Source: an uncultured Myxococcales bacterium
GTDB lineage: Bacteria; Myxococcota_A; Polyangia; Polyangiales; Polyangiaceae
Direction: 5' to 3'
Assembly (NCBI GenBank): GCA_937872925.1
Contig: CALMUT010000316.1
Location: 1 to 64,000 of the forward strand
Length of the DNA: 64,000 bases
Shown: positions 1 to 64,000 of the stretch, piece by piece
Layout of the letters: each line of letters starts with the position of its first letter
Numbering within the stretch: the first letter of the stretch is position 1
The notes under the pieces: model-generated
Told to the model about the DNA's origin: nothing
What the model saw: only the letters and a program-made list of their open reading frames with translations
Databases searched by the model: none
Translations under genes and position numbers: made by a program

Positions 1-41
1 TCTTCCACGTTGCTGCTTTGACGCACGCCGCCGAGTTTCAT
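1..41 (-). CDS. N-terminus of a probable YpfJ-like neutral zinc metallopeptidase (partial, runs off left edge)
   Basis: Only the first 13 codons and part of the next are inside the window. They read M-K-L-G-G-V-R-Q-S-S-N-V-E, which resembles the conserved start of the KPN_02809/YpfJ family (M-R/K-W-x-G-R-R-x-S-x-N-V-E-D). The ATG is at 39-41, with a GAGACGG purine stretch just upstream that could act as ribosome binding site. It lies on the same strand as the DUF3160 gene to its right, about 55 bp away. The family call rests on a very short match, so it is tentative; sequence left of base 1 would settle it. Confidence 0.42.
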   Translation of the reverse strand, partial: MKLGGVRQSSNVE

Positions 42-97
42 GCCGTCTCAATAGCGGAGTGCCAGCGCGGCGGCCATGGGCAATGGGCCGTCGCGAT

Positions 98-2482
98 TCA
101 GTGCGGCCTAGGCGGCGCGAGATCCCGTGACTTAGCGGGCGCAACGAAGCTTTGGGTCCAGCCGGGGCGCGCAGGCGTCTCTCCCCCCGCGATCTTCTGT
201 GCCCAGGTATCGTTGGTCATGCGCTCCGCGGGCGGCACCGTGAACTCGTAGTAGCTGTACGCGGGCCCGACATACACCGCGCGGTCGTCCTCGTTGTCGA
301 CGGCGACGATCAGAAACTGCACGTCGCCGACGCCTGCTTCCAGCACGGCCGCCTCCCAAACGTCCGACGGAGGCACGGTGTGCACGTCGGCCACGGTGGG
401 TTTGTACAGAGCCGGGCGTCCGCCGTAGATCAGCGTGGGGTACCAGCCGTCGTACTGTGGCGGGCCGCTGCCGACGCCACGCACGTCGACGGTCTTCTTG
501 AGGAAGAGTTCTTCGTCCTTGGTGAAGGGCTCCGCGCGAAGTTCCTTGTTGGCAAGATTCTCGAGCATGCCAAGCGTCCTGGCAAAGGCTGTGAAGAAGC
601 CCACTTGGCCGTCGCGCTCCCATTTCATCATTTCCGAGATGCCTTTGTCGGAGTGGGATACGTCAGCCGCTCCGAGCAAGCGCGCGGCGGTCGTCGCAAA
701 CCCGGCCAGGCTCGCGTACACCTCCGGATACGGCTCCACAAAGCCTTCCGGGTACTCGCAGCTCAGTGTCGCGGTGTAGGACTGCTTGCCGTAGAGCAAG
801 GTGTCGTGGCGCAACTCGGCCCAGGAACCGAGCTGGGTTTGCAGCTGCTTCTGCTGCCACGCGCGCGAGCGCATGGCTTGTGGAAAGTGCTTCGGTTCCC
901 GCGGAGCGTCGTCCAAGCGCCGCAACGTGGAGAGCCAAATGTCGTAGAGGCTGGCCTGCCAAGCGTCGTCGCTGCGCTCCTCCACCACGCGCCGCGCGGC
1001 CAGAAGGTTTGCGGAGTAGTGGTAGCGATCCAACTCGGGCGCTAACAGGAAGACGGCTTCGTCATTGCCTAGCGCGGCAGCGACGTCCAAGCTCGACGGC
1101 AGCGCACGCAGCTCCTTTTTGCCTTCGGCAACCACAGAGTCGTACACCACCTTCGAAAGCAGAAAGCTGTCGAGCAAGAAGCGTTGCCCAAAGACCTGAA
1201 ATACCAGGGGCAGCTGGGTTTGCCTGGTATCGAGCGGATTGGACTCAAGAGTCTGCGAGCGGATCTGCTGCGCGCGCAATTCACCTTTCTCTATTTCTCC
1301 CAGCACGCGCTTCGCGACGCCGTCGTCGCCGAGACTAGAAAGTTCCGTGACTTTCGCGCGGGACAGTGCCGAGTCCAGCGCAGCGACGCCGACGTTGTCA
1401 GCCCTGCCCACCATGAAATCGATGATGTTGCTCATCGCCTGCAGGCGGTCCAGTTGATCGGCGCGCCGCAACAAGGTCGCGAAGACCAAGGCAGCTCGAC
1501 GCTCGCGTGGCACGTCCACTTCGTAGCCGGATGCCTTGTCCGGCGCCCGAAGATGCCAACCGAGATCGGCGCGTCCCAGCCACATCAGGGTTTGGAAGTA
1601 TCGCTTCAAGCTAGGGTTTTCCGTGTAGTGGCCCCGGGGCTGAAACTGCGAATAGTCCACGGTCCGGTTGCTGCCCCAGATGGCCGTCTGCGGCATGCGC
1701 TGCAGGCTCTTCGCGCGGATCGCGGCGAGCAAGTCGTGCACGACCTTGTCCTGGCCCATGATGGAACTCACGCCGGGCGCGGTATTCTCCAACCCCGCAC
1801 CTGCGAGCAGACTGCGCGCGACGGTCAAACTGAGATCCACGTCCGCGAGCGCCGTCATCAGTGCCTTCGGACCTCCACGCTGTTTCGCTTTCCCGAGTTC
1901 TGCGTGTGTGCCACTGAGTACGTCGTCGATGGTATTCGTGAACAGCCGGATTTCGAGCATCATCAGCGCTTGGTCGTAGGAACGGTGCAGGGCGTGCAAG
2001 ATCGAATCCGTGGTGATGAGCACCGGAAGGTCACGCGTGTAGATGGCGTGGTAGGCGCTGGCCATGCTGTAGCGACGTACGTGATCCACACTGACGAAGC
2101 CCTTCCGCTTGAAGATCGCTTCTTCCTTTGCGTTCAGCTTCAGCGCGCGGGAAACGACGTCGTAGTATCGGATCTGGGTCGGATCGAAATCGAGCTTTGC
2201 TTCCGGCGCGCGCTTTGCGCCGGTTTCTTTCAGCAGGCCCGCGTAGCTCAGGCCCTCGTGCCTGGCCCGGTACGCTTCGAAACGCCGGTTGATGCTCGAG
2301 TTTTCATCGGGCTTTGCCGGCGGAGCGGGCAGCGTGATCTTCTTGTCAGCGTCGGCCTTTGCGGCCTGTTGCGTGCGCGGCGGAGGCAAGCGTGAATCCG
2401 TTGCGCAGGCCGCGAAGCACAGCGCCAGCAGCACTGCGCTGAGGTGTTTCCACGCCGCTGGCGAGCGTCGTTCCATTTGCAT
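98..2482 (-). CDS. DUF3160 family lipoprotein
   Basis: A 794-residue exported protein of unknown biochemical role. The start chosen is the ATG at 2482 because it gives a clean lipoprotein signal (basic n-region, hydrophobic core, lipobox F-A-A-C with Cys at about residue 26). The longer frame to 2602 would overlap the upstream CAP gene, which ends at 2511. After a short linker the protein matches the large helical DUF3160 family known from myxobacteria and clostridia (motifs such as VLITTDSILHALH, RGHYT and QSYTATLSCEYPEGFVEPYP). The C-terminus has a small beta-rich segment (DNEDDRAVYVGPAYSYYEF). The upstream neighbour on the same strand is the CAP lipoprotein, 28 bp away, so the two may be co-transcribed. 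Family membership is confident; function is unknown. Confidence 0.85.
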   Translation of the reverse strand: MQMERRSPAAWKHLSAVLLALCFAACATDSRLPPPRTQQAAKADADKKITLPAPPAKPDENSSINRRFEAYRARHEGLSYAGLLKETGAKRAPEAKLDFDPTQIRYYDVVSRALKLNAKEEAIFKRKGFVSVDHVRRYSMASAYHAIYTRDLPVLITTDSILHALHRSYDQALMMLEIRLFTNTIDDVLSGTHAELGKAKQRGGPKALMTALADVDLSLTVARSLLAGAGLENTAPGVSSIMGQDKVVHDLLAAIRAKSLQRMPQTAIWGSNRTVDYSQFQPRGHYTENPSLKRYFQTLMWLGRADLGWHLRAPDKASGYEVDVPRERRAALVFATLLRRADQLDRLQAMSNIIDFMVGRADNVGVAALDSALSRAKVTELSSLGDDGVAKRVLGEIEKGELRAQQIRSQTLESNPLDTRQTQLPLVFQVFGQRFLLDSFLLSKVVYDSVVAEGKKELRALPSSLDVAAALGNDEAVFLLAPELDRYHYSANLLAARRVVEERSDDAWQASLYDIWLSTLRRLDDAPREPKHFPQAMRSRAWQQKQLQTQLGSWAELRHDTLLYGKQSYTATLSCEYPEGFVEPYPEVYASLAGFATTAARLLGAADVSHSDKGISEMMKWERDGQVGFFTAFARTLGMLENLANKELRAEPFTKDEELFLKKTVDVRGVGSGPPQYDGWYPTLIYGGRPALYKPTVADVHTVPPSDVWEAAVLEAGVGDVQFLIVAVDNEDDRAVYVGPAYSYYEFTVPPAERMTNDTWAQKIAGGETPARPGWTQSFVAPAKSRDLAPPRPH

Positions 2483-2510
2483 CCGATCCAGTCCCACCCC
2501 GACCCGCGCT

Positions 2511-3209
2511 TCAGAACGGCTTGCCGCCGTTGTTTCCGCCAGGGGAGTAGTTGCACACAATCGCGTTGCCAAACTTGAGGCCGGCGCACTTGGACAGGCC
2601 ACAGCCGAGCTTGGTGGACTTCGCCCACATTACTTGCGTGTAGTGGCCGCAAGCTTTGCCGCTGGCACAGCTGCCGCTGGCGTAGTCGTACCACTGCTCT
2701 TCACTCATCCAAGACGACACCGCACCTTGGGGCGTCGCAGTGCCACTCGCACCGTAGATGTTTTCACCCACGTAGCCGGGGTAGTTGTCGCTGCGCCCTT
2801 CGTTGTGATCGATCAGACCGGTCGGCGCCTTGTTGTCCACGCAGGCGTCGGCCCACGCCTGCGCCACTGCCGCCAGCGCCGGATCCCAGACCAGCGGCGA
2901 CACGCCTTCGGCGGCGCGGGCGTCGTTGTGCAGCTTGGTGATGCCGGCCAGCCCCGGCGGCTCGCCCGCGCCGACGTTGCCACCGCCTCCAGAGCTGGTG
3001 CCACCGCTGGCCGCGCCGCCTTGTCCGCCGGCGCCAGTGCCGCCGGTCGCGGTTGACGCGCCGCTACCACCCGTTCCGGTTGTCGCCCCCGTTCCGGTTG
3101 TCGCGGCACCGCCGTCTGTGGTTCCCCCGCTGTCGTCTCCGCTGCACGCCAGGGTCAGCGGTGCCAAAAGGCAACTCAGTGAAAACAATGACAAGAAGCA
3201 ATGGCGCAT
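2511..3209 (-). CDS. CAP/SCP (PR-1-like) domain lipoprotein
   Basis: A 232-residue secreted lipoprotein. The ATG at 3209 gives a signal peptide ending in L-T-L-A-C (Cys22). The longer frame to 3434 only adds non-conserved residues overlapping the divergent gene. Residues about 23-75 are a low-complexity G/T/S linker. Residues about 80-232 are a CAP domain, with the opening LHNDARAAEGVSPLVWDP, the signature HYTQVMWAKSTKLGCG and the closing CNYSPGGN. CAP proteins are extracellular and bind lipids or, in some bacteria, act as putative proteases; the role here is unknown. It is divergent from the beta-propeller gene starting at 3300, with 90 bp between the starts. Confidence 0.88.
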   Translation of the reverse strand: MRHCFLSLFSLSCLLAPLTLACSGDDSGGTTDGGAATTGTGATTGTGGSGASTATGGTGAGGQGGAASGGTSSGGGGNVGAGEPPGLAGITKLHNDARAAEGVSPLVWDPALAAVAQAWADACVDNKAPTGLIDHNEGRSDNYPGYVGENIYGASGTATPQGAVSSWMSEEQWYDYASGSCASGKACGHYTQVMWAKSTKLGCGLSKCAGLKFGNAIVCNYSPGGNNGGKPF

Positions 3210-3299
3210 CGTGGGCACTCCTGGCAGATCGTGCCTCCAGCTTACCACCCTGGCGCAGGTCACAGTGCGGCACGCAGGTTGCACACCCGCGCGCATCCC

Positions 3300-4643
3300 A
3301 TGGCACACGCACACACAACTACATACCTCGCCCTCGGGATCGTCGCGTGTTTCGCGGGCGTTGGCTGCGGCTCGCGCAGCATTGGCAGCGACTACTCGGA
3401 GGCAGGCGGGGCGAACCAGTCGCGGGTGTGCCACTTGGAGTCCAATTGGGAGCGGCGCTTCTCCGGCGAGCCGGGACTACTGCTGGATCAGGGCGTGCTG
3501 GGGCCCGAAGGTCCGGTGCTGGCCGGGCGTCACTTCCAGGACTTCGCGGAAAGCACGGCGGTGCTGGGTTTTTCGCTTTCTGGAGCGGAGCGCTTCCGGC
3601 GCCGTCTCGATGGCCGCTCGCCCAAGCTCGCACAAGTCGCCCACGGCACCGCGTTGGCGCGTTCGCTCAAGAACGACCTCGTCGTCTCCCTGCACGCAGC
3701 CGACGGAAGCACGTCCGCCGAGGCGCATCTCGGATCCGAGGACGAAGACTCCGCGCATGTTGTCGCCCCTGCAGCAGACGGGTTCCTCGTTGTTAGTACC
3801 GCTGCGCATTACCCGAGTTCGCTCGGCGACGTGCAGGCCACGCGCTTCAGTGCCAACGGAAGTCATCTCTGGCAGCAGACCTGGAAGACTCAGCAGAAGC
3901 TCGAGCTGCGAGTGATCGGCGCATTCGCCGACGCCAAGGGCAACGCGGTGGTCGCCATCCATCGTTGGCTCAATGGTGGCCACGGCCCAGTATGGCTGGT
4001 CGCTCTGCATCCGAATGGGCATATGCGCTGGCAGTACACGGACTCAGTGCATCTCACCCGCGGCGCCGTACAGGTACTCTTGCAAACGAGCAGTGGCGGC
4101 GCCGTGGTGGTTGGTTCTATCGATGATGGCTCCGGAGTGGCGGGCGGACCGGCGCGTGCGCTGCATCTGAACGCGTCGGGCGACGTCGTCTGGGCGCGCT
4201 CCTTCGACGACGGTTCCGGGAACCAACAGCTCGTCAGCGACGGCATTCAGCTGTCCGACGGGAGCTTCGCGTTCATTGGCTACTCCGCAAATTCCGCCCA
4301 GGGTCGACTCTGGCGAGTGCGCGCGGACGGCACTGTTGCCTGGGCGCGGGACTATGCGGAAGTTGGCGCCGGGCTGGCGAAGGTCCGCGCCCTGCCGGGC
4401 GGTGGATTCGTGGTGGGCGCCGCGCGCTGGTCCCTCACGAGCGAAGACCTGTACGAAGTGGTGCAGCTCGACGCAGAGGGCGAAATCCTTCGCCGCCACC
4501 GCGCCGACGGCGAAGGCGTGGCGCAGCTCGGCGCACTGGACGTCGACGCTGCCGGCCGCGTGCTGGCTGTCGGCTGGTGGTCCAAGGATCAGGCACGGCA
4601 GAGCCACGTCATGCTGCTCAGCGAAGTTTGCAGCGTGGACTAG
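3300..4643 (+). CDS. Beta-propeller (PQQ/delta-60-like repeat) lipoprotein
   Basis: A 447-residue probable lipoprotein. The ATG at 3300 gives a signal peptide ending in G-V-G-C; the longer frame from 3201 would overlap the divergent CAP gene. The body is made of repeated units of roughly 45-50 residues of the type G-G-x-V-V-G, W-A-R-(S/D), with W-x-x-x-x-x-G-x-V and D-A-x-G-x repeats. This is typical of beta-propellers that carry myxobacterial sequence-variable surface domains. No catalytic residues are recognisable, so a binding or structural role on the cell surface is likely. It ends one base before the stop of the convergent vWA gene at 4645. Confidence 0.75.
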   Translation: MAHAHTTTYLALGIVACFAGVGCGSRSIGSDYSEAGGANQSRVCHLESNWERRFSGEPGLLLDQGVLGPEGPVLAGRHFQDFAESTAVLGFSLSGAERFRRRLDGRSPKLAQVAHGTALARSLKNDLVVSLHAADGSTSAEAHLGSEDEDSAHVVAPAADGFLVVSTAAHYPSSLGDVQATRFSANGSHLWQQTWKTQQKLELRVIGAFADAKGNAVVAIHRWLNGGHGPVWLVALHPNGHMRWQYTDSVHLTRGAVQVLLQTSSGGAVVVGSIDDGSGVAGGPARALHLNASGDVVWARSFDDGSGNQQLVSDGIQLSDGSFAFIGYSANSAQGRLWRVRADGTVAWARDYAEVGAGLAKVRALPGGGFVVGAARWSLTSEDLYEVVQLDAEGEILRRHRADGEGVAQLGALDVDAAGRVLAVGWWSKDQARQSHVMLLSEVCSVD

Positions 4644-4644
4644 C

Positions 4645-5766
4645 TCAGCGCACCACGACGGTGTCGCAGCCGAGCAGGATGTCGAGCTTGCCCGTGCCGA
4701 AGCCCGTGCAGCTCTTGGGGCAGATCATGATGCGCGTCGGATTGGTGGGGTCGTCGTAGTACCAGCCGTCATTGACCTGGTTGCAATCCGCGGCGCTCTT
4801 GACCCAACCCAGAAGACGCTTCTGGCCGTTCGGATCGGTGAACTCGACGTTGATCTTTCCAATCACGGCGCTCCCGCCGTCCTCCGGCGTCGGGATCGGG
4901 TAGTCACACGCCAGGGGCGCCGTGGCTACCGCCAGCAATGCGGCCTGCAGCTCCGCCGCTGCATTAGTGCTGGTGTCGCTGACGATGAGCGCTTCGCGGG
5001 TGCCGCCTGCTTTGGCGACGTTGTTCAGATTCCACAGCGAGCCAATGCCGATGACGAAGGTAAACACCCGCGGCGTGCCGCTCAGCGCTGCCGTCGCCAA
5101 GTCGGCAAGACCCTGCGTGGATTGCGGCTGGCACTCGCTCGGATAGCCATCCGTCGCCAGCACGACGATGGTCGTGCGCTCGGGATGCGCCGTGGCCCAG
5201 GTCTTTGCGTACTGCAGCGCGCCTTCTAGCGCTGGGCCTGTCGGGGTGAAGCTTTGCGGTCCATGTTTGCTGAGGGACGCCTGCATCGCCGCCTGCGCGC
5301 CGGGCAGCGCCGTGATCGGTACGTCGGGGGTTGCGTACTGTGCAACGTTACATGCGGCAGCGCCGGTGCCGAGGCCGAAGTACTGGATGCCGACGCCAAT
5401 GCCGCTCGCCGCCGGCGACGCAACAAAGTCCGAAATTGCGCCGGTGATTGCCGACCACAGCGTCTTGCCGTCCGGGAGCTTGTTGTTCATCGACGTCGAC
5501 TGGTCGAGCATGATGTACAGGTCTACCGGCGCTGGCTTTGCGGCGTAGGAGTCTGCAGCGCACACATCCGCATCGCCAAGGCCGCCGCCACCGGTACCCG
5601 AGAACGCTCCAATCCCACCGTCCGTGCCGACGCTGCCGCCTTTGGCGCCAGTTCCGCCGTTGCCGCCCAGCGCCACTTGGTTGCCGTCGTCGGCGGAGTC
5701 GCCGCAAGCGGCCAGCGCGAGACCAGCGCCGAGCACGCACAGCAAGGCACAGCTACGAAACGTCAT
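4645..5766 (-). CDS. von Willebrand factor A domain lipoprotein (second of a tandem pair)
   Basis: A 373-residue lipoprotein with signal peptide and lipobox (L-A-L-A-A-C), then a Gly-rich linker and a vWA domain at about residues 80-275. The metal-ion-dependent adhesion site is intact (D-Q-S-T-S within LYIMLDQSTSM). The C-terminal segment (WYYDDPTNPTRIMICPKSC) recurs in the upstream paralogue. The ATG at 5766 overlaps the end of that paralogue by 4 bp (ATGA), so the two are translationally coupled. vWA domains bind protein ligands through Mg2+; in myxobacteria such lipoproteins are abundant but mostly uncharacterised. Confidence 0.87.
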   Translation of the reverse strand: MTFRSCALLCVLGAGLALAACGDSADDGNQVALGGNGGTGAKGGSVGTDGGIGAFSGTGGGGLGDADVCAADSYAAKPAPVDLYIMLDQSTSMNNKLPDGKTLWSAITGAISDFVASPAASGIGVGIQYFGLGTGAAACNVAQYATPDVPITALPGAQAAMQASLSKHGPQSFTPTGPALEGALQYAKTWATAHPERTTIVVLATDGYPSECQPQSTQGLADLATAALSGTPRVFTFVIGIGSLWNLNNVAKAGGTREALIVSDTSTNAAAELQAALLAVATAPLACDYPIPTPEDGGSAVIGKINVEFTDPNGQKRLLGWVKSAADCNQVNDGWYYDDPTNPTRIMICPKSCTGFGTGKLDILLGCDTVVVR

Positions 5767-6881
5767 GATGGCGGCGTCGACTTGCAGCCCAAGATCAGAT
5801 CGATGCGACCACTGGTGTCTTGCTTGACGGAGTTGCATGCGTCGGGGCAGAGCAAGATGCGCGTCGGGTTGATGGGGTCGTCGTAGTACCAGCCCCAGGG
5901 CACACACGCCGCCAAGTTGTCGACCTTGTACACCGGCTGCTTGCCGCCAGAGCTTGGCGTGAACTCCACGTTCACCTTGTCCGGGTCGAGCGTGCTGCCG
6001 TTGTCTGGCTTGGGGATCTCGAACTCGCAGGCCAGCGCGCTACCGGTGATCGCTTGCAGTGCCGCGATGAACGCTTGCGTGCCGCCTGTGGCGTTGAACG
6101 CTTTGCTCGTGCCGCCCGCCTGCGCGATGGCGTCGAGCAAGCCGAAGTCCGCCCCCTGCATGCCCATGGTGTAGGTGAGGATCGACGGCGTGCCGTTGAA
6201 GGCCGCGGCGGCGATCCCAGTCAGCGTTGACGTTCCGAGATTGCAGCGAGTGGGCAGACCGTCCGTGACCAGCAGCCCGACGACCTTTTCGCCGGGGTTC
6301 TGCGTCGCGTATTGAGTCGTGAACTTCGTGAGCCCAAGCAACGCGCCTTGAGTGGGCGTGTTGCCGTTCGGGTTGATGCTCGCCAGCCAGCTCTGCACCT
6401 GGGGCGCGGTCGTGGGCACCAACCCCATGGGGATCGCCGGCGTGTCGTAGACGGAGCCGTTGCACGGTCCATCCCCCGACCAACTCTGCAGTGCGATCTT
6501 CGTTGCCACCAAACTCTGGTCGCCGGCGAAGGCGTTGAGGGCGCTCACAGCCTGCGACCACTTGGGGCTGCCGAAGTTGGTCATGCTCGCGCTCTTGTCG
6601 AGCAGGATGTACATCGACAGCGGGATCAGCTCGGCTTGTTTGGTCTCGCCCACGCAGGCGCTATCGGCCGTGAGCGCGCCGTCACCGCTGCCGCCGGCGT
6701 CGATCAAGATCGTGCCGCCGCCGTCCCCGGCGCCGCTACCGGCCCCGTTGCCCCCGCTGCCGATGGGACGCTCAAAAGCCAAATCTTCTTCGCCCGCATC
6801 CGCCGAGCATCCCGCCAGCCGGATCGCCAGCAGCGAGAGCGAGAAGATCGACAGGCGGACCCCAAGTCTCCGAAAGCGCAT
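5763..6881 (-). CDS. von Willebrand factor A domain lipoprotein (first of a tandem pair)
   Basis: A 372-residue lipoprotein starting at ATG 6881, with signal peptide ending I-R-L-A-G-C. A short linker precedes a vWA domain whose MIDAS motif reads D-K-S-A-S (within YILLDKSASM). The rest, including the region around NVEFTPSSGGKQPVYK and the C-terminal WYYDDPINPTRILLCPDAC, parallels the downstream gene closely, so the pair arose by tandem duplication. The two genes overlap by 4 bp and form an operon. The first vWA motif and the Cys-containing tail are both intact, so neither copy looks decayed. The ligand is unknown. Confidence 0.87.
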   Translation of the reverse strand: MRFRRLGVRLSIFSLSLLAIRLAGCSADAGEEDLAFERPIGSGGNGAGSGAGDGGGTILIDAGGSGDGALTADSACVGETKQAELIPLSMYILLDKSASMTNFGSPKWSQAVSALNAFAGDQSLVATKIALQSWSGDGPCNGSVYDTPAIPMGLVPTTAPQVQSWLASINPNGNTPTQGALLGLTKFTTQYATQNPGEKVVGLLVTDGLPTRCNLGTSTLTGIAAAAFNGTPSILTYTMGMQGADFGLLDAIAQAGGTSKAFNATGGTQAFIAALQAITGSALACEFEIPKPDNGSTLDPDKVNVEFTPSSGGKQPVYKVDNLAACVPWGWYYDDPINPTRILLCPDACNSVKQDTSGRIDLILGCKSTPPS

Positions 6882-7069
6882 TCCTCATTCTGGAGCAAGA
6901 GTCACGCCATGTCCCGTGGGAGTCCTGGTGGCGTGGGCATAGGCCACAATTTCCAATAGATGCGAGGATTTAGCGCCGCGGTCGCTCAGGCACCGGGTGC
7001 ACAAGTTCGACCCTACTGTCCGGCGTCTGGACGCGGCGTCGGACCATTCCGGACGCGCTAGACTGCGGC

Positions 7070-7792
7070 ATGTTTCGCAAGGTTCTCGGTTGCCTCATCC
7101 CAGCGGCATTGTGTCTGAGCTGCTCCGCCGACGATGCGGGCGTTGCCAACAACAATCCGGCCACGGGCGGCGCGTCTTCGGGTGGGAGCGCTGGATCCAG
7201 CAGCGGAGGTGCGAGCGGTAGCGGCGGTGCGGGCGGTGGCGTCAGCGGTTCCGCAGGTACTGGAGGCGGCATCGCCTTCGACGGTAGCGCGCAGGTTCCG
7301 GTGCGTTCTCTGGTCGCGCTCGAAAGCATTAGTTTTCACGAGCGCACCGGCGGCACCGCGCCTACCGCCTACACCTTCTTGGTCAATGGTCCGGAGCTCA
7401 CCGTGCGCCTGACGGATCCGATGACCGACACCAGCCACGACATTCCGGGCGCCACCAGCGAATTCTACGATGTCTACTATTCGAATGAAGACGGTAGCTT
7501 CAACATCGACGGCAGCTACTTGACCATTTCCGGTGTCTTCGCCCAGGCGCTACCCGCGGGCGGCGGCCTGAACCTGGCGGAAATCGGTTTGAACTTTTCC
7601 GACAAAACAGTGGAGTACGGGAACTACGTTGCGAGCTTCGTGGCGCTCGGCGACAACGCCGTGCCTGCCAACGTGGGCAACTGCATCGACGGTGATCTGC
7701 AGACCCACACCACCATGGGCAACACCGTTGGCGCTACGGAGCGCCTACGCTTGACCTTGGGTTTCAACTCGACGTCCGGTCCGCCGAAGTAG
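7070..7792 (+). CDS. Hypothetical Gly-linker lipoprotein
   Basis: A 240-residue protein with a clear lipoprotein signal (L-C-L-S-C at about residues 15-19) and a 45-residue linker of the G-A-S-S-G-G-S type. It then has a roughly 165-residue beta-rich domain with no recognised family. The domain has only one Cys (in NCIDGDLQTHTT) and no obvious metal or catalytic motif. It is divergent from the vWA operon (188 bp between starts) and convergent with the selenoprotein gene. It is probably a surface or periplasmic protein of this lineage. The call is confident as a gene, not as to function. Confidence 0.8.
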   Translation: MFRKVLGCLIPAALCLSCSADDAGVANNNPATGGASSGGSAGSSSGGASGSGGAGGGVSGSAGTGGGIAFDGSAQVPVRSLVALESISFHERTGGTAPTAYTFLVNGPELTVRLTDPMTDTSHDIPGATSEFYDVYYSNEDGSFNIDGSYLTISGVFAQALPAGGGLNLAEIGLNFSDKTVEYGNYVASFVALGDNAVPANVGNCIDGDLQTHTTMGNTVGATERLRLTLGFNSTSGPPK

Positions 7793-7877
7793 GCTGTATT
7801 GTGCCGTGGACTCCCGGCGTTCAATGCCTAGCTCGCGATACTTTGCACACGTCTGCTTTCAAAAGCTGGAAGCGCGC

Positions 7878-8765
7878 TCACACTTCGTCAGGGATCTCGC
7901 CGGCATAGAGCCTCGGCAGCAGCCACGGTTTGCGAGCGAGCAGCTGCGCAATGGGTGGATGCACGTCGCTGCCTTTTCGGGCCTGGGCTGGGGACTCGGG
8001 CCACACGAAGGGCAGCTCGACGTAGCTGCCGGGTGTCTCGGCGCGGTCCAGCATTTCCAACAGCGATTGTAGTACCAAGCGCTGGCCGTCTGCATCTCCA
8101 GGCCGGCCTAGAGGGCGTGACATGGGATACGCGATCCCCGCGAGCCGAGGCACTCCGACTGCGCGCGTGAAGTCGGGAATCATCGATAGCGACACGGACG
8201 GAATGCCTTGCGCTTCGATCACCCGCTGCACCAGTCCCACGGACCGGCAGCAATAGGGTCAAACAGGCACCAGCGCTGCCGCGTCCACACCCCGCTGCTT
8301 CATCTCGCGCGCGATGGCAGGCGCGGTCTCCTGTTCCAGTACGTAAGGCTGCAACTGATACCCCATGATCGAGTAGTGGGTGTCAGCTGCCTGGCCGACG
8401 ACTCCGGCGACGGCAAGTTCTGCGAGGCGGCGCATGGGGAGCACGACGTCGAGGTCCTGCTGTCCAAATCGCCGGTCAATGTGTAGATGATGGAGGCTGA
8501 CGTCGCCTTCAGTCGCGCCTACGGGAATGGTCCGATACGTAGGATCCCCCCACCACGGATTCTTGCGCTCGCCCTCTTCGTCAAAGGGCTCGTCATCACC
8601 GCACACCACGCCTGCCGTCGTGACCAAGGCAACCGTGCATCCGGCGAGTGGCTTCGTCATTGCTGCCCAAGGAATGGGGCGCTCATTGCCCGCCTCACGG
8701 GCGACCCAAGCCTTGATGATCTGGCGCGTGGCAAAATCGAGAAAGCGGTATGAGTCGATGCTCAT
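7878..8765 (-). CDS. GrdB-like (glycine/sarcosine/betaine reductase selenoprotein B family) selenoprotein; in-frame TGA read as selenocysteine
   Basis: Seen: two reading frames that look separate (8768 down to 8259, and 8240 down to 7878) are in the same frame and are joined by a single TGA at 8259-8261. Read through, they give a 295-residue protein with Sec at residue 169 in the motif V-P-V-U-P-Y-C, a U-x-x-C redox motif. The N-terminal half has family hallmarks: IPW near residue 33, VALVTTAGV, PYRTIPV-like TYRTIPVGATEGDVS, HLHIDRR, VVLPMRRLAEL and HYSIMGYQ. The half after the TGA continues with the conserved CRSVGLVQRVIEAQGIPSVS. Known: this family carries Sec at exactly this place. The ATG at 8765 is chosen; TTG at 8768 is the alternative. 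The selenocysteine machinery is not in the window. The substrate is unknown, and members outside glycine reductase complexes are thought to be thiol-redox enzymes. Confidence 0.87.
8224..8252 (-). promoter_or_regulatory. Bacterial SECIS-like hairpin downstream of the recoded TGA
   Basis: On the mRNA strand the bases after the TGA fold into a stem of CTGC then CGGTCC (8250-8241), a tri-loop GTG (8240-8238), and GGACTG (8237-8232). A two-base bulge GT and GCAG (8229-8226) follow. The pairs 8251-8225 and a wobble at 8252-8224 extend the stem at its base. The loop begins 18 bases after the TGA and its first base is G. Loop distance, a G at the loop start and an upper stem within the coding region all fit bacterial SECIS elements recognised by SelB. 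One pair in the upper stem is a G-U wobble. Confidence 0.72.
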
Positions 8766-8775
8766 CAAACTCTTG

Positions 8776-8793
8776 ACCGGTGATTGGTCCGGT
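8776..8793. promoter_or_regulatory. Inverted repeat ACCGG-N8-CCGGT upstream of the selenoprotein gene
   Basis: A perfect 5-bp inverted repeat with an 8-bp spacer lies 11 bp upstream of the selenoprotein start. It could be an operator for that gene or a 5' leader hairpin. Short GC-rich palindromes occur by chance in this DNA, so confidence is low. Confidence 0.22.
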
Positions 8794-9070
8794 GACGCTA
8801 CTGCGGGCAGTTCCTAGCTGCAAGCGCCAGTCTTCCAGCTGGCGACGCTGTGCGCCCTGGGCATCGACATCCAACCCGAGATGCTGGGACTTCTACGCTT
8901 GTCACGATCGCGGCTACGATTCAGAAACAGCCGCGCGCTTCGGATTTGCTCGGACACTTCGGTGGCGAGGAGCCGCCCGCAAGCGGACAGCGAGGTGCTG
9001 GGCGGTGTCGGTTCTGGTATCTTGTGAAGCGTCATGCGCGGGTCATGGCTGGGGTGCAGAAGGAGGCGAC

Positions 9071-10609
9071 GTGGCGAATATCCGGACCTTGTCCGTGCTG
9101 TGCGTGATGCCTGTGGTGATCGCGGCCTGCGGAAACGATGACGGAGGAGCAGGTGTCGGGGGTGCCGCTGGCACTGTGACGACAGGCGGCGCGGGCGGTA
9201 CCGCGACGACAGGCGGCGCGGGCGGTACTGCAGCGACAGGCGGAACGGGAGGTACCACGACCACCGGCGGCACGGGAGGTACCACGACCACCGGCGGCAC
9301 GGGCGGCACTGCAGCGACAGGCGGCGCAGGCGGCACGAGCGGCACGAGCCACTACGTTCGTTCCGGTGCAACGGGAGCCGGAGACGGTAGCGATTGGACA
9401 AATGCCTGCACAGATTTTACAGGGTCCTGCGCCATCGGGTCGCTCGTGCGTGGCGACACCTACTACGTGGCTGACGGGGCGTATGCGAGCCGAAACTTCA
9501 ACACGGCCGCCAATGGCAATCTAGTCATCACGATCAAGAAGGCGACCGTGGCCGACCATGGCACGGCAACCGGCTGGGTGAATACCTACGGCGATGGGCA
9601 GGCCATCTTCAATTCCGTTGTGACGTTCTCGACCGACGACTGGGTCATGGATGGGTCTGCGCGAGATGAATCGAATCCTCCAGTCTCCTGGTTCAATACG
9701 ACTTCGTATGGATTCAAAATTTCTAACAATGCGAACGCCGCACAGGTGCAGCTGAAGTTCGGTGCGGCGCTGGATAATTTCACCCTGCGACACGTGTGGT
9801 TAGAAGGGCGCGCAGGAGGTTTTAGTGGTGCCGAGCGACGTTACTCCATTGACTGTGAAACGGGCGGCACCTCAACCAACCTGCTTTTCTCAAGAAACCT
9901 CAGCACCGACAGCAACCAATGGTATTTTCTCCGTGGCACGGATCACACCACGATTGAATACTGGGCCGGTGATCGTTTGACGGGTGACGGCAACAACCAC
10001 GGCGATGCCATCAACGCGTACTTTACGGCGGAGGATGTCACTATCCGGTGGGGGGTCGCCCGCAATGCGTGCACGACAGGATGCACAGGCATGATTCCCG
10101 TCGCTGACAGCCACGGCACGTCTACACCTCCTCTCGTGAAGTTGTACGGCAACCTCTTCTATGACTATGGGTCAACGGATGGCACGATGGGCTTTTTGGG
10201 CAATCAAGCCAACGGAGGCAACTGCACCAACTGCGTCGTGACGAACAATACGTTTGTCGATGGCGGGGCAGAATTTGCGTCGACCTGGGGGCTGCAGTTC
10301 CCTGATGGCTCCGGGAATATCCACCGCAACAATATTTGGTTTGAGGTGAACTCGCAGATCCCAAACTTTAGTCTCGGGTCCGGGGCCACGAATTCCCACA
10401 ATGCGTTCGGCACGTCCGCAACCAGTACGGGAACGAATGCTCAAGTCAGCATGCCCAGCTCGACCTTCGTGAATTTCGCCGGAAAGAACTTCAAGTTAGC
10501 CTCTGCCACGTCATGCGGCATCGCCCTCCCTGCGCCCTACGACAGGGATATGTTGGGCAAGCTTCGGGGGGCCGACGGCTGCTGGGACCGTGGAGCCTTT
10601 GAGTTCTGA
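9071..10609 (+). CDS. Right-handed parallel beta-helix (pectate-lyase-like) lipoprotein
   Basis: A 512-residue exported protein. The GTG at 9071 is chosen because an AGAAGGAGG ribosome binding site sits just upstream and the first residues form a lipoprotein signal (V-V-I-A-A-C). The open frame back to 8780 is not protein-like. Residues about 30-90 are six copies of a 9-residue TTGGAGGTA-type unit encoded by a 27-bp repeat. The rest is Asn/Gly/Thr-rich with runs such as NNTFVDGGAEF, RNNIWFEVNSQ and NLLFSRNLS that are typical of parallel beta-helix coils. The C-terminus has the GxxRGADGCWDRGAFEF ending of 'choice-of-anchor' or DUF1565-type beta-helix proteins. The coding region is visibly richer in A/T than its neighbours. 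Likely polysaccharide-binding or lyase; no catalytic residues could be assigned. Confidence 0.8.
   Translation: MANIRTLSVLCVMPVVIAACGNDDGGAGVGGAAGTVTTGGAGGTATTGGAGGTAATGGTGGTTTTGGTGGTTTTGGTGGTAATGGAGGTSGTSHYVRSGATGAGDGSDWTNACTDFTGSCAIGSLVRGDTYYVADGAYASRNFNTAANGNLVITIKKATVADHGTATGWVNTYGDGQAIFNSVVTFSTDDWVMDGSARDESNPPVSWFNTTSYGFKISNNANAAQVQLKFGAALDNFTLRHVWLEGRAGGFSGAERRYSIDCETGGTSTNLLFSRNLSTDSNQWYFLRGTDHTTIEYWAGDRLTGDGNNHGDAINAYFTAEDVTIRWGVARNACTTGCTGMIPVADSHGTSTPPLVKLYGNLFYDYGSTDGTMGFLGNQANGGNCTNCVVTNNTFVDGGAEFASTWGLQFPDGSGNIHRNNIWFEVNSQIPNFSLGSGATNSHNAFGTSATSTGTNAQVSMPSSTFVNFAGKNFKLASATSCGIALPAPYDRDMLGKLRGADGCWDRGAFEF
9179..9337 (+). repeat. 27-bp coding tandem repeat (about six copies)
   Basis: Units begin at 9179, 9206, 9233, 9260, 9287 and 9314, each encoding a nine-residue Thr/Gly-rich linker unit. 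Copies differ at a few bases (for example GGTACC versus GGCACT). The repeat forms the flexible tether between the lipid anchor and the beta-helix domain and could change copy number by slippage without shifting the frame. Confidence 0.85.
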
Positions 10610-10650
10610 AGCGCCAAAGACGACCGCACCGGCAGCGCCCAGGCGATACG

Positions 10651-11082
10651 ATGAAACGAGAGTTTGCCTGGGTGCTTGGAGCTGCGGCGTTGCTCGCCTG
10701 CGTTGCCGCGGTCGTGCTGACCCAGATTCTTTGGCCTCAGGAAAGGAGCAAAGACTACCTCAGCCTCGACGAGCAGAGGGAACGCGACCTCTGGATGCAC
10801 GCGCCCACGGTGACGGTGATCAAGCATCAGCTGCTCGTGGACGGAGCGCCCGCCGGAACGCTCCCAGCCCCTGGCGATTCAGACCAACTACGGCGACTGG
10901 ACGCGCTGTACGAAAAACTCCTGGCGAAGAGGAAACTGTTTGAGCAGTTGTTCCCCGGAAAGCCGTTCCCAGGGAGCTTTGTTCTCCAGGCAGGGGCCGA
11001 AGTCCCGCCAGCGTACGTCGAGGCCATCAGACGCACCGCGCGAGATGCCGGCTATGTGCGGCACAGACGTGTTCAAGAGTAG
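10651..11082 (+). CDS. Hypothetical single-pass membrane protein, weakly ExbD-like
   Basis: A 143-residue protein with a short basic N-terminus, one transmembrane helix (about residues 7-27) and an extracytoplasmic domain. The tail pattern FVLQAGAEVPPAYVEAIRRT followed by A-R-D-A-G-Y resembles the periplasmic domain of ExbD/TolR proteins (value-aD-x-x-vpy-x-x-v-x-x-x-x-aG). However, the membrane Asp of ExbD is not evident and no ExbB partner is adjacent. It follows the beta-helix gene by 41 bp on the same strand, so they may share a transcript. Best left as hypothetical. Confidence 0.65.
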   Translation: MKREFAWVLGAAALLACVAAVVLTQILWPQERSKDYLSLDEQRERDLWMHAPTVTVIKHQLLVDGAPAGTLPAPGDSDQLRRLDALYEKLLAKRKLFEQLFPGKPFPGSFVLQAGAEVPPAYVEAIRRTARDAGYVRHRRVQE

Positions 11083-11126
11083 GGAGCGCCCTGGCGCGCC
11101 GCTCGCCCTGCCAGGCCAGGTGCGGC

Positions 11127-11648
11127 TCATTTACTCGGACACGGCACAGTGCTGGGCAACGGCGGGGGGGTGCCCCTGATGAAGCAAATGCAAGCGTCGC
11201 CGGTTCCGTTCTGAGAAATCGTTCCGCCGCGGCATTGCGCGTACGCGGGATCCGTCATCGCGGGGGGACACGCGACCGGCTTGGTTGGCGGGGCGGTGCC
11301 TGGCGGGCGCTGCTCCCCGGGCTTCAGCGCAGCAAAGGGCAGCTCGACGTAGCAGCCCGCGCCCTGCCACGCGCGGTGGATCACACGCCCCGCGGCGTCC
11401 TTGGGATTCATGAGGTTCGGATAGTCCGCAAGCCGCAGGGGATCCGCCGTGGCGCTAGCCGCGTCGCTTGTGGCGGGCGCTGCATCTGCGCTTTCAGTTG
11501 TTGCGACCAGGGGCTGGTGCTTGGGCGCCGGGGCGTCGGAAGTGACGGAGGTGGGTCTCGGCTCTCCGCTGTTGTGCTTCGCGCCGCTCGGTGTGCACGC
11601 CGCAAACGCCGATACTGTGATCACGAACTGGTAGGAGCGACGCCGCAT
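11127..11648 (-). CDS. Hypothetical lipoprotein with Cys-rich C-terminus
   Basis: A 173-residue lipoprotein. The ATG at 11648 gives a signal with lipobox A-F-A-A-C; the longer frame to 12038 is the antisense of the CBS gene. A Ser/Thr/Ala/Pro-rich linker (about residues 24-75) leads to a roughly 95-residue domain. This domain has five Cys (CYVELPF, VACPPAMTD, QCRGG, ACICFIRG, TVPCPSK), suggesting disulfides. The motif GCYVELPFA also occurs in other exported proteins of this group. It is divergent from the CBS gene (72 bp between starts). No family recognised. Confidence 0.75.
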   Translation of the reverse strand: MRRRSYQFVITVSAFAACTPSGAKHNSGEPRPTSVTSDAPAPKHQPLVATTESADAAPATSDAASATADPLRLADYPNLMNPKDAAGRVIHRAWQGAGCYVELPFAALKPGEQRPPGTAPPTKPVACPPAMTDPAYAQCRGGTISQNGTGDACICFIRGTPPPLPSTVPCPSK

Positions 11649-11720
11649 GTCTCGAGCGTAACATCTGCGGTCAGCGCGGCCTTGCGGTTTCTGCGCCGCC
11701 GTCGCAAGCTCCAAAAGGGA

Positions 11721-12200
11721 ATGAGCAAGGTGGCCATGGTCAGGGTGGCGCGGGTCTCCGACGTGATGACCGAGGGCGTGGTGTTCGTTCATGCTGAAAC
11801 CGATGCGCGCGGTGCGGCTGAGGTGTTGGCGCGGCACCGCATTAACGGCGCGCCGGTGCTTGGTAAACATGGCCGCGTCGTCGGGGTGGTGTCTAAGACG
11901 GATCTGCTTGACTCGCGGCACCAGCCTCCCGATCGGGAGATGCTGGTGGAAGATGCTATGACTCGCGTTGTATTCGCCGTTCGCGCGGAAGATCCGGTAA
12001 TGCTCGCCGTGCGACTGATGATCGACGAAGAGATCCATCGGGCACTTGTCGTGAACGACGACGGCACTCTAGCGGGTATCGTCGCCCCCATGGACGTTCT
12101 GCGCGGACTCGCGAATGGATTGAATATCGGGGACGCCCCCGACGCCGAGCCCGTGAGCTTCGTCGACCTGAGGAAGTTGCGCATCGTGCGCGGCAACTGA
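11721..12200 (+). CDS. Two-CBS-domain protein
   Basis: A 159-residue cytoplasmic protein made of a tandem CBS pair (Bateman module). The first repeat starts V-S-D-V-M-T with INGAPVLGKHGRVVGVVSKTD; the second has VEDAMTR and HRALVVNDDGTLAGIVAPMD. The start ATG at 11721 has an AAAAGGGA ribosome binding site. CBS pairs bind adenine nucleotides such as AMP, ATP or SAM and act as energy sensors. With no fused effector domain, this is a free-standing regulator whose partner cannot be told from the neighbours. Confidence 0.9.
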   Translation: MSKVAMVRVARVSDVMTEGVVFVHAETDARGAAEVLARHRINGAPVLGKHGRVVGVVSKTDLLDSRHQPPDREMLVEDAMTRVVFAVRAEDPVMLAVRLMIDEEIHRALVVNDDGTLAGIVAPMDVLRGLANGLNIGDAPDAEPVSFVDLRKLRIVRGN

Positions 12201-12212
12201 AGAGCTAATCCA

Positions 12213-12235
12213 GCGCCGCCGAACGCCCGCGGCGC
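12213..12235 (+). terminator. Possible terminator hairpin after the CBS gene
   Basis: GCGCCGC and GCGGCGC form a perfect 7-bp stem with a 9-base loop, 13 bp after the CBS stop codon, followed by the weak pyrimidine stretch GGCTTCT. The lack of a real T-run makes it uncertain. Confidence 0.35.
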
Positions 12236-12338
12236 GGCTTCTGAGGTCATACGTGCGTCCTCAGCGGTCGCAGTTGGGCGCAAGATCGGGTCGCGTCCGC
12301 GCCATTGTGGCTGGCATGTCGCTTGCTGCTCCCTTCGC

Positions 12339-13835
12339 ATGCTCACCCCTGAGTCTTGTACCCGCGCGCGAAAACCGGCTGTGCATGCAACACTTCCGCT
12401 GCTCTTCGCGCTGTGCGTCGGTTGCTCGGACAGCGATAGTGGAGCGGCTGCGGGAACCGGAGCCGTTCCAAGCGCCGGCGGTCAGGGCGCGTCGAGTAGC
12501 GGTGGCACGAGTAGCGGTGGCACGAGCAGCGGTGGCACGAGCGGCGTCGGTACCGGCGCCTCCGCAGGTTCCGGCGGTGCGGGTGGTGCACAGGCCCAAT
12601 GTGACTTCAACGATTTCAGCGCCGTCGACAACTTCGCGGGTTACGACAAGTACAAGGCTGCAACCCAAGCGCAGCTCGACGCCTCGGGTACTGGGTACTA
12701 CAAAGGCGTGCACAACCCGGACTTCACGGACAGCGTGGCTCAGCCCGACAACGGCCCTGGGCCGGGAACCCAGGGGCAGTTCCGCATCGGGTGTGTCTAC
12801 TCACACTTTGGCTACGAAGACCCCATCGTAAAACCCAAGCGACCGTGTGAAGCGCACCTGCATATGTTCTGGGGCAATACCAACGCCAGTGCGTATTCCG
12901 TGTTCAACAATCCGTCGCTGCCCTCCGACCCGAATGACATCATGGAGCACGGCGGCAGCACGTGTCAGGGCGGACCGCTCAACCGTTCGGCGTATTGGAT
13001 CCCGGCGCTCTACGACGGCCCGCTTGGCGCGCGCAACTTGGTCATCCCAGAGAACATCACGCTCTACTACAAGTCCTACCGCCCCTGGGAGGTGCAGCCG
13101 CTGCCCGCCGGGATCGAACTTTTGATCGGCAACGTCAACCCCGGCGGCAGTGTGAACAACAACTTCGTGGAGTCGGACTCCCTGCATTGGGGGTGCTACG
13201 AGCCATCCGCAGGCCAGACCGTCACCCGTTCACCGACTATCCCGGGCACGGCTGGCACACCAGCGTGTCCGCCGGGGCAGGACATACAGGCGACGATCCA
13301 GTTTCCTCAGTGTCTGGCTACGGACGACGGAACGCCCACCGGCAAACCGGTGCTGTCCAGCGCAGACTTCGTCAGTCACACCAAGATGGTTCCCAACAAC
13401 GATCCGTGCCCGTCAACGCACCCGTACCGAGTGCCGCAGATCTCGTATTTGGTGAAGTGGAAGAATCCCGGCATCAGCGCGTCGACCTGGCGCCTCTCCT
13501 GCGACGAAGGTTTCGAATCCGCGTCGCCGCCGACTCCGGGGGGATGTTTGCACGGTGACTGGCTCGGCGGCTGGAATCCATCCGCGATCCAGGCCTGGAT
13601 CGACGGATGCTTCGATCCGGACACGAACCCCGCGGGTGGTCTGTTCACGAACAAGGGCGTCAACAATTTTGCCGGGCCGCGCAATTGCTCTATCGGCCAG
13701 CTCGGAATGAACAAACACTACCTGGACACGAAGCAGGCGCTGAGCTTGGTGCGCGTTTCGAAGCTCAACAACTACACTGGACCGCAGCTCATCCCCGATC
13801 CATGTCCGAACTGCAGCCCGCTGCACCATCCCTAG
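12339..13835 (+). CDS. DUF1996 domain lipoprotein
   Basis: A 498-residue protein. The N-terminus contains a signal peptide ending in A-L-C-V-G-C, then an S-S-G-G-T linker with repeated GGTSS units (about residues 45-80). A DUF1996 domain covers about residues 85-460. Its hallmarks are the early DPIVKPKRPCEAHLHMFWGN (family H-x-H-x-F-x-G-N), the later GGSTCQGGPLNRSAYWIPAL, and H-Y/YRVPQISYLVKW near the end. DUF1996 is a secreted domain common in fungi and actinobacteria, with an unknown but probably carbohydrate-related role. Cys pairs suggest disulfides. It stands alone between the CBS gene and the DUF1697 gene. Confidence 0.85.
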   Translation: MLTPESCTRARKPAVHATLPLLFALCVGCSDSDSGAAAGTGAVPSAGGQGASSSGGTSSGGTSSGGTSGVGTGASAGSGGAGGAQAQCDFNDFSAVDNFAGYDKYKAATQAQLDASGTGYYKGVHNPDFTDSVAQPDNGPGPGTQGQFRIGCVYSHFGYEDPIVKPKRPCEAHLHMFWGNTNASAYSVFNNPSLPSDPNDIMEHGGSTCQGGPLNRSAYWIPALYDGPLGARNLVIPENITLYYKSYRPWEVQPLPAGIELLIGNVNPGGSVNNNFVESDSLHWGCYEPSAGQTVTRSPTIPGTAGTPACPPGQDIQATIQFPQCLATDDGTPTGKPVLSSADFVSHTKMVPNNDPCPSTHPYRVPQISYLVKWKNPGISASTWRLSCDEGFESASPPTPGGCLHGDWLGGWNPSAIQAWIDGCFDPDTNPAGGLFTNKGVNNFAGPRNCSIGQLGMNKHYLDTKQALSLVRVSKLNNYTGPQLIPDPCPNCSPLHHP

Positions 13836-13865
13836 GCGCACACACACCAGATCAGGAGAGCAGCC

Positions 13866-14405
13866 TTGCCCCGCTACATCGCCCTCTTGCGTGCCATCAA
13901 CGTCGGTGGCCACACCGTGAAGATGGATCACCTGCGCAAGCTCTTTGAAGCGCTGTCGCTCTCCAAAGTAGAGACGTTCATTGCCAGTGGCAACGTGATC
14001 TTCGAGTCCCGCGCCTCAGCAGCGAAGCTGGAGTCCCGGATCGCGGCGCACTTGCAGAGCGCGCTCGGCTACGAGGTGGCCACGTTCTTGCGTACACCCG
14101 CGGAGCTGGCAGCCGTTGCTGAGCGGGACGCGTTTTCAGGAAAGTCGAGCATCGGAAAGCCAGCTGCCGACATGGTGGCGTTCTTGCACCAACCGCCCAA
14201 GCCTGCAGCCAAACAGAAACTCATGGCGCTGCGCAACGCTCAAGACGACTTCTCCATCGCCGGCCGGGAGGTGCACTGGTGGTGTCGCACGAAGGTCAGC
14301 GACTCCAAGTTCTCCAACGCGGCCCTCGAAAAAGCGCTGGGAGTGCCTGCCACGATGCGCAGCATCACGACGCTGCGAAAACTAGCGGCGAAGTACCCTG
14401 TGTGA
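13866..14405 (+). CDS. DUF1697 family protein
   Basis: A 179-residue cytoplasmic protein of the DUF1697 family, showing the signature opening RYIALLRAINVGGHTVKMD then L-R-K-L-F, and TFIASGNVIFES. The start is a TTG at 13866, preceded by AGGAGAG. It is the only codon that preserves the conserved opening residues. Full length for the family (about 175-180 residues). The biochemical role is unknown. It follows the DUF1996 gene by 30 bp on the same strand. Confidence 0.9.
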   Translation: MPRYIALLRAINVGGHTVKMDHLRKLFEALSLSKVETFIASGNVIFESRASAAKLESRIAAHLQSALGYEVATFLRTPAELAAVAERDAFSGKSSIGKPAADMVAFLHQPPKPAAKQKLMALRNAQDDFSIAGREVHWWCRTKVSDSKFSNAALEKALGVPATMRSITTLRKLAAKYPV

Positions 14406-14508
14406 CTTCGCTGTGTCAGGCGGCTCGTAGTTGCGAAAAAGCGCGAGCGCCGGGCCGGCGTGTGCGGCGGGCGCTTGCGAGGGCCGGTCACCGGATCCAA
14501 GGTGAAGA

Positions 14509-15108
14509 GTGACCGCGAAGCCCCAGCTCTGCCTGCAGGAAGCGCGTCAGCGCTACTTCGAGACGCTGGGAACCAGTGGCATCGACTACGACGCCTGGTG
14601 GATCACGCTACCGATCTACGGCGTGCACATTGGTATTCCCAATCCTCCCGCACACGGCCGCGCGCTGCGGCTGCACGATCTGCATCATGTGCTGACCGGC
14701 TACGACACGAGCATCCTTGGCGAATGTGAGATCAGCGCTTGGGAGCTCGCTGGCGGCAGCGGCTGGTATGTCGCGGCGCTTGGGTTCGATCTGGCGGGTT
14801 GCGGGCTCGGGCTCTTGCTAGCACCGAGGCGTACGTTGCAGGCATTCGCGCGCGGCCGACGCTCCCGGAATCTGTTTCGCTTGGGCTACTCCGACGCCCT
14901 GCTCAGCCGGAGTGTCGAGGAGGTACGGTGCGAGCTCAGCATCACGGACGCGCCCGAACCCACCCTGGGCGACAGCGCGCGATTCGCGATCTATGCCAGT
15001 CTCGGCGTGCTTTCGCTGTTGCTGTGGCCCATCACTTGGGTGGGCATCGTTGCGACCTGCTTGGCGCCGCCGCCCCGGGAGTCGCGCGCCGCGCAGGCCC
15101 ATGGCTGA
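14509..15108 (+). CDS. Coq4-like membrane protein
   Basis: A 199-residue protein starting at GTG 14509. Residues about 50-85 contain R-L-H-D-L-H-H-V-L-T-G-Y and G-E-C-E-I-S-A-W-E-L. This resembles the H-D-x-x-H-x(n)-E metal-site motif of Coq4 and related proteins, which in eukaryotes organise or decarboxylate in ubiquinone synthesis. Two hydrophobic stretches (about 83-105, and about 165-185 with LLLWPITWVGIVATCL) suggest membrane segments, which classical Coq4 lacks. So this is a distant relative, not a ubiquinone enzyme by default. It overlaps the small downstream frame by 8 bp. Confidence 0.7.
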   Translation: MTAKPQLCLQEARQRYFETLGTSGIDYDAWWITLPIYGVHIGIPNPPAHGRALRLHDLHHVLTGYDTSILGECEISAWELAGGSGWYVAALGFDLAGCGLGLLLAPRRTLQAFARGRRSRNLFRLGYSDALLSRSVEEVRCELSITDAPEPTLGDSARFAIYASLGVLSLLLWPITWVGIVATCLAPPPRESRAAQAHG

Positions 15109-15400
15109 AGTGCTGCTGTCTCCCGAGCGCTACGCGAATTTTGGGCAGAGCCTGTGGGGGACGCACTTCGACAATGGTGCCCTCGACGTGCACTGGGACG
15201 GGCCCAACACGCTGCACTGGACCGTGGATGGTTAGCAGAGCCACCACCGGATCTTGTGCCAGATGGTCACGCTCTCCGAGCCATCCGTGTTCGGTGCGAT
15301 GGGCTGCAAGCACGAGAGCTCCGTGGAAAAGGCTGCGTTGTGCGAGGCGACCCGCGCCGCGTGCATGTCATTCGCTGGTCTAAATCTGCGTAAAGGGTGA
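15101..15400 (+). pseudogene. Small protein gene interrupted by an in-frame TAG
   Basis: From ATG 15101, overlapping the Coq4-like gene by 8 bp, a 44-residue frame (MAEVLLSPERYANFGQSLWG...) stops at TAG 15233-15235. The same frame then stays open for another 54 codons with protein-like composition, including a Cys/His cluster (CQMVTLSEPSVFGAMGCKHE, then CEATRAACMSF), to TGA 15398-15400. Together this would be a roughly 98-residue protein. Options are a nonsense mutation (pseudogene), a sequencing error, or a short real product of 44 residues. No family recognised. Confidence 0.35.
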
Positions 15401-15422
15401 AACTACGGGCTCCCGCCCTGCC

Positions 15423-16529
15423 ATGACCGACCTGTCGCCACGTCTCACCAGTGGGCAAATCCAGCTCTTTGCGGGCAGCACCATGCTCCTGGCACTGGTG
15501 GGATTGATTTGGCTCAGTGCTGCGCCCATGCCGCGTATGCGGACAGGCGCTGCGAACGCGAAGGTGCCGAAGGTTCGCATCATCCAGTTGCCGGATCCTC
15601 TCGATGCCAAGCGCCCCGTCACGCTCCGGGAGGAGCTACGGCGGCGACCCGACGGCCTTTACGCGGATCCGGACGGAAGCTTCGAACCGGCCCCGCCGAA
15701 GGAAAGCGATCGCAAGCGCGGGTTCTCGATCACGGAGCAAAGCGGTGATCCGTGTGCACCCCCGGATACCGGCTCCGGCATGTTCACGAAGTGGAATCCC
15801 GCATCACCGGTCGGGGTCTACAGCCTACCGCGGGATGCGGGCGTGGCGGCAAACGGTGACTTCGATCTGCTGATCCACTTCCACGGCCACGACCTGGCAC
15901 GACTCACCTTCGTCCAAGCCAACGTCCCGATGGTCATGCTGGGGGTGCAGCGCAAGCGCGGCATGGACTGGCGAACGCAGCTCGGAGGCCCAGAAGCGTA
16001 CCGCCATCTGGTGGATGCGATGGAGCAGACCCTGGGCCGTGTGCTCAGTCGCGAGGTCAAGGCGCGTCGCGTCGCCCTCGCCGCTTGGAGCGGGGGCTAT
16101 GAAGCAATATCCACGCTCCTGGAGCAAAGCTTAGACGTCGATGCGGATGCGGTGATCCTGCTGGATGGTCTGCACGTGGCACGGCGTCCGGAGGTGGCGG
16201 TGTTCCAGTTGCGCCCGTTCGTAGTCTTGGGCCACCGCGCATTGAAAAATGAGGTCTTCGTTTTCGCGACGCATTCGTCTGTCGTGCCTGACGGCTACGC
16301 TTCGACCACAGAGAGTACACATCGTTGGCTCGCTGCGCTTACGACTCGGCCCCTACGTGTGGCTCGCACGGACCCCCCCGGCATGCCGTTGATCCACGCG
16401 TTCAGCCACGGCTCACTGCATGTGCGCGGCTACGCCGGTGGCGGCAAGCCGGACCACTGCGTTCAGCTATCCCTGTACCCAGCGGCCCTGCGTGGCCTCG
16501 CCGCCTGGCGCAAAGCGCGCGGTCGTTGA
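15423..16529 (+). CDS. Alpha/beta-hydrolase-like exported protein
   Basis: A 368-residue protein with one N-terminal membrane or signal segment (about residues 14-34) and then a Pro/Arg-rich stretch. The globular domain shows traits of an alpha/beta hydrolase: a strand leading into LLIHFHGHD (oxyanion region), A-A-W-S-G-G-Y as possible nucleophile elbow (Ser near residue 223), LLDGLH after the next strand, and a late H-G-S-L-H-V as possible acid/base His. A single Cys pair may be present. It is probably a periplasmic or inner-membrane-anchored esterase-like protein; the substrate is unknown. The ATG at 15423 is the only sensible start. Confidence 0.65.
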   Translation: MTDLSPRLTSGQIQLFAGSTMLLALVGLIWLSAAPMPRMRTGAANAKVPKVRIIQLPDPLDAKRPVTLREELRRRPDGLYADPDGSFEPAPPKESDRKRGFSITEQSGDPCAPPDTGSGMFTKWNPASPVGVYSLPRDAGVAANGDFDLLIHFHGHDLARLTFVQANVPMVMLGVQRKRGMDWRTQLGGPEAYRHLVDAMEQTLGRVLSREVKARRVALAAWSGGYEAISTLLEQSLDVDADAVILLDGLHVARRPEVAVFQLRPFVVLGHRALKNEVFVFATHSSVVPDGYASTTESTHRWLAALTTRPLRVARTDPPGMPLIHAFSHGSLHVRGYAGGGKPDHCVQLSLYPAALRGLAAWRKARGR

Positions 16530-16596
16530 GTGCCAGGCACGGATGTTGTGCAGATTTCCGCGCATGCTCCGCAATCCGGAGACTCTCGGGTGCTCG

Positions 16597-17256
16597 TCAA
16601 CACCAGGACTGCCCGTCTCGCGGTTCGCGCAGTAACTCCCGAACGTTGGCCTCGATCACCCGGTAGCCCACGTTGCCATTGAGACGCTGCCGCCCCTCGT
16701 TAAAGACAAATGTGGGGCTGACCTCGATAGAGTACCGCTTCGCGAGGTCCAGTCCCCGAGACAACTCCGCGTGCGCCTGACCGGTGTAGAGGAGGTCCTC
16801 GATCTTGCCGACTGGCAACCCGATGCTATCGGCGACTTCCAGCTGCGCCTTGCGCTTGGAGATATCGACGCCGTCTTGAAAAAACGCAACGCGCACCGCC
16901 CATGCTGCTTTGCGAAACATCTCAGCATCGTACAGCTTCACAGCTGCCAGGAAGATGTGGCAGCCCAGGGACGAAGTGGGCACCACCTTCTCCCAAGCAT
17001 GCGGATGGATCTGCACGTGATTGAACTGCGCTACGACTCCGCGTACGTGCGCGGCGTAGCCCGCCAGGCCACCGCGATCCCGCCAGCGCGACTCAAGTTT
17101 GCCGCGCGCATCGCCGAATACGGTCATGAAGTGGCAGTCCGTCACCACTTCGTCGCCAAAGGCACTTTCTAGCTCATTCAAACGTGCCTGACCGACGTAG
17201 GCCCAGGCGCAGAGCACGTCAGAGAAGTACTGCACACTCACGGGGTGATGGCTCAT
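16597..17256 (-). CDS. DsbA-family (FrnE/HCCA isomerase-like) thioredoxin-fold protein
   Basis: A 219-residue cytoplasmic protein with no signal peptide. The N-terminal strand VQYFSDVLCAWAYVG is the DsbA-family active-site region, but the usual C-x-x-C is reduced to C-A-W-A with one Cys. The cis-Pro motif S-P-T-F-V-F-N is near residue 185. The inserted helical domain and length fit the PF01323 DsbA/FrnE/2-hydroxychromene-2-carboxylate isomerase group. A single Cys suggests a glutathione-linked isomerase or reductase, not a disulfide oxidase. It is divergent from the parvulin gene with 35 bp between starts. Confidence 0.85.
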   Translation of the reverse strand: MSHHPVSVQYFSDVLCAWAYVGQARLNELESAFGDEVVTDCHFMTVFGDARGKLESRWRDRGGLAGYAAHVRGVVAQFNHVQIHPHAWEKVVPTSSLGCHIFLAAVKLYDAEMFRKAAWAVRVAFFQDGVDISKRKAQLEVADSIGLPVGKIEDLLYTGQAHAELSRGLDLAKRYSIEVSPTFVFNEGRQRLNGNVGYRVIEANVRELLREPRDGQSWC

Positions 17257-17291
17257 GACCTGGTGAGCTTAGGCCGAGATGTGCCTACAAT

Positions 17292-17786
17292 GTGCAGATG
17301 AGTTTCGGACACATGACTTCCATCGCGCTCTGTGCGGTCGTCGGCACCAGCTGCGCTACGGCGCCGCCAGCGCCGACGTCGCCCTCCAACGCTGCCGAAA
17401 CGACCGCATCCCCGGAAGCCGCGTGCTTGGCGCAGGCCGCAGCCGAGCGAACCCCCAAGCCAGGTGCACCGGACAAGATCGTCCTTTCCCACATCCTGGT
17501 GCGCCACAAGGACCTGAAACGCCCCGAGGGCGCCACGCGTAGCCGGGGGCAGGCATGCTTACGTGCGCAAGCCGCACGCGAGAAGCTGCTTGCAGGCGGC
17601 GAGTGGGCGGCGGTTTCCGAAGAGTACAGCGACGCGGCAGGGGCGACCGGCGGTGACTTGGGCAGCGTTGCCATGGACCAACTCGATGCCACCTTCGGCG
17701 CCGCGGCGTTCGCCCTCGAAGCCGGCGAGCTGTCCCACGTCGTAGAAACCGAGCGCGGCTTCCACGTCATCGCCCGCAGCGAGTAG
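17292..17786 (+). CDS. Parvulin-type peptidyl-prolyl isomerase lipoprotein
   Basis: A 164-residue lipoprotein: signal peptide with V-V-G-T-S-C lipobox, a short Ala/Pro/Ser linker, and one PpiC/rotamase domain (about residues 57-163). The domain carries KIVLSHILVRHKD, A-R-E-K-L-L-A-G-G-E-W-A-A-V, the EEYSDAAGATGGDLG signature and VVETERGFHVIARSE. It should catalyse prolyl isomerisation and assist folding in the periplasm. ATG 17292 or 17298 are both possible starts. The neighbour on the other strand is the DsbA-like gene, so the pair may reflect a thiol/folding theme, but the divergent layout proves nothing. Confidence 0.9.
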   Translation: MQMSFGHMTSIALCAVVGTSCATAPPAPTSPSNAAETTASPEAACLAQAAAERTPKPGAPDKIVLSHILVRHKDLKRPEGATRSRGQACLRAQAAREKLLAGGEWAAVSEEYSDAAGATGGDLGSVAMDQLDATFGAAAFALEAGELSHVVETERGFHVIARSE

Positions 17787-17824
17787 CGCCTTCTGCGCAT
17801 GCCGGAGGCCGGTCGTCGCGGGTT

Positions 17825-19669
17825 TCACTGCGCCGGCGCGGGGGGTTGGTGCGCGAGTCCGTCCCGCAAGAACGTCAACAGTGCGGCGCGATCTTCCTTG
17901 CTCAGGGTAAAAGCGCGTGCGTCCGGGTCAAAGTTGTCTTTGGCGATACCAACGCCGAATCCGCTGCCCGCGGAGTAGAAGTCGACGACCTGCTCCAGAG
18001 TCTTGAAGGCGCCGTTATGGAAATAGGGCGCAGTGCGCGCGAGATTGCGCAGCGTCGGTACTTTGAAAGCATGCGCGTCGCGCTCTCGCTCTGTGATGGC
18101 GCCGCGGCCCTGGTCCGCATCCAACCGCTTCGCTTTGGGCGAGGCAGGTACGAAGATGGCTGACAGCTCCGTAGTCGTGAAGCGCGGAGGCGCCGCGCCG
18201 CTCGTGAGGGGCAAGCGGTGGCAACGACTGCAGCGCGCAACGCCATAGTACACATCAAAGCCACGCAACTGCTCAGGGTTGAGCGCGCTCAGCTGCCCCT
18301 GCACATAGCGATCGAAAGGCGCGCTGGCGTCGACCAAGCTGCGCTCAAATTCGGCGATAGCGGCCTGAACGTTTTCTTTGGTGAGGCCGCCAGGCAACAC
18401 CGCGTGGATTGCCGAGTTACCCGCGCCGCCGGCGTCCAGCTGCGCAAGTCGCTCCAAAATGGTGCTCCAGTTGCCGCCCATGTCGCGCTCCACGGCGATC
18501 TCCACCTGCCGCGCGAGGGTGCTGGCGCGCCCGTCCCAGAAGAACATCGGTTCGTACGCGATGTTGAGTAGGCCGGGCACATCGCGCGCCAGGGGTTTGC
18601 CGTTGTGACTGCGTGGACGCTTCGGACCTGCGGACAGCGCATACTTGTCCAGGTGACAGCTCGCGCAGCTCATGTTGCCGTTTGCACTCAGGCGCTTGTC
18701 GAAGAACAACGTGCGCCCCAGTTGCACTAAGGCAGGGTCTTGTTTCGGTCCTGGCAGGCGTGGGAACGTGGCCACGCTCACGGCCGCTGCGTGGCTGCTG
18801 ACTTTGGGCGCGTCCTGCAGTGGCGCAAAGGGAGCGGGCACGACCGCTCCGCGCAGGGCAAACAGCTCTCGCAGTGCGCCGCCTAGGCGCGCGCTCAACA
18901 GCAAGCCTGTGAGCTTGTCCCGTAGAGCGTGGCCCGGTTCCTTTTGCCGAGCATCGAGCCAAGCGTCGAATTTTCGCGCGCTGACCTGCACATGCATTGC
19001 GCCTTTGGACGGTCCGGCCGCCGCGAGTAGGCGGGCGTACGCCGTCAAAGCGCGCCCACCCGCCATAGCGTCGATGCTGGCCTCCTCTGGGCTCTCTGCT
19101 GCTGATCCATCCAGAAGTACGCCCCACTTGAAAACCGCCTCACTCACTGCGTGTGCCACCAGCTCCTGGCGCAGTGAACAGGTGCGCGCTTCGCTGCCGG
19201 CCAGGCGTGCGGCTGGTCGTGTCCGGGTCAAGACCAACCCAACGCGATCGAAATCCGGCGGCTGCACCAACAGCGCGTCGCCCAATGGTCGCAGGCCGAG
19301 GTCCGACGGCACTTCATCGGGTTCTTCGTCGTCCGGATCCAGGGTCGACGAATACGTGAGCAGGCCCGCGATGGGCAGCAGTCGTCGAAACGCGCGTCGC
19401 AGCTGAAGATATGCCGCCCAGGTCTGGGCTTTGTTCTGTGACTTGGCCGCGCGCTCCAGCTTTCTGAACGCGACGGAGACGGCGTCGCCATCGCGCACCA
19501 TCTGCGCACGCAGTTCCGACGCGTCTTGGGAGACACCCGCAGCGGAGCTGCTTTTTGGCGCGCTTCTCGCGTCCGAACTGCTCGCCGCGGCGCCGCCGTC
19601 AGTGTTGCTGGAGCGGCAACCGCCGAGCAACACGTTCGTGACCAGGGCAATTGTAACGAGCTTCCGCAC
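17825..19669 (-). CDS. Di-haem cytochrome c peroxidase/MauG-like lipoprotein
   Basis: A 614-residue exported protein. GTG 19669 is chosen because it gives a signal peptide with lipobox L-L-G-G-C; the longer frame overlaps the divergent gene. The first roughly 300 residues are a lineage-specific helical domain. The C-terminal half is a CCP/MauG module with two C-x-x-C-H haem sites (CASCH near residue 333, CSRCH near 478). Further markers are FFWDGRASTLARQVEIA and FKVPTLRNLARTAPYFHNG, where the Met/Tyr ligand region of the family lies. Such enzymes reduce H2O2 or oxidise a protein or metal in the periplasm. Unlike classical CCPs (about 330 residues) it carries a long N-terminal extension. Confidence 0.88.
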   Translation of the reverse strand: MRKLVTIALVTNVLLGGCRSSNTDGGAAASSSDARSAPKSSSAAGVSQDASELRAQMVRDGDAVSVAFRKLERAAKSQNKAQTWAAYLQLRRAFRRLLPIAGLLTYSSTLDPDDEEPDEVPSDLGLRPLGDALLVQPPDFDRVGLVLTRTRPAARLAGSEARTCSLRQELVAHAVSEAVFKWGVLLDGSAAESPEEASIDAMAGGRALTAYARLLAAAGPSKGAMHVQVSARKFDAWLDARQKEPGHALRDKLTGLLLSARLGGALRELFALRGAVVPAPFAPLQDAPKVSSHAAAVSVATFPRLPGPKQDPALVQLGRTLFFDKRLSANGNMSCASCHLDKYALSAGPKRPRSHNGKPLARDVPGLLNIAYEPMFFWDGRASTLARQVEIAVERDMGGNWSTILERLAQLDAGGAGNSAIHAVLPGGLTKENVQAAIAEFERSLVDASAPFDRYVQGQLSALNPEQLRGFDVYYGVARCSRCHRLPLTSGAAPPRFTTTELSAIFVPASPKAKRLDADQGRGAITERERDAHAFKVPTLRNLARTAPYFHNGAFKTLEQVVDFYSAGSGFGVGIAKDNFDPDARAFTLSKEDRAALLTFLRDGLAHQPPAPAQ

Positions 19670-19707
19670 GCCCCAAGGTGTAAGCTCTCCAGCGGAGGCC
19701 GGCCAGC

Positions 19708-21093
19708 GTGAACGTGATCTACCGCATGGGCTACATGGGTTGCTTGTCAGCGTTTCTTGCCGTGGGCTTCGGCTGTTCATCGGCCGACGAAGAAACGAGC
19801 GAGCCAAAGATCCCCCGGCCGGACGACAGCGTGGCCCAGTCAGCGCGGGACGCCTGCGAGTTCACGGCGGGCACATTGCCGCAGGACAGTCTGGGCACCT
19901 CGGATCGCATCGGCAAGAGCATCCCGGTGGATCACATCTTCGTGCTGATGATGGAGAACCGAAGCTTCGACCACTACTTCTCCAAGCTGCCCGAATACGG
20001 CGTTACGGATGTGACCGTTGCAGACGCCAGCTTCACCAACTTGGATCAGAACGGACAGACCGTCGCCTGGCACCACGAGACGGAGTATTGCGTCGAAGAT
20101 CCGCGCCACAGCTGGAACAACAGCCACGAGCAGTGGGCAAATGGCAAGAACGACGGCTTTGTCCTCAACAACGAACCCGACGGCGCCCGCGCCATGGGCT
20201 ACTTCGATCACACGGATTTGCCGTTCTACTACGAGCTCGCGTCCCAGTTTGCCATCGGCGACCGCACGTTTTGCTCCATGCTTGGCCCCACCTGGCCCAA
20301 CCGCATGTACCTATACGCGGGATCGAGTGGCGGGCTGACGAAGAACACATTGCCCTTGGACGTGCAGGCCCCCAACATCTTTTCTGCTTTGATCGACAAG
20401 GGCGTGGAGTGGAAGACCTATCGCTCCAATCTGCCGCCGGCGGCCATGTTTCTCAAGACGTGGCTCGAGAGCACCAAAGGCTGCTCAGACCCCGAGCTGG
20501 GTCCGTGTCGTTTGGCGGAGTTCGATCAACTGTTGCCCGACTTGGCGAGCGGTGACGTGCCGCCGGTGACGTTCATCGAGCCCGAGTACAGCACCGGCAT
20601 CAGCGAGACGAGCGAACACCCGCCAGCCAATCCACACCACGGCCAGCAGTTCGTTTGGCAGGTTGTCAACGCACTGACCAAGAGCCCAGTCTGGAAGCGC
20701 TCCGTGCTGTTCATCACCTACGACGAACACGGCGGTTTTGCAGACAGTGTGCCGCCCCCCAAGGCTTGTAACCCCGGAGATGGCGAGCCTGAGGGCGTGA
20801 CCGAGGGCAGCTTCGACCAGCTTGGATTCCGCGTGCCTTTGATCGTCGTGTCCCCCTTCGCCAAGAAGGGTTTCGTGTCCCACGTGACGCGGGATCACAC
20901 GGCCATTTTGCGCTTCATCCAAGCTAGGCACGGCATCGGCGCCTTCACCAAGCGCGACGCCAATTCCGACGCCTTGATGGACATGTTCGATTTCCAAACA
21001 GCGCCGCACAAGACCCCGCCGTCCTTTAGCGAGCCCGTTATCGATCCCGGCAAAGTCGACGCCTGCAAGCTGGCCTTCCCGGGCGGGAAGTAG
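19708..21093 (+). CDS. Phospholipase C / acid phosphatase-type phosphoesterase lipoprotein (PF04185)
   Basis: A 461-residue secreted enzyme. The GTG at 19708 gives a signal peptide with lipobox G-F-G-C; ATG 19726 is an alternative. The phosphoesterase domain (about residues 75-430) opens with the metal-site and nucleophile motif IFVLMMENRSFDHYF. It continues with PTWPNRMYLYAG, FIEPEYS, the metal-binding VLFITYDEHGGFADSVPPP and VPLIVVSPFAKKGFVSH with R-D-H-T-A-I-L-R-F. This arrangement matches non-haemolytic phospholipase C and AcpA-type acid phosphatases, which release phosphate or head groups outside the cell. It is divergent from the MauG-like gene (38 bp) and convergent with the next lipoprotein. 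Confidence 0.92.
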   Translation: MNVIYRMGYMGCLSAFLAVGFGCSSADEETSEPKIPRPDDSVAQSARDACEFTAGTLPQDSLGTSDRIGKSIPVDHIFVLMMENRSFDHYFSKLPEYGVTDVTVADASFTNLDQNGQTVAWHHETEYCVEDPRHSWNNSHEQWANGKNDGFVLNNEPDGARAMGYFDHTDLPFYYELASQFAIGDRTFCSMLGPTWPNRMYLYAGSSGGLTKNTLPLDVQAPNIFSALIDKGVEWKTYRSNLPPAAMFLKTWLESTKGCSDPELGPCRLAEFDQLLPDLASGDVPPVTFIEPEYSTGISETSEHPPANPHHGQQFVWQVVNALTKSPVWKRSVLFITYDEHGGFADSVPPPKACNPGDGEPEGVTEGSFDQLGFRVPLIVVSPFAKKGFVSHVTRDHTAILRFIQARHGIGAFTKRDANSDALMDMFDFQTAPHKTPPSFSEPVIDPGKVDACKLAFPGGK

Positions 21094-21105
21094 TCCCAAG
21101 CTCGG

Positions 21106-21140
21106 CGCAGCGCGGGCAGAGCTAGACCCAGCGCGCTGCG
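21106..21140. terminator. Probable bidirectional terminator between convergent genes
   Basis: CGCAGCGCG and CGCGCTGCG form a perfect 9-bp stem with a 17-base loop, followed on the plus strand by TTGTTGGGGTTT. It sits 12 bp after the phosphoesterase stop and 18 bp before the stop of the minus-strand lipoprotein gene, which is where a shared terminator is expected. The T-run is imperfect. Confidence 0.5.
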
Positions 21141-21158
21141 TTGTTGGGGTTTGGGGTG

Positions 21159-21887
21159 CTACTTGAAGCCGTTGACGTGCACGACGTACCACTCGCCGCG
21201 CCAGGAGATCAGCGAAGTGATCTCCAAAGCGTGCTCTTTGCCCTCGGCATCCGTGAAACGCAGACGCGAGCGTAGGACGCGGAAGTAGCCGAGCTTGTTG
21301 CCTTCGCTGCCGGGTTTCATCCAGCGCGCGCGAGCTTCGGGGACTTCCAAGTCGATGAGCTTGGCGCCGTCAGGGTTCTTGCCTAGGCGCTTGTGGTAGT
21401 CGTGGATGTCGCGCGCGAAGGCTTTGAGCAGACGCGTCTCGTAGTCTCGATCTGGCTTCGCGATGTTCTTGACTTGGCGATAGGCTTCGATGGGGAAGAA
21501 CAGCGCCTGCGCGTGCCCGGGATCGTCTTTTTGGATTGCCGCGAAGAGCGTCTGTTTCAAGTGGGCGAAAAACGCCGAATCCGTTTTGGGGCGGTCTTCG
21601 GTCTGGGCGAAGGCTTTTCCGGAATCGTCGGCGAGCGCCGGAACTGGGTTCTCGACCGCCGGCGGAGCCTCTGGCGATTCGTCGACGGGCGCGGGGATGT
21701 TCGCTGCGGGTTTCGGGGACGCCTCGACGGGCGCACGCGCCGCGGATGAGGTAGCAGCGTGGGGGGTGGGCGCGTTGGGCGAGGGCGCTGTCATCGAGCT
21801 CGCAGCGGGCCCCTCGCTGCGTTGGCAAGCAAGGGCGCCGCCAAGTGCGACGAGTCCGATCGATAGAGGCCAAAGGCGCGCAGGCAT
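21159..21887 (-). CDS. Hypothetical lipoprotein
   Basis: A 242-residue lipoprotein with signal peptide ending G-A-L-A-C, then an Ala/Pro/Glu-rich linker to about residue 95 and a compact domain of about 145 residues. The domain contains ALFFPIEAYRQVKN, YHKRLGKNPDGAKLIDLEVP and a C-terminal SWRGEWYVVHVNGFK. The W-R-G-E-W-Y-V-V-H ending is typical of small NTF2-like or DUF-type periplasmic folds where a final strand closes the barrel. No named family can be assigned. The start ATG at 21887 is well placed. Confidence 0.75.
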   Translation of the reverse strand: MPARLWPLSIGLVALGGALACQRSEGPAASSMTAPSPNAPTPHAATSSAARAPVEASPKPAANIPAPVDESPEAPPAVENPVPALADDSGKAFAQTEDRPKTDSAFFAHLKQTLFAAIQKDDPGHAQALFFPIEAYRQVKNIAKPDRDYETRLLKAFARDIHDYHKRLGKNPDGAKLIDLEVPEARARWMKPGSEGNKLGYFRVLRSRLRFTDAEGKEHALEITSLISWRGEWYVVHVNGFK

Positions 21888-22290
21888 GCCGGCGAGGTAT
21901 CACGCCGCCAAAGGTTTGGGCCAGATCTCGCTAGCCGCGGGTGACCAGGAAGTCCCAGCGGCCGCCCTTGCGGGGAATGAGCCGGCCACGGAGTCGTGGC
22001 ACCGGCGCAAAAGTTGACGAATTGACACACCCGTCAGCATCGTCACGCCGGCCGGAGATCCGATTCGCCGTGCCCGACGGGGGCGGAACCAAGGTTTTAT
22101 CGTTGGATTTCGGCATGTTCTTCACCACGGGAAAAGTCCCCCTTCGTTGGGGTGCATCCAGATGGTGAATCTAGAGAGCAAGCCGCATGCCCGACCGAAT
22201 CCGTGGGAAGCCACGCCGCCCGAGGCACCGCCAAATATCGCGTTCCCGCCGGTTTCGGCGATCGGCAACCTGTGCCACGGACGAGTCCGC
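21888..22290. other. 403-bp intergenic stretch with no confident gene
   Basis: The best coding candidate is a minus-strand frame, 21931-22128, with an internal ATG at 22116. It encodes about 61-65 residues starting MPKSNDKTLVPPPSG and ending RKGGRWDFLVTRG. It has a GGTGAAGA stretch before the inner ATG, but the overlapping plus frame is equally open and no family is recognised. The rest is upstream sequence for the minus-strand lipoprotein gene at 21887 and downstream sequence of the next gene. No tRNA or clear hairpin was seen. Confidence 0.4.
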
Positions 22291-23001
22291 CTAGTCCGTG
22301 TTTTGGACGACCAGGATGTAGTAGCCCTGACCGGTGCCGTCCGTCGGATCGTAGGTCACCGTAGTTCCAACCATGGTGACCGCGCCGCCTGCGGGGACCT
22401 TCACGTCCAAGATTTCCGAGTCCGTTGCGTTGAGGGAGTTGGGGATGTCGTCGTTGATGGCAAGGCACTGCTTGGCGTCCGCCGGGATGCCTTGGCCTGC
22501 GTAGAGCACCAAATAGGGATCGTCCAGCGGCTGCTCGCCACCGGGGCCTTGCTGCGCCAGCATTTCGAAGCTGTAGGTGTGTTCGACGCTGTCATTGTTG
22601 CAGAACGCATACACGACGTGGGGCACGTCAGCGGCGTTCGCCGGCAACAGCGAGGTGGCGGGGCACACTTCCGGTTCGTCGTGGGGGCGCTTCCAAAAGC
22701 TGCTGCTGGTCGTGAACGTGCCGTCGAGGGCGAGGGGTTCATTCGGATTGTTCGAGAATTCGAAGCACTCCAGCGTGCCGGCGTCGCCAGCGTCTGCAGA
22801 GCCTGCGCTTCCACCGCTGCCGCCCGTCACGCCCGCATCACCGGAGCTGCCGGAGCTGCCGCCAGCGTCTTGACCGCTGTTGCCACCACTCGCGCCCCCG
22901 CTGCCACCGGTCGCAGGGCCGCCACTGTTTCCACTTGAGCTGCAGGCAACGAGCAGCGAGACCGACAAAACCAACCAAGCGCGCTTTTGCATCACGCGCA
23001 A
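22291..23001 (-). CDS. Hypothetical Gly/Ser-linker lipoprotein
   Basis: A 236-residue lipoprotein: signal peptide with lipobox L-L-V-A-C, then about 50 residues of G-G-S-G-G-A and S-S-G-D-A-G linker. A beta-rich domain of about 155 residues follows, resembling a jelly-roll or prepeptidase C-terminal-like fold (VVYAFCNNDSVEHTYSFEM, PYLVLYAGQGIPADAKQC, DGTGQGYYILVVQN). Prepeptidase C-terminal domains are non-catalytic beta-sandwiches found in secreted proteins, so a surface binding role is plausible, but the match is by eye only. The internal ATG at 22992 is an equally good start. Confidence 0.72.
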   Translation of the reverse strand: MRVMQKRAWLVLSVSLLVACSSSGNSGGPATGGSGGASGGNSGQDAGGSSGSSGDAGVTGGSGGSAGSADAGDAGTLECFEFSNNPNEPLALDGTFTTSSSFWKRPHDEPEVCPATSLLPANAADVPHVVYAFCNNDSVEHTYSFEMLAQQGPGGEQPLDDPYLVLYAGQGIPADAKQCLAINDDIPNSLNATDSEILDVKVPAGGAVTMVGTTVTYDPTDGTGQGYYILVVQNTD

Positions 23002-23052
23002 GAATAACAGCTTGCTCGAAGGATTGCGGCAAAAGGCTCCAGCGGACGGGTT

Positions 23053-24273
23053 TTGAGTTATGTCACGAAGGTGACTCCGCCCGCGCCTTCCACCGTGCTG
23101 CTCGCGACGGCGATCGCGTACGGCGCCGTCGTCGTCATTGGCGCTGCGCTGCGCAGCCGTACCTATGCGATTTTTCGTGCGGTCACTTTAGGCATCTACG
23201 GACTGATCTTCTGGGGCGTGCTTTCCCGCTGGCTTGCGACGCCGTTGTGGCCCTTGGTGCTCTACCTGCACAGCACCGTGTATCTGCATTCGCTTCTCCT
23301 CGTGCGACCGCGCATGCGCTCGCTGGTCTATCGCGGGTTGGTCAGCATTCCACAGTCCCTCTGGGCGGCGTCGATTCTGCTTTCGCTGCCTTTCGCGCTG
23401 GTCGCGGCCTTTGGATTCGCGCTGCCTGGGTTTTGGCTGCCTGCGCTGCTGTCGCTGATCGGCGTGCTGCAGAGCTTGCGCACCCGGGGCAGCCAGGTGG
23501 ACATCGTGGTTGGGGACGGAGACGCGGGAGAGCTGGCGCGACGCGCGCATGGCAGCGAGCGCACGCCGCGGCCGCTGTCGTTCTTTCAAATCACGGATCC
23601 GCATTTGGGGCCGTTCATGAGCGTGTCGCGGCTGCGCGCCGTCAGCGAGGCGGCCGTTGCCGAAAATCCGGATTTGGTGCTGTTGACCGGCGACTACCTG
23701 ACCATGGAGTCCCACGGTGACGTGGCGCATCTGCGCGATGCGTTGATGCCCCTGGCAGTGCTCTCTGGGCGCACCTTTGCGTGTTTCGGCAATCATGACC
23801 ATGAGGCACCGGAGACCGTGCGTGGTGCTCTGCGTGCGGCGGGCGTGCAGCTCTTGGTCGACGACGCCACAGTTGTCGAAACGGCGGCCGGCAAAGTGCA
23901 GATCGTCGGCATGGACTACCACTACCGTGAGCGTCGCGCGCGCATGGACAAGGTGCTCGCGGCGCATCCGCGCCTGCCCGGAGCATTGCGTCTGGTGCTC
24001 TTGCATCACCCCGGTGCGTTTCGGCATTTGCCCGATGGAGACGCGGACCTGGTGCTGTCGGGACACACCCATGGCGGCCAGGTGGGCTTTCTGAGTCTGG
24101 GTCTGCACCTGACGCTATTGCGCCTGTTGATGAACAGCCCGGACCACGGCTTCTGGGCGCAAGGGAAGAACCGCCTGTACGTGCATCGGGGGACGGGGCA
24201 CTACGGCTTTCCGTTGCGCATTGGTGTTCCCGCAGAACAGAGCGTGGTGCGGGTACACCGCGTGGCGGCGTGA
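23053..24273 (+). CDS. Membrane-anchored metallophosphoesterase
   Basis: A 406-residue protein. The first roughly 150 residues contain four to five hydrophobic helices. The C-terminal part is a calcineurin-like phosphoesterase of the YkuE/YaeI type with all metal motifs: I-T-D-P-H-L-G, G-D-Y-L-T, CFGNHDHE, LLHHPGAF and LSGHTHGGQVG. Relatives hydrolyse the pyrophosphate of UDP-2,3-diacylglucosamine or other phosphodiesters. The membrane location suggests a lipid-type substrate, which is inference. The start is a TTG at 23053; GTG 23071 is an alternative. It stands alone, divergent from the lipoprotein gene to its left. Confidence 0.9.
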   Translation: MSYVTKVTPPAPSTVLLATAIAYGAVVVIGAALRSRTYAIFRAVTLGIYGLIFWGVLSRWLATPLWPLVLYLHSTVYLHSLLLVRPRMRSLVYRGLVSIPQSLWAASILLSLPFALVAAFGFALPGFWLPALLSLIGVLQSLRTRGSQVDIVVGDGDAGELARRAHGSERTPRPLSFFQITDPHLGPFMSVSRLRAVSEAAVAENPDLVLLTGDYLTMESHGDVAHLRDALMPLAVLSGRTFACFGNHDHEAPETVRGALRAAGVQLLVDDATVVETAAGKVQIVGMDYHYRERRARMDKVLAAHPRLPGALRLVLLHHPGAFRHLPDGDADLVLSGHTHGGQVGFLSLGLHLTLLRLLMNSPDHGFWAQGKNRLYVHRGTGHYGFPLRIGVPAEQSVVRVHRVAA

Positions 24274-24369
24274 GGCCCAGGGCCCCCCCTCGAGTTTACG
24301 CGCAGGCGCGGATCGGCCCCGGGCTGCGCTGCTGGTCATGCCCGCGCCCGGTCGTGTTATTGGGCACGC

Positions 24370-25647
24370 ATGAAGACGTCCCTGAAGTCACGCGTCTCCG
24401 GCGCGCCCACCGTCCGCCCCATGGGCATCACCGGCAAGGAAACTCCCGAAGCCCTGCTCGAAGACAAGTTCCCGGCTTTTGCGGGGCGCCAAGTGCGCGA
24501 AGCCTACAGTCTGATGCGCACGACGGTGCGCGAAGGGGCCGCCACGTTCTTGACCTTGAGCGGTGCGATGACACCGGCGGGCATCCACTCTTCCTGCATC
24601 ATCCCGCTGATCGAACGCGGCATGATCGATGCGATCACCACGACCGGCGCCAACCTGTACCACGATGCGCACCGCGTCATTGGCCACGCAGTGCACGAGA
24701 TCGACCCGAATTCGGGCGATCTCGAACTGCGCAAGGCGCGTTGCATCCGCATCTACGACTTGGCGTTCCCGGAGCAGGCGCTGCTCGATTGCGATCGCGT
24801 CTTCAGCGCCATGTTGCAGAAGCCGCAGTTCCAGAAGCGCATGAGCACCGCAGAGCTGCATCGTCTGCTGGGTGAAGAGATGGACGCTCTCGAACGCGTT
24901 TTGGGTGTTAAAGAATCGTCACTGCTGGCGACGGCCTATCGGCATAAGGTGCCGATCTACGTAGGGGCCGTGCAGGATGGGTCGATCTTCCTGAACGTAG
25001 TGAAGCTACGCGCGCTGCTGGGCGAAGAATTCCGCTGCGAGGTCGATCCGATTCTGGACGTCTACGAAATGAGCGCGCTGCAGCACTATTGCCAAAAGAC
25101 CCTCGGCAAGCGGCTGGCGGTGTGGATGCTTGGGGGCGGCGTGCCCAAAAACTACACGCTACAGGGCGAACCGCTGCTTGGGCAGATCTTCGACATCCCC
25201 ACTCGGGGCTTCGACATTGATGTGCAGATCTGTGTCGACGTCGCGGACAACGGCGCGCTTTCCCCGGCGACGGCGGCCGAGGGGCACACCTGGGGTAAGA
25301 CCAGCGCCCAGAGCGTGCAGACCGGCAGTGTGTCCTGCCGTGCAGACGTCACGGCCGTGATGCCTTTCATCACCTACGCACTGCTCAGCGATCCGAAGAT
25401 GAAGAAGCGGGGTCTTGCGCTTGCGGATCACACTGCCCGAGCGCATGCGGTGCTCGATGCAGAGGTAAAAAAGCGCCGCACGGCGCTGCTCCGCAGTCTG
25501 GATTTCGAGGGAGTGACGGAAACCGCAAGACGGCCGTCGAAAGGGCGCAAAGCCCCTGCGACGCGCGCTACGAAGAAGACGCGCGCCGCGAAAAACACGC
25601 GCGCGGCGAAGAAGACACGCGCTACGAAGAAGCCGCGCCAGCGCTAG
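24370..25647 (+). CDS. Deoxyhypusine-synthase-like protein with basic repeat tail
   Basis: A 425-residue protein. Residues about 15-365 match the deoxyhypusine synthase/homospermidine-synthase-like superfamily: AATFLTLSGAMTPAGIHSS, ITTTGANLYHDAHR, VPIYVGAVQDGSI, WMLGGGVPKNY and the catalytic-Lys motif W-G-K (K310), all intact. Known: DHS transfers the aminobutyl group of spermidine to eIF5A in eukaryotes and archaea. Bacterial homologues lack eIF5A as partner and may act on polyamines. Residues about 385-425 are a Lys/Arg-rich tail with four TRAxKK units, resembling histone H1-like tails and foreign to the enzyme family. Single gene. Confidence 0.9.
   Translation: MKTSLKSRVSGAPTVRPMGITGKETPEALLEDKFPAFAGRQVREAYSLMRTTVREGAATFLTLSGAMTPAGIHSSCIIPLIERGMIDAITTTGANLYHDAHRVIGHAVHEIDPNSGDLELRKARCIRIYDLAFPEQALLDCDRVFSAMLQKPQFQKRMSTAELHRLLGEEMDALERVLGVKESSLLATAYRHKVPIYVGAVQDGSIFLNVVKLRALLGEEFRCEVDPILDVYEMSALQHYCQKTLGKRLAVWMLGGGVPKNYTLQGEPLLGQIFDIPTRGFDIDVQICVDVADNGALSPATAAEGHTWGKTSAQSVQTGSVSCRADVTAVMPFITYALLSDPKMKKRGLALADHTARAHAVLDAEVKKRRTALLRSLDFEGVTETARRPSKGRKAPATRATKKTRAAKNTRAAKKTRATKKPRQR
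25561..25632 (+). repeat. 18-bp coding tandem repeat for TRAxKK units
   Basis: Four successive 18-bp units encode T-R-A-T-K-K, T-R-A-A-K-N, T-R-A-A-K-K and T-R-A-T-K-K at the C-terminus of the deoxyhypusine-synthase-like protein. This kind of repeat is seen in histone H1-like and nucleoid-associated tails of high-GC bacteria. Confidence 0.85.
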
Positions 25648-25691
25648 ATCGCCCACGACGGCGACGCACCGGCACTAGGTTTGCGGGCGCG

Positions 25692-26504
25692 TCACTCCGC
25701 TGTGAGGCGGCGGATCTCTTCTTGAATGATCGTTTCGGCGAGCTGCGGCACAACTTCCCAAACGACTTGCTCGACGACTTCGCGCGAGAGCGCGAGCACG
25801 CCTTCGACCTGTTGTGGGGAGAGCCCCATGTCCGCGAGTTTGCCAGCAAGCGCTCCGTTGCCACTTGTTGCGGCTGCAGCAGCGGCCGCGGGTGCTGCGG
25901 GTGCTGCGGGTGCTGCGGGTGCCGCGGCTGGACGCGCGGCCGGCGCCGGTGCCGCAACGGGCGCTCGTGCTGCCGGAGCGAAGCCTGCGGGCTTCGGTGC
26001 AGCGGGGGCTGCGCCGTAGGCCTGGGTGCGCGCCACAGCGCTTGGGGGAGCCGCGGCGGGTGGCGCGACGGCCGGTGCGATGGGAGACGGTGCGGGCGCG
26101 GGCGCTGCCGCAGGCTTCGGTGCCGCAGCGGGTGCCTCAGCAGCCTTGCGCGCGACCCCCCCCGTCTTGTCCAGCAGTTGCTGGGTATCGAAGGGCTTGT
26201 CCATGAAGTCGTCAGCGCCTGCGCTCGAACCCCGCCCCTTGTCATAGGGTGCGTGCTTGCTACTCAAGATGATCACCCCGGTGCCGGGGGACTCACTCTT
26301 GATGCTTTGGCACAGGTCGTACCCGCTTTCCGAGCCAAGGGCTGCGTCGACCAGAGCGACACTCGGGCGCTCGGATCTCAGGAGTTCCAGCGCTTGCTGT
26401 GAGTTCTCCGCAAGGACGACCTTGTAGTCTTCCCCCGCGAAGGTGATCTCCAGCACCTTGCGCATTGTCTTGCTGTCATCTACGGCCAGCAGCGTGGTGG
26501 TCAA
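25692..26504 (-). CDS. Receiver-domain protein with Ala/Pro-rich linker and conserved C-terminal helix
   Basis: A 270-residue response regulator. The TTG at 26504 is chosen because AGGAGG lies just upstream and the translated start (TTTLLAVDDSKTM) is the expected first strand of a receiver domain; the frame to 26636 is an artefact. The receiver (residues 1-125) has acidic pair D-D-S, phosphoacceptor Asp in ALVDAALG, and Lys in D-K-P-F. Residues about 130-215 are a flexible Ala/Pro linker. The last roughly 50 residues form a helix (VVEQVVWEVVPQLAETIIQ, then E-E-I-R-R-L) seen at the end of other myxobacterial receivers. No DNA-binding domain, so output is through protein contact, perhaps polarity or motility. 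It is divergent from hrcA. Confidence 0.82.
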   Translation of the reverse strand: MTTTLLAVDDSKTMRKVLEITFAGEDYKVVLAENSQQALELLRSERPSVALVDAALGSESGYDLCQSIKSESPGTGVIILSSKHAPYDKGRGSSAGADDFMDKPFDTQQLLDKTGGVARKAAEAPAAAPKPAAAPAPAPSPIAPAVAPPAAAPPSAVARTQAYGAAPAAPKPAGFAPAARAPVAAPAPAARPAAAPAAPAAPAAPAAAAAAATSGNGALAGKLADMGLSPQQVEGVLALSREVVEQVVWEVVPQLAETIIQEEIRRLTAE

Positions 26505-26739
26505 AGGGCCTCCTGGTACATGAAAAAACCGTGGGCGATCATGGCGGTCCACGCCGAAAAGTGTCAAGGATTTCGCGGCTCCGGAGCAAAGTTGGTGTTT
26601 TGCGCCGAATCGGCCCTGGAAACCCCAAGGCTGCACGCATCTTCAGGGGGTTTCTACGCGCAAAAGCCCTATTCAGTTGCCACGCTCCGCCACCACCCGG
26701 CGCCCGGGGCCGTTGACGGCCTGCCCGGAAGCCCCAAAA

Positions 26740-27816
26740 ATGTCTCACTTGAGTTCCTCTTCTTTGCAGCTGAGTAAGCGCGCCCGCGCGATTCTGTACG
26801 CGGTCGTCTCCGAGTTCATCGCCACAGGCGAGCCCGTGGGGAGCCGCACGTTGGTGAAGAAGTACGCGTTCAGCCTGTCTGCAGCGACGATCCGCAACGT
26901 ACTTTCCGACCTGGAAGACACGGGCTTCCTCGCTCAGCCCCACACCTCGGCGGGTCGGGTGCCAACGGAAAAAGCGTTCCGGCTGTTCATCGATGCGTTG
27001 ATGCAAATCCGACAGCTGTCCAATGAAGAAAAACACCGCATCGCGCAGTGGTTCGAGGAGCTTTCGCCGGGAACCGACATCGTGCGCGAAACTGGCCGCC
27101 TGCTTTCGGATCTGACCGGCTCCGCGGCGGTGCTGGTGCGGCCGCGCATCGAAACGCGGGTTGTTGTCAAGGTGCGCTTCATTCCCACTCGTCCCGGGGA
27201 AGTGCTCAGTGTGATCGTATTCTCCGATGGCACGGTAGAGAACCGCTTCATCAGCGTGGAACAGGAACTCCCAAGTCCCGTCCTAGAGCGCCTTCATGCC
27301 ATGCTGGAGGAGGCCACCAAAGGCCGTACCCTTGCCGGCGTGCGCGACCACCTTGCAAAGGTTCTCAAGGACAGTCGGGACGAAGTCTCGGACCTCAGAC
27401 GATTGGGGCTGAGGATGGTCAAGGCCTCAATCGACGGCAGCGCGCGGGTCATGGACGTCGTGGTTGAAGGTCAGTCGCGGCTGCTGGAACGAACCGACGC
27501 CAGCACGGACAACCTGCGCGAACTATTGCGCGCGCTGGACGAGCGCGAAAAACTGGTCGGCCTGCTCGACAGCGTGCTCAATGCGGAGCGGGTCCAGGTA
27601 TTCCTGGGTGAAGACACGGCGGAGATGGCCGGAATGCCCGTGAGTCTGGTTGCCGCTCCGTATACGGACGGTGGGATCCCCGGTGGCGCCGTTGGTGTGC
27701 TTGGACCGACGCGGATGGACTACGCGAGCGTGGTGCCCATTGTTGGCGCCACGGCGGACGCGATGAGCGCTGCCTTGTCCCTGACCGACGAAAAAAGTCG
27801 CGACGGAGACACATGA
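26740..27816 (+). CDS. hrcA: Heat-inducible transcription repressor HrcA
   Basis: A 358-residue winged-helix repressor that in many bacteria binds CIRCE upstream of groE/dnaK operons. It opens with LSKRARAILYAVVSEFIATG and E-P-V-G-S-R-T-L. The recognition helix region is S-A-A-T-I-R-N-V-L-S-D-L-E, followed by SAGRVPTEKAFRLFID. A C-terminal GAF-like dimerisation region ends GAVGVLGPTRMDYA. ATG 26740 is chosen by the conserved start; the frame back to 26677 adds no family residues. No CIRCE box (TTAGCACTC-N9-GAGTGCTAA) was found near it in this window, and grpE/dnaK are not adjacent, so its targets must lie elsewhere. Confidence 0.96.
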   Translation: MSHLSSSSLQLSKRARAILYAVVSEFIATGEPVGSRTLVKKYAFSLSAATIRNVLSDLEDTGFLAQPHTSAGRVPTEKAFRLFIDALMQIRQLSNEEKHRIAQWFEELSPGTDIVRETGRLLSDLTGSAAVLVRPRIETRVVVKVRFIPTRPGEVLSVIVFSDGTVENRFISVEQELPSPVLERLHAMLEEATKGRTLAGVRDHLAKVLKDSRDEVSDLRRLGLRMVKASIDGSARVMDVVVEGQSRLLERTDASTDNLRELLRALDEREKLVGLLDSVLNAERVQVFLGEDTAEMAGMPVSLVAAPYTDGGIPGGAVGVLGPTRMDYASVVPIVGATADAMSAALSLTDEKSRDGDT

Positions 27817-27866
27817 GGAACAGGACTTCCACTCGCCTCGAAAGGGCGTGATACGCTCGCCTGCCC

Positions 27867-29231
27867 ATGCCGACGGCCCCTCCTGGACTCCCCGGTCAAA
27901 GCCCTGGCGAAAGCCCGGTCGATCGCGCCCTGGCCCTGTCGTTGGCCGATGAAAAGGACTCCGCGTTGCGCTGGAGTGCGGCACTCCTGCGCAGCGAGCC
28001 GGCGTCTGCGCTGGCACTCCTCGTCTCCGCGCGCCTCCTCGCTGCCCTGGGCCGTCGCGAAGTCGCCGTCGAAGGCTTGGAAGTATGTGTCGTGCGCGCG
28101 CTCGACGCGGGCAACTTGCCCCTTGCGGTGACCGCTGCGTGCGATCTGAAGACCATGCGCGCTGATGCCGAGAAGCATTTGGACGCCATTGCGAAGGCGT
28201 TTTGCGCCGAGTCGCCCCGGCTCTTAGCGAAGGGCGCGGCGCCGCCCGAGCTCCCAGGCGAAGCGGAACAATTCCAGCCGTTGCCGTCGGCCCTTTCCGG
28301 AAAGGCCCTGGTCGCTAAGGCCCAGGAGGCCGTGCACGAAGCGAAGCGCGTGCTGGAATCGGATCTCGCCGCGCGGGATTCGATTCAAAAGGTTGCGCCG
28401 CACCCACTGTTCTCTGCACTGACCGAGCCGCAGTTGCGTGCCATGGTGGGGATCTTCGAAACCTCAACGGTAGCGACGGACACGGTATTGATCGAAGAAG
28501 GCACCACGGGGGCCGAAGCCTTCATCGTGGCACGGGGTGAGCTCGAGGTGCGCCGGCGTGTCAACGAAGAGACCAACGAGACCATGCAGCTTGCGCTGCT
28601 CGGCAATGGGGCGCTCTTCGGCGAAATGGCTTTGCTTAGCCGCGCGCCGCGCGCCGCCAGTGTGCTTGCACGCCGGCCGAGCATGATCCTAGTCGCCCGC
28701 AAAGACGCCTTGGACCGGATTGCCGAAAAGCAGCCGCAGGTCGGGGAGCTTTTCGCCGAGCATTGTCGGCGGCGCATGGTGGAGAACCTCGTACGCACGA
28801 GTTCGATCTTGAGCGCCGTGCATGCGGATGAACGTCCGGCTCTGGTCGATCGCTTCCTGACTCGAACCTACGAAGAGGGAGAGCGCTTGATCGTGCAAGG
28901 GCACGAATCCGAGGGCTTGCACTTGATCGCCTCTGGAGAAGTCGCGGTCGTGCACGACGAGGGGGACGACACGACCGTTATCGCCAAGCTGGGGGTTGGA
29001 GAGGTCGTCGGGGAGGTCGCCCTGGTGCTGCGGCGCCCGTCGAGCGCCGATGTGATTGCAAACTGCCCTACGGTCACCCTGCACTTGCCCCGCGAGCGCT
29101 TCCTGGAGCTGATCAAACAGCACCCGGCCATTCTTGCGCAGCTGTACGAGCTGGCGATCCGCCGCGACGAAGAAACCAGCACAATCGTGGCCCAAGAGGC
29201 CACCGATGCCGACGAATTCGTGCTGATCTAA
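27867..29231 (+). CDS. Double cyclic-nucleotide-binding domain protein
   Basis: A 454-residue cytoplasmic protein. Residues about 10-140 are an alpha-helical, TPR-like region. Two cNMP-binding domains follow, at about 170-290 (GTTGAEAFIVARGELEVRRR, LGNGALFGEMALLSRAPRAA) and about 310-430 (EGLHLIASGEVAVVHD, LGVGEVVGEVALVLRRPSSA). Both keep the F/V-G-E-(M/V)-A-L phosphate-cassette pattern, though the final Arg is in R-A-P-R-A-A and R-R-P-S-S-A contexts. No output domain is present. It is 50 bp downstream of hrcA and 80 bp upstream of the skp-lpx cluster on the same strand, possibly co-transcribed. Ligand and role unknown. Confidence 0.9.
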   Translation: MPTAPPGLPGQSPGESPVDRALALSLADEKDSALRWSAALLRSEPASALALLVSARLLAALGRREVAVEGLEVCVVRALDAGNLPLAVTAACDLKTMRADAEKHLDAIAKAFCAESPRLLAKGAAPPELPGEAEQFQPLPSALSGKALVAKAQEAVHEAKRVLESDLAARDSIQKVAPHPLFSALTEPQLRAMVGIFETSTVATDTVLIEEGTTGAEAFIVARGELEVRRRVNEETNETMQLALLGNGALFGEMALLSRAPRAASVLARRPSMILVARKDALDRIAEKQPQVGELFAEHCRRRMVENLVRTSSILSAVHADERPALVDRFLTRTYEEGERLIVQGHESEGLHLIASGEVAVVHDEGDDTTVIAKLGVGEVVGEVALVLRRPSSADVIANCPTVTLHLPRERFLELIKQHPAILAQLYELAIRRDEETSTIVAQEATDADEFVLI

Positions 29232-29311
29232 GGCTGCCGGCGGACCCATAAAAGTCCGCGAAAGCCCGGCCGATCCTTGACCCGGCTGCGTTCGGTAGCT
29301 ATGCCCGCGCC

Positions 29312-29914
29312 ATGACTCAGGGCTTTTTCAAGCGCGGCGCAGCCGTGCTCTTGGCAACTCTCTCGATGGGGTTCTTTGCGTCGACTGCAGCCGCGGCGGG
29401 CAAGATCGCGGTTGTGGACACCCAGCGCGCGATCATGGAGACCGAGGACGGGCTTCGCGCACAGGCGACGCTGAAGAAGCTCTTCGACAAGCGCCAGCGA
29501 GAACTGGACAAGAAGCAAACCGAGCTGCAGCAGGAGCGCGAGGACATCGACAAGCAGCGCGAGGTGTTGAGCAAGGGTGCCTTGGCCAAGCGCGTCGAGA
29601 AGTGGCAGCGCGAAATGGTCCAGCTGCAGACGGTGTTCGTGGACTACAACAAAGAACTCCAGAAGAAGCAGAACGAGCTGACCCAACCCATCTTCACCAA
29701 GGCGATGGGCTTGATTCGGCGCATGGCCACTCAAGAGGGCTACGACCTTGTCATGGACAAGCAGGCGGTGCCCTACGTGCGCAGCGACTTGGACCTGACC
29801 GATCGCGTCATTACCCTCTACAACCAGGGTGGCGGCAGCGACAAGAGCAGCGCAGCTCCGGCGGCTGGAGCCGCCAAGAAAGCTCCAGCTAAGGCTCCCG
29901 CAAAGTCCAACTGA
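29312..29914 (+). CDS. Skp/OmpH periplasmic chaperone
   Basis: A 200-residue exported protein with signal peptide (FASTAAAAGK, cleavage after A-A-A), then the OmpH/Skp opening K-I-A-V-V-D-T-Q-R-A-I. A long charged coiled coil (about residues 45-125) supplies the tentacle-like helices. It closes with AMGLIRRMATQEGYDLVMD and a Lys/Ala-rich tail. Skp binds unfolded outer-membrane proteins in the periplasm and delivers them to the Bam complex. It sits immediately upstream of lpxD (13 bp), the usual order in Gram-negative envelope operons, though bamA is not next to it here. The gene symbol is left empty because only the family is certain. Confidence 0.9.
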   Translation: MTQGFFKRGAAVLLATLSMGFFASTAAAAGKIAVVDTQRAIMETEDGLRAQATLKKLFDKRQRELDKKQTELQQEREDIDKQREVLSKGALAKRVEKWQREMVQLQTVFVDYNKELQKKQNELTQPIFTKAMGLIRRMATQEGYDLVMDKQAVPYVRSDLDLTDRVITLYNQGGGSDKSSAAPAAGAAKKAPAKAPAKSN

Positions 29915-29927
29915 TTTCGCCTAGGTC

Positions 29928-30875
29928 ATGAGCGCATCGGCAGTCCACGCCCCAACGCTGGCGGGGGTGACTCTGCCGGAGCCGATTTGCATCGGCGCTC
30001 TAGCGCGTCAGTTCGGCTGCAGCGTGGACACCCAGCTCGAGGAGGTGGTGGTGCGGCGTATCGTCGAACCCGGCGAAGACGCGGCTGCGGACGCTCTGGT
30101 CTTCGTCGCCAACGCCCGCGCAGCCATCGCTTCGCCCGCCGTGGCGATTTGTGCACCGGAACACCGGGTACGGCTCAGGTCGGAACGCTTTCTGCTGCAC
30201 GAAAAGCCGCTGTGGGTCCTGGCTAGCCTGCTCCATGACGTCGAGACTCGGAACGACGAGCCGCCGGACCCGGCGTGGGTCGATCCCAGCGCAAAGGTGC
30301 GATCCAACGCCGTTGTGCAACCGGGCGCACGCGTCGGCCCAGGCTGCGTCGTGGAAGAAAATGCCGTCATCTATCGGGGCACCCAGCTCGGCCGTAACGT
30401 GCACGTCGGCGCCGGCGCAGTGATTGGCCGCCCCGGATTCGGATTCGTCCTGGGCCCCGGCGGTGCGGCGAAACGTATGCCTCAGCTCGGCGGCGTCGTG
30501 ATCGAAGACGACGTGGAGCTCGGTCCACTGTGTACCGTCGACGCCGGTACGCTGACCCCAACGCGAGTCGGACAGGGCAGCAAATTGGACGCGCACGTGC
30601 ACGTCGGCCACAACGTACAGATCGGTCGTGGTTGTCTGGTAGCAGCGCAAGCGGGCTTTGCCGGATCCGTCGTGCTCGGTGACGGCGTGCAGGTCGGTGG
30701 TCAGGCTGGATTCAAAGACCACGTTCGGGTTGGCGCCGGCTGCAAGATCGCTGCGAAGAGCGGCGTGATTGGGGATATCCCGCCGGGTGCTGTCGTGGCA
30801 GGCTTTCCCGCCGTGGAAAAGAGCCGGTGGCTACGCGCCATGGGTGAACTCCTGCGCGGCAAGAGGCAGAGATGA
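29928..30875 (+). CDS. lpxD: UDP-3-O-acylglucosamine N-acyltransferase LpxD
   Basis: A 315-residue enzyme of lipid A biosynthesis: it adds the N-linked acyl chain to UDP-3-O-acyl-glucosamine. The N-terminal uridine-binding domain is about residues 18-105. A left-handed beta-helix of hexapeptide repeats begins about residue 115. The catalytic His lies in V-G-H-N-V-Q-I-G (H228). [12 protein letters not shown] and [16 protein letters not shown] are typical. The C-terminus overlaps fabZ by 4 bp (ATGA), so translation is coupled. Length is slightly shorter than E. coli LpxD (341). Confidence 0.95.
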
Positions 30876-31333
30876 GTCGAGAAGCTCCCGTCAAGTTGGA
30901 CATCCAGAAGATCTTGGAGATCTTGCCGCACCGCTATCCTTTTGTGATGGTGGATCGCGTCATCGATTTGAAGCCAACGGAGAGCATTAGTGGCATCAAG
31001 ATGGTCAGCCACAACGAGCCTTGGGTTGCTGGCCACTTTCCCGGGCGCCCCATCATGCCCGGCGTGCTGATCATCGAAGCCTTGGCGCAGATCGGCGGCA
31101 TCCTGGCTTATGCTTCGGACCCAGTCGATCCCCGTACGCACCTCATGTACTTTCTTGGCATCGACAAGGCGAAGTTCCGCCACACGGTGACTCCTGGCGA
31201 TCAGCTGGATCTGTACGTGGAAGTGATGCAGCACCGCACCAACGTCTGGAAATTCCGTGGGGAAGCCAGCGTGGACGGAACCCTGTGCGCTCAGGGCGAG
31301 ATGCTGGCGTCCATCGTCGCGCGCGAGGGCTGA
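30872..31333 (+). CDS. fabZ: 3-hydroxyacyl-ACP dehydratase FabZ
   Basis: A 153-residue hot-dog-fold dehydratase of type II fatty acid synthesis that acts on (3R)-hydroxyacyl-ACP. The active-site loop is [20 protein letters not shown], with catalytic His55 and Glu69. The start [17 protein letters not shown] is the canonical FabZ opening. It lies between lpxD and lpxA, overlapping lpxD by 4 bp and ending one base before the TTG start of lpxA. This placement balances hydroxyacyl-ACP use between fatty acid elongation and lipid A synthesis. Confidence 0.97.
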
Positions 31334-31334
31334 G

Positions 31335-32099
31335 TTGGCCATCAACGTGCACCCCAGCGCGGTTGTGGACGCGCAAGCCAAGTTGGGCGATGGCGTTTGC
31401 GTCGGCCCCTTTTGCTACGTGGGTGCAGGCGTCGAATTGGGGGCCGGCACAGAGCTCGTGGCGCACGCGACGGTGCTCGGTCCTGCTCGGCTGGGCTCGG
31501 GCAATCGCGTCTTCCCCTACGCGACCCTTGGGGCGGCGCCGCAGGACAAGAGCCATCAGGATGAAGAGACGCGGCTAGAGATCGGCGACGACAACGTTTT
31601 CCGCGAGCAGGTGTCGGTGCATCGAGGGACCAACAAGGGCACTGGCGTCACCCGCATCGGCAACGGCAATTGGCTCCTTGTGGGCGCTCATGTGGCCCAC
31701 GATTGCCAGTTGGGCGACGGCATCGTGCTCACGAACTTGGCAACCCTTGGCGGGCACGTGGCCGTGGCGGACAACGTCGTATGCGGGGGGCACGTGGCCG
31801 TCGCGCCCTTCGTGCGTCTGGGGCGGGCAGCGTTTCTCGCCGGCGGCGCATGCGTGGAGCGCGACGTGCCGCCCTTCGTGATCGCCGCTGGCGACCGTGC
31901 GCGGGTTCGCGGACTGAATCGCGTCGGGTTGAAACGCCTCGGGGTGTCCGAAGGAAGCCAGCGCGCGCTGAAGAAGGCGTTCGCGATGCTGTTCCGCCGC
32001 GGTGTGCCCCTCGCCGTGGCGTTGCCGGCCGTTCGCCAAGAACTCGGAAGCGAGCCACTGGTTCTTGAGCTCGTCGAGTTCCTGTGGCACGCCAAATGA
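31335..32099 (+). CDS. lpxA: UDP-N-acetylglucosamine O-acyltransferase LpxA
   Basis: A 254-residue cytoplasmic acyltransferase, the first enzyme of lipid A biosynthesis. The TTG at 31335 is chosen because the conserved I-N-V-H-P-S-A-V opening follows at once and the codon lies just after the fabZ stop. Hexapeptide repeats span about residues 1-190. The catalytic His is H122 in G-A-H-V-A-H-D-C. A C-terminal helical tail (LKRLGVSEGSQRALKKAFAM) completes the fold. The motif VHRGTNKGTGVTRIG matches the substrate-binding region. Last gene of the skp-lpxD-fabZ-lpxA cluster; convergent with the TPR gene. Confidence 0.96.
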   Translation: MAINVHPSAVVDAQAKLGDGVCVGPFCYVGAGVELGAGTELVAHATVLGPARLGSGNRVFPYATLGAAPQDKSHQDEETRLEIGDDNVFREQVSVHRGTNKGTGVTRIGNGNWLLVGAHVAHDCQLGDGIVLTNLATLGGHVAVADNVVCGGHVAVAPFVRLGRAAFLAGGACVERDVPPFVIAAGDRARVRGLNRVGLKRLGVSEGSQRALKKAFAMLFRRGVPLAVALPAVRQELGSEPLVLELVEFLWHAK

Positions 32100-32124
32100 G
32101 CCCCGGACGCTGACGAACGGCGTG

Positions 32125-35028
32125 CTACTTGCTCTCAAACAAGTCGTCGAAAACCGCGTCGAAGTCGTCTTCGCCGTTCGCGGCTTTTTGTGTCGGTAGT
32201 GGCGCTTCGCCGGGTGCCAGCGCCGTGATGCGCTCGCTGACGTCGCGGTAGCCCGGATCTCGCCGTGCGATCTTCTTGAAGTAGTACACGGCCTCTTTGG
32301 GGCTGCTCTTCATCTCGTAGACGTTGCCCAAGTCGTAGTAGAGCGCCATCTCTTGCTCGATGGTCTTCTGGGGGGACTCCAGGGCCGCCACGTAGGCTCG
32401 GGCTGCGTCGTCGAGCTCCCCGCGCTCCAGGCGGATCATCCCGATCATCGCGTGGCACATGCACTCGCGAGTCTGGTCGCGGGCGGCGAGCTGGAATTCG
32501 TTGATGGCGTCCATCAACAGCCCCATTTCCTTGTAGGCGACGCCCAGGTCGTAGTGCGTCGCACTGTCGGCTTCCGCCACCTGTGCGCGCACTCCCTCTT
32601 TGAACTTCTCGAAGACCTGATCCACATCGACGTTGTCCGCGGGCACCGGCGGCGCGTCGACGGGCTGAGCCTGCTCGAGCTGATCGAGGGCTTCCAGGCT
32701 CGCAGCGATATCGAAGGCCCGGTCTTCCTCTTCGGCATCGTGGGGAAGCTGTTGACCCGGCTGCAGCTGAGAACGATCGATGGTGCGGCTTTCGCCAGAC
32801 GCCGCGAGAATGTCATCGATCTCTCGCTGGCGCTCGATGAGCAGCGGGTGGCCAGGAGTGCGTGCCAGTTGGTCCGACACGATGGCGCGTGCGTCGTCGT
32901 ACAATCCCCGCGCCACGAAGAATTCGGCTTCTTCGAGAGCTTCCTCCACCGCCATGGTGTCAATGGACGCTGGTTCGGTTGAGTCGGCTTCGATGGCCAA
33001 GGGAGCGGAATCAAGCTCTTGCTCTGGCGGCGTTGCTGCGCGGGGCGAGCTCTCGTACTCCAGACCGAGGGGGAACGAAGGCAGTGGTTGTTCCCCAAAG
33101 GGTTCGTCCATGCTGGCATCCGCGAAGGGATCCATCTCCGCGTACTGCACTGCGTCTTCGTCGGTAAACGGCTCCGTGCTGGCCATCGCGCTGGAGGCAC
33201 TGACTTCCTCTAGGTCGTAAGACGGCAGCGGTGCTTGCGGATCGTAGGCGTCGTAGCTGGACTCTGTGCTGTAGGCCGTATCGGCTTGCGCGTAGGTCAC
33301 GGCGTTGGACGACTCGTCGAAATGCTCGTAGCCGGGCTCTTCGTATCTTGCGTGCCCACCGCTCTGCCGCTCGTAGCCCGCTTGCGGTACATACGGCTCG
33401 TCTTGCTGCCCGTGGTCTTGCGGTGCGTGGCTTTGCCGGTCGTACTCCTGCTGTTCGTACGCTTGTTGGTCGTAGGCAGCCGGGTCGTACTCAGGCGCTT
33501 CGTAGGTGCCGGCCTCGGCGCTCCACTCCATGCCCGCTTGAGTGCTTTCGCCGCCCATGCCCTGCAACATTTCGAGGGCAGCGGGATGGTTGGGTTCCGC
33601 CTCAAGCACCTCGTACAGCATCAACTCCGCGCGCGACGGGTCCGCTGCTTCCAAGTACAGCGCTGCCAGGGTGATCGACTCGCCAATGGCGTTGTCGCGA
33701 TCCCCGCTTTCAATCAAGATCTCACGCAGCTTTTCCCGGGCGTCCAAAGACCGCGGGTCAACCTCTAGGGCGATGTGCAGCACCTCAAGCGCTTTGGAAT
33801 ACAGCCGCAAGCGCCGGAACGATTCTGCGTCCACGACGGCCTTGCGCGCGTGATCTCTGGCTTCGAGGGAGTCCCCGTCGATCAGCTCTTCGGCGACCTG
33901 TATGTCATCGGCCACGACCACGACGTCCGGCGCGCTGGCCTGCTGCGGCCGGAAGCTGGGGTGACTCTGGCGATTCAGTTCGAAGGGCGCCTCCGCAGCG
34001 GTGTCGTCGACGTGAGGGTCTTCTTCGTCGATCAACTCCAGATCTGCGTCGTCCACATGCACGGCGGACACGGAACGCTCGCGCGCTGGCGCAGGCTCTG
34101 CAGGACCGGCCATGGCCATCGCGCGCACTTGCTCGTCGTTCGGCGCCACCTGGTTGAGGTGCGAAAGCAGCTCCTGGAACAGATCCTGGCGCCCGGTCTC
34201 CCGCGCCGTCCGAGCCATCTCTTTGTACACTTCGATGGACTTATCGGGCTGGTCGATCAGGGTGAACGCTTGTGCCAGGAGGCCGAGAGTGTCGAGGTCT
34301 TTCGGGTTGGCCTGAAAGCAGACCTGGAGCTTGGCCAGGGCTTGCATGCCGTCTTCACGCCCGCCGCGCGCCAGGTAAAGCTCCGCCGCCATGCGGGCGA
34401 ACTTCGGATCTGCCTTGAAGTGCAGGATCCGCTCGATCACCTTGAGCGCATCGTCACGCCGCCCTAGCTTGAGCAGCAGTTCCGCCGCGGTCCAGAACGC
34501 CTCGACGGCGTCGTCGAGGTCCTGAATGCGACAGCATGCCTCCGCCAGGCGCAGATGCGGTAGGGGATTGGTCCCATCCAGTTCCACCATCTTGCGGAAG
34601 ATGTCGATTGCATCCCGCTCGCGCCCAGTGCGCTGGAAGGTCGTGGCCACTTCGTCGTAGGCCTGCAGCGCGTCGCTGGTCAGACCGAGCTGGGTGTAGA
34701 TCTCCGCCAGCCGCGGAACGATATGCGCGTAGCGGTCCGATAGGTCGGGCGAATGCTTGCGGATCAGCTCGCGGACCTGCTTGAAGACCGCAATGGCCTT
34801 CAAAGCGAAGCCCTGCTTCGCGTAGTAGTTTCCGACCCTGTCGTAGGTCGCGATGGCGTCGGGGTACGCCTGCATTCGGGTCTGCAGATCCCCGATCTTC
34901 AACAGCGTGCGTGCGTCGTTGGGATCGCTCGCGACGATCTTTTGATAGTCCTCTATCGCTCGGTCGTACCGCTTCTTGTCCACCCACTTTTGGGCGGACT
35001 GGAGGATCTTCTCGCGATCTATCGACAC
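32125..35028 (-). CDS. Large tetratricopeptide-repeat protein
   Basis: A protein of about 967 residues with no signal peptide. The GTG at 35028 is chosen because V-S-I-D-R-E-K-I-L-Q then A-Q-K-W-V-D-K-K-R-Y-D-R-A-I is the usual start of this myxobacterial family; ATG at 35070 would add 14 residues. TPR units fill about residues 15-300. A long acidic, Tyr/Gln-rich low-complexity region (about 470-680, with repeats of YDQQ, YEQQ and EQQEY) separates them from a second TPR block of about 250 residues at the C-terminus (NEFQLAARDQTRECMCHAMI, YYDLGNVYEMKSSPKEAVYY). Such proteins act as scaffolds; role unknown, though gliding or polarity systems of myxobacteria use similar ones. Confidence 0.88.
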   Translation of the reverse strand: MSIDREKILQSAQKWVDKKRYDRAIEDYQKIVASDPNDARTLLKIGDLQTRMQAYPDAIATYDRVGNYYAKQGFALKAIAVFKQVRELIRKHSPDLSDRYAHIVPRLAEIYTQLGLTSDALQAYDEVATTFQRTGRERDAIDIFRKMVELDGTNPLPHLRLAEACCRIQDLDDAVEAFWTAAELLLKLGRRDDALKVIERILHFKADPKFARMAAELYLARGGREDGMQALAKLQVCFQANPKDLDTLGLLAQAFTLIDQPDKSIEVYKEMARTARETGRQDLFQELLSHLNQVAPNDEQVRAMAMAGPAEPAPARERSVSAVHVDDADLELIDEEDPHVDDTAAEAPFELNRQSHPSFRPQQASAPDVVVVADDIQVAEELIDGDSLEARDHARKAVVDAESFRRLRLYSKALEVLHIALEVDPRSLDAREKLREILIESGDRDNAIGESITLAALYLEAADPSRAELMLYEVLEAEPNHPAALEMLQGMGGESTQAGMEWSAEAGTYEAPEYDPAAYDQQAYEQQEYDRQSHAPQDHGQQDEPYVPQAGYERQSGGHARYEEPGYEHFDESSNAVTYAQADTAYSTESSYDAYDPQAPLPSYDLEEVSASSAMASTEPFTDEDAVQYAEMDPFADASMDEPFGEQPLPSFPLGLEYESSPRAATPPEQELDSAPLAIEADSTEPASIDTMAVEEALEEAEFFVARGLYDDARAIVSDQLARTPGHPLLIERQREIDDILAASGESRTIDRSQLQPGQQLPHDAEEEDRAFDIAASLEALDQLEQAQPVDAPPVPADNVDVDQVFEKFKEGVRAQVAEADSATHYDLGVAYKEMGLLMDAINEFQLAARDQTRECMCHAMIGMIRLERGELDDAARAYVAALESPQKTIEQEMALYYDLGNVYEMKSSPKEAVYYFKKIARRDPGYRDVSERITALAPGEAPLPTQKAANGEDDFDAVFDDLFESK

Positions 35029-35152
35029 GACAAACTTTGCGTTCCAACTCGCGTGGGCCGAGCTGAACACATGAGTGGAACGCCAAATTCTATGCGATAT
35101 CGGGGGGTTCGGTCAAGAACCGGCCCGCCTTCGGTGCCGCTCTGCACAGGCT

Positions 35153-35560
35153 CTAAAACGGCTTCGTCAGCGCTAAAAAGGCCGCCCCCACCGCACAGAT
35201 GACCAGCACCGCGCCCATGGGATGGGCGCCTTTCGTCGGCTCATCGCTGGCGAGCCGCTTCGCCCGCGCGCCGAGCACGTGGTGGAGGGCGATGACGACC
35301 AGCACCAGGGTCAGCTTCGGATGCATCCAGCGGGTCTGTGAAAAGTAGAGCGCGGGATTCATGAAAAGCACGGCTCCGCCCCCGATCAGGGAGGCAATGA
35401 ACCCGGGGACGGCCACCTTGCGGTAGATCTGCAACGCGACGGGTTTCCGCACCGCGGCCGCTCCCGCCATGCCCAGAGCCACCGCGACACCCGCGATCCC
35501 CCCGATCCACAGCAGGTTCCCGGTGATGTGCAGCACGAGCAGCAGAGCTTGGGCAGTCAT
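35153..35560 (-). CDS. CopD/HemJ-like small membrane protein
   Basis: A 135-residue protein with four predicted membrane helices (about residues 5-30, 50-68, 80-98 and 112-132). His in V-L-H-I-T-G-N-L-L-W, and W-M-H-P-K-L followed by A-L-H-H-V-L-G, resemble the haem-binding His pattern of HemJ and CopD-family proteins. HemJ oxidises protoporphyrinogen IX in many proteobacteria, but the key N-terminal motif is not fully matched, so a general CopD-family call is safer. It lies between the TPR gene and the divergent tldD (94 bp between starts). Confidence 0.7.
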   Translation of the reverse strand: MTAQALLLVLHITGNLLWIGGIAGVAVALGMAGAAAVRKPVALQIYRKVAVPGFIASLIGGGAVLFMNPALYFSQTRWMHPKLTLVLVVIALHHVLGARAKRLASDEPTKGAHPMGAVLVICAVGAAFLALTKPF

Positions 35561-35654
35561 TGGATAGGCAGCATAGTGAAACCCGCAGCGGTTCGGGAGC
35601 CCTGATCCTGCCTGTCTTGCGTATGGGCACCGCCCGTCGCATGGTCAGTCCGCT

Positions 35655-37103
35655 ATGACAACCGCCAGCCTCACCTATCGTGCGCCCTTCGCGCCCGGCC
35701 AACCTCAGGCCATCGATCCCGAAACCTGCGGCAAATTGCTCAGCGTTGCCTTGTCGCGAGGTGGCGACTACGCCGATCTGTACTTCGAGTATCGGGCGGC
35801 GGCGTCTATGTTGTTTGAAGAGGGCATCACGCGCAGCGCGTCGCGCGGGGTTTCCTTGGGCCTGGGAGTGCGCGTTCAGCGCGGCGACGCGACGGGCTAC
35901 GCCTACGTCGAGGATTTGAGTTTCGAAGCCATGAAACGCGCGGCAGAGACCGCGGCCCGCATTGCGGAAAGTGGTGGCGGTGTGGCTCCTGCGACTCTTG
36001 AGCGCATGACGCTGCCGGAACGCTACGATCTGGACAAACTGAGCATCGACGTTTCGGGTTTGGAAAAGCGCGCCCTGTTGGAGCGCGCGAGCCGCGCGGC
36101 GCTCGCCCACGACAAGCGTATCGTCAAGGCGGACGCGAGCTTCGCCGAAGAGGTCCGGGAGATCCTCGTCGCTACTAGCGACGGGCGCTTTGCCCACGAT
36201 GTGCAGCCCCTCATGCGCTTTGGTGTTTCGGCCATTGCTGAGCAAGGGGACAAACGCGAATCTGGGCGTAGCGGCGGTGGTGGCCGCATGACCCTGGGAT
36301 ACTTCGACGACATGTCGCCGGAATGGCACGCGGAGCGCGCCGTGAAACAAGCTCTGACGCTGCTCGATGCCCGCCCCGCGCCCGCCGGTCAACTCGAGGT
36401 GGTGCTCGCCCCTGGCGACAGCGGTATTCTTCTGCACGAGGCAGTGGGGCACGGTCTGGAAGCCGACTTCAACCGCAAGGGGACAAGCAACTACACCGGG
36501 AAGATCGGCGAGCGCGTTGCAAGTGATCTCTGCACTGTAGTAGACGACCCGACCTTCGTGCAGAGCCGCGGATCCATCAATGTGGACGACGAAGGCATCG
36601 AACCCGAAGCCAGCACGCTGATCGAAAACGGCATGTTGCGCGGCTACATGCAGGACCGACTCTCCGCGCAGCACTTCAAAACTAATCCCAGCGGCAATGG
36701 TCGGCGCGAGAGCTTCAAATGCGCGCCGATGCCGCGCATGACCAACACCATCTTGCTTGCGGGGCCCCATGACCCGGAAGAGATCCTCAAGAGCGTCAAA
36801 CGCGGCGTGTACGCTAAGACCTTCGGTGGCGGCCAGGTGGACATCTCGAATGGCGACTTCGTCTTTTCTTTGACTGAGAGCTACCTGATCGAGGACGGCA
36901 AGATTACGGCTCCGCTCAAGGGCGTGAACCTGATCGGCAACGGCCCCGACACCCTCACGCAGGTGTCCATGCTCGGCAACGACGTCGAACTCTCCGATGG
37001 TATTTGGACCTGCGGCAAGGATGGCCAGAGCGTGCCGGTGGGTGTCGGTTGTCCCACGATCAAGATCGACAAGATCACCGTCGGTGGCACGCAAATCGGG
37101 TGA
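35655..37103 (+). CDS. tldD: Metalloprotease TldD
   Basis: A 482-residue cytosolic protease subunit that with TldE (PmbA) processes peptides such as microcin B17 and unfolded proteins. The zinc-binding motif H-E-A-V-G-H (HExxxH) is at about residue 260, within SGILLHEAVGHGLEAD. Further signatures are GTSNYTGKIGERVAS, DDEGIEPEASTLIENG and PRMTNTILLAGPHDPEEIL. The usual partner pmbA/tldE is not adjacent in this window. The 3' end overlaps the following regulator frame by about 20 bp if its GTG at 37084 is used. Confidence 0.95.
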   Translation: MTTASLTYRAPFAPGQPQAIDPETCGKLLSVALSRGGDYADLYFEYRAAASMLFEEGITRSASRGVSLGLGVRVQRGDATGYAYVEDLSFEAMKRAAETAARIAESGGGVAPATLERMTLPERYDLDKLSIDVSGLEKRALLERASRAALAHDKRIVKADASFAEEVREILVATSDGRFAHDVQPLMRFGVSAIAEQGDKRESGRSGGGGRMTLGYFDDMSPEWHAERAVKQALTLLDARPAPAGQLEVVLAPGDSGILLHEAVGHGLEADFNRKGTSNYTGKIGERVASDLCTVVDDPTFVQSRGSINVDDEGIEPEASTLIENGMLRGYMQDRLSAQHFKTNPSGNGRRESFKCAPMPRMTNTILLAGPHDPEEILKSVKRGVYAKTFGGGQVDISNGDFVFSLTESYLIEDGKITAPLKGVNLIGNGPDTLTQVSMLGNDVELSDGIWTCGKDGQSVPVGVGCPTIKIDKITVGGTQIG

Positions 37104-37806
37104 AACCCCCCCGGCGCGGGTACGCGCCGTGGTGGGGGTAATTGGGCACAGCCCGCTTTTGGAACGCGACGACGGCGCTGTCGCTGTGCTGCGTCAGCTT
37201 GGTGCCGAAGTGCGTGCCCAAGACCTCTGGGACGATCCACAGGGGCTGATCGAAGACGGCTCTGTCCTGCGGGCATTGGTCTTCGAAGCGCTCGATCGCC
37301 CCGATTTGGGTGTGGCCGCCCTGCGAGCACTGCGCAAAGAAAAGAGCTTCGACGCCGTCGGCACCCTGTTGGTGGTGACCGTGCCGCAACTCGGCCGCGT
37401 GGAACCCTCGAACGGCTTCGATGACTTCGTGCTCCACCCCTACGTGCCGGCGGAGCTCTATGCGCGTATTCGTGCTCTGGAGTGGAAGGTCAGTGAGTTC
37501 GCGAGTGAAGAGCGGCACAAGGTGGGTTCCATCGTGGTCGATCGCGCGGCGCACGAGGTGAGTAGTGACGGCAAACCTATCGCGCTCACCGCGAAGGAGT
37601 TTGCTCTGCTCGTCTACTTCTGTGAGCGACGCGGGCGTGTGCTCTCGCGGGAGCACCTGCTGTCTAACGTCTGGGGCAATCGCTACGAAGGGGGCGCGCG
37701 TACCGTCGACATCCACGTGCGCCGGCTGCGTGCAAAGCTTGGTGAGGCGCTGCCGCTCGAGACGCTGCGGGGCAGTGGCTACAAACTGCGCGCACCCGAC
37801 GAGTAA
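37084..37806 (+). CDS. OmpR/PhoB-type winged-helix regulator with degenerate receiver
   Basis: About 240 residues. The GTG at 37084 (overlapping tldD) or 37129 are possible starts; the conserved part begins at AVVGVIGHSPLLERDD. Residues about 15-130 look like a receiver, but the phosphoacceptor Asp is replaced: the strand reads A-L-V-F-E-A-L-D-R-P-D-L-G with Glu at the Asp position. The conserved Lys before Pro is His (FVLHPYVPAEL). The C-terminal roughly 100 residues are an intact Trans_reg_C domain (TAKEFALLVYFCERRGRVLSR, R-T-V-D-I-H-V-R-R-L-R-A-K-L, LRGSGYKL). It probably acts without phosphorylation. No histidine kinase is adjacent. Confidence 0.88.
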   Translation: MARKSGETPPARVRAVVGVIGHSPLLERDDGAVAVLRQLGAEVRAQDLWDDPQGLIEDGSVLRALVFEALDRPDLGVAALRALRKEKSFDAVGTLLVVTVPQLGRVEPSNGFDDFVLHPYVPAELYARIRALEWKVSEFASEERHKVGSIVVDRAAHEVSSDGKPIALTAKEFALLVYFCERRGRVLSREHLLSNVWGNRYEGGARTVDIHVRRLRAKLGEALPLETLRGSGYKLRAPDE

Positions 37807-37807
37807 C

Positions 37808-37838
37808 GGCCCTGTTTCGGGATGGCCTAGGTTTTTTT
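37808..37838 (+). terminator. Possible terminator after the winged-helix regulator
   Basis: GGCC (37808-37811) and GGCC (37824-37827) can pair around a 12-base loop that has an internal CC/GG pair. A run of seven T starts at 37832. The stem is short, but position just after the stop codon and the T-run fit a terminator. Confidence 0.4.
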
Positions 37839-37924
37839 GGGGTTTCAGGCTTTTCTCGGCATCGACGCCCCGCGGGTCGGGGCCTGGATGACGCCGTAGA
37901 CCCGTGTACACTCGATCCTGACTC

Positions 37925-39880
37925 ATGTCGGCGTTTCAACTCGCGCCGGGAACGCTGTTCGCTGGCGATTACCGGATCCTGCGACCGCTCTCTCAGGGCG
38001 GAATGGGAGCCGTTTTCGTCGCCGAGCAACTGAGTACCCGTGCGGAGCGGGCGCTGAAGTTGATGCACCCACAGCTGGTGCGGGATCCCGTATTGCGCGG
38101 GCGCTTCGAACAAGAAGCCAAGATCGCCTCGCAGATCCCCAGCGACCACGTGGTGCAAGTGATCGCCGCAGGCGTCGACGATGCCAGCGGCATGCCGTGG
38201 CTGGCGATGGAGCTGCTGGACGGAACGGACTTGCTCGAAGCCGCTGCCACGGGGCGCGCCGGGCCCGCGGTTCTGCGCGAGATCATGGCGCAGCTGTGCC
38301 ACGCTCTCGGGGCTGCCCACGAGCGCGGGATCGTGCACCGGGATCTGAAACCCGAGAACATCTTTCTCGCTGCACCGCGGCGTTCTGGAATTCCCTTCAC
38401 CGTCAAGGTCCTGGACTTCGGGATTTCCAAGATGACCTCCGAGGCCGCGTCTGCTTCGACCACCGCGTCCCTCGGCACTCCGCTTTGGATGGCTCCAGAG
38501 CAAGCAGGTGCCAGCAGCGGTGTGATATCTCCTGCGACGGATGTGTGGGCGCTCGGCTTGATCGCATTCTGGCTGCTTTCCGGTCGCCACTACTGGCTTG
38601 GTGCGCGCGAAGACGGCGTGACCTTGCAGGCGCTGATGCGTGAGGTCTTATTCGACCCACTCGTGCCGGCGTCGCAACGTGCTCATGAGTTGGCGAACGA
38701 CGCGCGGCTGCCGCCCGGATTCGACGCATGGTTCGACAAGTGTGTGCAGCGCGAGCCCAAGGATCGCTTCCCCGACGCCAATGTCGCTGGCGCGGAGCTG
38801 GAGCAGTGTCTGGCCCAGTCGCACCAAGCTGGTGCCCTTGCTGCGGGCGTTGGGGGCGCTCTGGCCACTTCCGGGCCTGCCGGCGACGACGCACCCAGCC
38901 TAGGGGGCGCGCCGGAAGCCATGGGCGCTGCCGGCGCCCCTGTCGCGCGCACGGTCGACGACATGCCGCCGCTGCGCATCAACACGCCGCCCGCTCCGCC
39001 CCCCGCGGGCCATGTGCCGGTGCGAACCGACTGGGTTACGCCGGGTCCCCAGCCGCGCATCTCACCCCTGCCGCCAACGCCGCACCACGTTCCCGCGTAT
39101 GGGCCACCGCCGGGGATCGGACACACCACGGGCGCGCCTTGGGCGTCGACCCCTTCCGCAGCGCATAGCGAAGCGCTCAGCTATCAGGTCGAGCCGCGCC
39201 GAGGCGGCTGCGCGGCCATGGCCATCGCCACTCTCGCGATTGTTGCGGGAGTCATCGTCGCGGCTTTCTTCACACGGGACACGTGGGAGCCGACCCTGCT
39301 TTCCTATTTGGGCGAAACGCCAGAGTCCCCGACGCCGCCGCCAGCGCCGCCCAAACCCACCGCGCCGCAGTTGAAGTGCCCCGACGGCACACGCCGGCAA
39401 GGCGACGTGTGCATGAAGCTCATCGATACACGGTGTCCGTCGGGCATGCGTTTCAGCAGCCGTGGCTGCGTGGCCATCGTTGCGGCACAAGATCCGGATG
39501 CCGGTTCGGCGAAGCCGAGTGGCACTTCACCGGCCGTGGGACCCAAGCCGAGCGGCGGCATGATGAAAGACTCGCAGCTGTGGGTGAAGTGCCAACCCGA
39601 ATGCCAGAGCGTAAGGATCGACGGCAAATCCTTTGGCCCTAGCCCGGTGCGGGCAGTGCTGCCGCCGGGGCGCCACACCGTGCTTGGCCAGCGCAACGGC
39701 TACAGTGGCTACTCCACCAGCGTGGTGACTGCGGTGGCTCGGACCGACACGGTCACGTTGCGCTTGACGCCCAACGCTGCCTCGCCGGGTGCCAGCAAGA
39801 CTCCGGCAAAAACCTGCGATTGCTCCAAGAAAACGAACGACGTGGGGTGCAACGCGTTCTGTGCGATGCAGAAGAAGTAG
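37925..39880 (+). CDS. Ser/Thr protein kinase with transmembrane helix and PEGA-like C-terminal domain
   Basis: A 651-residue Pkn-type kinase. The kinase domain (about residues 15-290) has the Gly-loop L-S-Q-G-G-M-G-A-V-F, the ATP Lys in A-L-K-L-M, catalytic I-V-H-R-D-L-K-P-E-N, D-F-G-I-S and G-T-P-L-W-M-A-P-E-Q, so it should be active. A Pro/Ala-rich linker leads to one membrane helix (about 425-447). The extracytoplasmic part has Cys-rich short motifs (LKCPDGTRRQGDVCMK), a PEGA-like beta domain (about 535-610) and a Cys-containing tail. It could sense the cell surface and signal inwards. It follows the regulator gene by 118 bp. Confidence 0.93.
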   Translation: MSAFQLAPGTLFAGDYRILRPLSQGGMGAVFVAEQLSTRAERALKLMHPQLVRDPVLRGRFEQEAKIASQIPSDHVVQVIAAGVDDASGMPWLAMELLDGTDLLEAAATGRAGPAVLREIMAQLCHALGAAHERGIVHRDLKPENIFLAAPRRSGIPFTVKVLDFGISKMTSEAASASTTASLGTPLWMAPEQAGASSGVISPATDVWALGLIAFWLLSGRHYWLGAREDGVTLQALMREVLFDPLVPASQRAHELANDARLPPGFDAWFDKCVQREPKDRFPDANVAGAELEQCLAQSHQAGALAAGVGGALATSGPAGDDAPSLGGAPEAMGAAGAPVARTVDDMPPLRINTPPAPPPAGHVPVRTDWVTPGPQPRISPLPPTPHHVPAYGPPPGIGHTTGAPWASTPSAAHSEALSYQVEPRRGGCAAMAIATLAIVAGVIVAAFFTRDTWEPTLLSYLGETPESPTPPPAPPKPTAPQLKCPDGTRRQGDVCMKLIDTRCPSGMRFSSRGCVAIVAAQDPDAGSAKPSGTSPAVGPKPSGGMMKDSQLWVKCQPECQSVRIDGKSFGPSPVRAVLPPGRHTVLGQRNGYSGYSTSVVTAVARTDTVTLRLTPNAASPGASKTPAKTCDCSKKTNDVGCNAFCAMQKK

Positions 39881-39973
39881 CGTGCGAAACACGCCGGTCG
39901 GCAACACCCGGACCCGTCGCCGATCCGCAGAATTTGAATGAGCCCCGGTGGCCGCGGCTGCTAGAACGGCTGC

Positions 39974-40975
39974 GTGCTGTTCGTGAGTCTGGGCTGCCCG
40001 GCCGGTGTAGGGCCCGAAGTTTCCGTTGCTGCGGCCCTGCGCATGCCGGCGCGGGTCGTGCTGGTCGGAAGTCGCATCGTCGTGGCTGCGGCTGCGTCCA
40101 GCCTGGGGGTGGGCCACGAACGGCTGGTCGCCTTCGACGGGCGGGCTCCGAAGCGCGGCCAGATCGCGGTGTGTGATCCCGGTCCGACGCTCAGTGCCCG
40201 CGACTACCGACCCGGTCGACCCTCCAAGCTCGCAGGGCGCGCGGCGCTCTCGTGGATCGACGCGGCCGTGCGCCTCACCCGTGAGCACCCCAAGTCTGCC
40301 ATGGTGACCGGCCCGGTCAGCAAAGCGTCGATTGCAAACTCGGGGGCTCGGGGCGCCGCTGGTTTTCGCGGGCACACAGAACACATCGAAAAGCTCCTTG
40401 GCTCGCCGCACAGTGTGATGTGTTTCTATACGCCCGGTTTTTCCACGTCCTTGGTGACGACGCACCTCCCGGTGAAAAAAGCGACGCGGGCCATCACACC
40501 CGAGCGCGTCTGCATCGCGACGGTCGAACTCGCCGAATTTCTGCGTGCTCTCGGCATCAAGCATCCGAAGATCGCAGTCGCCTCTCTGAATCCCCATGCG
40601 GGTGAAGCGGAGCTACTGGGCCGCGAGGAGAGCACGGCCATCATTCCGGGATTGAGGCTTGCCCGTCGGCGGCTACGTGGCGGGGCCGAGCTGTCCGGAC
40701 CCATCGGAGCCGAGACAGCCTATCGCGTAGCCCATGGCGGTGGGTACCACGGGGTCGTGGGCATGTTGCACGATCAAGCCACGATCCCGACGAAACTGGT
40801 CGCGTTCGGGGATGCCGTCAACGTCACTCTGGGCTTGCCCATCATCCGCACAAGCGTTGACCACGGCACGGCTTATGACATTGCGTGGCAGCGCAAAGCC
40901 GATCCCGAAGGCATGCTCGCCGCGATGCAGCTCGCACACCGGCTGCTGCCATTTTCACGTGTATCGGGTCGCTGA
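39974..40975 (+). CDS. pdxA: 4-hydroxythreonine-4-phosphate dehydrogenase PdxA
   Basis: A 333-residue NAD-dependent enzyme of pyridoxal-phosphate synthesis (DXP-dependent pathway). The GTG at 39974 is chosen; the conserved start L-F-V-S-L-G-C-P-A-G-V-G-P-E-V follows directly. Further markers are MVTGPVSKASI, GFRGHTEHIEKLLG, ASLNPHAGEAELLGREE and YHGVVGMLHDQATIPTKL, covering the substrate and metal-binding His residues. pdxJ is not adjacent. It overlaps the methyltransferase gene by one base (TGATG). Confidence 0.95.
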   Translation: MLFVSLGCPAGVGPEVSVAAALRMPARVVLVGSRIVVAAAASSLGVGHERLVAFDGRAPKRGQIAVCDPGPTLSARDYRPGRPSKLAGRAALSWIDAAVRLTREHPKSAMVTGPVSKASIANSGARGAAGFRGHTEHIEKLLGSPHSVMCFYTPGFSTSLVTTHLPVKKATRAITPERVCIATVELAEFLRALGIKHPKIAVASLNPHAGEAELLGREESTAIIPGLRLARRRLRGGAELSGPIGAETAYRVAHGGGYHGVVGMLHDQATIPTKLVAFGDAVNVTLGLPIIRTSVDHGTAYDIAWQRKADPEGMLAAMQLAHRLLPFSRVSGR

Positions 40976-42864
40976 TGCCGCCCCGCGCCGACCCGCGACT
41001 TGTCGCTGTGCAAGCGATGCTGCCCGAAGCTGGCCCCGTAGTGAAGTCCGTGGCTCCTGCGGAACAGCTGGCGGCGGTTCGGGTACTGCTCGTCGCGGAT
41101 ACTGCGCGCCGCTACTGCATCAGCAACGATCTGGATGTCGGGCTACTGCGTGGGTCACGGTTGCTTCAGCTCGAAGCCGATGCAGAGCGTGTTGTGTACT
41201 GCCTTGCGGAGACTCGTGCACGTGCCAGCGAAGCGCTGATTGGCGATCTGTGTGGCGCACCGTTGGAGACCATCGGTGCGGTCTTGGAACGGACCCTCGA
41301 TTTGGTGATCTCCGATGCAGGGATCCTGAGTTGGTCGCGTGGTCGCAAACCGAGTGGCAGCTACTTCACGCCCGAGGTCTGGACTCGTCACGTCATGCAG
41401 ACCGTGTTGCGGGGTCAAAAGTGCACCGCACCCAAGGTGCTGGACCCAGCCGCGGGCGCGGGTGCGTTTTTGATCGCCGCCGCGCGCGCACTCTCCGAGT
41501 CGGGAGCGAACCTGACCAAGGTGGTTGCGACGCAACTCCACGGCGTGGACAAGAGCGAACTGGCCATCGCGGCGTGCGAAGCAAGCCTCACTCTGCTGGC
41601 GAAGGACGCTCGGGTGCTGTCGTCCCTACGCCAGCACCTGCGGGTCGGCAACGCGCTGATCACCCCAGCCGACGGCTGCCCCCATGACGAAGGTGCGCTC
41701 GACACACTCGGGGCTTTTCCCTCGGTATTCAGCGACGGGTCGGGCTTCGATTTGGTCGTGGGCAATCCGCCTTGGGTGGCCTTCGCGGGCCGAGCTGCCA
41801 AGCCGCTGCCGCCGGAAGTCCGGGCGTTCTATGCGCGTCGCTATGCTGCGTTCCGCGGCTATCCCACCCTGCACGCCCTGTTCGTAGAACGCGCCGCAGA
41901 GCTGGCGCCCCAGGGCACCCTGGCGCTATTGCTGCCGAGTCCGATCGCAGATCTGGACGGCTATCGAGCCGTGCGCAGCGTCTTGGCTCGCAGCCACACA
42001 GTTCGGGAGCCGCTATTGGAGCTGGGCCAAGACGCTTTCGCCGGCGTGACCCAGCCTTGCTTCGTGTTGCTGGCAGATCCCGGTACCGATCCTCGCGGTG
42101 GCGATCGCGCCTATGTGCTTTCCGAACGCACTCGTCGGGCGGCAGATGCCGCCGCGGTGCAGCCGCCGGAAGTGCTCGCAGGGATCGCGAAGCGAGCGCC
42201 GTTTCCCGACGCGTTGTTTGGCGAGATGGGCTTTCAGAGCAGCGGGGAGGTTTCCAAGCGCCTATTTCTACGCGGAGATGCTCCGGACGCCCAGCACACG
42301 TACCCGCTCTTGGAGGGTCGCAATGTGCGGGAGTTCCACCAAGACCCACCGCGGCTTTTTTTGCATCCAGACGCAGAGGTGTTGGCGCGGTCCCGCTGCC
42401 GCCTGCGCCCGGCGGAAGAGTACACGCGAGCACGTTTCGTCGTGCGTCAAACCGCCGCCTGGCCCATTGCAGCCCTGCATGGTGGGCTACCGTTTCGCAA
42501 CTCGCTGCTGGCGGGTTTTGCCCACGACGCGCTGTTGCCCGAAGCTGTGGTCGCGTTGCTCAACAGCGCGCTGTACCGCGCCCTGCACCTTGCCGCCCGC
42601 AGGGACGCGCGCCAGGCCGCCTTCCCGCAGATGAAGGTCGGTCATTTGCGCGGCATGCCAGCGCCGGACACAACGCGCGCGGAGTTCGCCGCGCTCTCGC
42701 CTCTGACACGTACACTCACCGAAAGCGGTGTCACCGCTGCCAGGCGTCTGCAGCTAGACCAGCTCGTGTTTGCGCTCTTCGATGTCAGCGCCGACGATCG
42801 CACAGCCGTGATGCGTTTCTTGGCAGAGCGCGCGCCCAAGGTATACGCAGGCGCTCAATCGTAG
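40975..42864 (+). CDS. N6-adenine DNA methyltransferase, Eco57I-like
   Basis: A 629-residue protein starting at ATG 40975, coupled to the pdxA stop. The first 120 residues are helical and family-variable. Motif X is S-G-S-Y-F-T-P (about 127-133), motif I is D-P-A-A-G-A-G-A-F-L (about 157-166) and motif IV is N-P-P-W (264-267), identifying an amino methyltransferase of the gamma class. The C-terminal roughly 280 residues are a target-recognition region (RNVREFHQDPPRLF, FVVRQTAAWPIAALH). No nuclease motif was visible, so it may be an orphan methylase or the M part of a type IIG enzyme with a cryptic nuclease. It converges with the next gene (10-bp overlap). Confidence 0.85.
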   Translation: MPPRADPRLVAVQAMLPEAGPVVKSVAPAEQLAAVRVLLVADTARRYCISNDLDVGLLRGSRLLQLEADAERVVYCLAETRARASEALIGDLCGAPLETIGAVLERTLDLVISDAGILSWSRGRKPSGSYFTPEVWTRHVMQTVLRGQKCTAPKVLDPAAGAGAFLIAAARALSESGANLTKVVATQLHGVDKSELAIAACEASLTLLAKDARVLSSLRQHLRVGNALITPADGCPHDEGALDTLGAFPSVFSDGSGFDLVVGNPPWVAFAGRAAKPLPPEVRAFYARRYAAFRGYPTLHALFVERAAELAPQGTLALLLPSPIADLDGYRAVRSVLARSHTVREPLLELGQDAFAGVTQPCFVLLADPGTDPRGGDRAYVLSERTRRAADAAAVQPPEVLAGIAKRAPFPDALFGEMGFQSSGEVSKRLFLRGDAPDAQHTYPLLEGRNVREFHQDPPRLFLHPDAEVLARSRCRLRPAEEYTRARFVVRQTAAWPIAALHGGLPFRNSLLAGFAHDALLPEAVVALLNSALYRALHLAARRDARQAAFPQMKVGHLRGMPAPDTTRAEFAALSPLTRTLTESGVTAARRLQLDQLVFALFDVSADDRTAVMRFLAERAPKVYAGAQS

Positions 42865-44201
42865 CGACCCACCCAGGCGCTCCAGCGATCTCCCGGGGAG
42901 TCCCCGGCGACGACGACGCGGCCGCGCGCATCCAGGGCGGCTCCGAATATGAAGCTCGGTCGTGGCGCCTTGTCGTCGACCCATGACGGGCGCTCTTCCG
43001 CGCCGTCCGAGGTCAGCAGCACAAACAGCGGCTGTGCGGCGTCACCCAAGCCTCGGAAACCTGCGCCCAGGATGTGCCCGCTTGGCAGCGGTAGCAGCGC
43101 ATAGACCTCGTCGCTCGCTCCCAGGGGCACCGCGAGCCCATTCCGGCCAAAGCTCTCGTCGATCTGTCCGTCCGCGCGCAGACGCGCGATCACGATCGGG
43201 CCGCTTGGCGCGTGCCCCGCGACCAATATGCGGTCTGCGCTGTCAACGGCCAGCGCCCAGGCACTGCCGACGGCGACGTCCTGCAGCAGCATGGAGCCGC
43301 CGGTTCCGAACGCGGCGTCTGGCGCGCCGCGGGCATCGAGTCGGGAGACGAACATGCGGTCCTTTGACGGCAGGTATCCGCTCAGCACAATGCCGCCGTC
43401 GCCGTGCAGGGCGGAACGAGTTGCGAACGCGCGCTTGCCCGGCACGGGTCGGACCAGCCCGACGCCGGCGGTACCAAACTGCGCGCACGGTGTTCCATCG
43501 CCTTCGAGACACAGCACTTGATTGGTATCCGAGCCGTGGTATCCGCTGATCAGCAGTTTGCCGTCAGCACGTACGTGCACCGCCTGCGCGCGATTGTCCT
43601 GGCCCGCGCTGTGCTCGACCGTTCCCGCCGTGCCGAAGCTCGCATCCAAGGTCCCGTGTGGCGACAGCCGCGCCACGATGAAGTTGGTGCCACCCTTGCC
43701 ATAGAAATAGCCGGCCACGACGACTTTGCCTTGAGCGTCGACGGCGATGGCCTCACCGAAGGCGCGTCGCTGCCCGATTTGCACGACACCACCCCGTCCA
43801 TACGTCGCGTCTAACTTGCCCGTTGCATCGAAGCGCGCCACGGCCATGTCGGTACCGTGCGTGAAGGGCGCGTGCCCCACGGTGTACACAACGCCGTCAG
43901 GGCCCAGCGCTACGGCCTTGAAGCGGTGCTCGCCAGATTTCTGCCAGATCGACGTACTACCCGTTGTGCCGAAACTCACATCGCGCTTCCCGCGGAACGC
44001 GAGGCGGCTCGCGTTTCGCGTAGGCACCTGGAGCGGCACCTGCGCTTCGGATGGCTCGGGCGCTGGCACGGCGACGTGACCAGTCGCTTCGGGCGCTTTT
44101 TGGGGTGGCGGTGTGGGGCGTGCACAGGCCGGCGCAAGGGCGCAAATGCACGCAACTACGTTCCAATGCCGGAACTGCGCGCGTGCCCCCGAGTTGCCCA
44201 T
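42855..44201 (-). CDS. Delta-60 repeat lipoprotein
   Basis: A 448-residue lipoprotein; ATG 44201 gives the lipobox L-A-P-A-C. The body is five or six copies of a roughly 55-residue delta-60 repeat with the signature A-R-(F/L)-x-x-x-G-x-(L/I)-D-x-(T/S)-(Y/F)-G, for example VARFDATGKLDATYG and IVARLSPHGTLDASFG. These form a beta-propeller-like ring. Such repeats are frequent in myxobacterial surface proteins; binding partner unknown. The stop overlaps the end of the methyltransferase gene by 10 bp on the opposite strand. Confidence 0.85.
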   Translation of the reverse strand: MGNSGARAQFRHWNVVACICALAPACARPTPPPQKAPEATGHVAVPAPEPSEAQVPLQVPTRNASRLAFRGKRDVSFGTTGSTSIWQKSGEHRFKAVALGPDGVVYTVGHAPFTHGTDMAVARFDATGKLDATYGRGGVVQIGQRRAFGEAIAVDAQGKVVVAGYFYGKGGTNFIVARLSPHGTLDASFGTAGTVEHSAGQDNRAQAVHVRADGKLLISGYHGSDTNQVLCLEGDGTPCAQFGTAGVGLVRPVPGKRAFATRSALHGDGGIVLSGYLPSKDRMFVSRLDARGAPDAAFGTGGSMLLQDVAVGSAWALAVDSADRILVAGHAPSGPIVIARLRADGQIDESFGRNGLAVPLGASDEVYALLPLPSGHILGAGFRGLGDAAQPLFVLLTSDGAEERPSWVDDKAPRPSFIFGAALDARGRVVVAGDSPGDRWSAWVGRYD

Positions 44202-44346
44202 GGTGCCTGCAGTGTAGCCGTAGGCGGCCCCGCCGGGGGGCCAGGCCCACCCAGCCGGCTGGTGGCTGCCCGGTGAGTCACCACGCTTCGGATTGCTGCC
44301 TACGCGCTGGGCGTCGAAAAGGGGCGCCGCCACTCGCCCTTCTTCA

Positions 44347-45429
44347 CTAGTTGGGATCGGGTTTGGGTGTCTTGGCTGTGCTCTTGGGCAACTCCGGCGC
44401 TTTGACGTAGTCCGCTGGGATCGTACCGGTCAGCGCTTCCAGGAAGCTGACGATTGAGGTCACCTCTTCTGGCTTCAGCGTCTTGCCGAGCTGATACTCG
44501 GCCATCATCGAAACGGCCTCTGGCAGTGTTTTCGCGCTCGCGTCGTGGAAATAGGGCGCCGTCTTCGCCACGTTGCGTAGCCCCGGCACTTTGAAACTCA
44601 TCTTGTCCGCGTCCTGTTTCGTTGCGTCGAAGCGGCCAAGGTCCTTCTGGTTTGGCCAAGGTTTGATGGCCCCGACCTTCTGAAACAGAGTCCCGCCCAG
44701 ATACGCTCCAGAGTGACAGGCGGTGCAGCCCACGTTCATGAACGTCTGAACGCCCTTTTGCTCGGCTTCGGAGAGTGCGGACTTGTCGCCTCCCAAAAAT
44801 TGGTCCCAGCGCGAGGGCGTGACGAGCTTGCGTTCGAAGGCGCCTATGGCCTTGCCGAAGTTGGTGTAGGTCAGCGAATCCTTTTCGTCAGGGAACGCCT
44901 TTTTGAAGGCTTCGACGTACTCCGGCATGGACGACAGCACGGCCAGGACGGCGGCTTCATTGGGCATCGCCATTTCGACTGGGTTGAGCACGGGCCCCTC
45001 GGCCTGCTTTTCGACGTTCGCTGCGCGGCCGTCCCAGAACTGAGCGACGTGCGCCGCCGCGTTGTACACCGTTGGTGAGTTGCGACCGCCCTTTTGCCCT
45101 TTGTGCCCGGTAGAGAAGTCCTGTCCGTCCACGCCGTAGGCGTCGAGTTTGTGGCAGCTGTTGCAGGACAGGTCGTGGTTCTTCGAGACGCGCGTCTCGT
45201 AGTAGAGCATGCGGCCGAGATCGACCTTGGCGTCACTCAGGGCGTTGTCATCCGAAGGCATTTCTTTCGGAAGCTGCGCGAACATGCTGAGGGTTGCTGG
45301 ATCGAGCGCGGGCTGTGGAGCGGTGGCCGCACTGGCGGCAGCTGACGAAGCCGAAGGCTTGGGCTCCTCTTTGCAGCCCGTACCGAGGGCAAGCAGAGAA
45401 GCGACCATCATCACGGAACGTATTTGCAC
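44347..45429 (-). CDS. Di-haem cytochrome c peroxidase family lipoprotein
   Basis: A 360-residue exported protein of the CCP/MauG family. The GTG at 45429 is chosen because it is preceded by GGAGGT and starts a lipoprotein signal (lipobox G-T-G-C). The two haem sites are CNSCH near residue 88 and CTACH near residue 234. FKVPGLRNVAKTAPYFHD contains the conserved C-terminal ligand region. In classical CCP the high-potential haem passes electrons to the peroxidatic haem to reduce H2O2. It resembles the other di-haem gene in this window but is compact and lacks the N-terminal extension. Transcription probably comes from the 253-bp gap to its right. Confidence 0.92.
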   Translation of the reverse strand: MQIRSVMMVASLLALGTGCKEEPKPSASSAAASAATAPQPALDPATLSMFAQLPKEMPSDDNALSDAKVDLGRMLYYETRVSKNHDLSCNSCHKLDAYGVDGQDFSTGHKGQKGGRNSPTVYNAAAHVAQFWDGRAANVEKQAEGPVLNPVEMAMPNEAAVLAVLSSMPEYVEAFKKAFPDEKDSLTYTNFGKAIGAFERKLVTPSRWDQFLGGDKSALSEAEQKGVQTFMNVGCTACHSGAYLGGTLFQKVGAIKPWPNQKDLGRFDATKQDADKMSFKVPGLRNVAKTAPYFHDASAKTLPEAVSMMAEYQLGKTLKPEEVTSIVSFLEALTGTIPADYVKAPELPKSTAKTPKPDPN

Positions 45430-45682
45430 GGCTGATACCTCCATCGAACTCGCCCCTGTGCATCCGCTGTGCCACCCCTTCCACCGGGTCGTTTCCCTAG
45501 CCAAGGGCGCAACTTCTTCGGTTCGCAGACCTCGTTGACGAATCCTCTGCGCGGTGACGGCCGCTCCCTCGACGACATGCGTCCACCGCGCTGGTAGCAA
45601 GTGGGCTGGCTGAGTCACAGTCGTTGTATTAGACGTCTTACAGAATGATCGTTGTGCGGGAGCTGCGTTCGGAGGTGGCAGG

Positions 45683-46633
45683 GTGGGTTCCGTAGCGCGA
45701 GTAGCTTGGCTGCGAGCCCTGTGCCTCGCATTTGCGCTGGGGGCGATCGGGTGCGCTCCGGCCGAGCGCATCGTTGTCGTCGAGAAGACGACACCCTGCC
45801 CGGAGCCAAGGGCATCCCAAGCCACCGGCACTCCATCGGCGCTTCCGCAGAGCTGCGGTCAGATGGCCTTGGAGCGCGCTGCCTTTGACGCGCAAGGATT
45901 TGGCGAACGGCACCCGCGTCGCGTCGCTATAGAAGCGGCCTACGCGCAGTGTGAGGGACAAGGGCCGTCGCCCGATGAGTGCGCAGCCGCGTTGCGCGAA
46001 GAGCAAGTTGCTCAGTCGAAGTACGGTTCGAAGCATCCAACGCTCCGCGCGGTCCAGGCCAAAGCGTCGCTGTGTCGTCGCGCCCTGGTGCAAGGGGTTC
46101 CCGCTGCGCGCTTCGCCTTTGACGGCGTCACCCTTGGCGAAACCGTAGCTCGATTCCTTGAGCGTCAGAACCTGCAAGCCTTCCTATGCGATACGGATCC
46201 GATCCAAGAACGCAGCCGCCGCATTTGGTTTTTCGCGCCCTGCCGCAAGGCCCAGTCGTTGCCCAATCGCACACTGCTGACGCTGTTTAGCGCTCCGTCG
46301 GCTGAGCGTGAGTCCGCGAAGGTGGACGCGGTGGCCTGGGCCTTTGGGGACTTTGCAGCGATCGAATTTCCGGCACGTATCGGCAGCAGCGCGGCCGACG
46401 TGGAGCGTGCGCTGGGGCCCGGAACCCGGATCTTCGATTTCGAGGGCGTGGTGGACGACGGGGGCGGCATCCAGGTCGTTGCGCACGGGCCCGATGTGTA
46501 CTCCATCATGCGCCAGGGCCTGTCGATGGCCTTTGTGGTGGGGACGATGGGACGCGAGCGCGATCGTGAAGAATGGCGCGGCCTGGTGGCGAACTTCCTC
46601 AAGGCCGAGCGTCTAGCGGCAAAGGCTCCCTGA
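45683..46633 (+). CDS. Hypothetical Cys-containing lipoprotein
   Basis: A 316-residue lipoprotein. The GTG at 45683 gives a signal peptide ending A-I-G-C. The first half is alpha-helical with repeated HP-R/T-L/R motifs (ERHPRRVAIEAAYAQCEGQG; SKHPTLRAVQAKASLC), probably two related units with paired Cys. The second half is mixed and ends EEWRGLVANFLKAERL. No catalytic motif or family recognised. It is divergent from the cytochrome c peroxidase gene; an 8-bp palindrome AGACGTCT (in TTAGACGTCTTA) lies between them and could be an operator. Confidence 0.7.
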   Translation: MGSVARVAWLRALCLAFALGAIGCAPAERIVVVEKTTPCPEPRASQATGTPSALPQSCGQMALERAAFDAQGFGERHPRRVAIEAAYAQCEGQGPSPDECAAALREEQVAQSKYGSKHPTLRAVQAKASLCRRALVQGVPAARFAFDGVTLGETVARFLERQNLQAFLCDTDPIQERSRRIWFFAPCRKAQSLPNRTLLTLFSAPSAERESAKVDAVAWAFGDFAAIEFPARIGSSAADVERALGPGTRIFDFEGVVDDGGGIQVVAHGPDVYSIMRQGLSMAFVVGTMGRERDREEWRGLVANFLKAERLAAKAP

Positions 46634-46763
46634 GCCAGCGCGGCGCTGATTCCACCCAGACAGGGCCCGTTGGCTGCGTCTGGCGGGTGGCCTCATCCAA
46701 GACGGCCCGCAGCGAAGGCGGACCTCGTATGAGGTCGCGAAAGAAGCCCGGGGCGGAGCAATA

Positions 46764-46783
46764 AAAACACACGTTCGTTTTTT
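46764..46783. promoter_or_regulatory. Imperfect palindrome upstream of the TetR gene, probable operator
   Basis: A 20-bp element reads AAAAACACAC then GTTCGTTTTT, with 8 of 10 positions complementary between halves. It lies 20 bp before the TetR start, where an autorepressor would block transcription. Adjacent A and T tracts make a promoter likely here too. Confidence 0.45.
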
Positions 46784-46803
46784 TTTGTTGAAATGCGCCA
46801 CCC

Positions 46804-47457
46804 ATGCCCGCAGACTTCCAGGCGGTGCCAAAACCTAGAAAGACCCCGCGCCCCAGCAGCGAGGCCATCCTGCGCAGTGCGGCGAAGGTATTTGCAGCTC
46901 GCGGTTACGCGGATACCTCGTTGCGGCAGTTGATGGCCGCGGCCCGGGTCTCCACGACCGCGTTCTACGCCCGGTTCGCAACCAAGGAAGCGGTGCTCAG
47001 CGCGCTGGTCATGGAGCTGTTGCAAGAGCTCAGCACGCGCGCTCAGGCGGAATTGAAACACGCGACGGGTCTGGCCGACGGTTTTGATCGCGGCGTGGAC
47101 GTTCTGGTGGCCGTGATCGTTCCGAAGAAGCAAGTGGTGCGGGTGGCGCTTAGCGAGGGCGCGGGAAGTCCGCTGGTCGCCGAGACCCTGCGTAATCTGT
47201 ACGCGGTGCTGGCGGGCTTGCTGGCGAGCAACCTCCGCTCGCTAGCGCGACGTGGCGCGGCAGATGATACGCACGTAGATGCGGTGGCCTGGAGTCTGGT
47301 CGGCGCCCTGAACATGCAAGTGACGCGCTGGGCAGTGCATGGGGACTTGAGCGACGATGCGTTGGGTCCGGCGCTTCGCAATGTGGCTACGGCGCTGCTG
47401 CCCGTCGTGGACCCTGGCCTCGGGGGGCAGCCGGTGACCGCGGGAGCAAAAACATGA
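46804..47457 (+). CDS. TetR-family transcriptional regulator
   Basis: A 217-residue regulator. The N-terminal HTH (about residues 18-65) has SEAILRSAAKVFAARGYADT then S-L-R-Q-L-M-A-A-A-R-V-S-T-T-A-F-Y-A-R-F, the classic TetR signature. The rest is a helical ligand-binding and dimer domain with no clear ligand. The stop codon overlaps the start of the M23 peptidase gene by 4 bp (ATGA), so the two are co-translated. An operator-like palindrome lies upstream, suggesting autoregulation of the pair. Confidence 0.93.
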   Translation: MPADFQAVPKPRKTPRPSSEAILRSAAKVFAARGYADTSLRQLMAAARVSTTAFYARFATKEAVLSALVMELLQELSTRAQAELKHATGLADGFDRGVDVLVAVIVPKKQVVRVALSEGAGSPLVAETLRNLYAVLAGLLASNLRSLARRGAADDTHVDAVAWSLVGALNMQVTRWAVHGDLSDDALGPALRNVATALLPVVDPGLGGQPVTAGAKT

Positions 47458-48416
47458 AGAAGCAAAGCTGGTCGAGTGGGCTGTTGGTCATCGTGGTCGT
47501 CGCAGTCGGGTGTGGCGACGCCGCAGACGAGGTGGCGGCCGGGAGTGGTGGTGGTGCCGGCGCGTCCGGAGCTGGCTTCGGCCTGGACGCAGGCGTTGCC
47601 GGGGCCAACTGGGCGGGCGCCGCGGGCAGTGCTGGGGCCAACGACGCCGGCGCTGCGGGGAGCTCCGGTATGGGGGGGAGTGCCGGTGCGGGGGGATCCG
47701 CGGGGCAGAGCGGAGCCGGCGCTGGCAGTGCGGGCGCGGGCCCGGGCGCAGATCTGTGTTCCGGCAAGAAGGACGGCAAGTACTGCGGTGGCGCTCTGGG
47801 TGGCAACAAAGCGCATTTGTATACCTGCGCGAGCGGGGCCACGAGCGCCAACAAGAGCTGCGCCAACGGCTGTTTCAACGGCACCTACGAAGACAAATGC
47901 GCGGCCAAGTGCTGCTTGGGCAAACCACCCGGAAGCATTCCCACAAACGGCGGTTGGAACGACTGCCCCTACAGTGGCAGTGGGCGCCAGCACATGGCGA
48001 TCGACTTCACCAGCCCACTGAACACGCCCATCCCCGCTGGCATGGACGCGATCGTCCAATACGTTCGCTACAAGAATGATCCCAGCTGTTACAAGAATGG
48101 CGGCTGCACTGCCGCGTGCCTGGCCAGCGGTGACTACATCGTGCTGCGCGCGGCCTGTGGTGATCCCAAGAAACCCGCCAACGACCTATTTATCCGCTAC
48201 CACCACATCAACAAGGTGGAGAAGGGCATCAAAGTCGGGGACAAGATCGCCCGAGGCGACATTATCGCGTACGTGGGGCAGTCGGGCTGCGCCACGGGCC
48301 CGCACGTGCACTTAATGACCGCGTCGTTCAAGAAAGGCACGTACAAGACCGGTGCGAATCCGTCGTTCTTCTCCTGCGGCAATGCGGTGAACCCCGACTC
48401 TCGATTCTGCAAGTGA
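47454..48416 (+). CDS. M23-family peptidase lipoprotein
   Basis: A 320-residue exported protein: lipobox V-A-V-G-C, a Gly/Ala/Ser linker of about 70 residues (G-A-G-A-A-G-S type), and a Cys-rich segment (DLCSGKKDGKYCGGALG, SCANGCFNGTYEDKC). An M23/LytM endopeptidase domain follows at about residues 165-315. Zinc-site residues are visible as H-M-A-I-D-F (H-x3-D) and G-P-H-V-H-L (H-x-H). Such enzymes cut peptidoglycan cross-links. Being coupled to a TetR gene suggests induction, for example during wall remodelling or prey lysis, which is inference. Confidence 0.9.
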   Translation: MKKQSWSSGLLVIVVVAVGCGDAADEVAAGSGGGAGASGAGFGLDAGVAGANWAGAAGSAGANDAGAAGSSGMGGSAGAGGSAGQSGAGAGSAGAGPGADLCSGKKDGKYCGGALGGNKAHLYTCASGATSANKSCANGCFNGTYEDKCAAKCCLGKPPGSIPTNGGWNDCPYSGSGRQHMAIDFTSPLNTPIPAGMDAIVQYVRYKNDPSCYKNGGCTAACLASGDYIVLRAACGDPKKPANDLFIRYHHINKVEKGIKVGDKIARGDIIAYVGQSGCATGPHVHLMTASFKKGTYKTGANPSFFSCGNAVNPDSRFCK

Positions 48417-48489
48417 CGATCCAGCGTCGGCGCCGCGCGCCCTGCGCCCGGAAGCGCCGGAGTGCCTCGCGGGTGCTCTGGACGTGGCG

Positions 48490-51195
48490 CTAGATCCGCT
48501 CGACCCAGATAGGCGCTGACCAAGCCATGCGATCCGAACCGGTAGCGTGCACTTCGACGTAGAAGAAGTACTCACCTGCTTCCGGCAGGGTCAAGGTTGC
48601 AGATTGCCAGCCCGGGCTCACGGCCGTCATCTCAATTGACACCTTGACGGCGTCCTGCCCGATGCGCCCGAGATAGATGCGCAGGTCGAAGGGGCCGGCA
48701 TAGTCCGGATCTTCAACGAATACTCGGACCGGCACGTCGGGGCTCGGACTCTGCGTCTGCGCGCCCATGGGCACGCGATGGAAGGCGTATGAGCGCAGCA
48801 CCAGGTTCTCGTCCTCGCTGGCGTACACTTCTCGCTGCTCGAGCGCGTCCAGGGTGCGAAGCTCCGAAAGCGAGTGCGCGATGATGGCGGTACGGCTGGT
48901 GTGCCCCGCTCCCCAGTTCGCGAAGTGATTGTCGTGGCTAGCGGTAGGTGCCACGCGGAAACCGCGAGTCAGGAAGTAATCGAAGTCGGGGCGCACGTGC
49001 GTACTGCGCACGAACACCCCCGGCTCCGTCTTGCTTTCCACGATCGACGGATTCTGGGGAGACTCGGAGCCGAACTCGGTGCCACGGTTCAAGGTAACTT
49101 CAACCAAGCGCGCGTAGGTGCCGGCTTCGTCCAGGAGGTTCGCCCAAGTCTTGTCGACGGTGACGGCGTCGGGAATGGCATCGCCGCGCAGCCAGCCATC
49201 GCGCTCCGCCTTGAGCGGGAAGTAGTCGTCGATGCCGAAGTCGTTGAACTTCTTGTCGCGTTCCCCTGCCTTGGGGATATCGAGCAAATTCACTCCGAAA
49301 ACCATGTCCCAGCTTCCGTTCAAGTTGGCGGGATCGCTGGCAAAGGTCTTCGGGTGATTGAGCATGAAAATGGGCCGGTCGCCCTGCGCGTCTCGTGCCG
49401 GCAGGAAGCCGCCGTAGAGCAAGTCAAAGCGCCCGCGGTCGACCTTGGCAATGGCGCGCGAACCGAAGATCCCGACGTGATTGCCGGTGCTGTTGCTGCT
49501 CCACTCCATGCTGGGCAGCGCCAAGAACCCCGCGCCACTCACCCCCGAAGCCGCTTGCATGACGGCGGCGTAACCGGTTGGCGTCATGTTGGCGTCGTCC
49601 TCAGGGTCTTCGCCCCCATCCCGGCAGTGGGGCGACAGCGCCATGAAGTCCAAGCCGCCAACGTCCCGCGCGTATTCGAAGGCCTGCCGCGCCGCGGCGT
49701 CTACTGCCGCCGGAACGTCGACGGCAACGACCTGTCCCGTCTCATCTTTGCGCTCGGCTTTGCCGTCATCTAGCGCCACGCCGTCTTCCTTTGCGAAGAA
49801 GTGGGCGTGTAGGTTGCCGAAGTACGTTTGGGTCGTGGCTTGGTGCTGCGTTGCGGCGTCTTGGTTAGCGTCCAAGAACGGCGTTTCCAGGGACCAATGC
49901 CACAGCCGATGGAACAGGGCGCGGAACTGCCGCATGACGTGGGCGTTCCGATACACGCCGTAGTTTTCGAAATTATTGAAGAAGCCGGTTCCGGACCAGT
50001 TCCCGGAACCATTGAGCAGCACGCGGCCGTCGATGATCGCAAGCTTGTGGTGCAGGAGTTGGTACTCGGCCGCGTTGACGCGCTTGTACCGAATACGTCC
50101 CCCTGCGACGACCAAGTCGTCCCAGAAGCCGCCGCTGTGCTCCTCTCGCGTGGTCTCGTTGAGGAGTAGGCGTACCTCGACGCCCCGTTGCGCCGCGTTC
50201 TTGAGTTCTTTCGCCAGATCCGCGAACGTGAAGTGATGCATGATCACGTCGATGCTCTTCGTGGCCGCGCGCAATTGGTCTCGTATCATGGTGCGCGGGG
50301 CGCCGCTCGGCGCGAACGCGACGCGCTCGTTGGAGCAGGCGCCCGCGGCGTCCGGATCCTGGGCGCGCATTGCTTCGAAGTGACAGGTGAAGCCCGCGAT
50401 CACGGGATGCACGGGTGTGCCCCGCAATAGGAGCGCGTTTTCTTCGTTGATGGTCGTGCCTGTAGAGGAGTAGTTGGCGCTGCCCGTCAGCAGTATGCGT
50501 CCGTCAATCAGTACGAACTTCGCATGCTGTAGGCCCGCGCGGCTGCCGGAGGGTTTGCCCGCGACGAAGACCACATCAATACCCTTGGACTGCAGTTGCT
50601 TGGCTCGGCTGCCGGACTGATCCTGTGCCGAGTCCATGGCAAGGCGGACTTGCACTCCACGCGCGTGTGCGCGCTCCAGCGCGTCCGCGATCTCCGAGAC
50701 ACTGAAGGTAAACTGCGCGAAGTCCACGGAGGTCTGTGCGCCGTCGATCAGTTCCACGACCTTCTTCACCAGTTGCGAGCGCGCTTTGAGGATTGCCTTG
50801 TCGGCCGCAGTGCACACATCGCAAAACGGCTGCGTCAGGATCACTTCAATATCGTCATCTGCGCCCACCAGGCGGCAACCGATTTTGGGATCGCCCGCCC
50901 ACTGCATGCCCTCGGTTTCCGGCGTATCGCCGCAGGCATCTTGATCCGGGCCGCAGTCCGGGTCCGGATAGGCGCAGTAGCCGCCGTCGTCGCATTTTTC
51001 GTCGTCGTACCAGCCGCCGGCCGCGCACGGGTCGACCGCGTCCGACTTGCCGTGCAGGTACGGTGGCAAGCATTCAGCGCGGGTTTTCGTGTCGAGACAA
51101 GGAGCCGATGCGTTTGCTGCGGGTTCGGAGGAGCAGGCGTCCACACAAAGCGGCAGTAGTGCGAGGACAAGTAGGCGCAGAGCGTTGCGGAACAT
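48490..51195 (-). CDS. Phospholipase D-like and PHP (CehA-like) hydrolase fusion lipoprotein
   Basis: A 901-residue exported protein with lipobox C-V-D-A-C. After a Cys-rich, Asp-rich stretch (about residues 25-110) come two PLD domains with HKD motifs: H-A-K-F-V-L-I-D (near 223) with GSANYS, and H-H-K-L-A-I-I-D (near 381) with GSGNWS. From about 455 follows a PHP/CehA-McbA-like region with N-L-H-A-H and FMALSPHCRD, a later NHVGIFG and ASHDNHFANWG carrying metal-type His residues. A final beta domain (about 800-901) completes it. PLD enzymes cut phosphodiesters and PHP enzymes cut phosphoesters, so it may degrade nucleic acid or lipid outside the cell. Confidence 0.88.
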   Translation of the reverse strand: MFRNALRLLVLALLPLCVDACSSEPAANASAPCLDTKTRAECLPPYLHGKSDAVDPCAAGGWYDDEKCDDGGYCAYPDPDCGPDQDACGDTPETEGMQWAGDPKIGCRLVGADDDIEVILTQPFCDVCTAADKAILKARSQLVKKVVELIDGAQTSVDFAQFTFSVSEIADALERAHARGVQVRLAMDSAQDQSGSRAKQLQSKGIDVVFVAGKPSGSRAGLQHAKFVLIDGRILLTGSANYSSTGTTINEENALLLRGTPVHPVIAGFTCHFEAMRAQDPDAAGACSNERVAFAPSGAPRTMIRDQLRAATKSIDVIMHHFTFADLAKELKNAAQRGVEVRLLLNETTREEHSGGFWDDLVVAGGRIRYKRVNAAEYQLLHHKLAIIDGRVLLNGSGNWSGTGFFNNFENYGVYRNAHVMRQFRALFHRLWHWSLETPFLDANQDAATQHQATTQTYFGNLHAHFFAKEDGVALDDGKAERKDETGQVVAVDVPAAVDAAARQAFEYARDVGGLDFMALSPHCRDGGEDPEDDANMTPTGYAAVMQAASGVSGAGFLALPSMEWSSNSTGNHVGIFGSRAIAKVDRGRFDLLYGGFLPARDAQGDRPIFMLNHPKTFASDPANLNGSWDMVFGVNLLDIPKAGERDKKFNDFGIDDYFPLKAERDGWLRGDAIPDAVTVDKTWANLLDEAGTYARLVEVTLNRGTEFGSESPQNPSIVESKTEPGVFVRSTHVRPDFDYFLTRGFRVAPTASHDNHFANWGAGHTSRTAIIAHSLSELRTLDALEQREVYASEDENLVLRSYAFHRVPMGAQTQSPSPDVPVRVFVEDPDYAGPFDLRIYLGRIGQDAVKVSIEMTAVSPGWQSATLTLPEAGEYFFYVEVHATGSDRMAWSAPIWVERI

Positions 51196-51291
51196 CGCGA
51201 GGTGCAGTCTACTACCACAGTGGCGCCTGTGGCTTCCGCCGGTGACGCCGGGGCGGGCGCGGGTACATTCTCCTAGGAGTGCGGGGTTTTT

Positions 51292-51918
51292 GTGGCTCGA
51301 GCGAAAGACGCGGACTCAGAGCAGACATTTCGGACCATCGTCGATACGACTCTTGAGATGTTGCAGGAAGCGGGGACGGAAACCCCTTCGCTGCGTGAAG
51401 TTGCGCAACGGGCGAAGCTGAGCCTTGGCACCATCCACTACTACTTCGACAACAAAGAAGAGCTACTGGAGGCCTGCCTGGATGGATACTACGCGCGGCT
51501 GGTCAAGCTGGGTCAGGAACTGGCAACCCAGACCAGCGAACAAGGCTTAGTTGGCCGAGAAATGGTCGAGCACGTTGCGCGGTCTTTGTACCGATTCGTC
51601 TGCCAAGAGCGCGCACTCGTTGCCGTCCGGATCAGGACAAACGCGCGCCGGGGGGAGTTGCACCCGCGGCGCCAGCCGGACTTCATGGGGGCGATTATCG
51701 AGCAGGCAGCGACCATCCTGGAGCCACATATCGAGGTGGACGCCCTGGACGCACGGCTCTCGGTTCAAGCGCTCTCGACAACGATGGTGCGCTTTGCGCT
51801 TCTCAGCGACGAAGAGCTGACTTGGGTGACCGGTCTGCAAGGTGCCGCGGCCCGGGAAGCTCTGGAAGACTACATCGTGCGCGCGGCGCGTCGCTTGGTC
51901 CGTCCCAGTGACGGTTGA
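51292..51918 (+). CDS. TetR-family transcriptional regulator
   Basis: A 208-residue regulator starting at GTG 51292, with AGGAG upstream. The HTH (about residues 10-60) reads TPSLREVAQRAKLSLGTIHY then Y-F-D-N-K-E-E-L-L-E, a textbook TetR recognition helix. The C-terminal helical domain (PHIEVDALDARLSVQALS) has no identifiable ligand. It is divergent from the PLD-PHP fusion gene with 96 bp between starts, so it may control that gene. It ends 45 bp before the antisense tRNA-Ala. Confidence 0.92.
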   Translation: MARAKDADSEQTFRTIVDTTLEMLQEAGTETPSLREVAQRAKLSLGTIHYYFDNKEELLEACLDGYYARLVKLGQELATQTSEQGLVGREMVEHVARSLYRFVCQERALVAVRIRTNARRGELHPRRQPDFMGAIIEQAATILEPHIEVDALDARLSVQALSTTMVRFALLSDEELTWVTGLQGAAAREALEDYIVRAARRLVRPSDG

Positions 51919-51963
51919 GTGTGGGGCTACGGTCCGCGCTGATTTGCGGACGCTGAAAGTTTG

Positions 51964-52036
51964 TGGAGCCGAGGGGGATCGAACCCCTGACCTCCTGACT
52001 GCCAGTCAGGCGCTCTCCCAGCTGAGCTACGGCCCC
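51964..52036 (-). tRNA. tRNA-Ala (anticodon GGC)
   Basis: A complete 73-base cloverleaf on the minus strand. The acceptor stem GGGGCCG pairs with CGGCTCC (one G-U pair), with discriminator A. The D-arm begins TAGCTCAG. The anticodon stem CCTGA/TCAGG encloses loop CTGGCAG, whose anticodon is GGC. The T-loop is GTTCGATC. The 3' CCA is not encoded (CAA follows). Confidence 0.95.
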
Positions 52037-52175
52037 GGGAAGGGCGGGGAGCCTTGCACAAAGGATCCTCGAACGCGAGGTCTTTTTGGACTCACTTTCC
52101 CTCTACTGCATTGACGCAGAGGGCCCGTTTCTTTTCTTGTCTGCTTGTCCCGCCGACCGGCGGGCTTGGTTAGTT

Positions 52176-52520
52176 TCAACCACCTTTGGGTGGTCCGCCG
52201 GGCGCTGGCGCCGCCGCAGCTGCGGCAGCCTGCGGATCCGGCGCTGCGGGCTGCTGCGCAGCAAGCTCCGCAGCACGCGCTGCCTCTGCTTCTTGAGCCG
52301 CGGTTGCCGCGGCTGTGCGCAGCTCCTCGGTCGTCTTGCCGGCCGGGCGCGTCGCCATCAGCGTCAGGGCACCGACCAGAAACAGCGCTCCGCCCAAGAG
52401 GGGCATCCACGCGGGGGTGCGCGGCTCGTCGCTGTCCAGCTCGTCAACGGGGCTCACGTGGGTCAGATCGTGGTCCTCGTGGACTTCCACTGCGTGTGCG
52501 GGTTCTTGCTGGTGCGCCAT
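52176..52520 (-). CDS. Hypothetical small membrane protein
   Basis: A 114-residue protein with an acidic, His-rich N-terminus (HAVEVHEDHDLTHVSPVDEL), one membrane helix (about residues 38-57, LLGGALFLVGALTLM) and an Ala/Gln/Pro-rich tail. No family recognised. It lies on the same strand as the tRNA-Ala, 140 bp upstream of it. The composition bias makes it plausible but it needs support from homologues. Confidence 0.55.
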   Translation of the reverse strand: MAHQQEPAHAVEVHEDHDLTHVSPVDELDSDEPRTPAWMPLLGGALFLVGALTLMATRPAGKTTEELRTAAATAAQEAEAARAAELAAQQPAAPDPQAAAAAAAPAPGGPPKGG

Positions 52521-52597
52521 TGTTACCTTATGTGAGCTTTGGGACCGGCGGTCAAGCGTAGCCGCGAGCGGCCGGGGCGAGTACCCTCGGAACCCGC

Positions 52598-53398
52598 GTG
52601 TCCCCGCTGAATTTCGCCGTTGTCGCTCGACCGGAGCAGGCCGAACCCTTGGAGGCGTTCTGCGCTTTGCTCCAGGCGTCGACAGGCATCCGGCTGCGCT
52701 CGACGATCATGGACGCCTACCCAAAAATGGTCGACGCCGTTGCAAGCGGAAGCGTGGACGCGGTCTGGGCGCCTCCCTTAGTGGCCGTGGACCTAGAGGA
52801 CCGGGGCGCCGCGCGTCCCATCGCCGTGGTCGAGCGCAGCCTCCGCGCCGGCTACTACTGTGCGCTTTTCGTCCATCCGAAGAGCGCGATCCGCAAGGTG
52901 GAAGACCTGAAAGCGGCGCGCGCGGGCTGGGTGAGCAAAGACAGTGCATCTGGCTACGTCGTGCCCCGCTGGCATTTGCGTTCGTCGGGGTACGACTTGA
53001 AAGCGCTGTTTGGGGAAGAGGTTTTTTTCGACGGACACGAGGCGGTCACTCGTGCCGTGCTCGACGGCACCGTGGACACCGGGGCCTCACACGTCGGGCT
53101 CGATGCAGTGACTCAAGAGCTGAGCCACGCGCCCTGGATCCACATGGGACTACAACCGGGGGCAGTGCGTGTCATCCTGTTGGTCGGTCCGATCCCCGGA
53201 GACGTCATCATGGTCAGTACGAAGGTGCCGCAGGCGGTGGCGCAGTCGCTGACGGGCGCGCTTCTGTCGATTGGCCGCGCGGACGAAACCAGGACCTTGT
53301 TCGAGGCGAGTCGTTTTGAACCCGTCGCGGAGGGACATCTTTCGATGTTGCGCCGGCTTTCTCGATTCCGAGAAACTGAAGGCGGGCCCGAATCTTGA
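52598..53398 (+). CDS. PhnD-like substrate-binding protein without signal peptide
   Basis: A 266-residue protein starting at GTG 52598 (MSPLNFAVVARPEQAE). The fold is that of phosphate/phosphonate ABC binding proteins: SGSVDAVWAPPLVAVDLEDR, A-R-A-G-W-V-S-K-D-S-A-S-G-Y-V-V-P and F-F-D-G-H-E-A-V-T-R-A-V-L. The normal N-terminal export signal is missing, so the protein should stay in the cytoplasm. It is followed after 51 bp by a Ser/Thr kinase gene, with no transporter genes around. It may serve as a ligand sensor, not a transporter part; that is inference. Confidence 0.8.
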   Translation: MSPLNFAVVARPEQAEPLEAFCALLQASTGIRLRSTIMDAYPKMVDAVASGSVDAVWAPPLVAVDLEDRGAARPIAVVERSLRAGYYCALFVHPKSAIRKVEDLKAARAGWVSKDSASGYVVPRWHLRSSGYDLKALFGEEVFFDGHEAVTRAVLDGTVDTGASHVGLDAVTQELSHAPWIHMGLQPGAVRVILLVGPIPGDVIMVSTKVPQAVAQSLTGALLSIGRADETRTLFEASRFEPVAEGHLSMLRRLSRFRETEGGPES

Positions 53399-53449
53399 CC
53401 GCAATGGACCGAGCGCCCTAGGCTGCGACCGCGCGAACCAACCGAGCAT

Positions 53450-54910
53450 ATGGCCCAACAACAACAGAGATATCGCGTCCTCGAAAAGATCGCCTCCGGC
53501 GGTATGGCCGAAGTGTTCCGTGCCGAAAGCGCGGGCTTGGAAGGATTCAAGAAGACTGTCGCGATCAAACGCGTGCTGCCACATCTCGCCGAGAAGAAGC
53601 AGTTCATGGGCATGTTCTTGGATGAAGCTCGCCTCTCGGCGCAGCTCTCTCATTCCAACTGCGTGCAGGTCTTCGACGTTGGCGTCGGTGACAACACGTT
53701 CTTCATCGTCATGGAGTACGTCGATGGTTCTGATCTCAAGGGAGTCATCAGCCACCATCAGAAGATGGGCAGCGCGGTGCCCCCCGAGGTCGCATGTTTG
53801 ATCTGCGTTCGCATTTGCGAGGGGCTTGCCTACGCACACGAGCTTCGGGACGCCAAGGGCGAGAGCCTGAACATTGTGCATCGGGACATGTCGCCACCGA
53901 ACGTGCTCATCACCCGCCACGGCGAAGTGAAGATCGTGGACTTCGGATTGGCCAAGGCCAATAGCCAGCTCGAAAAGAGCGAACCTGGGATCATTAAGGG
54001 GAAGTTCAGCTACCTCTCGCCCGAAGCAGCGTTGGGCCAACCGATCGATCGACGCACGGACATCTTCGCTGTCGGCATCATTCTTTGGGAGCTTCTCGCC
54101 GGCCGACGCTTATTCATGGGCGAGACGGATCTGGAGACGGTGCGGCAAGTGCAAGCCGCCCGCTACACGACCCTGGTGGACCTGGGCCTTTCGGTGCCGC
54201 CAGAGTTGGAGCGCGTCTTGGCTCGGGCGCTCGCGCGCGACCCGCTACAGCGCTACCAGGCGGCACGCGATCTGGGGCGCGATCTCAACAATGTTCTGTT
54301 CCAGTTCGGTCGCGCGGTATCCAGCTTCGACATTGCTGGGTTGTTGGACCCCATCATGCGGGAGCGTGAGGAAAGCAGCCTCGCCAAGAGCCGCGCCAAC
54401 AAGAAGTCGATCATTGGTTCATTGATCGAAGAGGCGCTCTTCGAGTTCACCTCACTGCAAGCGGAGAGCGAAGAACGCTCGTCTTCGGACGCCGGCTCGG
54501 CCCCGCTCAACATCGGCGCGTTTGGCGGTCAAGATTGGGCCGCGGACCTCGGGCTTGAGTCTAACGTCGCCAATCCGGCACCGAGCGAGTCCTTTGAACT
54601 AGGAAATCTTGCCGCGCTCGAAGACGAACCCTCCCGTTCCAAGCCGCCTGGGCCGCGTTCGCCCGCGCCGCCACCCGCATCTGTGCCGCACTCCCAGCCG
54701 CACTCCCAGCCGCACTCCCAGCCGTATTCCCAGCCGCAGGCGCCGCCTTCGTCTCAGCACACGCGGCCGCAGTCGCTGCCCCCGCCTCAGAAAAGCGGAG
54801 GTCGGGGTGGGCTTATCGCGCTGCTGCTATTGATTGTCGTGTTGGGCGGCGCCGCAGGTGCTTGGTACGCGGGTCTCATCCCGGGGTTGCCGCCCGCGCC
54901 ACGCTTCTAG
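53450..54910 (+). CDS. Ser/Thr protein kinase with SQPH-repeat linker and C-terminal membrane anchor
   Basis: A 486-residue Pkn-type kinase. The catalytic domain (about residues 8-280) has I-A-S-G-G-M-A-E-V-F, ATP Lys in V-A-I-K-R-V, catalytic loop H-R-D-M-S-P-P-N, D-F-G-L-A-K and K-F-S-Y-L-S-P-E-A. The loop lacks the usual Lys after Asp (Ser instead), a change known in many myxobacterial kinases. A Ser/Pro-rich region with four SQPH-type units (about 414-430) leads to one membrane helix near the C-terminus. It lies 51 bp downstream of the PhnD-like gene, possibly the same transcript. Confidence 0.93.
   Translation: MAQQQQRYRVLEKIASGGMAEVFRAESAGLEGFKKTVAIKRVLPHLAEKKQFMGMFLDEARLSAQLSHSNCVQVFDVGVGDNTFFIVMEYVDGSDLKGVISHHQKMGSAVPPEVACLICVRICEGLAYAHELRDAKGESLNIVHRDMSPPNVLITRHGEVKIVDFGLAKANSQLEKSEPGIIKGKFSYLSPEAALGQPIDRRTDIFAVGIILWELLAGRRLFMGETDLETVRQVQAARYTTLVDLGLSVPPELERVLARALARDPLQRYQAARDLGRDLNNVLFQFGRAVSSFDIAGLLDPIMREREESSLAKSRANKKSIIGSLIEEALFEFTSLQAESEERSSSDAGSAPLNIGAFGGQDWAADLGLESNVANPAPSESFELGNLAALEDEPSRSKPPGPRSPAPPPASVPHSQPHSQPHSQPYSQPQAPPSSQHTRPQSLPPPQKSGGRGGLIALLLLIVVLGGAAGAWYAGLIPGLPPAPRF
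54689..54736 (+). repeat. 12-bp coding tandem repeat in the kinase linker
   Basis: Three copies of CACTCCCAGCCG followed by a fourth, TATTCCCAGCCG, encode H-S-Q-P units. The linker could change length by slippage without shifting the frame. Confidence 0.9.
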
Positions 54911-54952
54911 GCGCGGCTTCCCGGCGGTATCGACTGCAGGCAAGCCCGCGGG

Positions 54953-55615
54953 CTACGCGCTCTCTTCTTCGGGCGCCTCATTCTGGGGAGCCGAATGATC
55001 TGGGCGAGAATGATCTGGCCGGCTGGTGTCCTTCTCGCGCTCGGCGCGCTCGTTGGAGATCTTCTGCATCACGGCGGCTTTGGGCGCCAATAGCAGCGCC
55101 ATGGTGCGGCCTTCCATCGCCGCGCTCTGCTCGACGTTGGCGATGTCCCCGGTGTTCTCCACAAAGAAGGCCAGCTGGCGCTGGGCGATTTGCGGGTGCG
55201 TGATCTCGCGGCCTCGAAAGCGGCAGGTGACTTTTACCTTGTTCCCGTTCTCGATAAACTTCCGTGCGGCGCGCATCTTCACGTTCAAATCGTGATCATC
55301 CGTTTTGGGACGGAGCTTGACCTCTTTCACCTCCACGACGGTTTGCTTGCGCTTCGCCTCCCGCTGCTTCTTCTTTTCCTCGTACTTGTACTTGCCAAAG
55401 TCGAGGATCTTGCACACTGGCGGGGACGTCTTCGGGTTGACCTCCACGAGATCCAAACCTTGCTCGGCGGCTCGCTTGAGCGCCGCGCCAGTTTCGATGA
55501 CGCCCAGATTGGACCCATCGGCGTCCAGGACTCGAACCTCCGGAACGCGAATTCGATGGTTGATACGGATTTGTGGACCGCGTGGTTCGCGGTTGAAGCG
55601 TCGCCCCATTGCCAT
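54953..55615 (-). CDS. infC: Translation initiation factor IF-3
   Basis: A 220-residue factor that binds the 30S subunit and checks the start codon. The N-domain contains INHRIRVPEVRVLDADGSNL, then EVNPKTSPPVCKILDFGKY. The C-domain (about residues 95-180) includes CRFRGREITHPQIAQRQL. Residues about 185-220 form an extra charged tail (repeats of RPDHS) beyond the usual roughly 180-residue length. The start ATG at 55615 (or 55609) lies 33 bp after the thrS stop. rpmI and rplT, normally next, are absent: the kinase gene converges instead. Confidence 0.96.
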   Translation of the reverse strand: MAMGRRFNREPRGPQIRINHRIRVPEVRVLDADGSNLGVIETGAALKRAAEQGLDLVEVNPKTSPPVCKILDFGKYKYEEKKKQREAKRKQTVVEVKEVKLRPKTDDHDLNVKMRAARKFIENGNKVKVTCRFRGREITHPQIAQRQLAFFVENTGDIANVEQSAAMEGRTMALLLAPKAAVMQKISNERAEREKDTSRPDHSRPDHSAPQNEAPEEESA

Positions 55616-55648
55616 GTGGTGGTTTCTCTTGACCCTTTCCCCGACCTA

Positions 55649-57649
55649 TCAGCTGTCGGTTCGGTTATCGTCCAATCGCGGAGCTTTCGACTCCGCAAGT
55701 AAGCGCTGTTTGAATGCATCGACGCTGATGGCGCCAAGCTCCCCATTATCTCTCGATCGCACGGCGACCGAATCAGATTCTGCTTCCTGGTCGCCGATGA
55801 CCCCGATGTAGGGAACTCGCTGATTCCGGGCATTCCGGATTTTTGCACCTAGCTTGTCGGAGCCCGCGTCCAAGTTGACGCGCAGCCCGACGGCCGTGAG
55901 CGCTGACTGCACGGTTTGCGCGTAAGCGGCGTGCTTCTCGCTGACCGTGACCAGCGTGGCCTGCTCTGGCGCGAGCCATACCGGGAACTTCCCCGCGACA
56001 TGTTCGATGTAGACGCCGAAGAACCGTTCGATGGACCCCAGGATGGCTCGGTGCAGCATCACGGGGCGGCTTCGGCTTCCGTCGCTCTTCACGTATTCGA
56101 GGTCGAAGCGCTCGGGCAGGGCGTAGTCGACCTGGATGGTGCCGAGCTGCCAGCTGCGGCCGATGGCATCAGTCACGTGAAACTCCAACTTGGGACCGTA
56201 GAACGCTCCCTCCCCGGGCAGCTTCTCGAAAGGAAGCCCGCTCTCGGTAAGCACCTTTTCGAGGGCAGCTTCGGCGTCGTCCCACATGGCGTCGGTGCCA
56301 ACGCGTTTTTCCGGGCGCAGCGCCAGCTTTACCCGCACGTCGTCGAAGTGGAAGGCGGCAAACACTTCGAACAGTAGGCGGTTGAAGGCCGCAATCTCGC
56401 TTTCCATCTGCTCTGGAGTGCAGAAGATGTGGGCGTCGTCCTGGCAAAAAGTTCGCACGCGAGCGAGCCCGTGCACGACGCCGCCGCGCTCGTATCGGTG
56501 CAGCCGCCCGAAGTCAGCGATGCGCCAGGGAAGCTCGCGATAGCTGCGCGGCCGCTGACCAAAGATCAGGCAGTGGCTGGGGCAGTTCATGGGTTTCTGC
56601 GCCATGGTCGCGACGCCCAGGGCTTCCTCTACGGGCTTGCCCTCGGCCAGCAGTTCCCTTGCGCGTGCCAGGGCGGAATCTAGGTCATCGGCGGTGACCG
56701 GCAGATACATGTTCTCGCGGTAGTTCTCCAAATGCCCGCTCGTCGCAAACAGACGAGGGTCGAAGATCTGCGGTGTGATGACCTCGTCGTAGCCGTAGTC
56801 AACATACAGACCACGCACGTAGTCGATGAGACGATTGTAGATGCTGGCACCACGCGGCAAGAAGAAGGGCATTGCCGCGGCGTAGTCGTGGAACATGAAC
56901 AGCTCGAGCTCTTTGCCGAGCTTGCGATGGTCCCGTTGCTTCGCTTCTTCGAGCCGCTTCAGGTAGGCGTCCAGATCTGCCTGGCTCGGAAACGCCGTTC
57001 CGTAAATCCGCGCCAGCATCGGGTTCTTCTCGTCGCCGCGCCAGTACGCGCCGGCAACGGAAGTCAGCTTGATCGCCCCCAAGAAGCCTGTATGCGGCAC
57101 GTGCGGGCCGGCGCAGACGTCCGCCCAAGTGCCTTCGGGCCGTCCTGGGCTCCCGTGGCGATACACGCTGATGCTTTCACCGCGGTCTTTGATGCCGTCG
57201 ATGATTTCGCATTTGTAGTGCTCGCCCATTTCCTCAAACAGAGCGCGGACGGCTTCGTAGCTCATCTCTTCGCGATAGAAGGGCTTTTTGCCTGCGATGA
57301 GTTTGCGCATTTCTTTTTCGATGCGCAAAAGGTCGCGGTCCGTGAACTGCCCGTCGGGGCGGTCGAAGTCATAGTAGAAGCCGTTGTCGACAGCGGGACC
57401 GATCGTAACCTGGGTGCCTGGGAACAGCCGCTGCACCGCATCCGCCATGATGTGGGCGGTAGAGTGACGAATGATCGCGAGGGCTTCGTCGGAGCCCACA
57501 ACAATGGGCTGGCACTCTGCGGTGGCGTCCACGGGCGTGTGCAGGTCCACCACCGCCTCGCCAATCCGTGCGGCAATAACATCGTCGGCGAGCAGGCCTC
57601 GTGCTTCGAGGAGCTCCCGCACCGGCAGCTGGCGCTTCTGCTCGGCCAT
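55649..57649 (-). CDS. thrS: Threonyl-tRNA synthetase
   Basis: A 666-residue class II synthetase that charges tRNA-Thr. The N-terminal TGS part is short (about residues 1-55). The editing domain contains H-S-T-A-H-I-M-A-D-A-V (HxxxH) and further zinc residues near CAGPHVPHTG. The catalytic core has motif 2 and zinc ligands (MNCPSHCLIF, RIADFGRLHRYERGG), with motif 3 near R-P-V-M-L-H-R-A-I-L-G-S-I-E-R. The C-terminal anticodon domain ends GAISVDAFKQRL. ATG 57649 is chosen; GTG 57658 is an alternative. It is followed by infC on the same strand, the usual bacterial order. Confidence 0.97.
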   Translation of the reverse strand: MAEQKRQLPVRELLEARGLLADDVIAARIGEAVVDLHTPVDATAECQPIVVGSDEALAIIRHSTAHIMADAVQRLFPGTQVTIGPAVDNGFYYDFDRPDGQFTDRDLLRIEKEMRKLIAGKKPFYREEMSYEAVRALFEEMGEHYKCEIIDGIKDRGESISVYRHGSPGRPEGTWADVCAGPHVPHTGFLGAIKLTSVAGAYWRGDEKNPMLARIYGTAFPSQADLDAYLKRLEEAKQRDHRKLGKELELFMFHDYAAAMPFFLPRGASIYNRLIDYVRGLYVDYGYDEVITPQIFDPRLFATSGHLENYRENMYLPVTADDLDSALARARELLAEGKPVEEALGVATMAQKPMNCPSHCLIFGQRPRSYRELPWRIADFGRLHRYERGGVVHGLARVRTFCQDDAHIFCTPEQMESEIAAFNRLLFEVFAAFHFDDVRVKLALRPEKRVGTDAMWDDAEAALEKVLTESGLPFEKLPGEGAFYGPKLEFHVTDAIGRSWQLGTIQVDYALPERFDLEYVKSDGSRSRPVMLHRAILGSIERFFGVYIEHVAGKFPVWLAPEQATLVTVSEKHAAYAQTVQSALTAVGLRVNLDAGSDKLGAKIRNARNQRVPYIGVIGDQEAESDSVAVRSRDNGELGAISVDAFKQRLLAESKAPRLDDNRTDS

Positions 57650-57749
57650 GGCCGTCACGAGTAGTGGGACATGGTCAGGGGACGCGATGCAATCATAGGA
57701 GTCGCGCCGCGCGCTCTCTCGTGTTTCTTGCTCTCTGCGTTCATTTTTG

Positions 57750-57821
<72 letters not shown>

Positions 57822-58332
57822 AATTCCATCAAGCCCCGCAAATCCGGGGGCTGATCGAGTACATCCCAGCTTCGACACTGTCAAGCTGACCGGTTCTGGG
57901 ACTAAAGCCGATGGTAGGCAGGTTCTCCACCAAACCACGCGTGCCAAGCCCGTGGGGCGTCGAAGGCTTCTACTGGTTCCGTTGGCTACGGACCGCTTGT
58001 GGTTTCCGACACCCGTAATCGAGTCACCGCGCACAGAAACTCACGCCGCCCCGCTTGCTCCCTGGCGACTACCTGCTCGCATGTATCTGCCATACAATAC
58101 GCAACAATATCAGACGCTTATCGACGATGGGCGGACACGGCGGCCGTTGGCTTCCCCAGTCGACTGCGTCGGTGCGGGTTTGGCTGCCGGAGCTTCCCTT
58201 GCGCGGGCCAAAAATTGCCGGTATTAGCCGGCCCCCTGGCTCTCCGAATGCGGTGCATTCGGCTTTCGCGGCGACCCTGGCGCCTGGGCTCATGTGCTCG
58301 CACCTGAGCGGTCATTCAAGAGGAGAATAGGT
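57822..58332. other. 511-bp gap between tRNA-Val and yajC, with hairpins but no confident gene
   Basis: No recognised coding gene. On the plus strand, upstream of yajC, the last roughly 130 bases contain two strong stem-loops. One is GCCGG-TATTAG-CCGGC (58219-58234). The other is CCGAATGC-GGT-GCATTCGG (58243-58261). These may be part of a structured leader or small RNA for yajC-secDF. One plus-strand frame ending at 58330, with an internal ATG at 58127, is open for 67 codons but matches nothing known. The left half is presumably the tRNA-Val promoter region. Confidence 0.4.
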
Positions 58333-58749
58333 TTGGCTTCGGCGTCATTTTTTCAAGCCGTACCGCCCGCACCCGGGCGTCCTGCCGCTGGTTCGCCAGC
58401 CCCCGCTGCTGCTCCAGCGCAGACAGGCGCGAGTGAGGGACCACCGCCAGCCACTGGCGAGCCCCCTGGTGCGCTCAGCATGCTCTTCCCAATCTTGCTG
58501 CTGTTGCCGCTGCTCTTCATCATGTTCTGGTCCACGCGTTCTCAGCAGAAGAAGCAAGCAGCGGCCATCAAAGACCTCAAGAAAGGTGACCGCGTGCTGA
58601 CCCAGTCGGGGCTCGTAGGCAAGTTGGTTGAGGTTGGCGACCGCTACGCAAAGCTCGAGTTGGCTCCCGGGATCAAGGTGGAGGTGTTGCGCTCCGGCTT
58701 GTTGGGCAAGGACACCGGGGAAGCGACCGAAGCCGAGAAGAAGAAGTGA
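58333..58749 (+). CDS. yajC: Preprotein translocase subunit YajC
   Basis: A 138-residue membrane protein that joins SecD and SecF in the accessory translocase complex. The TTG at 58333 is chosen because AGGAGA lies 6-7 bases upstream. A long Ala/Pro-rich N-terminal extension (about residues 10-48) precedes the single membrane helix (about 51-70, LFPILLLLPLLFIMFW). The cytoplasmic YajC motif is KDLKKGDRVLTQSGLVGK. It is followed by secD after 7 bp. The frame back to 58294 is not supported. Confidence 0.93.
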   Translation: MASASFFQAVPPAPGRPAAGSPAPAAAPAQTGASEGPPPATGEPPGALSMLFPILLLLPLLFIMFWSTRSQQKKQAAAIKDLKKGDRVLTQSGLVGKLVEVGDRYAKLELAPGIKVEVLRSGLLGKDTGEATEAEKKK

Positions 58750-58756
58750 GACAGAC

Positions 58757-60868
58757 GTGACTCAAGCGCACCAAATCATTGCTTACATCTTTGCTGCTTT
58801 CTTCGTCATCTACGTTGGCATCGGCTACCTGAAACGCGCCAAGCGCGCGCCGTTGTGGCTCGGAGCGATTTTCGCCGCCGCCGGCGGTGGCGCTGCGTGG
58901 AGCGATTCGTTCTGGCCGATGATTCTGTTGGCCACATTGACGCTGTCCTCAGGACTCGCTGCGACGGAGCTCGTCGACATGGGCTGGCGGGTGCGCGCGG
59001 GCCTGGTGCTATCCGTGGCCGCCCTTGGGTTCACCTCGCTTTGGCCGACGCTGTCGACGCTGACGAACAATCGGTTGCCTTGCCCGGCCTGGGTGCAGGA
59101 GCGCAACGAATTTCGCCTGGTAGCGGGGCTGGATCTGCGTGGCGGACTGCGGCTCGTCTACACGGTGGACGTCGACGAAGCCATCAAGGACAAACGCGAC
59201 CACTACTACGAGGAGATGCGCACCGCCCTTGCCAAGCTGTACGGCTTGCACAGCGGGGACGAGGCACCGACGGAAGCCACCCTCGTGAAGCTGCGCGAGT
59301 TGGTCAAGGTCGAGGCGCCACGAGGCGCGGCGAAAGTGCTGCGGCTAACGCTGACGGACAAAGCAGACCCGAACAAGATCGATACTCGCTTCCTCGACAC
59401 CTTCCGAGGGGACCTGACCTTTGCGCAAAGCGCCGACAAGAAGTCTTGGGAGTTCAGCATCAAAGAGGAGAGCGAGTCGGGGATCCGCGAACGCGCCGTG
59501 AACCAAGCGCGTGAGATCATCCTGCGCCGCGTCGACGAACTTGGCTTGCGCGAAGCCTCGGTCTCCACCCGCGACGAAGACATCATCATCGAGATCCCGG
59601 GCAAGGACGAAAAGGACTTCGCGACGATCCGCGATATCATCAGCCAGACCGCGCGCCTCGAGTTCAAGCTTCTCGACGACGACGATGACTACATGGGCAC
59701 GGTGGCCAAGGATGCCAAAGCCGAAAGCCTGCCCGAAGGTTTGGAGTTCCTGCGCGAGAACGCCCCCGTCGGTCTCGACGAAAACGGTGACCAAATCAAC
59801 AAGCAGGTCACCTACGCCTACCTGAAGAAGGGCGAAAAGGAGACTTCCCGGGATGCATTGCAGCGCATGCGGGAGTGGGCGGCGACCCTAGAGCCGCCGC
59901 CGGATCGGGAGATCGGCTTCGAGCTGGCGCGGGTGACCGATCCGGATACGCAGCAAGAGACCGAAGACGGCTGGCGTACCTACTTGCTGCGCAGCCGCGC
60001 GGAAATCACCGGTGACATGGTGCGTGAGGCGGCGGCCGTGCCGGATCAGGGGCAGGGCAGCCTAGGCGGCTGGTACGTCGCGCTGACCTTCACGGACCAG
60101 GGTGGCCGCATCTTCGACCGTATTACGACGGCAAACGTCAAGCGTCGCTTTGCGATCATCTTGGACAACCGCGTGGAGAGCACGCCGGTGATCTTGACGC
60201 GCATCGCTGGTGGCAACGCCAGCATCACCATGGGGTCCGGGGACCCGCAGATCCAGCTGCGAGATTCTCGCAACTTGGAGCTGGTGCTGCGCTCGGGCGC
60301 GTTGCCCGCGCCAATTTCGCCCTCCAACGAGCAGGCAATTGGTCCCAGCCTGGGGCGCGACTCGATTCGCTTGGGCGTGCAAGGGGCCGTGGGCGGTGCC
60401 TTCCTCGTGCTCTTGTTCATGTTCGTCTACTACAAGCGCGGTGGGCTGATCGCGGACGTTGCCGTCGGCTTCAACCTGTTCTTGCAGTTGGCGGTGCTGG
60501 CGACCTTTGGCGCGTCAATGACGCTGCCGGGCATTGCCGGTCTCGCACTCACCATGGGTATGAGCGTGGACGCGAACGTGCTCATCAACGAGCGCATACG
60601 CGAGGAACTAAAGTCCGGCAAGAGCCCAAGAGCAGCGGTCGAGGTGGGGTACAGCAAAGCGCTCTCCGCCATCGTGGACGGTCAGCTCACCACGCTGATC
60701 TCCGGTGTGGTGCTAGCGCAATACGGTACCGGTCCAATCAAGGGCTTTGCAGTCACGCTGATCGTCGGTGTGACGATCAGCATTTTCACGGCGCTGGTCG
60801 TCAGCCGCGTGCTGTTCGACCTGTGGGTGCGCGGCTTCGGTCGCCTCAAGACGTTGGACATCGGGTAG
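58757..60868 (+). CDS. secD: Protein translocase subunit SecD
   Basis: A 703-residue membrane protein that uses proton motive force to help pull proteins out of the Sec channel. The GTG at 58757 is chosen just after the yajC stop. It begins with about four hydrophobic segments (about residues 6-25, 33-50, 54-76, 80-98), more than the single helix of E. coli SecD. The periplasmic domain contains LVAGLDLRGGLRLVYTVDVDE. Conserved C-terminal helices carry D-x-x-L/GGxxGP-like and L-T-M-G-M-S-V-D-A-N-V-L-I-N-E-R-I-R-E-E. It is followed by secF after 15 bp. Confidence 0.97.
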   Translation: MTQAHQIIAYIFAAFFVIYVGIGYLKRAKRAPLWLGAIFAAAGGGAAWSDSFWPMILLATLTLSSGLAATELVDMGWRVRAGLVLSVAALGFTSLWPTLSTLTNNRLPCPAWVQERNEFRLVAGLDLRGGLRLVYTVDVDEAIKDKRDHYYEEMRTALAKLYGLHSGDEAPTEATLVKLRELVKVEAPRGAAKVLRLTLTDKADPNKIDTRFLDTFRGDLTFAQSADKKSWEFSIKEESESGIRERAVNQAREIILRRVDELGLREASVSTRDEDIIIEIPGKDEKDFATIRDIISQTARLEFKLLDDDDDYMGTVAKDAKAESLPEGLEFLRENAPVGLDENGDQINKQVTYAYLKKGEKETSRDALQRMREWAATLEPPPDREIGFELARVTDPDTQQETEDGWRTYLLRSRAEITGDMVREAAAVPDQGQGSLGGWYVALTFTDQGGRIFDRITTANVKRRFAIILDNRVESTPVILTRIAGGNASITMGSGDPQIQLRDSRNLELVLRSGALPAPISPSNEQAIGPSLGRDSIRLGVQGAVGGAFLVLLFMFVYYKRGGLIADVAVGFNLFLQLAVLATFGASMTLPGIAGLALTMGMSVDANVLINERIREELKSGKSPRAAVEVGYSKALSAIVDGQLTTLISGVVLAQYGTGPIKGFAVTLIVGVTISIFTALVVSRVLFDLWVRGFGRLKTLDIG

Positions 60869-60883
60869 CCGAAGGACACGATC

Positions 60884-62122
60884 ATGGAATTCTTCAGCTC
60901 CGGTAAGACCTACGACTTCATGAAGCTGCGCCGCGTGTGCGCAATCATCAGTCTGCTGATGATCGCGGCCAGCGTGGTCGGCATCATCAAGCCCGGTCCA
61001 AATCTCGGCACCGATTTCAAGGGTGGCACTGAGGTCGAAGTTGCCTTCAAGCAGGGCGTCGATGCGGGCGCCATCCGTGCTGCCGTCAAGGCGGCCGGGT
61101 TCTCCAGCCCGGACGTCGTCAAAGTGGACGACGAGAGCAACCCCCACCGCTACCTGATCCGCGTGCAAGAGGTCAGCACCATCGAGGAGCCCAAGCAGCG
61201 GGAAATCGAGGGGCGCCTCTGTTACGGCGAGGGCCTCCCCGAAGCGGAGTGTCCGGCCGCCAAGCAGGCCACGGAAGTGAAGTTCAGCCCGGGCGGCGAC
61301 AAGATCAGCGTTCGCTTTCGCGAAGCGCCGGATCTGGGCTGGGTCAAACAGCGCATGACGGGGGTGGAGGGCGTGGCGTTGCGCCTGGGCGACAACAACC
61401 CGCTGCTGCAGAACGCTCGTGACCACAAGGTCGAAATCCAGCTGATGAGCAAGGGCGATCAGCTGATGGCGGGACTGCGCTCGGCCCTGGGCGAAGACAA
61501 AGTTCCCGAAGCGGCACTGCGGGTCGAATGGATTGGCCCCAAAGCCGGATCCCAGCTGCGCGACGCCGCGCTCAAGAGCATCGCCATCTCGCTGGTGTTC
61601 ATCATGGCGTATATCGCCTTCCGCTTCGATCTGCGCTTCGCACCCGGCGCGGTGCTGGCTCTGATGCACGACGCTCTGATCACCGTCGGCGTTCTGATCG
61701 CCATGCGCAAAGAGCTGAATCTGACCACGGTCGCCGCGATCTTGACGATCATCGGCTATTCCGTGAACGATACCGTCGTCGTTTATGATCGCGTGCGGGA
61801 AAACCTAGGCAAGCTGCGCGGTGCGACCTTCGCGAGCCTGATCAACGTCAGCTTGAGCGAGATGCTCAGTCGTACCTTGATCACCAGCGGCACCACGATC
61901 TTCAGCTTGCTCGCATTCTTCATTCGCGGCACCGGCACGCTCAAAGACTTCGCCTTCACGCTGATCATCGGCTTGCTCTTGGGCACCTACTCCTCCATTT
62001 ACGTCGCGCTGCCGCTGACCGAATGGCTCGACCGCATGTTCTTCGGCAACAAGACGAGCCCGCAAAAGAAGAAGCGCAGCGGAGCCGGCGGCCCGCCCCG
62101 CGCCGAGATCCAGGGCACCTGA
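60884..62122 (+). CDS. secF: Protein translocase subunit SecF
   Basis: A 412-residue partner of SecD. The N-terminal membrane helix (about residues 16-38) is followed by the conserved G-T-D-F-K-G-G-T-E-V-E-V, a periplasmic domain longer than in E. coli (about 55-215), and the C-terminal helices. These include ILTIIGYSVNDTVVVYDRVR and SRTLITSGTTIFSLLAFFIRG. The cytoplasmic tail is basic (KKKRSG). Last gene of yajC-secD-secF. Confidence 0.97.
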   Translation: MEFFSSGKTYDFMKLRRVCAIISLLMIAASVVGIIKPGPNLGTDFKGGTEVEVAFKQGVDAGAIRAAVKAAGFSSPDVVKVDDESNPHRYLIRVQEVSTIEEPKQREIEGRLCYGEGLPEAECPAAKQATEVKFSPGGDKISVRFREAPDLGWVKQRMTGVEGVALRLGDNNPLLQNARDHKVEIQLMSKGDQLMAGLRSALGEDKVPEAALRVEWIGPKAGSQLRDAALKSIAISLVFIMAYIAFRFDLRFAPGAVLALMHDALITVGVLIAMRKELNLTTVAAILTIIGYSVNDTVVVYDRVRENLGKLRGATFASLINVSLSEMLSRTLITSGTTIFSLLAFFIRGTGTLKDFAFTLIIGLLLGTYSSIYVALPLTEWLDRMFFGNKTSPQKKKRSGAGGPPRAEIQGT

Positions 62123-62152
62123 GCCAACGTCGACACGCAACACCGTTGCGTT

Positions 62153-62671
62153 ATGCTGCGGCGCATGGTGCGTCGCTGGCTCTTTGCAGTATTACTCCTG
62201 CCGTCCTGCAGTCGCGGCGGTGGGTCCGAACCGCCGCCTGCCGTTACGGTGGCGCCTGCTGCGGCCCCGACGTCGAGCGCTCTGCCTGTGGCAACCTCAG
62301 CCGAGCCGGAGCCGGAGCCCAAGCTCGGCCCGCCGGGGCCCGGCGTCGGAACTTACGTTGGCGCTGCTTGCACCGGGCGAAGCTACGAACGCGTCGTTAC
62401 CCTGGGCTCAGAGGGGACCATCGAGGTGGTCGACCGAGTCTCGCCCTGTCCGCCAGGCGCGCAGTGCGTTTGGTCGGGCATCGTCGTCCGCAGCGGCAAG
62501 TACTCCGTGCAGGGCCCCACGGAACTGGGTAAGCCGTTCCGCGTCGTGCTGTCCTTGGCCGGCGCGCAGGATCCGAAAGCCAGCGTGCTGCCGACGCATT
62601 TGCTCTGGTGGGGATCCCGCGGCTCCCTGACGGAGCCGGATGAAAGCTGCCGCTATGTGCGGCGCCCCTGA
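62153..62671 (+). CDS. Hypothetical lipoprotein
   Basis: A 172-residue lipoprotein with signal peptide and lipobox L-L-P-S-C (ATG 62153 or 62165). A Pro/Ala linker leads to a domain of about 100 residues containing VSPCPPGAQCVWSGIVVRSG. The C-P-P-G-A-Q-C-x-W-S-G pattern resembles small secreted beta-barrel domains of unknown function with a disulfide, as in some protease-inhibitor-like bacterial proteins. No confident family. It follows secF by 30 bp. Confidence 0.7.
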   Translation: MLRRMVRRWLFAVLLLPSCSRGGGSEPPPAVTVAPAAAPTSSALPVATSAEPEPEPKLGPPGPGVGTYVGAACTGRSYERVVTLGSEGTIEVVDRVSPCPPGAQCVWSGIVVRSGKYSVQGPTELGKPFRVVLSLAGAQDPKASVLPTHLLWWGSRGSLTEPDESCRYVRRP

Positions 62672-62729
62672 AGCTGCACATCCGAAAGCGCTCGGTTGAT
62701 AGAGCGCAGGGACGCAAGGGCGCGAGCGT

Positions 62730-63422
62730 CTAGACCAGGGCGGCAGGCTGTCCGCACTCGCGATTCGCGGGCACGGCTTCGTCGATGTGTTTCGGAGGGG
62801 GCAGTCCCAGTTCGTCCAGGATCTTCACGAACGCGGCTTTGGATTTGCCGGCAACGCGCGGATTGTGACGCTTCTCTTCTCCGATGCTGGATTGCGTGTG
62901 CCCCTTGTAGTCGTGGCCGGGCCACACGACGGTGCTGTCGGCTAATTGGAAAAGCACTTTGGTGAGGGAATCCCAGAGGACTTCGGGGCTTCCGTTCTGG
63001 AAATCTGTTCGCCCGGTTCCGCGCACCAACAGCGCGTCGCCTGTGAAGACGTTTCCGTCGATTAGAAAGCTCAAACTGTCGTCGGTGTGTCCCGGCGTTT
63101 CCAGGATGCAGATCTCAAGGTCGCCAAGGACGACTCGATCCCCGTGCCGGACCTGTAGGTCCGCGCACTTGGCACCACGTGTGGAGCCGATGCTGCGGGC
63201 TCCCGTCCGGTCGCGCAACGCACCGCTAGCAGTGACGTGATCGGCGTGCACGTGCGTGTCGAGCACGTACTCCAAATTGAGGCCCAGTTCTTCAATCAGC
63301 TTCAAGTCACGCTCAAGCTGTTCGCGCACGGGATCGATCAGCGCCGCACTTCGGGTGCGGGGATCCGCCACCAAGTAGGTGTAGGTCGAGGTTTCTCGGT
63401 CGAATAGTTGTCGTAACAGCAT
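62730..63422 (-). CDS. ETHE1-like persulfide dioxygenase (MBL-fold)
   Basis: A 230-residue metallo-beta-lactamase-fold enzyme. The ATG at 63422 has a strong GGAGGAG ribosome binding site; the longer frame to 63482 runs into the promoter. It opens MLLRQLFDRETSTYTYLVAD, as in ETHE1/PDO proteins. The metal-binding motif T-H-V-H-A-D-H is at residues 56-62. Further His/Asp ligands follow in LETPGHTDDSLSFLIDG and VWPGHDYKGHTQSSIGEEK. ETHE1 enzymes oxidise glutathione persulfide to sulfite. The opposite gene is a TauE/SafE permease, compatible with sulfite or sulfur-compound export. A sigma-54 promoter lies at the expected distance upstream. Confidence 0.92.
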   Translation of the reverse strand: MLLRQLFDRETSTYTYLVADPRTRSAALIDPVREQLERDLKLIEELGLNLEYVLDTHVHADHVTASGALRDRTGARSIGSTRGAKCADLQVRHGDRVVLGDLEICILETPGHTDDSLSFLIDGNVFTGDALLVRGTGRTDFQNGSPEVLWDSLTKVLFQLADSTVVWPGHDYKGHTQSSIGEEKRHNPRVAGKSKAAFVKILDELGLPPPKHIDEAVPANRECGQPAALV

Positions 63423-63450
63423 GGTCTCCTCCGATTCGCATCGAAGACAG

Positions 63451-63466
63451 TGCAGTTGCCGTGCCA
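63451..63466 (-). promoter_or_regulatory. Sigma-54 (RpoN) promoter of the persulfide dioxygenase gene
   Basis: On the minus strand the sequence reads TGGCACG-GCAA-CTGCA, matching the consensus TGGCACG-N4-TTGCA at all but one position with the exact GG-to-GC spacing. Transcription would start near 63440, leaving a leader of about 18-20 bases that contains the GGAGGAG ribosome binding site. Confidence 0.8.
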
Positions 63467-63495
63467 TCCAAGAGCTTCGCAAAGATCCCGCACCA

Positions 63496-63546
63496 TGAAA
63501 CGAATTGAAACGTTGTCTGAAACAATCGCTGTAACGCCCTGAAACG
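63496..63546 (+). repeat. Array of five TGAAAC-type direct repeats between divergent sigma-54 promoters
   Basis: Copies start at 63496, 63506, 63518, 63530 (variant TGTAACG) and 63540; most read TGAAACG. Spacing of 10, 12, 12 and 10 bp places them on roughly one face of the DNA helix. The array lies about 55-105 bp upstream of the predicted start of the minus-strand promoter and about 100-150 bp upstream of the plus-strand one, as expected for an enhancer-binding activator site. Confidence 0.7.
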
Positions 63547-63616
63547 AGAATTCGGCCAGAATTCCGACGTATTCACCGGAATCCCCGGGATCCCCCGCCC
63601 CTCGTTGCTTTGGGCG

Positions 63617-63633
63617 TTGGCACGCCGGCTGCA
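63617..63633 (+). promoter_or_regulatory. Sigma-54 (RpoN) promoter of the TauE/SafE gene
   Basis: TTGGCACG-CCGG-CTGCA matches the sigma-54 consensus with one mismatch, the same C-for-T as in the divergent promoter. Transcription would begin near 63644. This argues for translation from ATG 63652 or 63655, because ATG 63634 would precede the transcript. Confidence 0.72.
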
Positions 63634-63651
63634 ATGTATTTCGGCGTTACC

Positions 63652-64000
63652 ATGATGCCCCTAGTCATCGCACTTTCCGTGCTCATCGGAGTCAGCCTGG
63701 GCCTACTCGGCGGTGGCGGCTCCATCCTCACGGTGCCGATCCTTGTCTACGTCGCCGGGATGGAAACCAAGGCGGCCATCGCGATGAGCCTACTCGTCGT
63801 GGCGGTTACGAGTGCGGCGGGAGTCGTCTCCCATGCCCGCGCCGGACGAGTGCAGTTTCGAACCGGAGCACTATTCGGCGTTGCGGGCATGGTTGGCGCC
63901 TACGCTGGCGGGCGCATCGCGACCTTTATTCCAGGCACGTGGCTTCTAGTTGGCTTCGGTCTCATGATGCTGGCCACCGGCTTCGCGTTGCTGCGAAGTC
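63652..64000 (+). CDS. TauE/SafE family membrane permease (partial, runs off right edge)
   Basis: The first 116 codons of a sulfite-exporter TauE/SafE-type protein. The first helix carries the family motif S-L-G-L-L-G-G-G-G-S-I-L-T-V-P-I-L. Further helices follow (AIAMSLLVVAVTSAAGVVSH; LFGVAGMVGAYAGGRIAT). Such permeases move sulfite, sulfoacetate or related anions across the inner membrane. ATG 63652 is chosen because of the promoter; in-frame ATGs at 63634 and 63655 are alternatives. It is divergent from the persulfide dioxygenase gene, so the two may form one sulfur-detoxification unit under shared control. Confidence 0.88.
   Translation, partial: MMPLVIALSVLIGVSLGLLGGGGSILTVPILVYVAGMETKAAIAMSLLVVAVTSAAGVVSHARAGRVQFRTGALFGVAGMVGAYAGGRIATFIPGTWLLVGFGLMMLATGFALLRS

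Follow-up and report, generated by a model that had tools for sequence, protein, structure and literature searches.

The window analysed here is a stretch of 64,000 nucleotides from a contig of an uncultured Myxococcales bacterium (GCA_937872925.1, CALMUT010000316.1), and in it an open-frame listing gives two adjacent pieces of 169 and 120 codons. It was originally predicted that these pieces form a single selenoprotein gene of the GrdB-like family, which standard gene calling would split, and which stands outside any glycine reductase operon. The locus therefore raises two questions: whether the TGA between the pieces is read as selenocysteine (Sec) and, if it is, what kind of enzyme the joined protein may be.

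One frame across an internal TGA

We found that the two pieces join on the minus strand, which the original prediction had left unstated, through one in-frame TGA into a protein of 295 residues (Table 1). The frame starts at an ATG (8763-8765), with an alternative TTG at 8766-8768, and terminates at a TGA at 7878-7880; the plus-strand reading of the same interval was rejected, as several stops break its frame. Sec169 lies in the motif V-P-V-U-P-Y-C-C, so that the expected U-P-Y-C motif is present. The profile of PrdB, the B subunit of D-proline reductase (TIGR04483), matches the joined protein over residues 33-254, straight through the TGA, with an E-value of 3.7e-38, compared to 1.9e-21 and 5.9e-8 for the single halves. 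At 24271 (+) and 53396 (+) in the window, one TGA likewise connects two frames that look coding; here the probable explanation is adjacent genes that share a frame.

Table 1. Features of the locus in the window and Sec genes in the same assembly (G000)
Feature	Location	Strand	Record	Evidence or remark
Downstream neighbour, convergent	7070..7792	+	Window	Lipoprotein-like; no Pfam match
Selenoprotein CDS, 295 residues and TGA stop	7878..8765	-	Window	Translation with TGA as Sec; PrdB/GRDB profile matches; full-length orthologues
Apical SECIS stem-loop, 7 bp, predicted; GUG tri-loop at 8238-8240	8231..8247	-	Window	Covariation; fold and z-score
Cys172 codon, U-P-Y-C motif, likely resolving partner	8250..8252	-	Window	Nearly invariant in the orphan family; invariant in the wider set including genuine PrdB
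In-frame TGA, Sec169	8259..8261	-	Window	TGA in 42/42 loci spanning the residue; TGC in two alphaproteobacterial homologues
Upstream neighbour, divergent open frame	8780..10609	+	Window	Lipoprotein-like, Gly/Thr/Ala-rich linker; no Pfam match
selA	C218:28897-30243		G000	SelA 487 bits
selB	C218:39555-40616		G000	SelB above cut-off
tRNA-Sec (selC)	C218:42607-42703		G000	72 bits
selD	C59:14914-15831		G000	SelD 299 bits; one in-frame TGA

Homologues of this free-standing (orphan) gene were found in 55 of 284 Myxococcota genomes, with up to seven matches per genome, and the best reading is that the orphan family is widespread in this phylum. Among the listed matches, each one reaching across residue 169 carries an in-frame TGA, and the three that contain no stop at all align solely to other regions of the protein. 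When loci covering the residue were read directly, the TGA fell exactly at residue 169 in all 42, and free-standing homologues in two Alphaproteobacteria carry a natural TGC codon there. Furthermore, dN/dS after the TGA was about 0.07, 0.06 and 0.16 for three pairs of relatives, and again 0.16 in a fourth comparison, with a 77% identical remnant, demonstrating that purifying selection acts on the sequence downstream of the TGA.

This remnant (L062, near 9225-9536, the same as L031:8001-8312 and L052:1501-1812) retains residues 192-295 only. The half with the Sec codon is lost, what is left continues the frame of an unrelated sequence upstream, and the genome, from the same bacterial family, still has selA and tRNA-Sec. 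The gene is patchy, being absent from another genome of the same genus that we examined, and a search of phages gave a single weak match, over 44% of the query.

A covarying hairpin and the Sec machinery

Immediately 3' of the TGA is a predicted hairpin, CCGGUCC-GUG-GGACUGG, whose fold reaches over 8219-8261 and whose GUG loop begins exactly 18 bases past the TGA. The 43-mer folds with a minimum free energy of -22.0 kcal/mol (z = -3.2 compared to dinucleotide shuffles, 3/200 of which were as good). Because the coding sequence itself constrains the bases, we added a synonymous-codon null, in which all seven stem pairs of the window gene recurred in 1.45% of recodings of the same peptide (P-value = 0.015); under this null the overall free energy was not unusual for three related loci (L030, L032 and L060).

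The strong part of the SECIS evidence is comparative. We counted 35 distinct sequences rather than 42, since some loci are the same record held in two genome collections. Across these sequences 98.0% of stem cells are paired, and 13 are doubly changed (GC to CG and UA to GC are examples), compared to 1.5 in shuffles, none of 500 being as high; sliding the register of the stem brings pairing down to 9-64%. The loop in related loci is always GUG, GUC or GUU, and in five sequences a G-G closing pair gives a five-base loop that still has G first. The structure is thus conserved with a G within the first two loop positions, which is the form expected of a bacterial SECIS element. The two cysteine homologues retain just 4 and 3 of the 7 stem pairs and have no SECIS-like hairpin. 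An Rfam search of the hairpin returned chance-level matches only, with no family; bacterial SECIS elements are too variable in sequence for such a miss to weigh heavily.

All four genes for Sec synthesis and insertion are present in the window's own assembly, a 9.39 Mb draft of 377 contigs that is 95% complete, with selA, selB and selC lying within 14 kb of each other (Table 1). SelD of this genome is probably also a selenoprotein, given the in-frame TGA in its gene. More broadly, selA was found in 11 of 21 genomes of the same family and in 10/10 further tested genomes with the TGA form of the gene.

Taken together, the aligned Sec in all spanning homologues, the covarying SECIS, the natural cysteine homologues and the complete set of sel genes agree with the original prediction, whose account of the joined frames, the motif, the G-leading tri-loop with its spacing, and the splitting of the gene is borne out; the homologues also keep a conserved region after the TGA. 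Judged from its sequence, 7878-8765 is a genuine selenoprotein gene read through an internal stop codon. Genes of this kind in Myxococcota genomes will be split by gene callers.

Family placement, missing partners and alternative readings

The protein passes the Pfam GRDB model (PF07355), its 32.3 bits exceeding the gathering score of 22, and the orphan-family members in our alignment match GRDB as well (35/35). Its best curated match is PrdB, at 131.3 bits, which does not reach the equivalog cut-off of 300; other members of the orphan family score 87 to 156 bits, compared to 423, 310 and 454 bits for genuine PrdBs of Terrisporobacter, Peptoclostridium and a large Myxococcota genome. The GrdB model (TIGR01917) gives 40.5 bits against a cut-off of 602, through its C-terminal half alone, which leaves the protein outside GrdB. 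The GrdB-like assignment originally made therefore holds at the level of the GRDB domain, with one refinement: by these profile scores the gene is nearer to PrdB of D-proline reductase than to GrdB, and belongs to neither equivalog family. The TGA does fall where the family has Sec, in the same alignment column as the Sec of PrdB.

The motif and the phylogeny also separate the two groups. Orphan proteins have U-P-x-C, whereas genuine PrdBs have U/C-G-T-C-H-R. In a maximum-likelihood tree the PrdA-adjacent PrdBs form one clade (100/100); the window gene falls outside it and groups (99/90) with genes of two further families in the same class. D97, D104, P110, U169, E184, R207, G220, Q228 and L236 are invariant both in the orphan alignment and in the wider one with PrdB, while H93 and C172 vary little or not at all; this points to a frame held in common with genuine PrdB.

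Within the same family, genomes of 12-15 Mb contain apparent cysteine homologues; these were rejected as cysteine versions of the orphan gene, since each is a true PrdB beside, or in one frame with, PrdA. In G514 (L084:5137-7665, minus strand) PrdA and a Cys-type PrdB (GGCGTCHRS) share one 843-codon open frame, apparently a fusion. In G525 (L085:6461-8855, minus strand) PrdA and a PrdB with the same motif are two adjacent genes, and no selA match was found in that genome. Both genomes, of 13-15 Mb, belong to the same bacterial family as the window.

We found PrdA in none of 11 Myxococcota genomes with the orphan gene, using a query that finds PrdA in 4/4 Firmicutes control records. The GrdE-type subunit family (PF09338) was found in 0/19 genomes with the orphan gene by a search that lacked its own positive control, so that the PrdA query carries the weight. 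GrdA was present in one of the 19, which is not the genome of the window. In the window's assembly none of PrdA, GrdE and GrdA was found, consistent with the predicted position outside a glycine reductase operon; being a draft, the assembly could have missed a partner. One 4.2 Mb Myxococcota genome (G149) has seven matches to the orphan family, and in it a GrdA with an in-frame TGA (C42:702-1106) adjoins a weak GrdB-like match (C42:25-618).

The neighbourhood gave no pointer to a substrate: among 68 neighbouring open frames at 13 relatives' loci no Pfam family recurred in more than two loci, and the window, the two nearest orthologues and the remnant have no common genes besides the selenoprotein gene itself. 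The true start of the upstream neighbour is probably nearer 9070 (within 8780-9074). Two further lipoprotein-like open frames of similar sequence, adjacent and partly overlapping, lie at 4648-6881 on the minus strand of the window, and the one at 4648-5907 contains a von Willebrand factor A domain.

We assign a probability of roughly 0.85 to the reading that the locus encodes a recoded, free-standing selenoprotein of the GRDB/PrdB superfamily, which would act alone or with an unrelated partner and use Sec169 and Cys172 for redox chemistry on some other substrate. If the TGA were instead a real stop, whether it separates two genes or entered a cysteine gene by nonsense mutation or by a sequencing error, the listing of the halves as separate open frames would be explained, but the same TGA recurs in all spanning homologues, the SECIS covaries, the Sec machinery is present, and both purifying selection and the PrdB profile match continue on both sides of the TGA; we consider this extremely improbable. 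It is also very improbable that the protein is the B subunit of a reductase of D-proline or a similar amino acid, with a PrdA or GrdE partner missed through assembly gaps or divergence. PrdB is indeed the best curated match, and true Cys-type PrdA-PrdB pairs exist in the same bacterial family, but the partner searches described above, a score less than half the cut-off that genuine PrdBs exceed, UPYC in place of UGTC and the position outside the PrdB clade leave this reading largely refuted already.

A different possibility is that the protein functions much as a thioredoxin or peroxiredoxin does, as a general oxidoreductase of thiol-disulfide or peroxide type, instead of reducing a small organic substrate; Sec169 and Cys172 would then cycle between selenol/thiol and selenenylsulfide on protein disulfides or peroxides. 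Thiol redox proteins have the same layout, with UxxC at the start of a helix; the orphan family stands alone, in many copies, in organisms without Stickland partners; and ocean surveys class the UxxC 'PrdB' family with thiol-dependent redox proteins. However, H93, D97, D104, R207 and Q228, which are far from the motif and common to PrdB, suggest a small-molecule pocket, and a thioredoxin-fold chain is absent from the listed structural matches, itself weak evidence. This reading is plausible, if on the doubtful side.

Proposed chemistry and comparison with known systems

An AlphaFold2 model of the protein (mean pLDDT 92.4, pTM 0.92) is an alpha/beta domain with U169 between strand 162-166 and helix 172-185. 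A sequence search of solved structures gave no clear relative, the sole profile match, 38 positions long, being to a de novo designed protein, and Foldseek gave no match with E < 0.001. The best VIA-align scores (Z up to 7.0) were to generic Rossmann-like domains and are uninformative on function.

For the free-standing selenoprotein that we favour, the complete set of sel genes suggests that SelB carrying Sec-tRNA would bind the hairpin just 3' of the UGA and so insert Sec at residue 169. In a single Rossmann-like domain, Sec169 would sit at the start of the helix after strand 162-166, and Cys172 a turn further along. The selenolate of Sec169 could then attack a small substrate, Cys172 would resolve the intermediate to give a selenenylsulfide, and a cellular dithiol (thioredoxin or another donor) would re-reduce it. 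It has been previously proposed for D-proline reductase that the pyruvoyl group of the partner holds the substrate while Sec attacks and a thiol releases the product, steps that are themselves hypothetical (PMC10298544). As no pyruvoyl-bearing PrdA or GrdE was found, Schiff-base binding of an amino acid, as in D-proline and glycine reductases, is not expected here; since this route appears closed, the protein probably works on a different substrate, either by itself or together with an unrelated partner. Its most likely role would be that of a stand-alone selenol/thiol reductase. We further propose, tentatively and at somewhat less than even odds, that the orphan UPxC branch is a distinct family of single-subunit selenoenzymes, with as many as seven copies in a Myxococcota genome, that carries out Sec-dependent reduction without the pyruvoyl partner of D-proline reductase and has been misnamed 'proline reductase' in surveys.

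UxxC 'PrdB' selenoproteins are already known as abundant in ocean metagenomes, and the window gene is a further member of this kind, from an orphan family that is often multi-copy in Myxococcota. In the Sargasso Sea the UxxC 'PrdB' family was the third most abundant selenoprotein family, with 42 genes (PMC1088965), and Global Ocean Sampling yielded 235 sequences, with 110 Cys homologues, under pfam07355 (PMC2398784). Both the D-proline reductase and the GrdB families appear in a 2026 review, in which Myxococcota are not mentioned (PMC13188914). In fluoroacetate degraders, cleavage of the carbon-fluorine bond has been connected with GrdB relatives, and a GrdE-like partner is encoded as well (PMC10838667). 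Our literature search found no paper that gives a function to the free-standing form.

Compared to PrdB, the window protein has the same domain, the same Sec alignment column, a Cys three residues later and the D97/D104/R207/Q228 frame. It differs in its score (131 bits against 300), in UPYC for UGTC, in its separate clade and in having no detected PrdA; longer N and C termini are also among the differences. With GrdB, GrdF and GrdH of the glycine, sarcosine and betaine reductases (PF07355, TIGR01917/01918) it shares the C-terminal half of the models, Sec site included, but it lacks the N-terminal half (~210 residues), reaches 40 to 46 bits where the cut-offs range from 65 to 800, and has no GrdA or GrdE detected in its genome. 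Alphaproteobacterial proteins of Roseomonas and Haematobacter, named 'Glycine/sarcosine/betaine reductase selenoprotein B family protein', are likewise free-standing and of similar length, with CPxC for UPxC; unlike the window protein, to which they are 28-29% identical, they have a natural cysteine and no SECIS-like hairpin.

The oceanic 'Proline reductase PrdB' family (PMC1088965, PMC2398784) is alike in being Pfam07355, UxxC and Sec-rich, and is abundant in surface ocean water. A close relative in a gammaproteobacterial MAG (L030, TMED69) has the motif VUPDCC, and from the shared Pfam07355 domain, the UxxC motif and this relative we infer that the window gene probably belongs to the same subfamily as the survey sequences. 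The surveys name the family proline reductase, whereas the window gene does not appear to be one. One of the most abundant selenoprotein families of ocean metagenomes carries the name of an anaerobic amino-acid reductase. The Sec-retaining loci without PrdA or GrdE (with GrdA in one exception among the tested genomes), together with the cysteine branch in Alphaproteobacteria, make this name testable, and the orphan family is a good target for learning the role of an abundant selenium enzyme.
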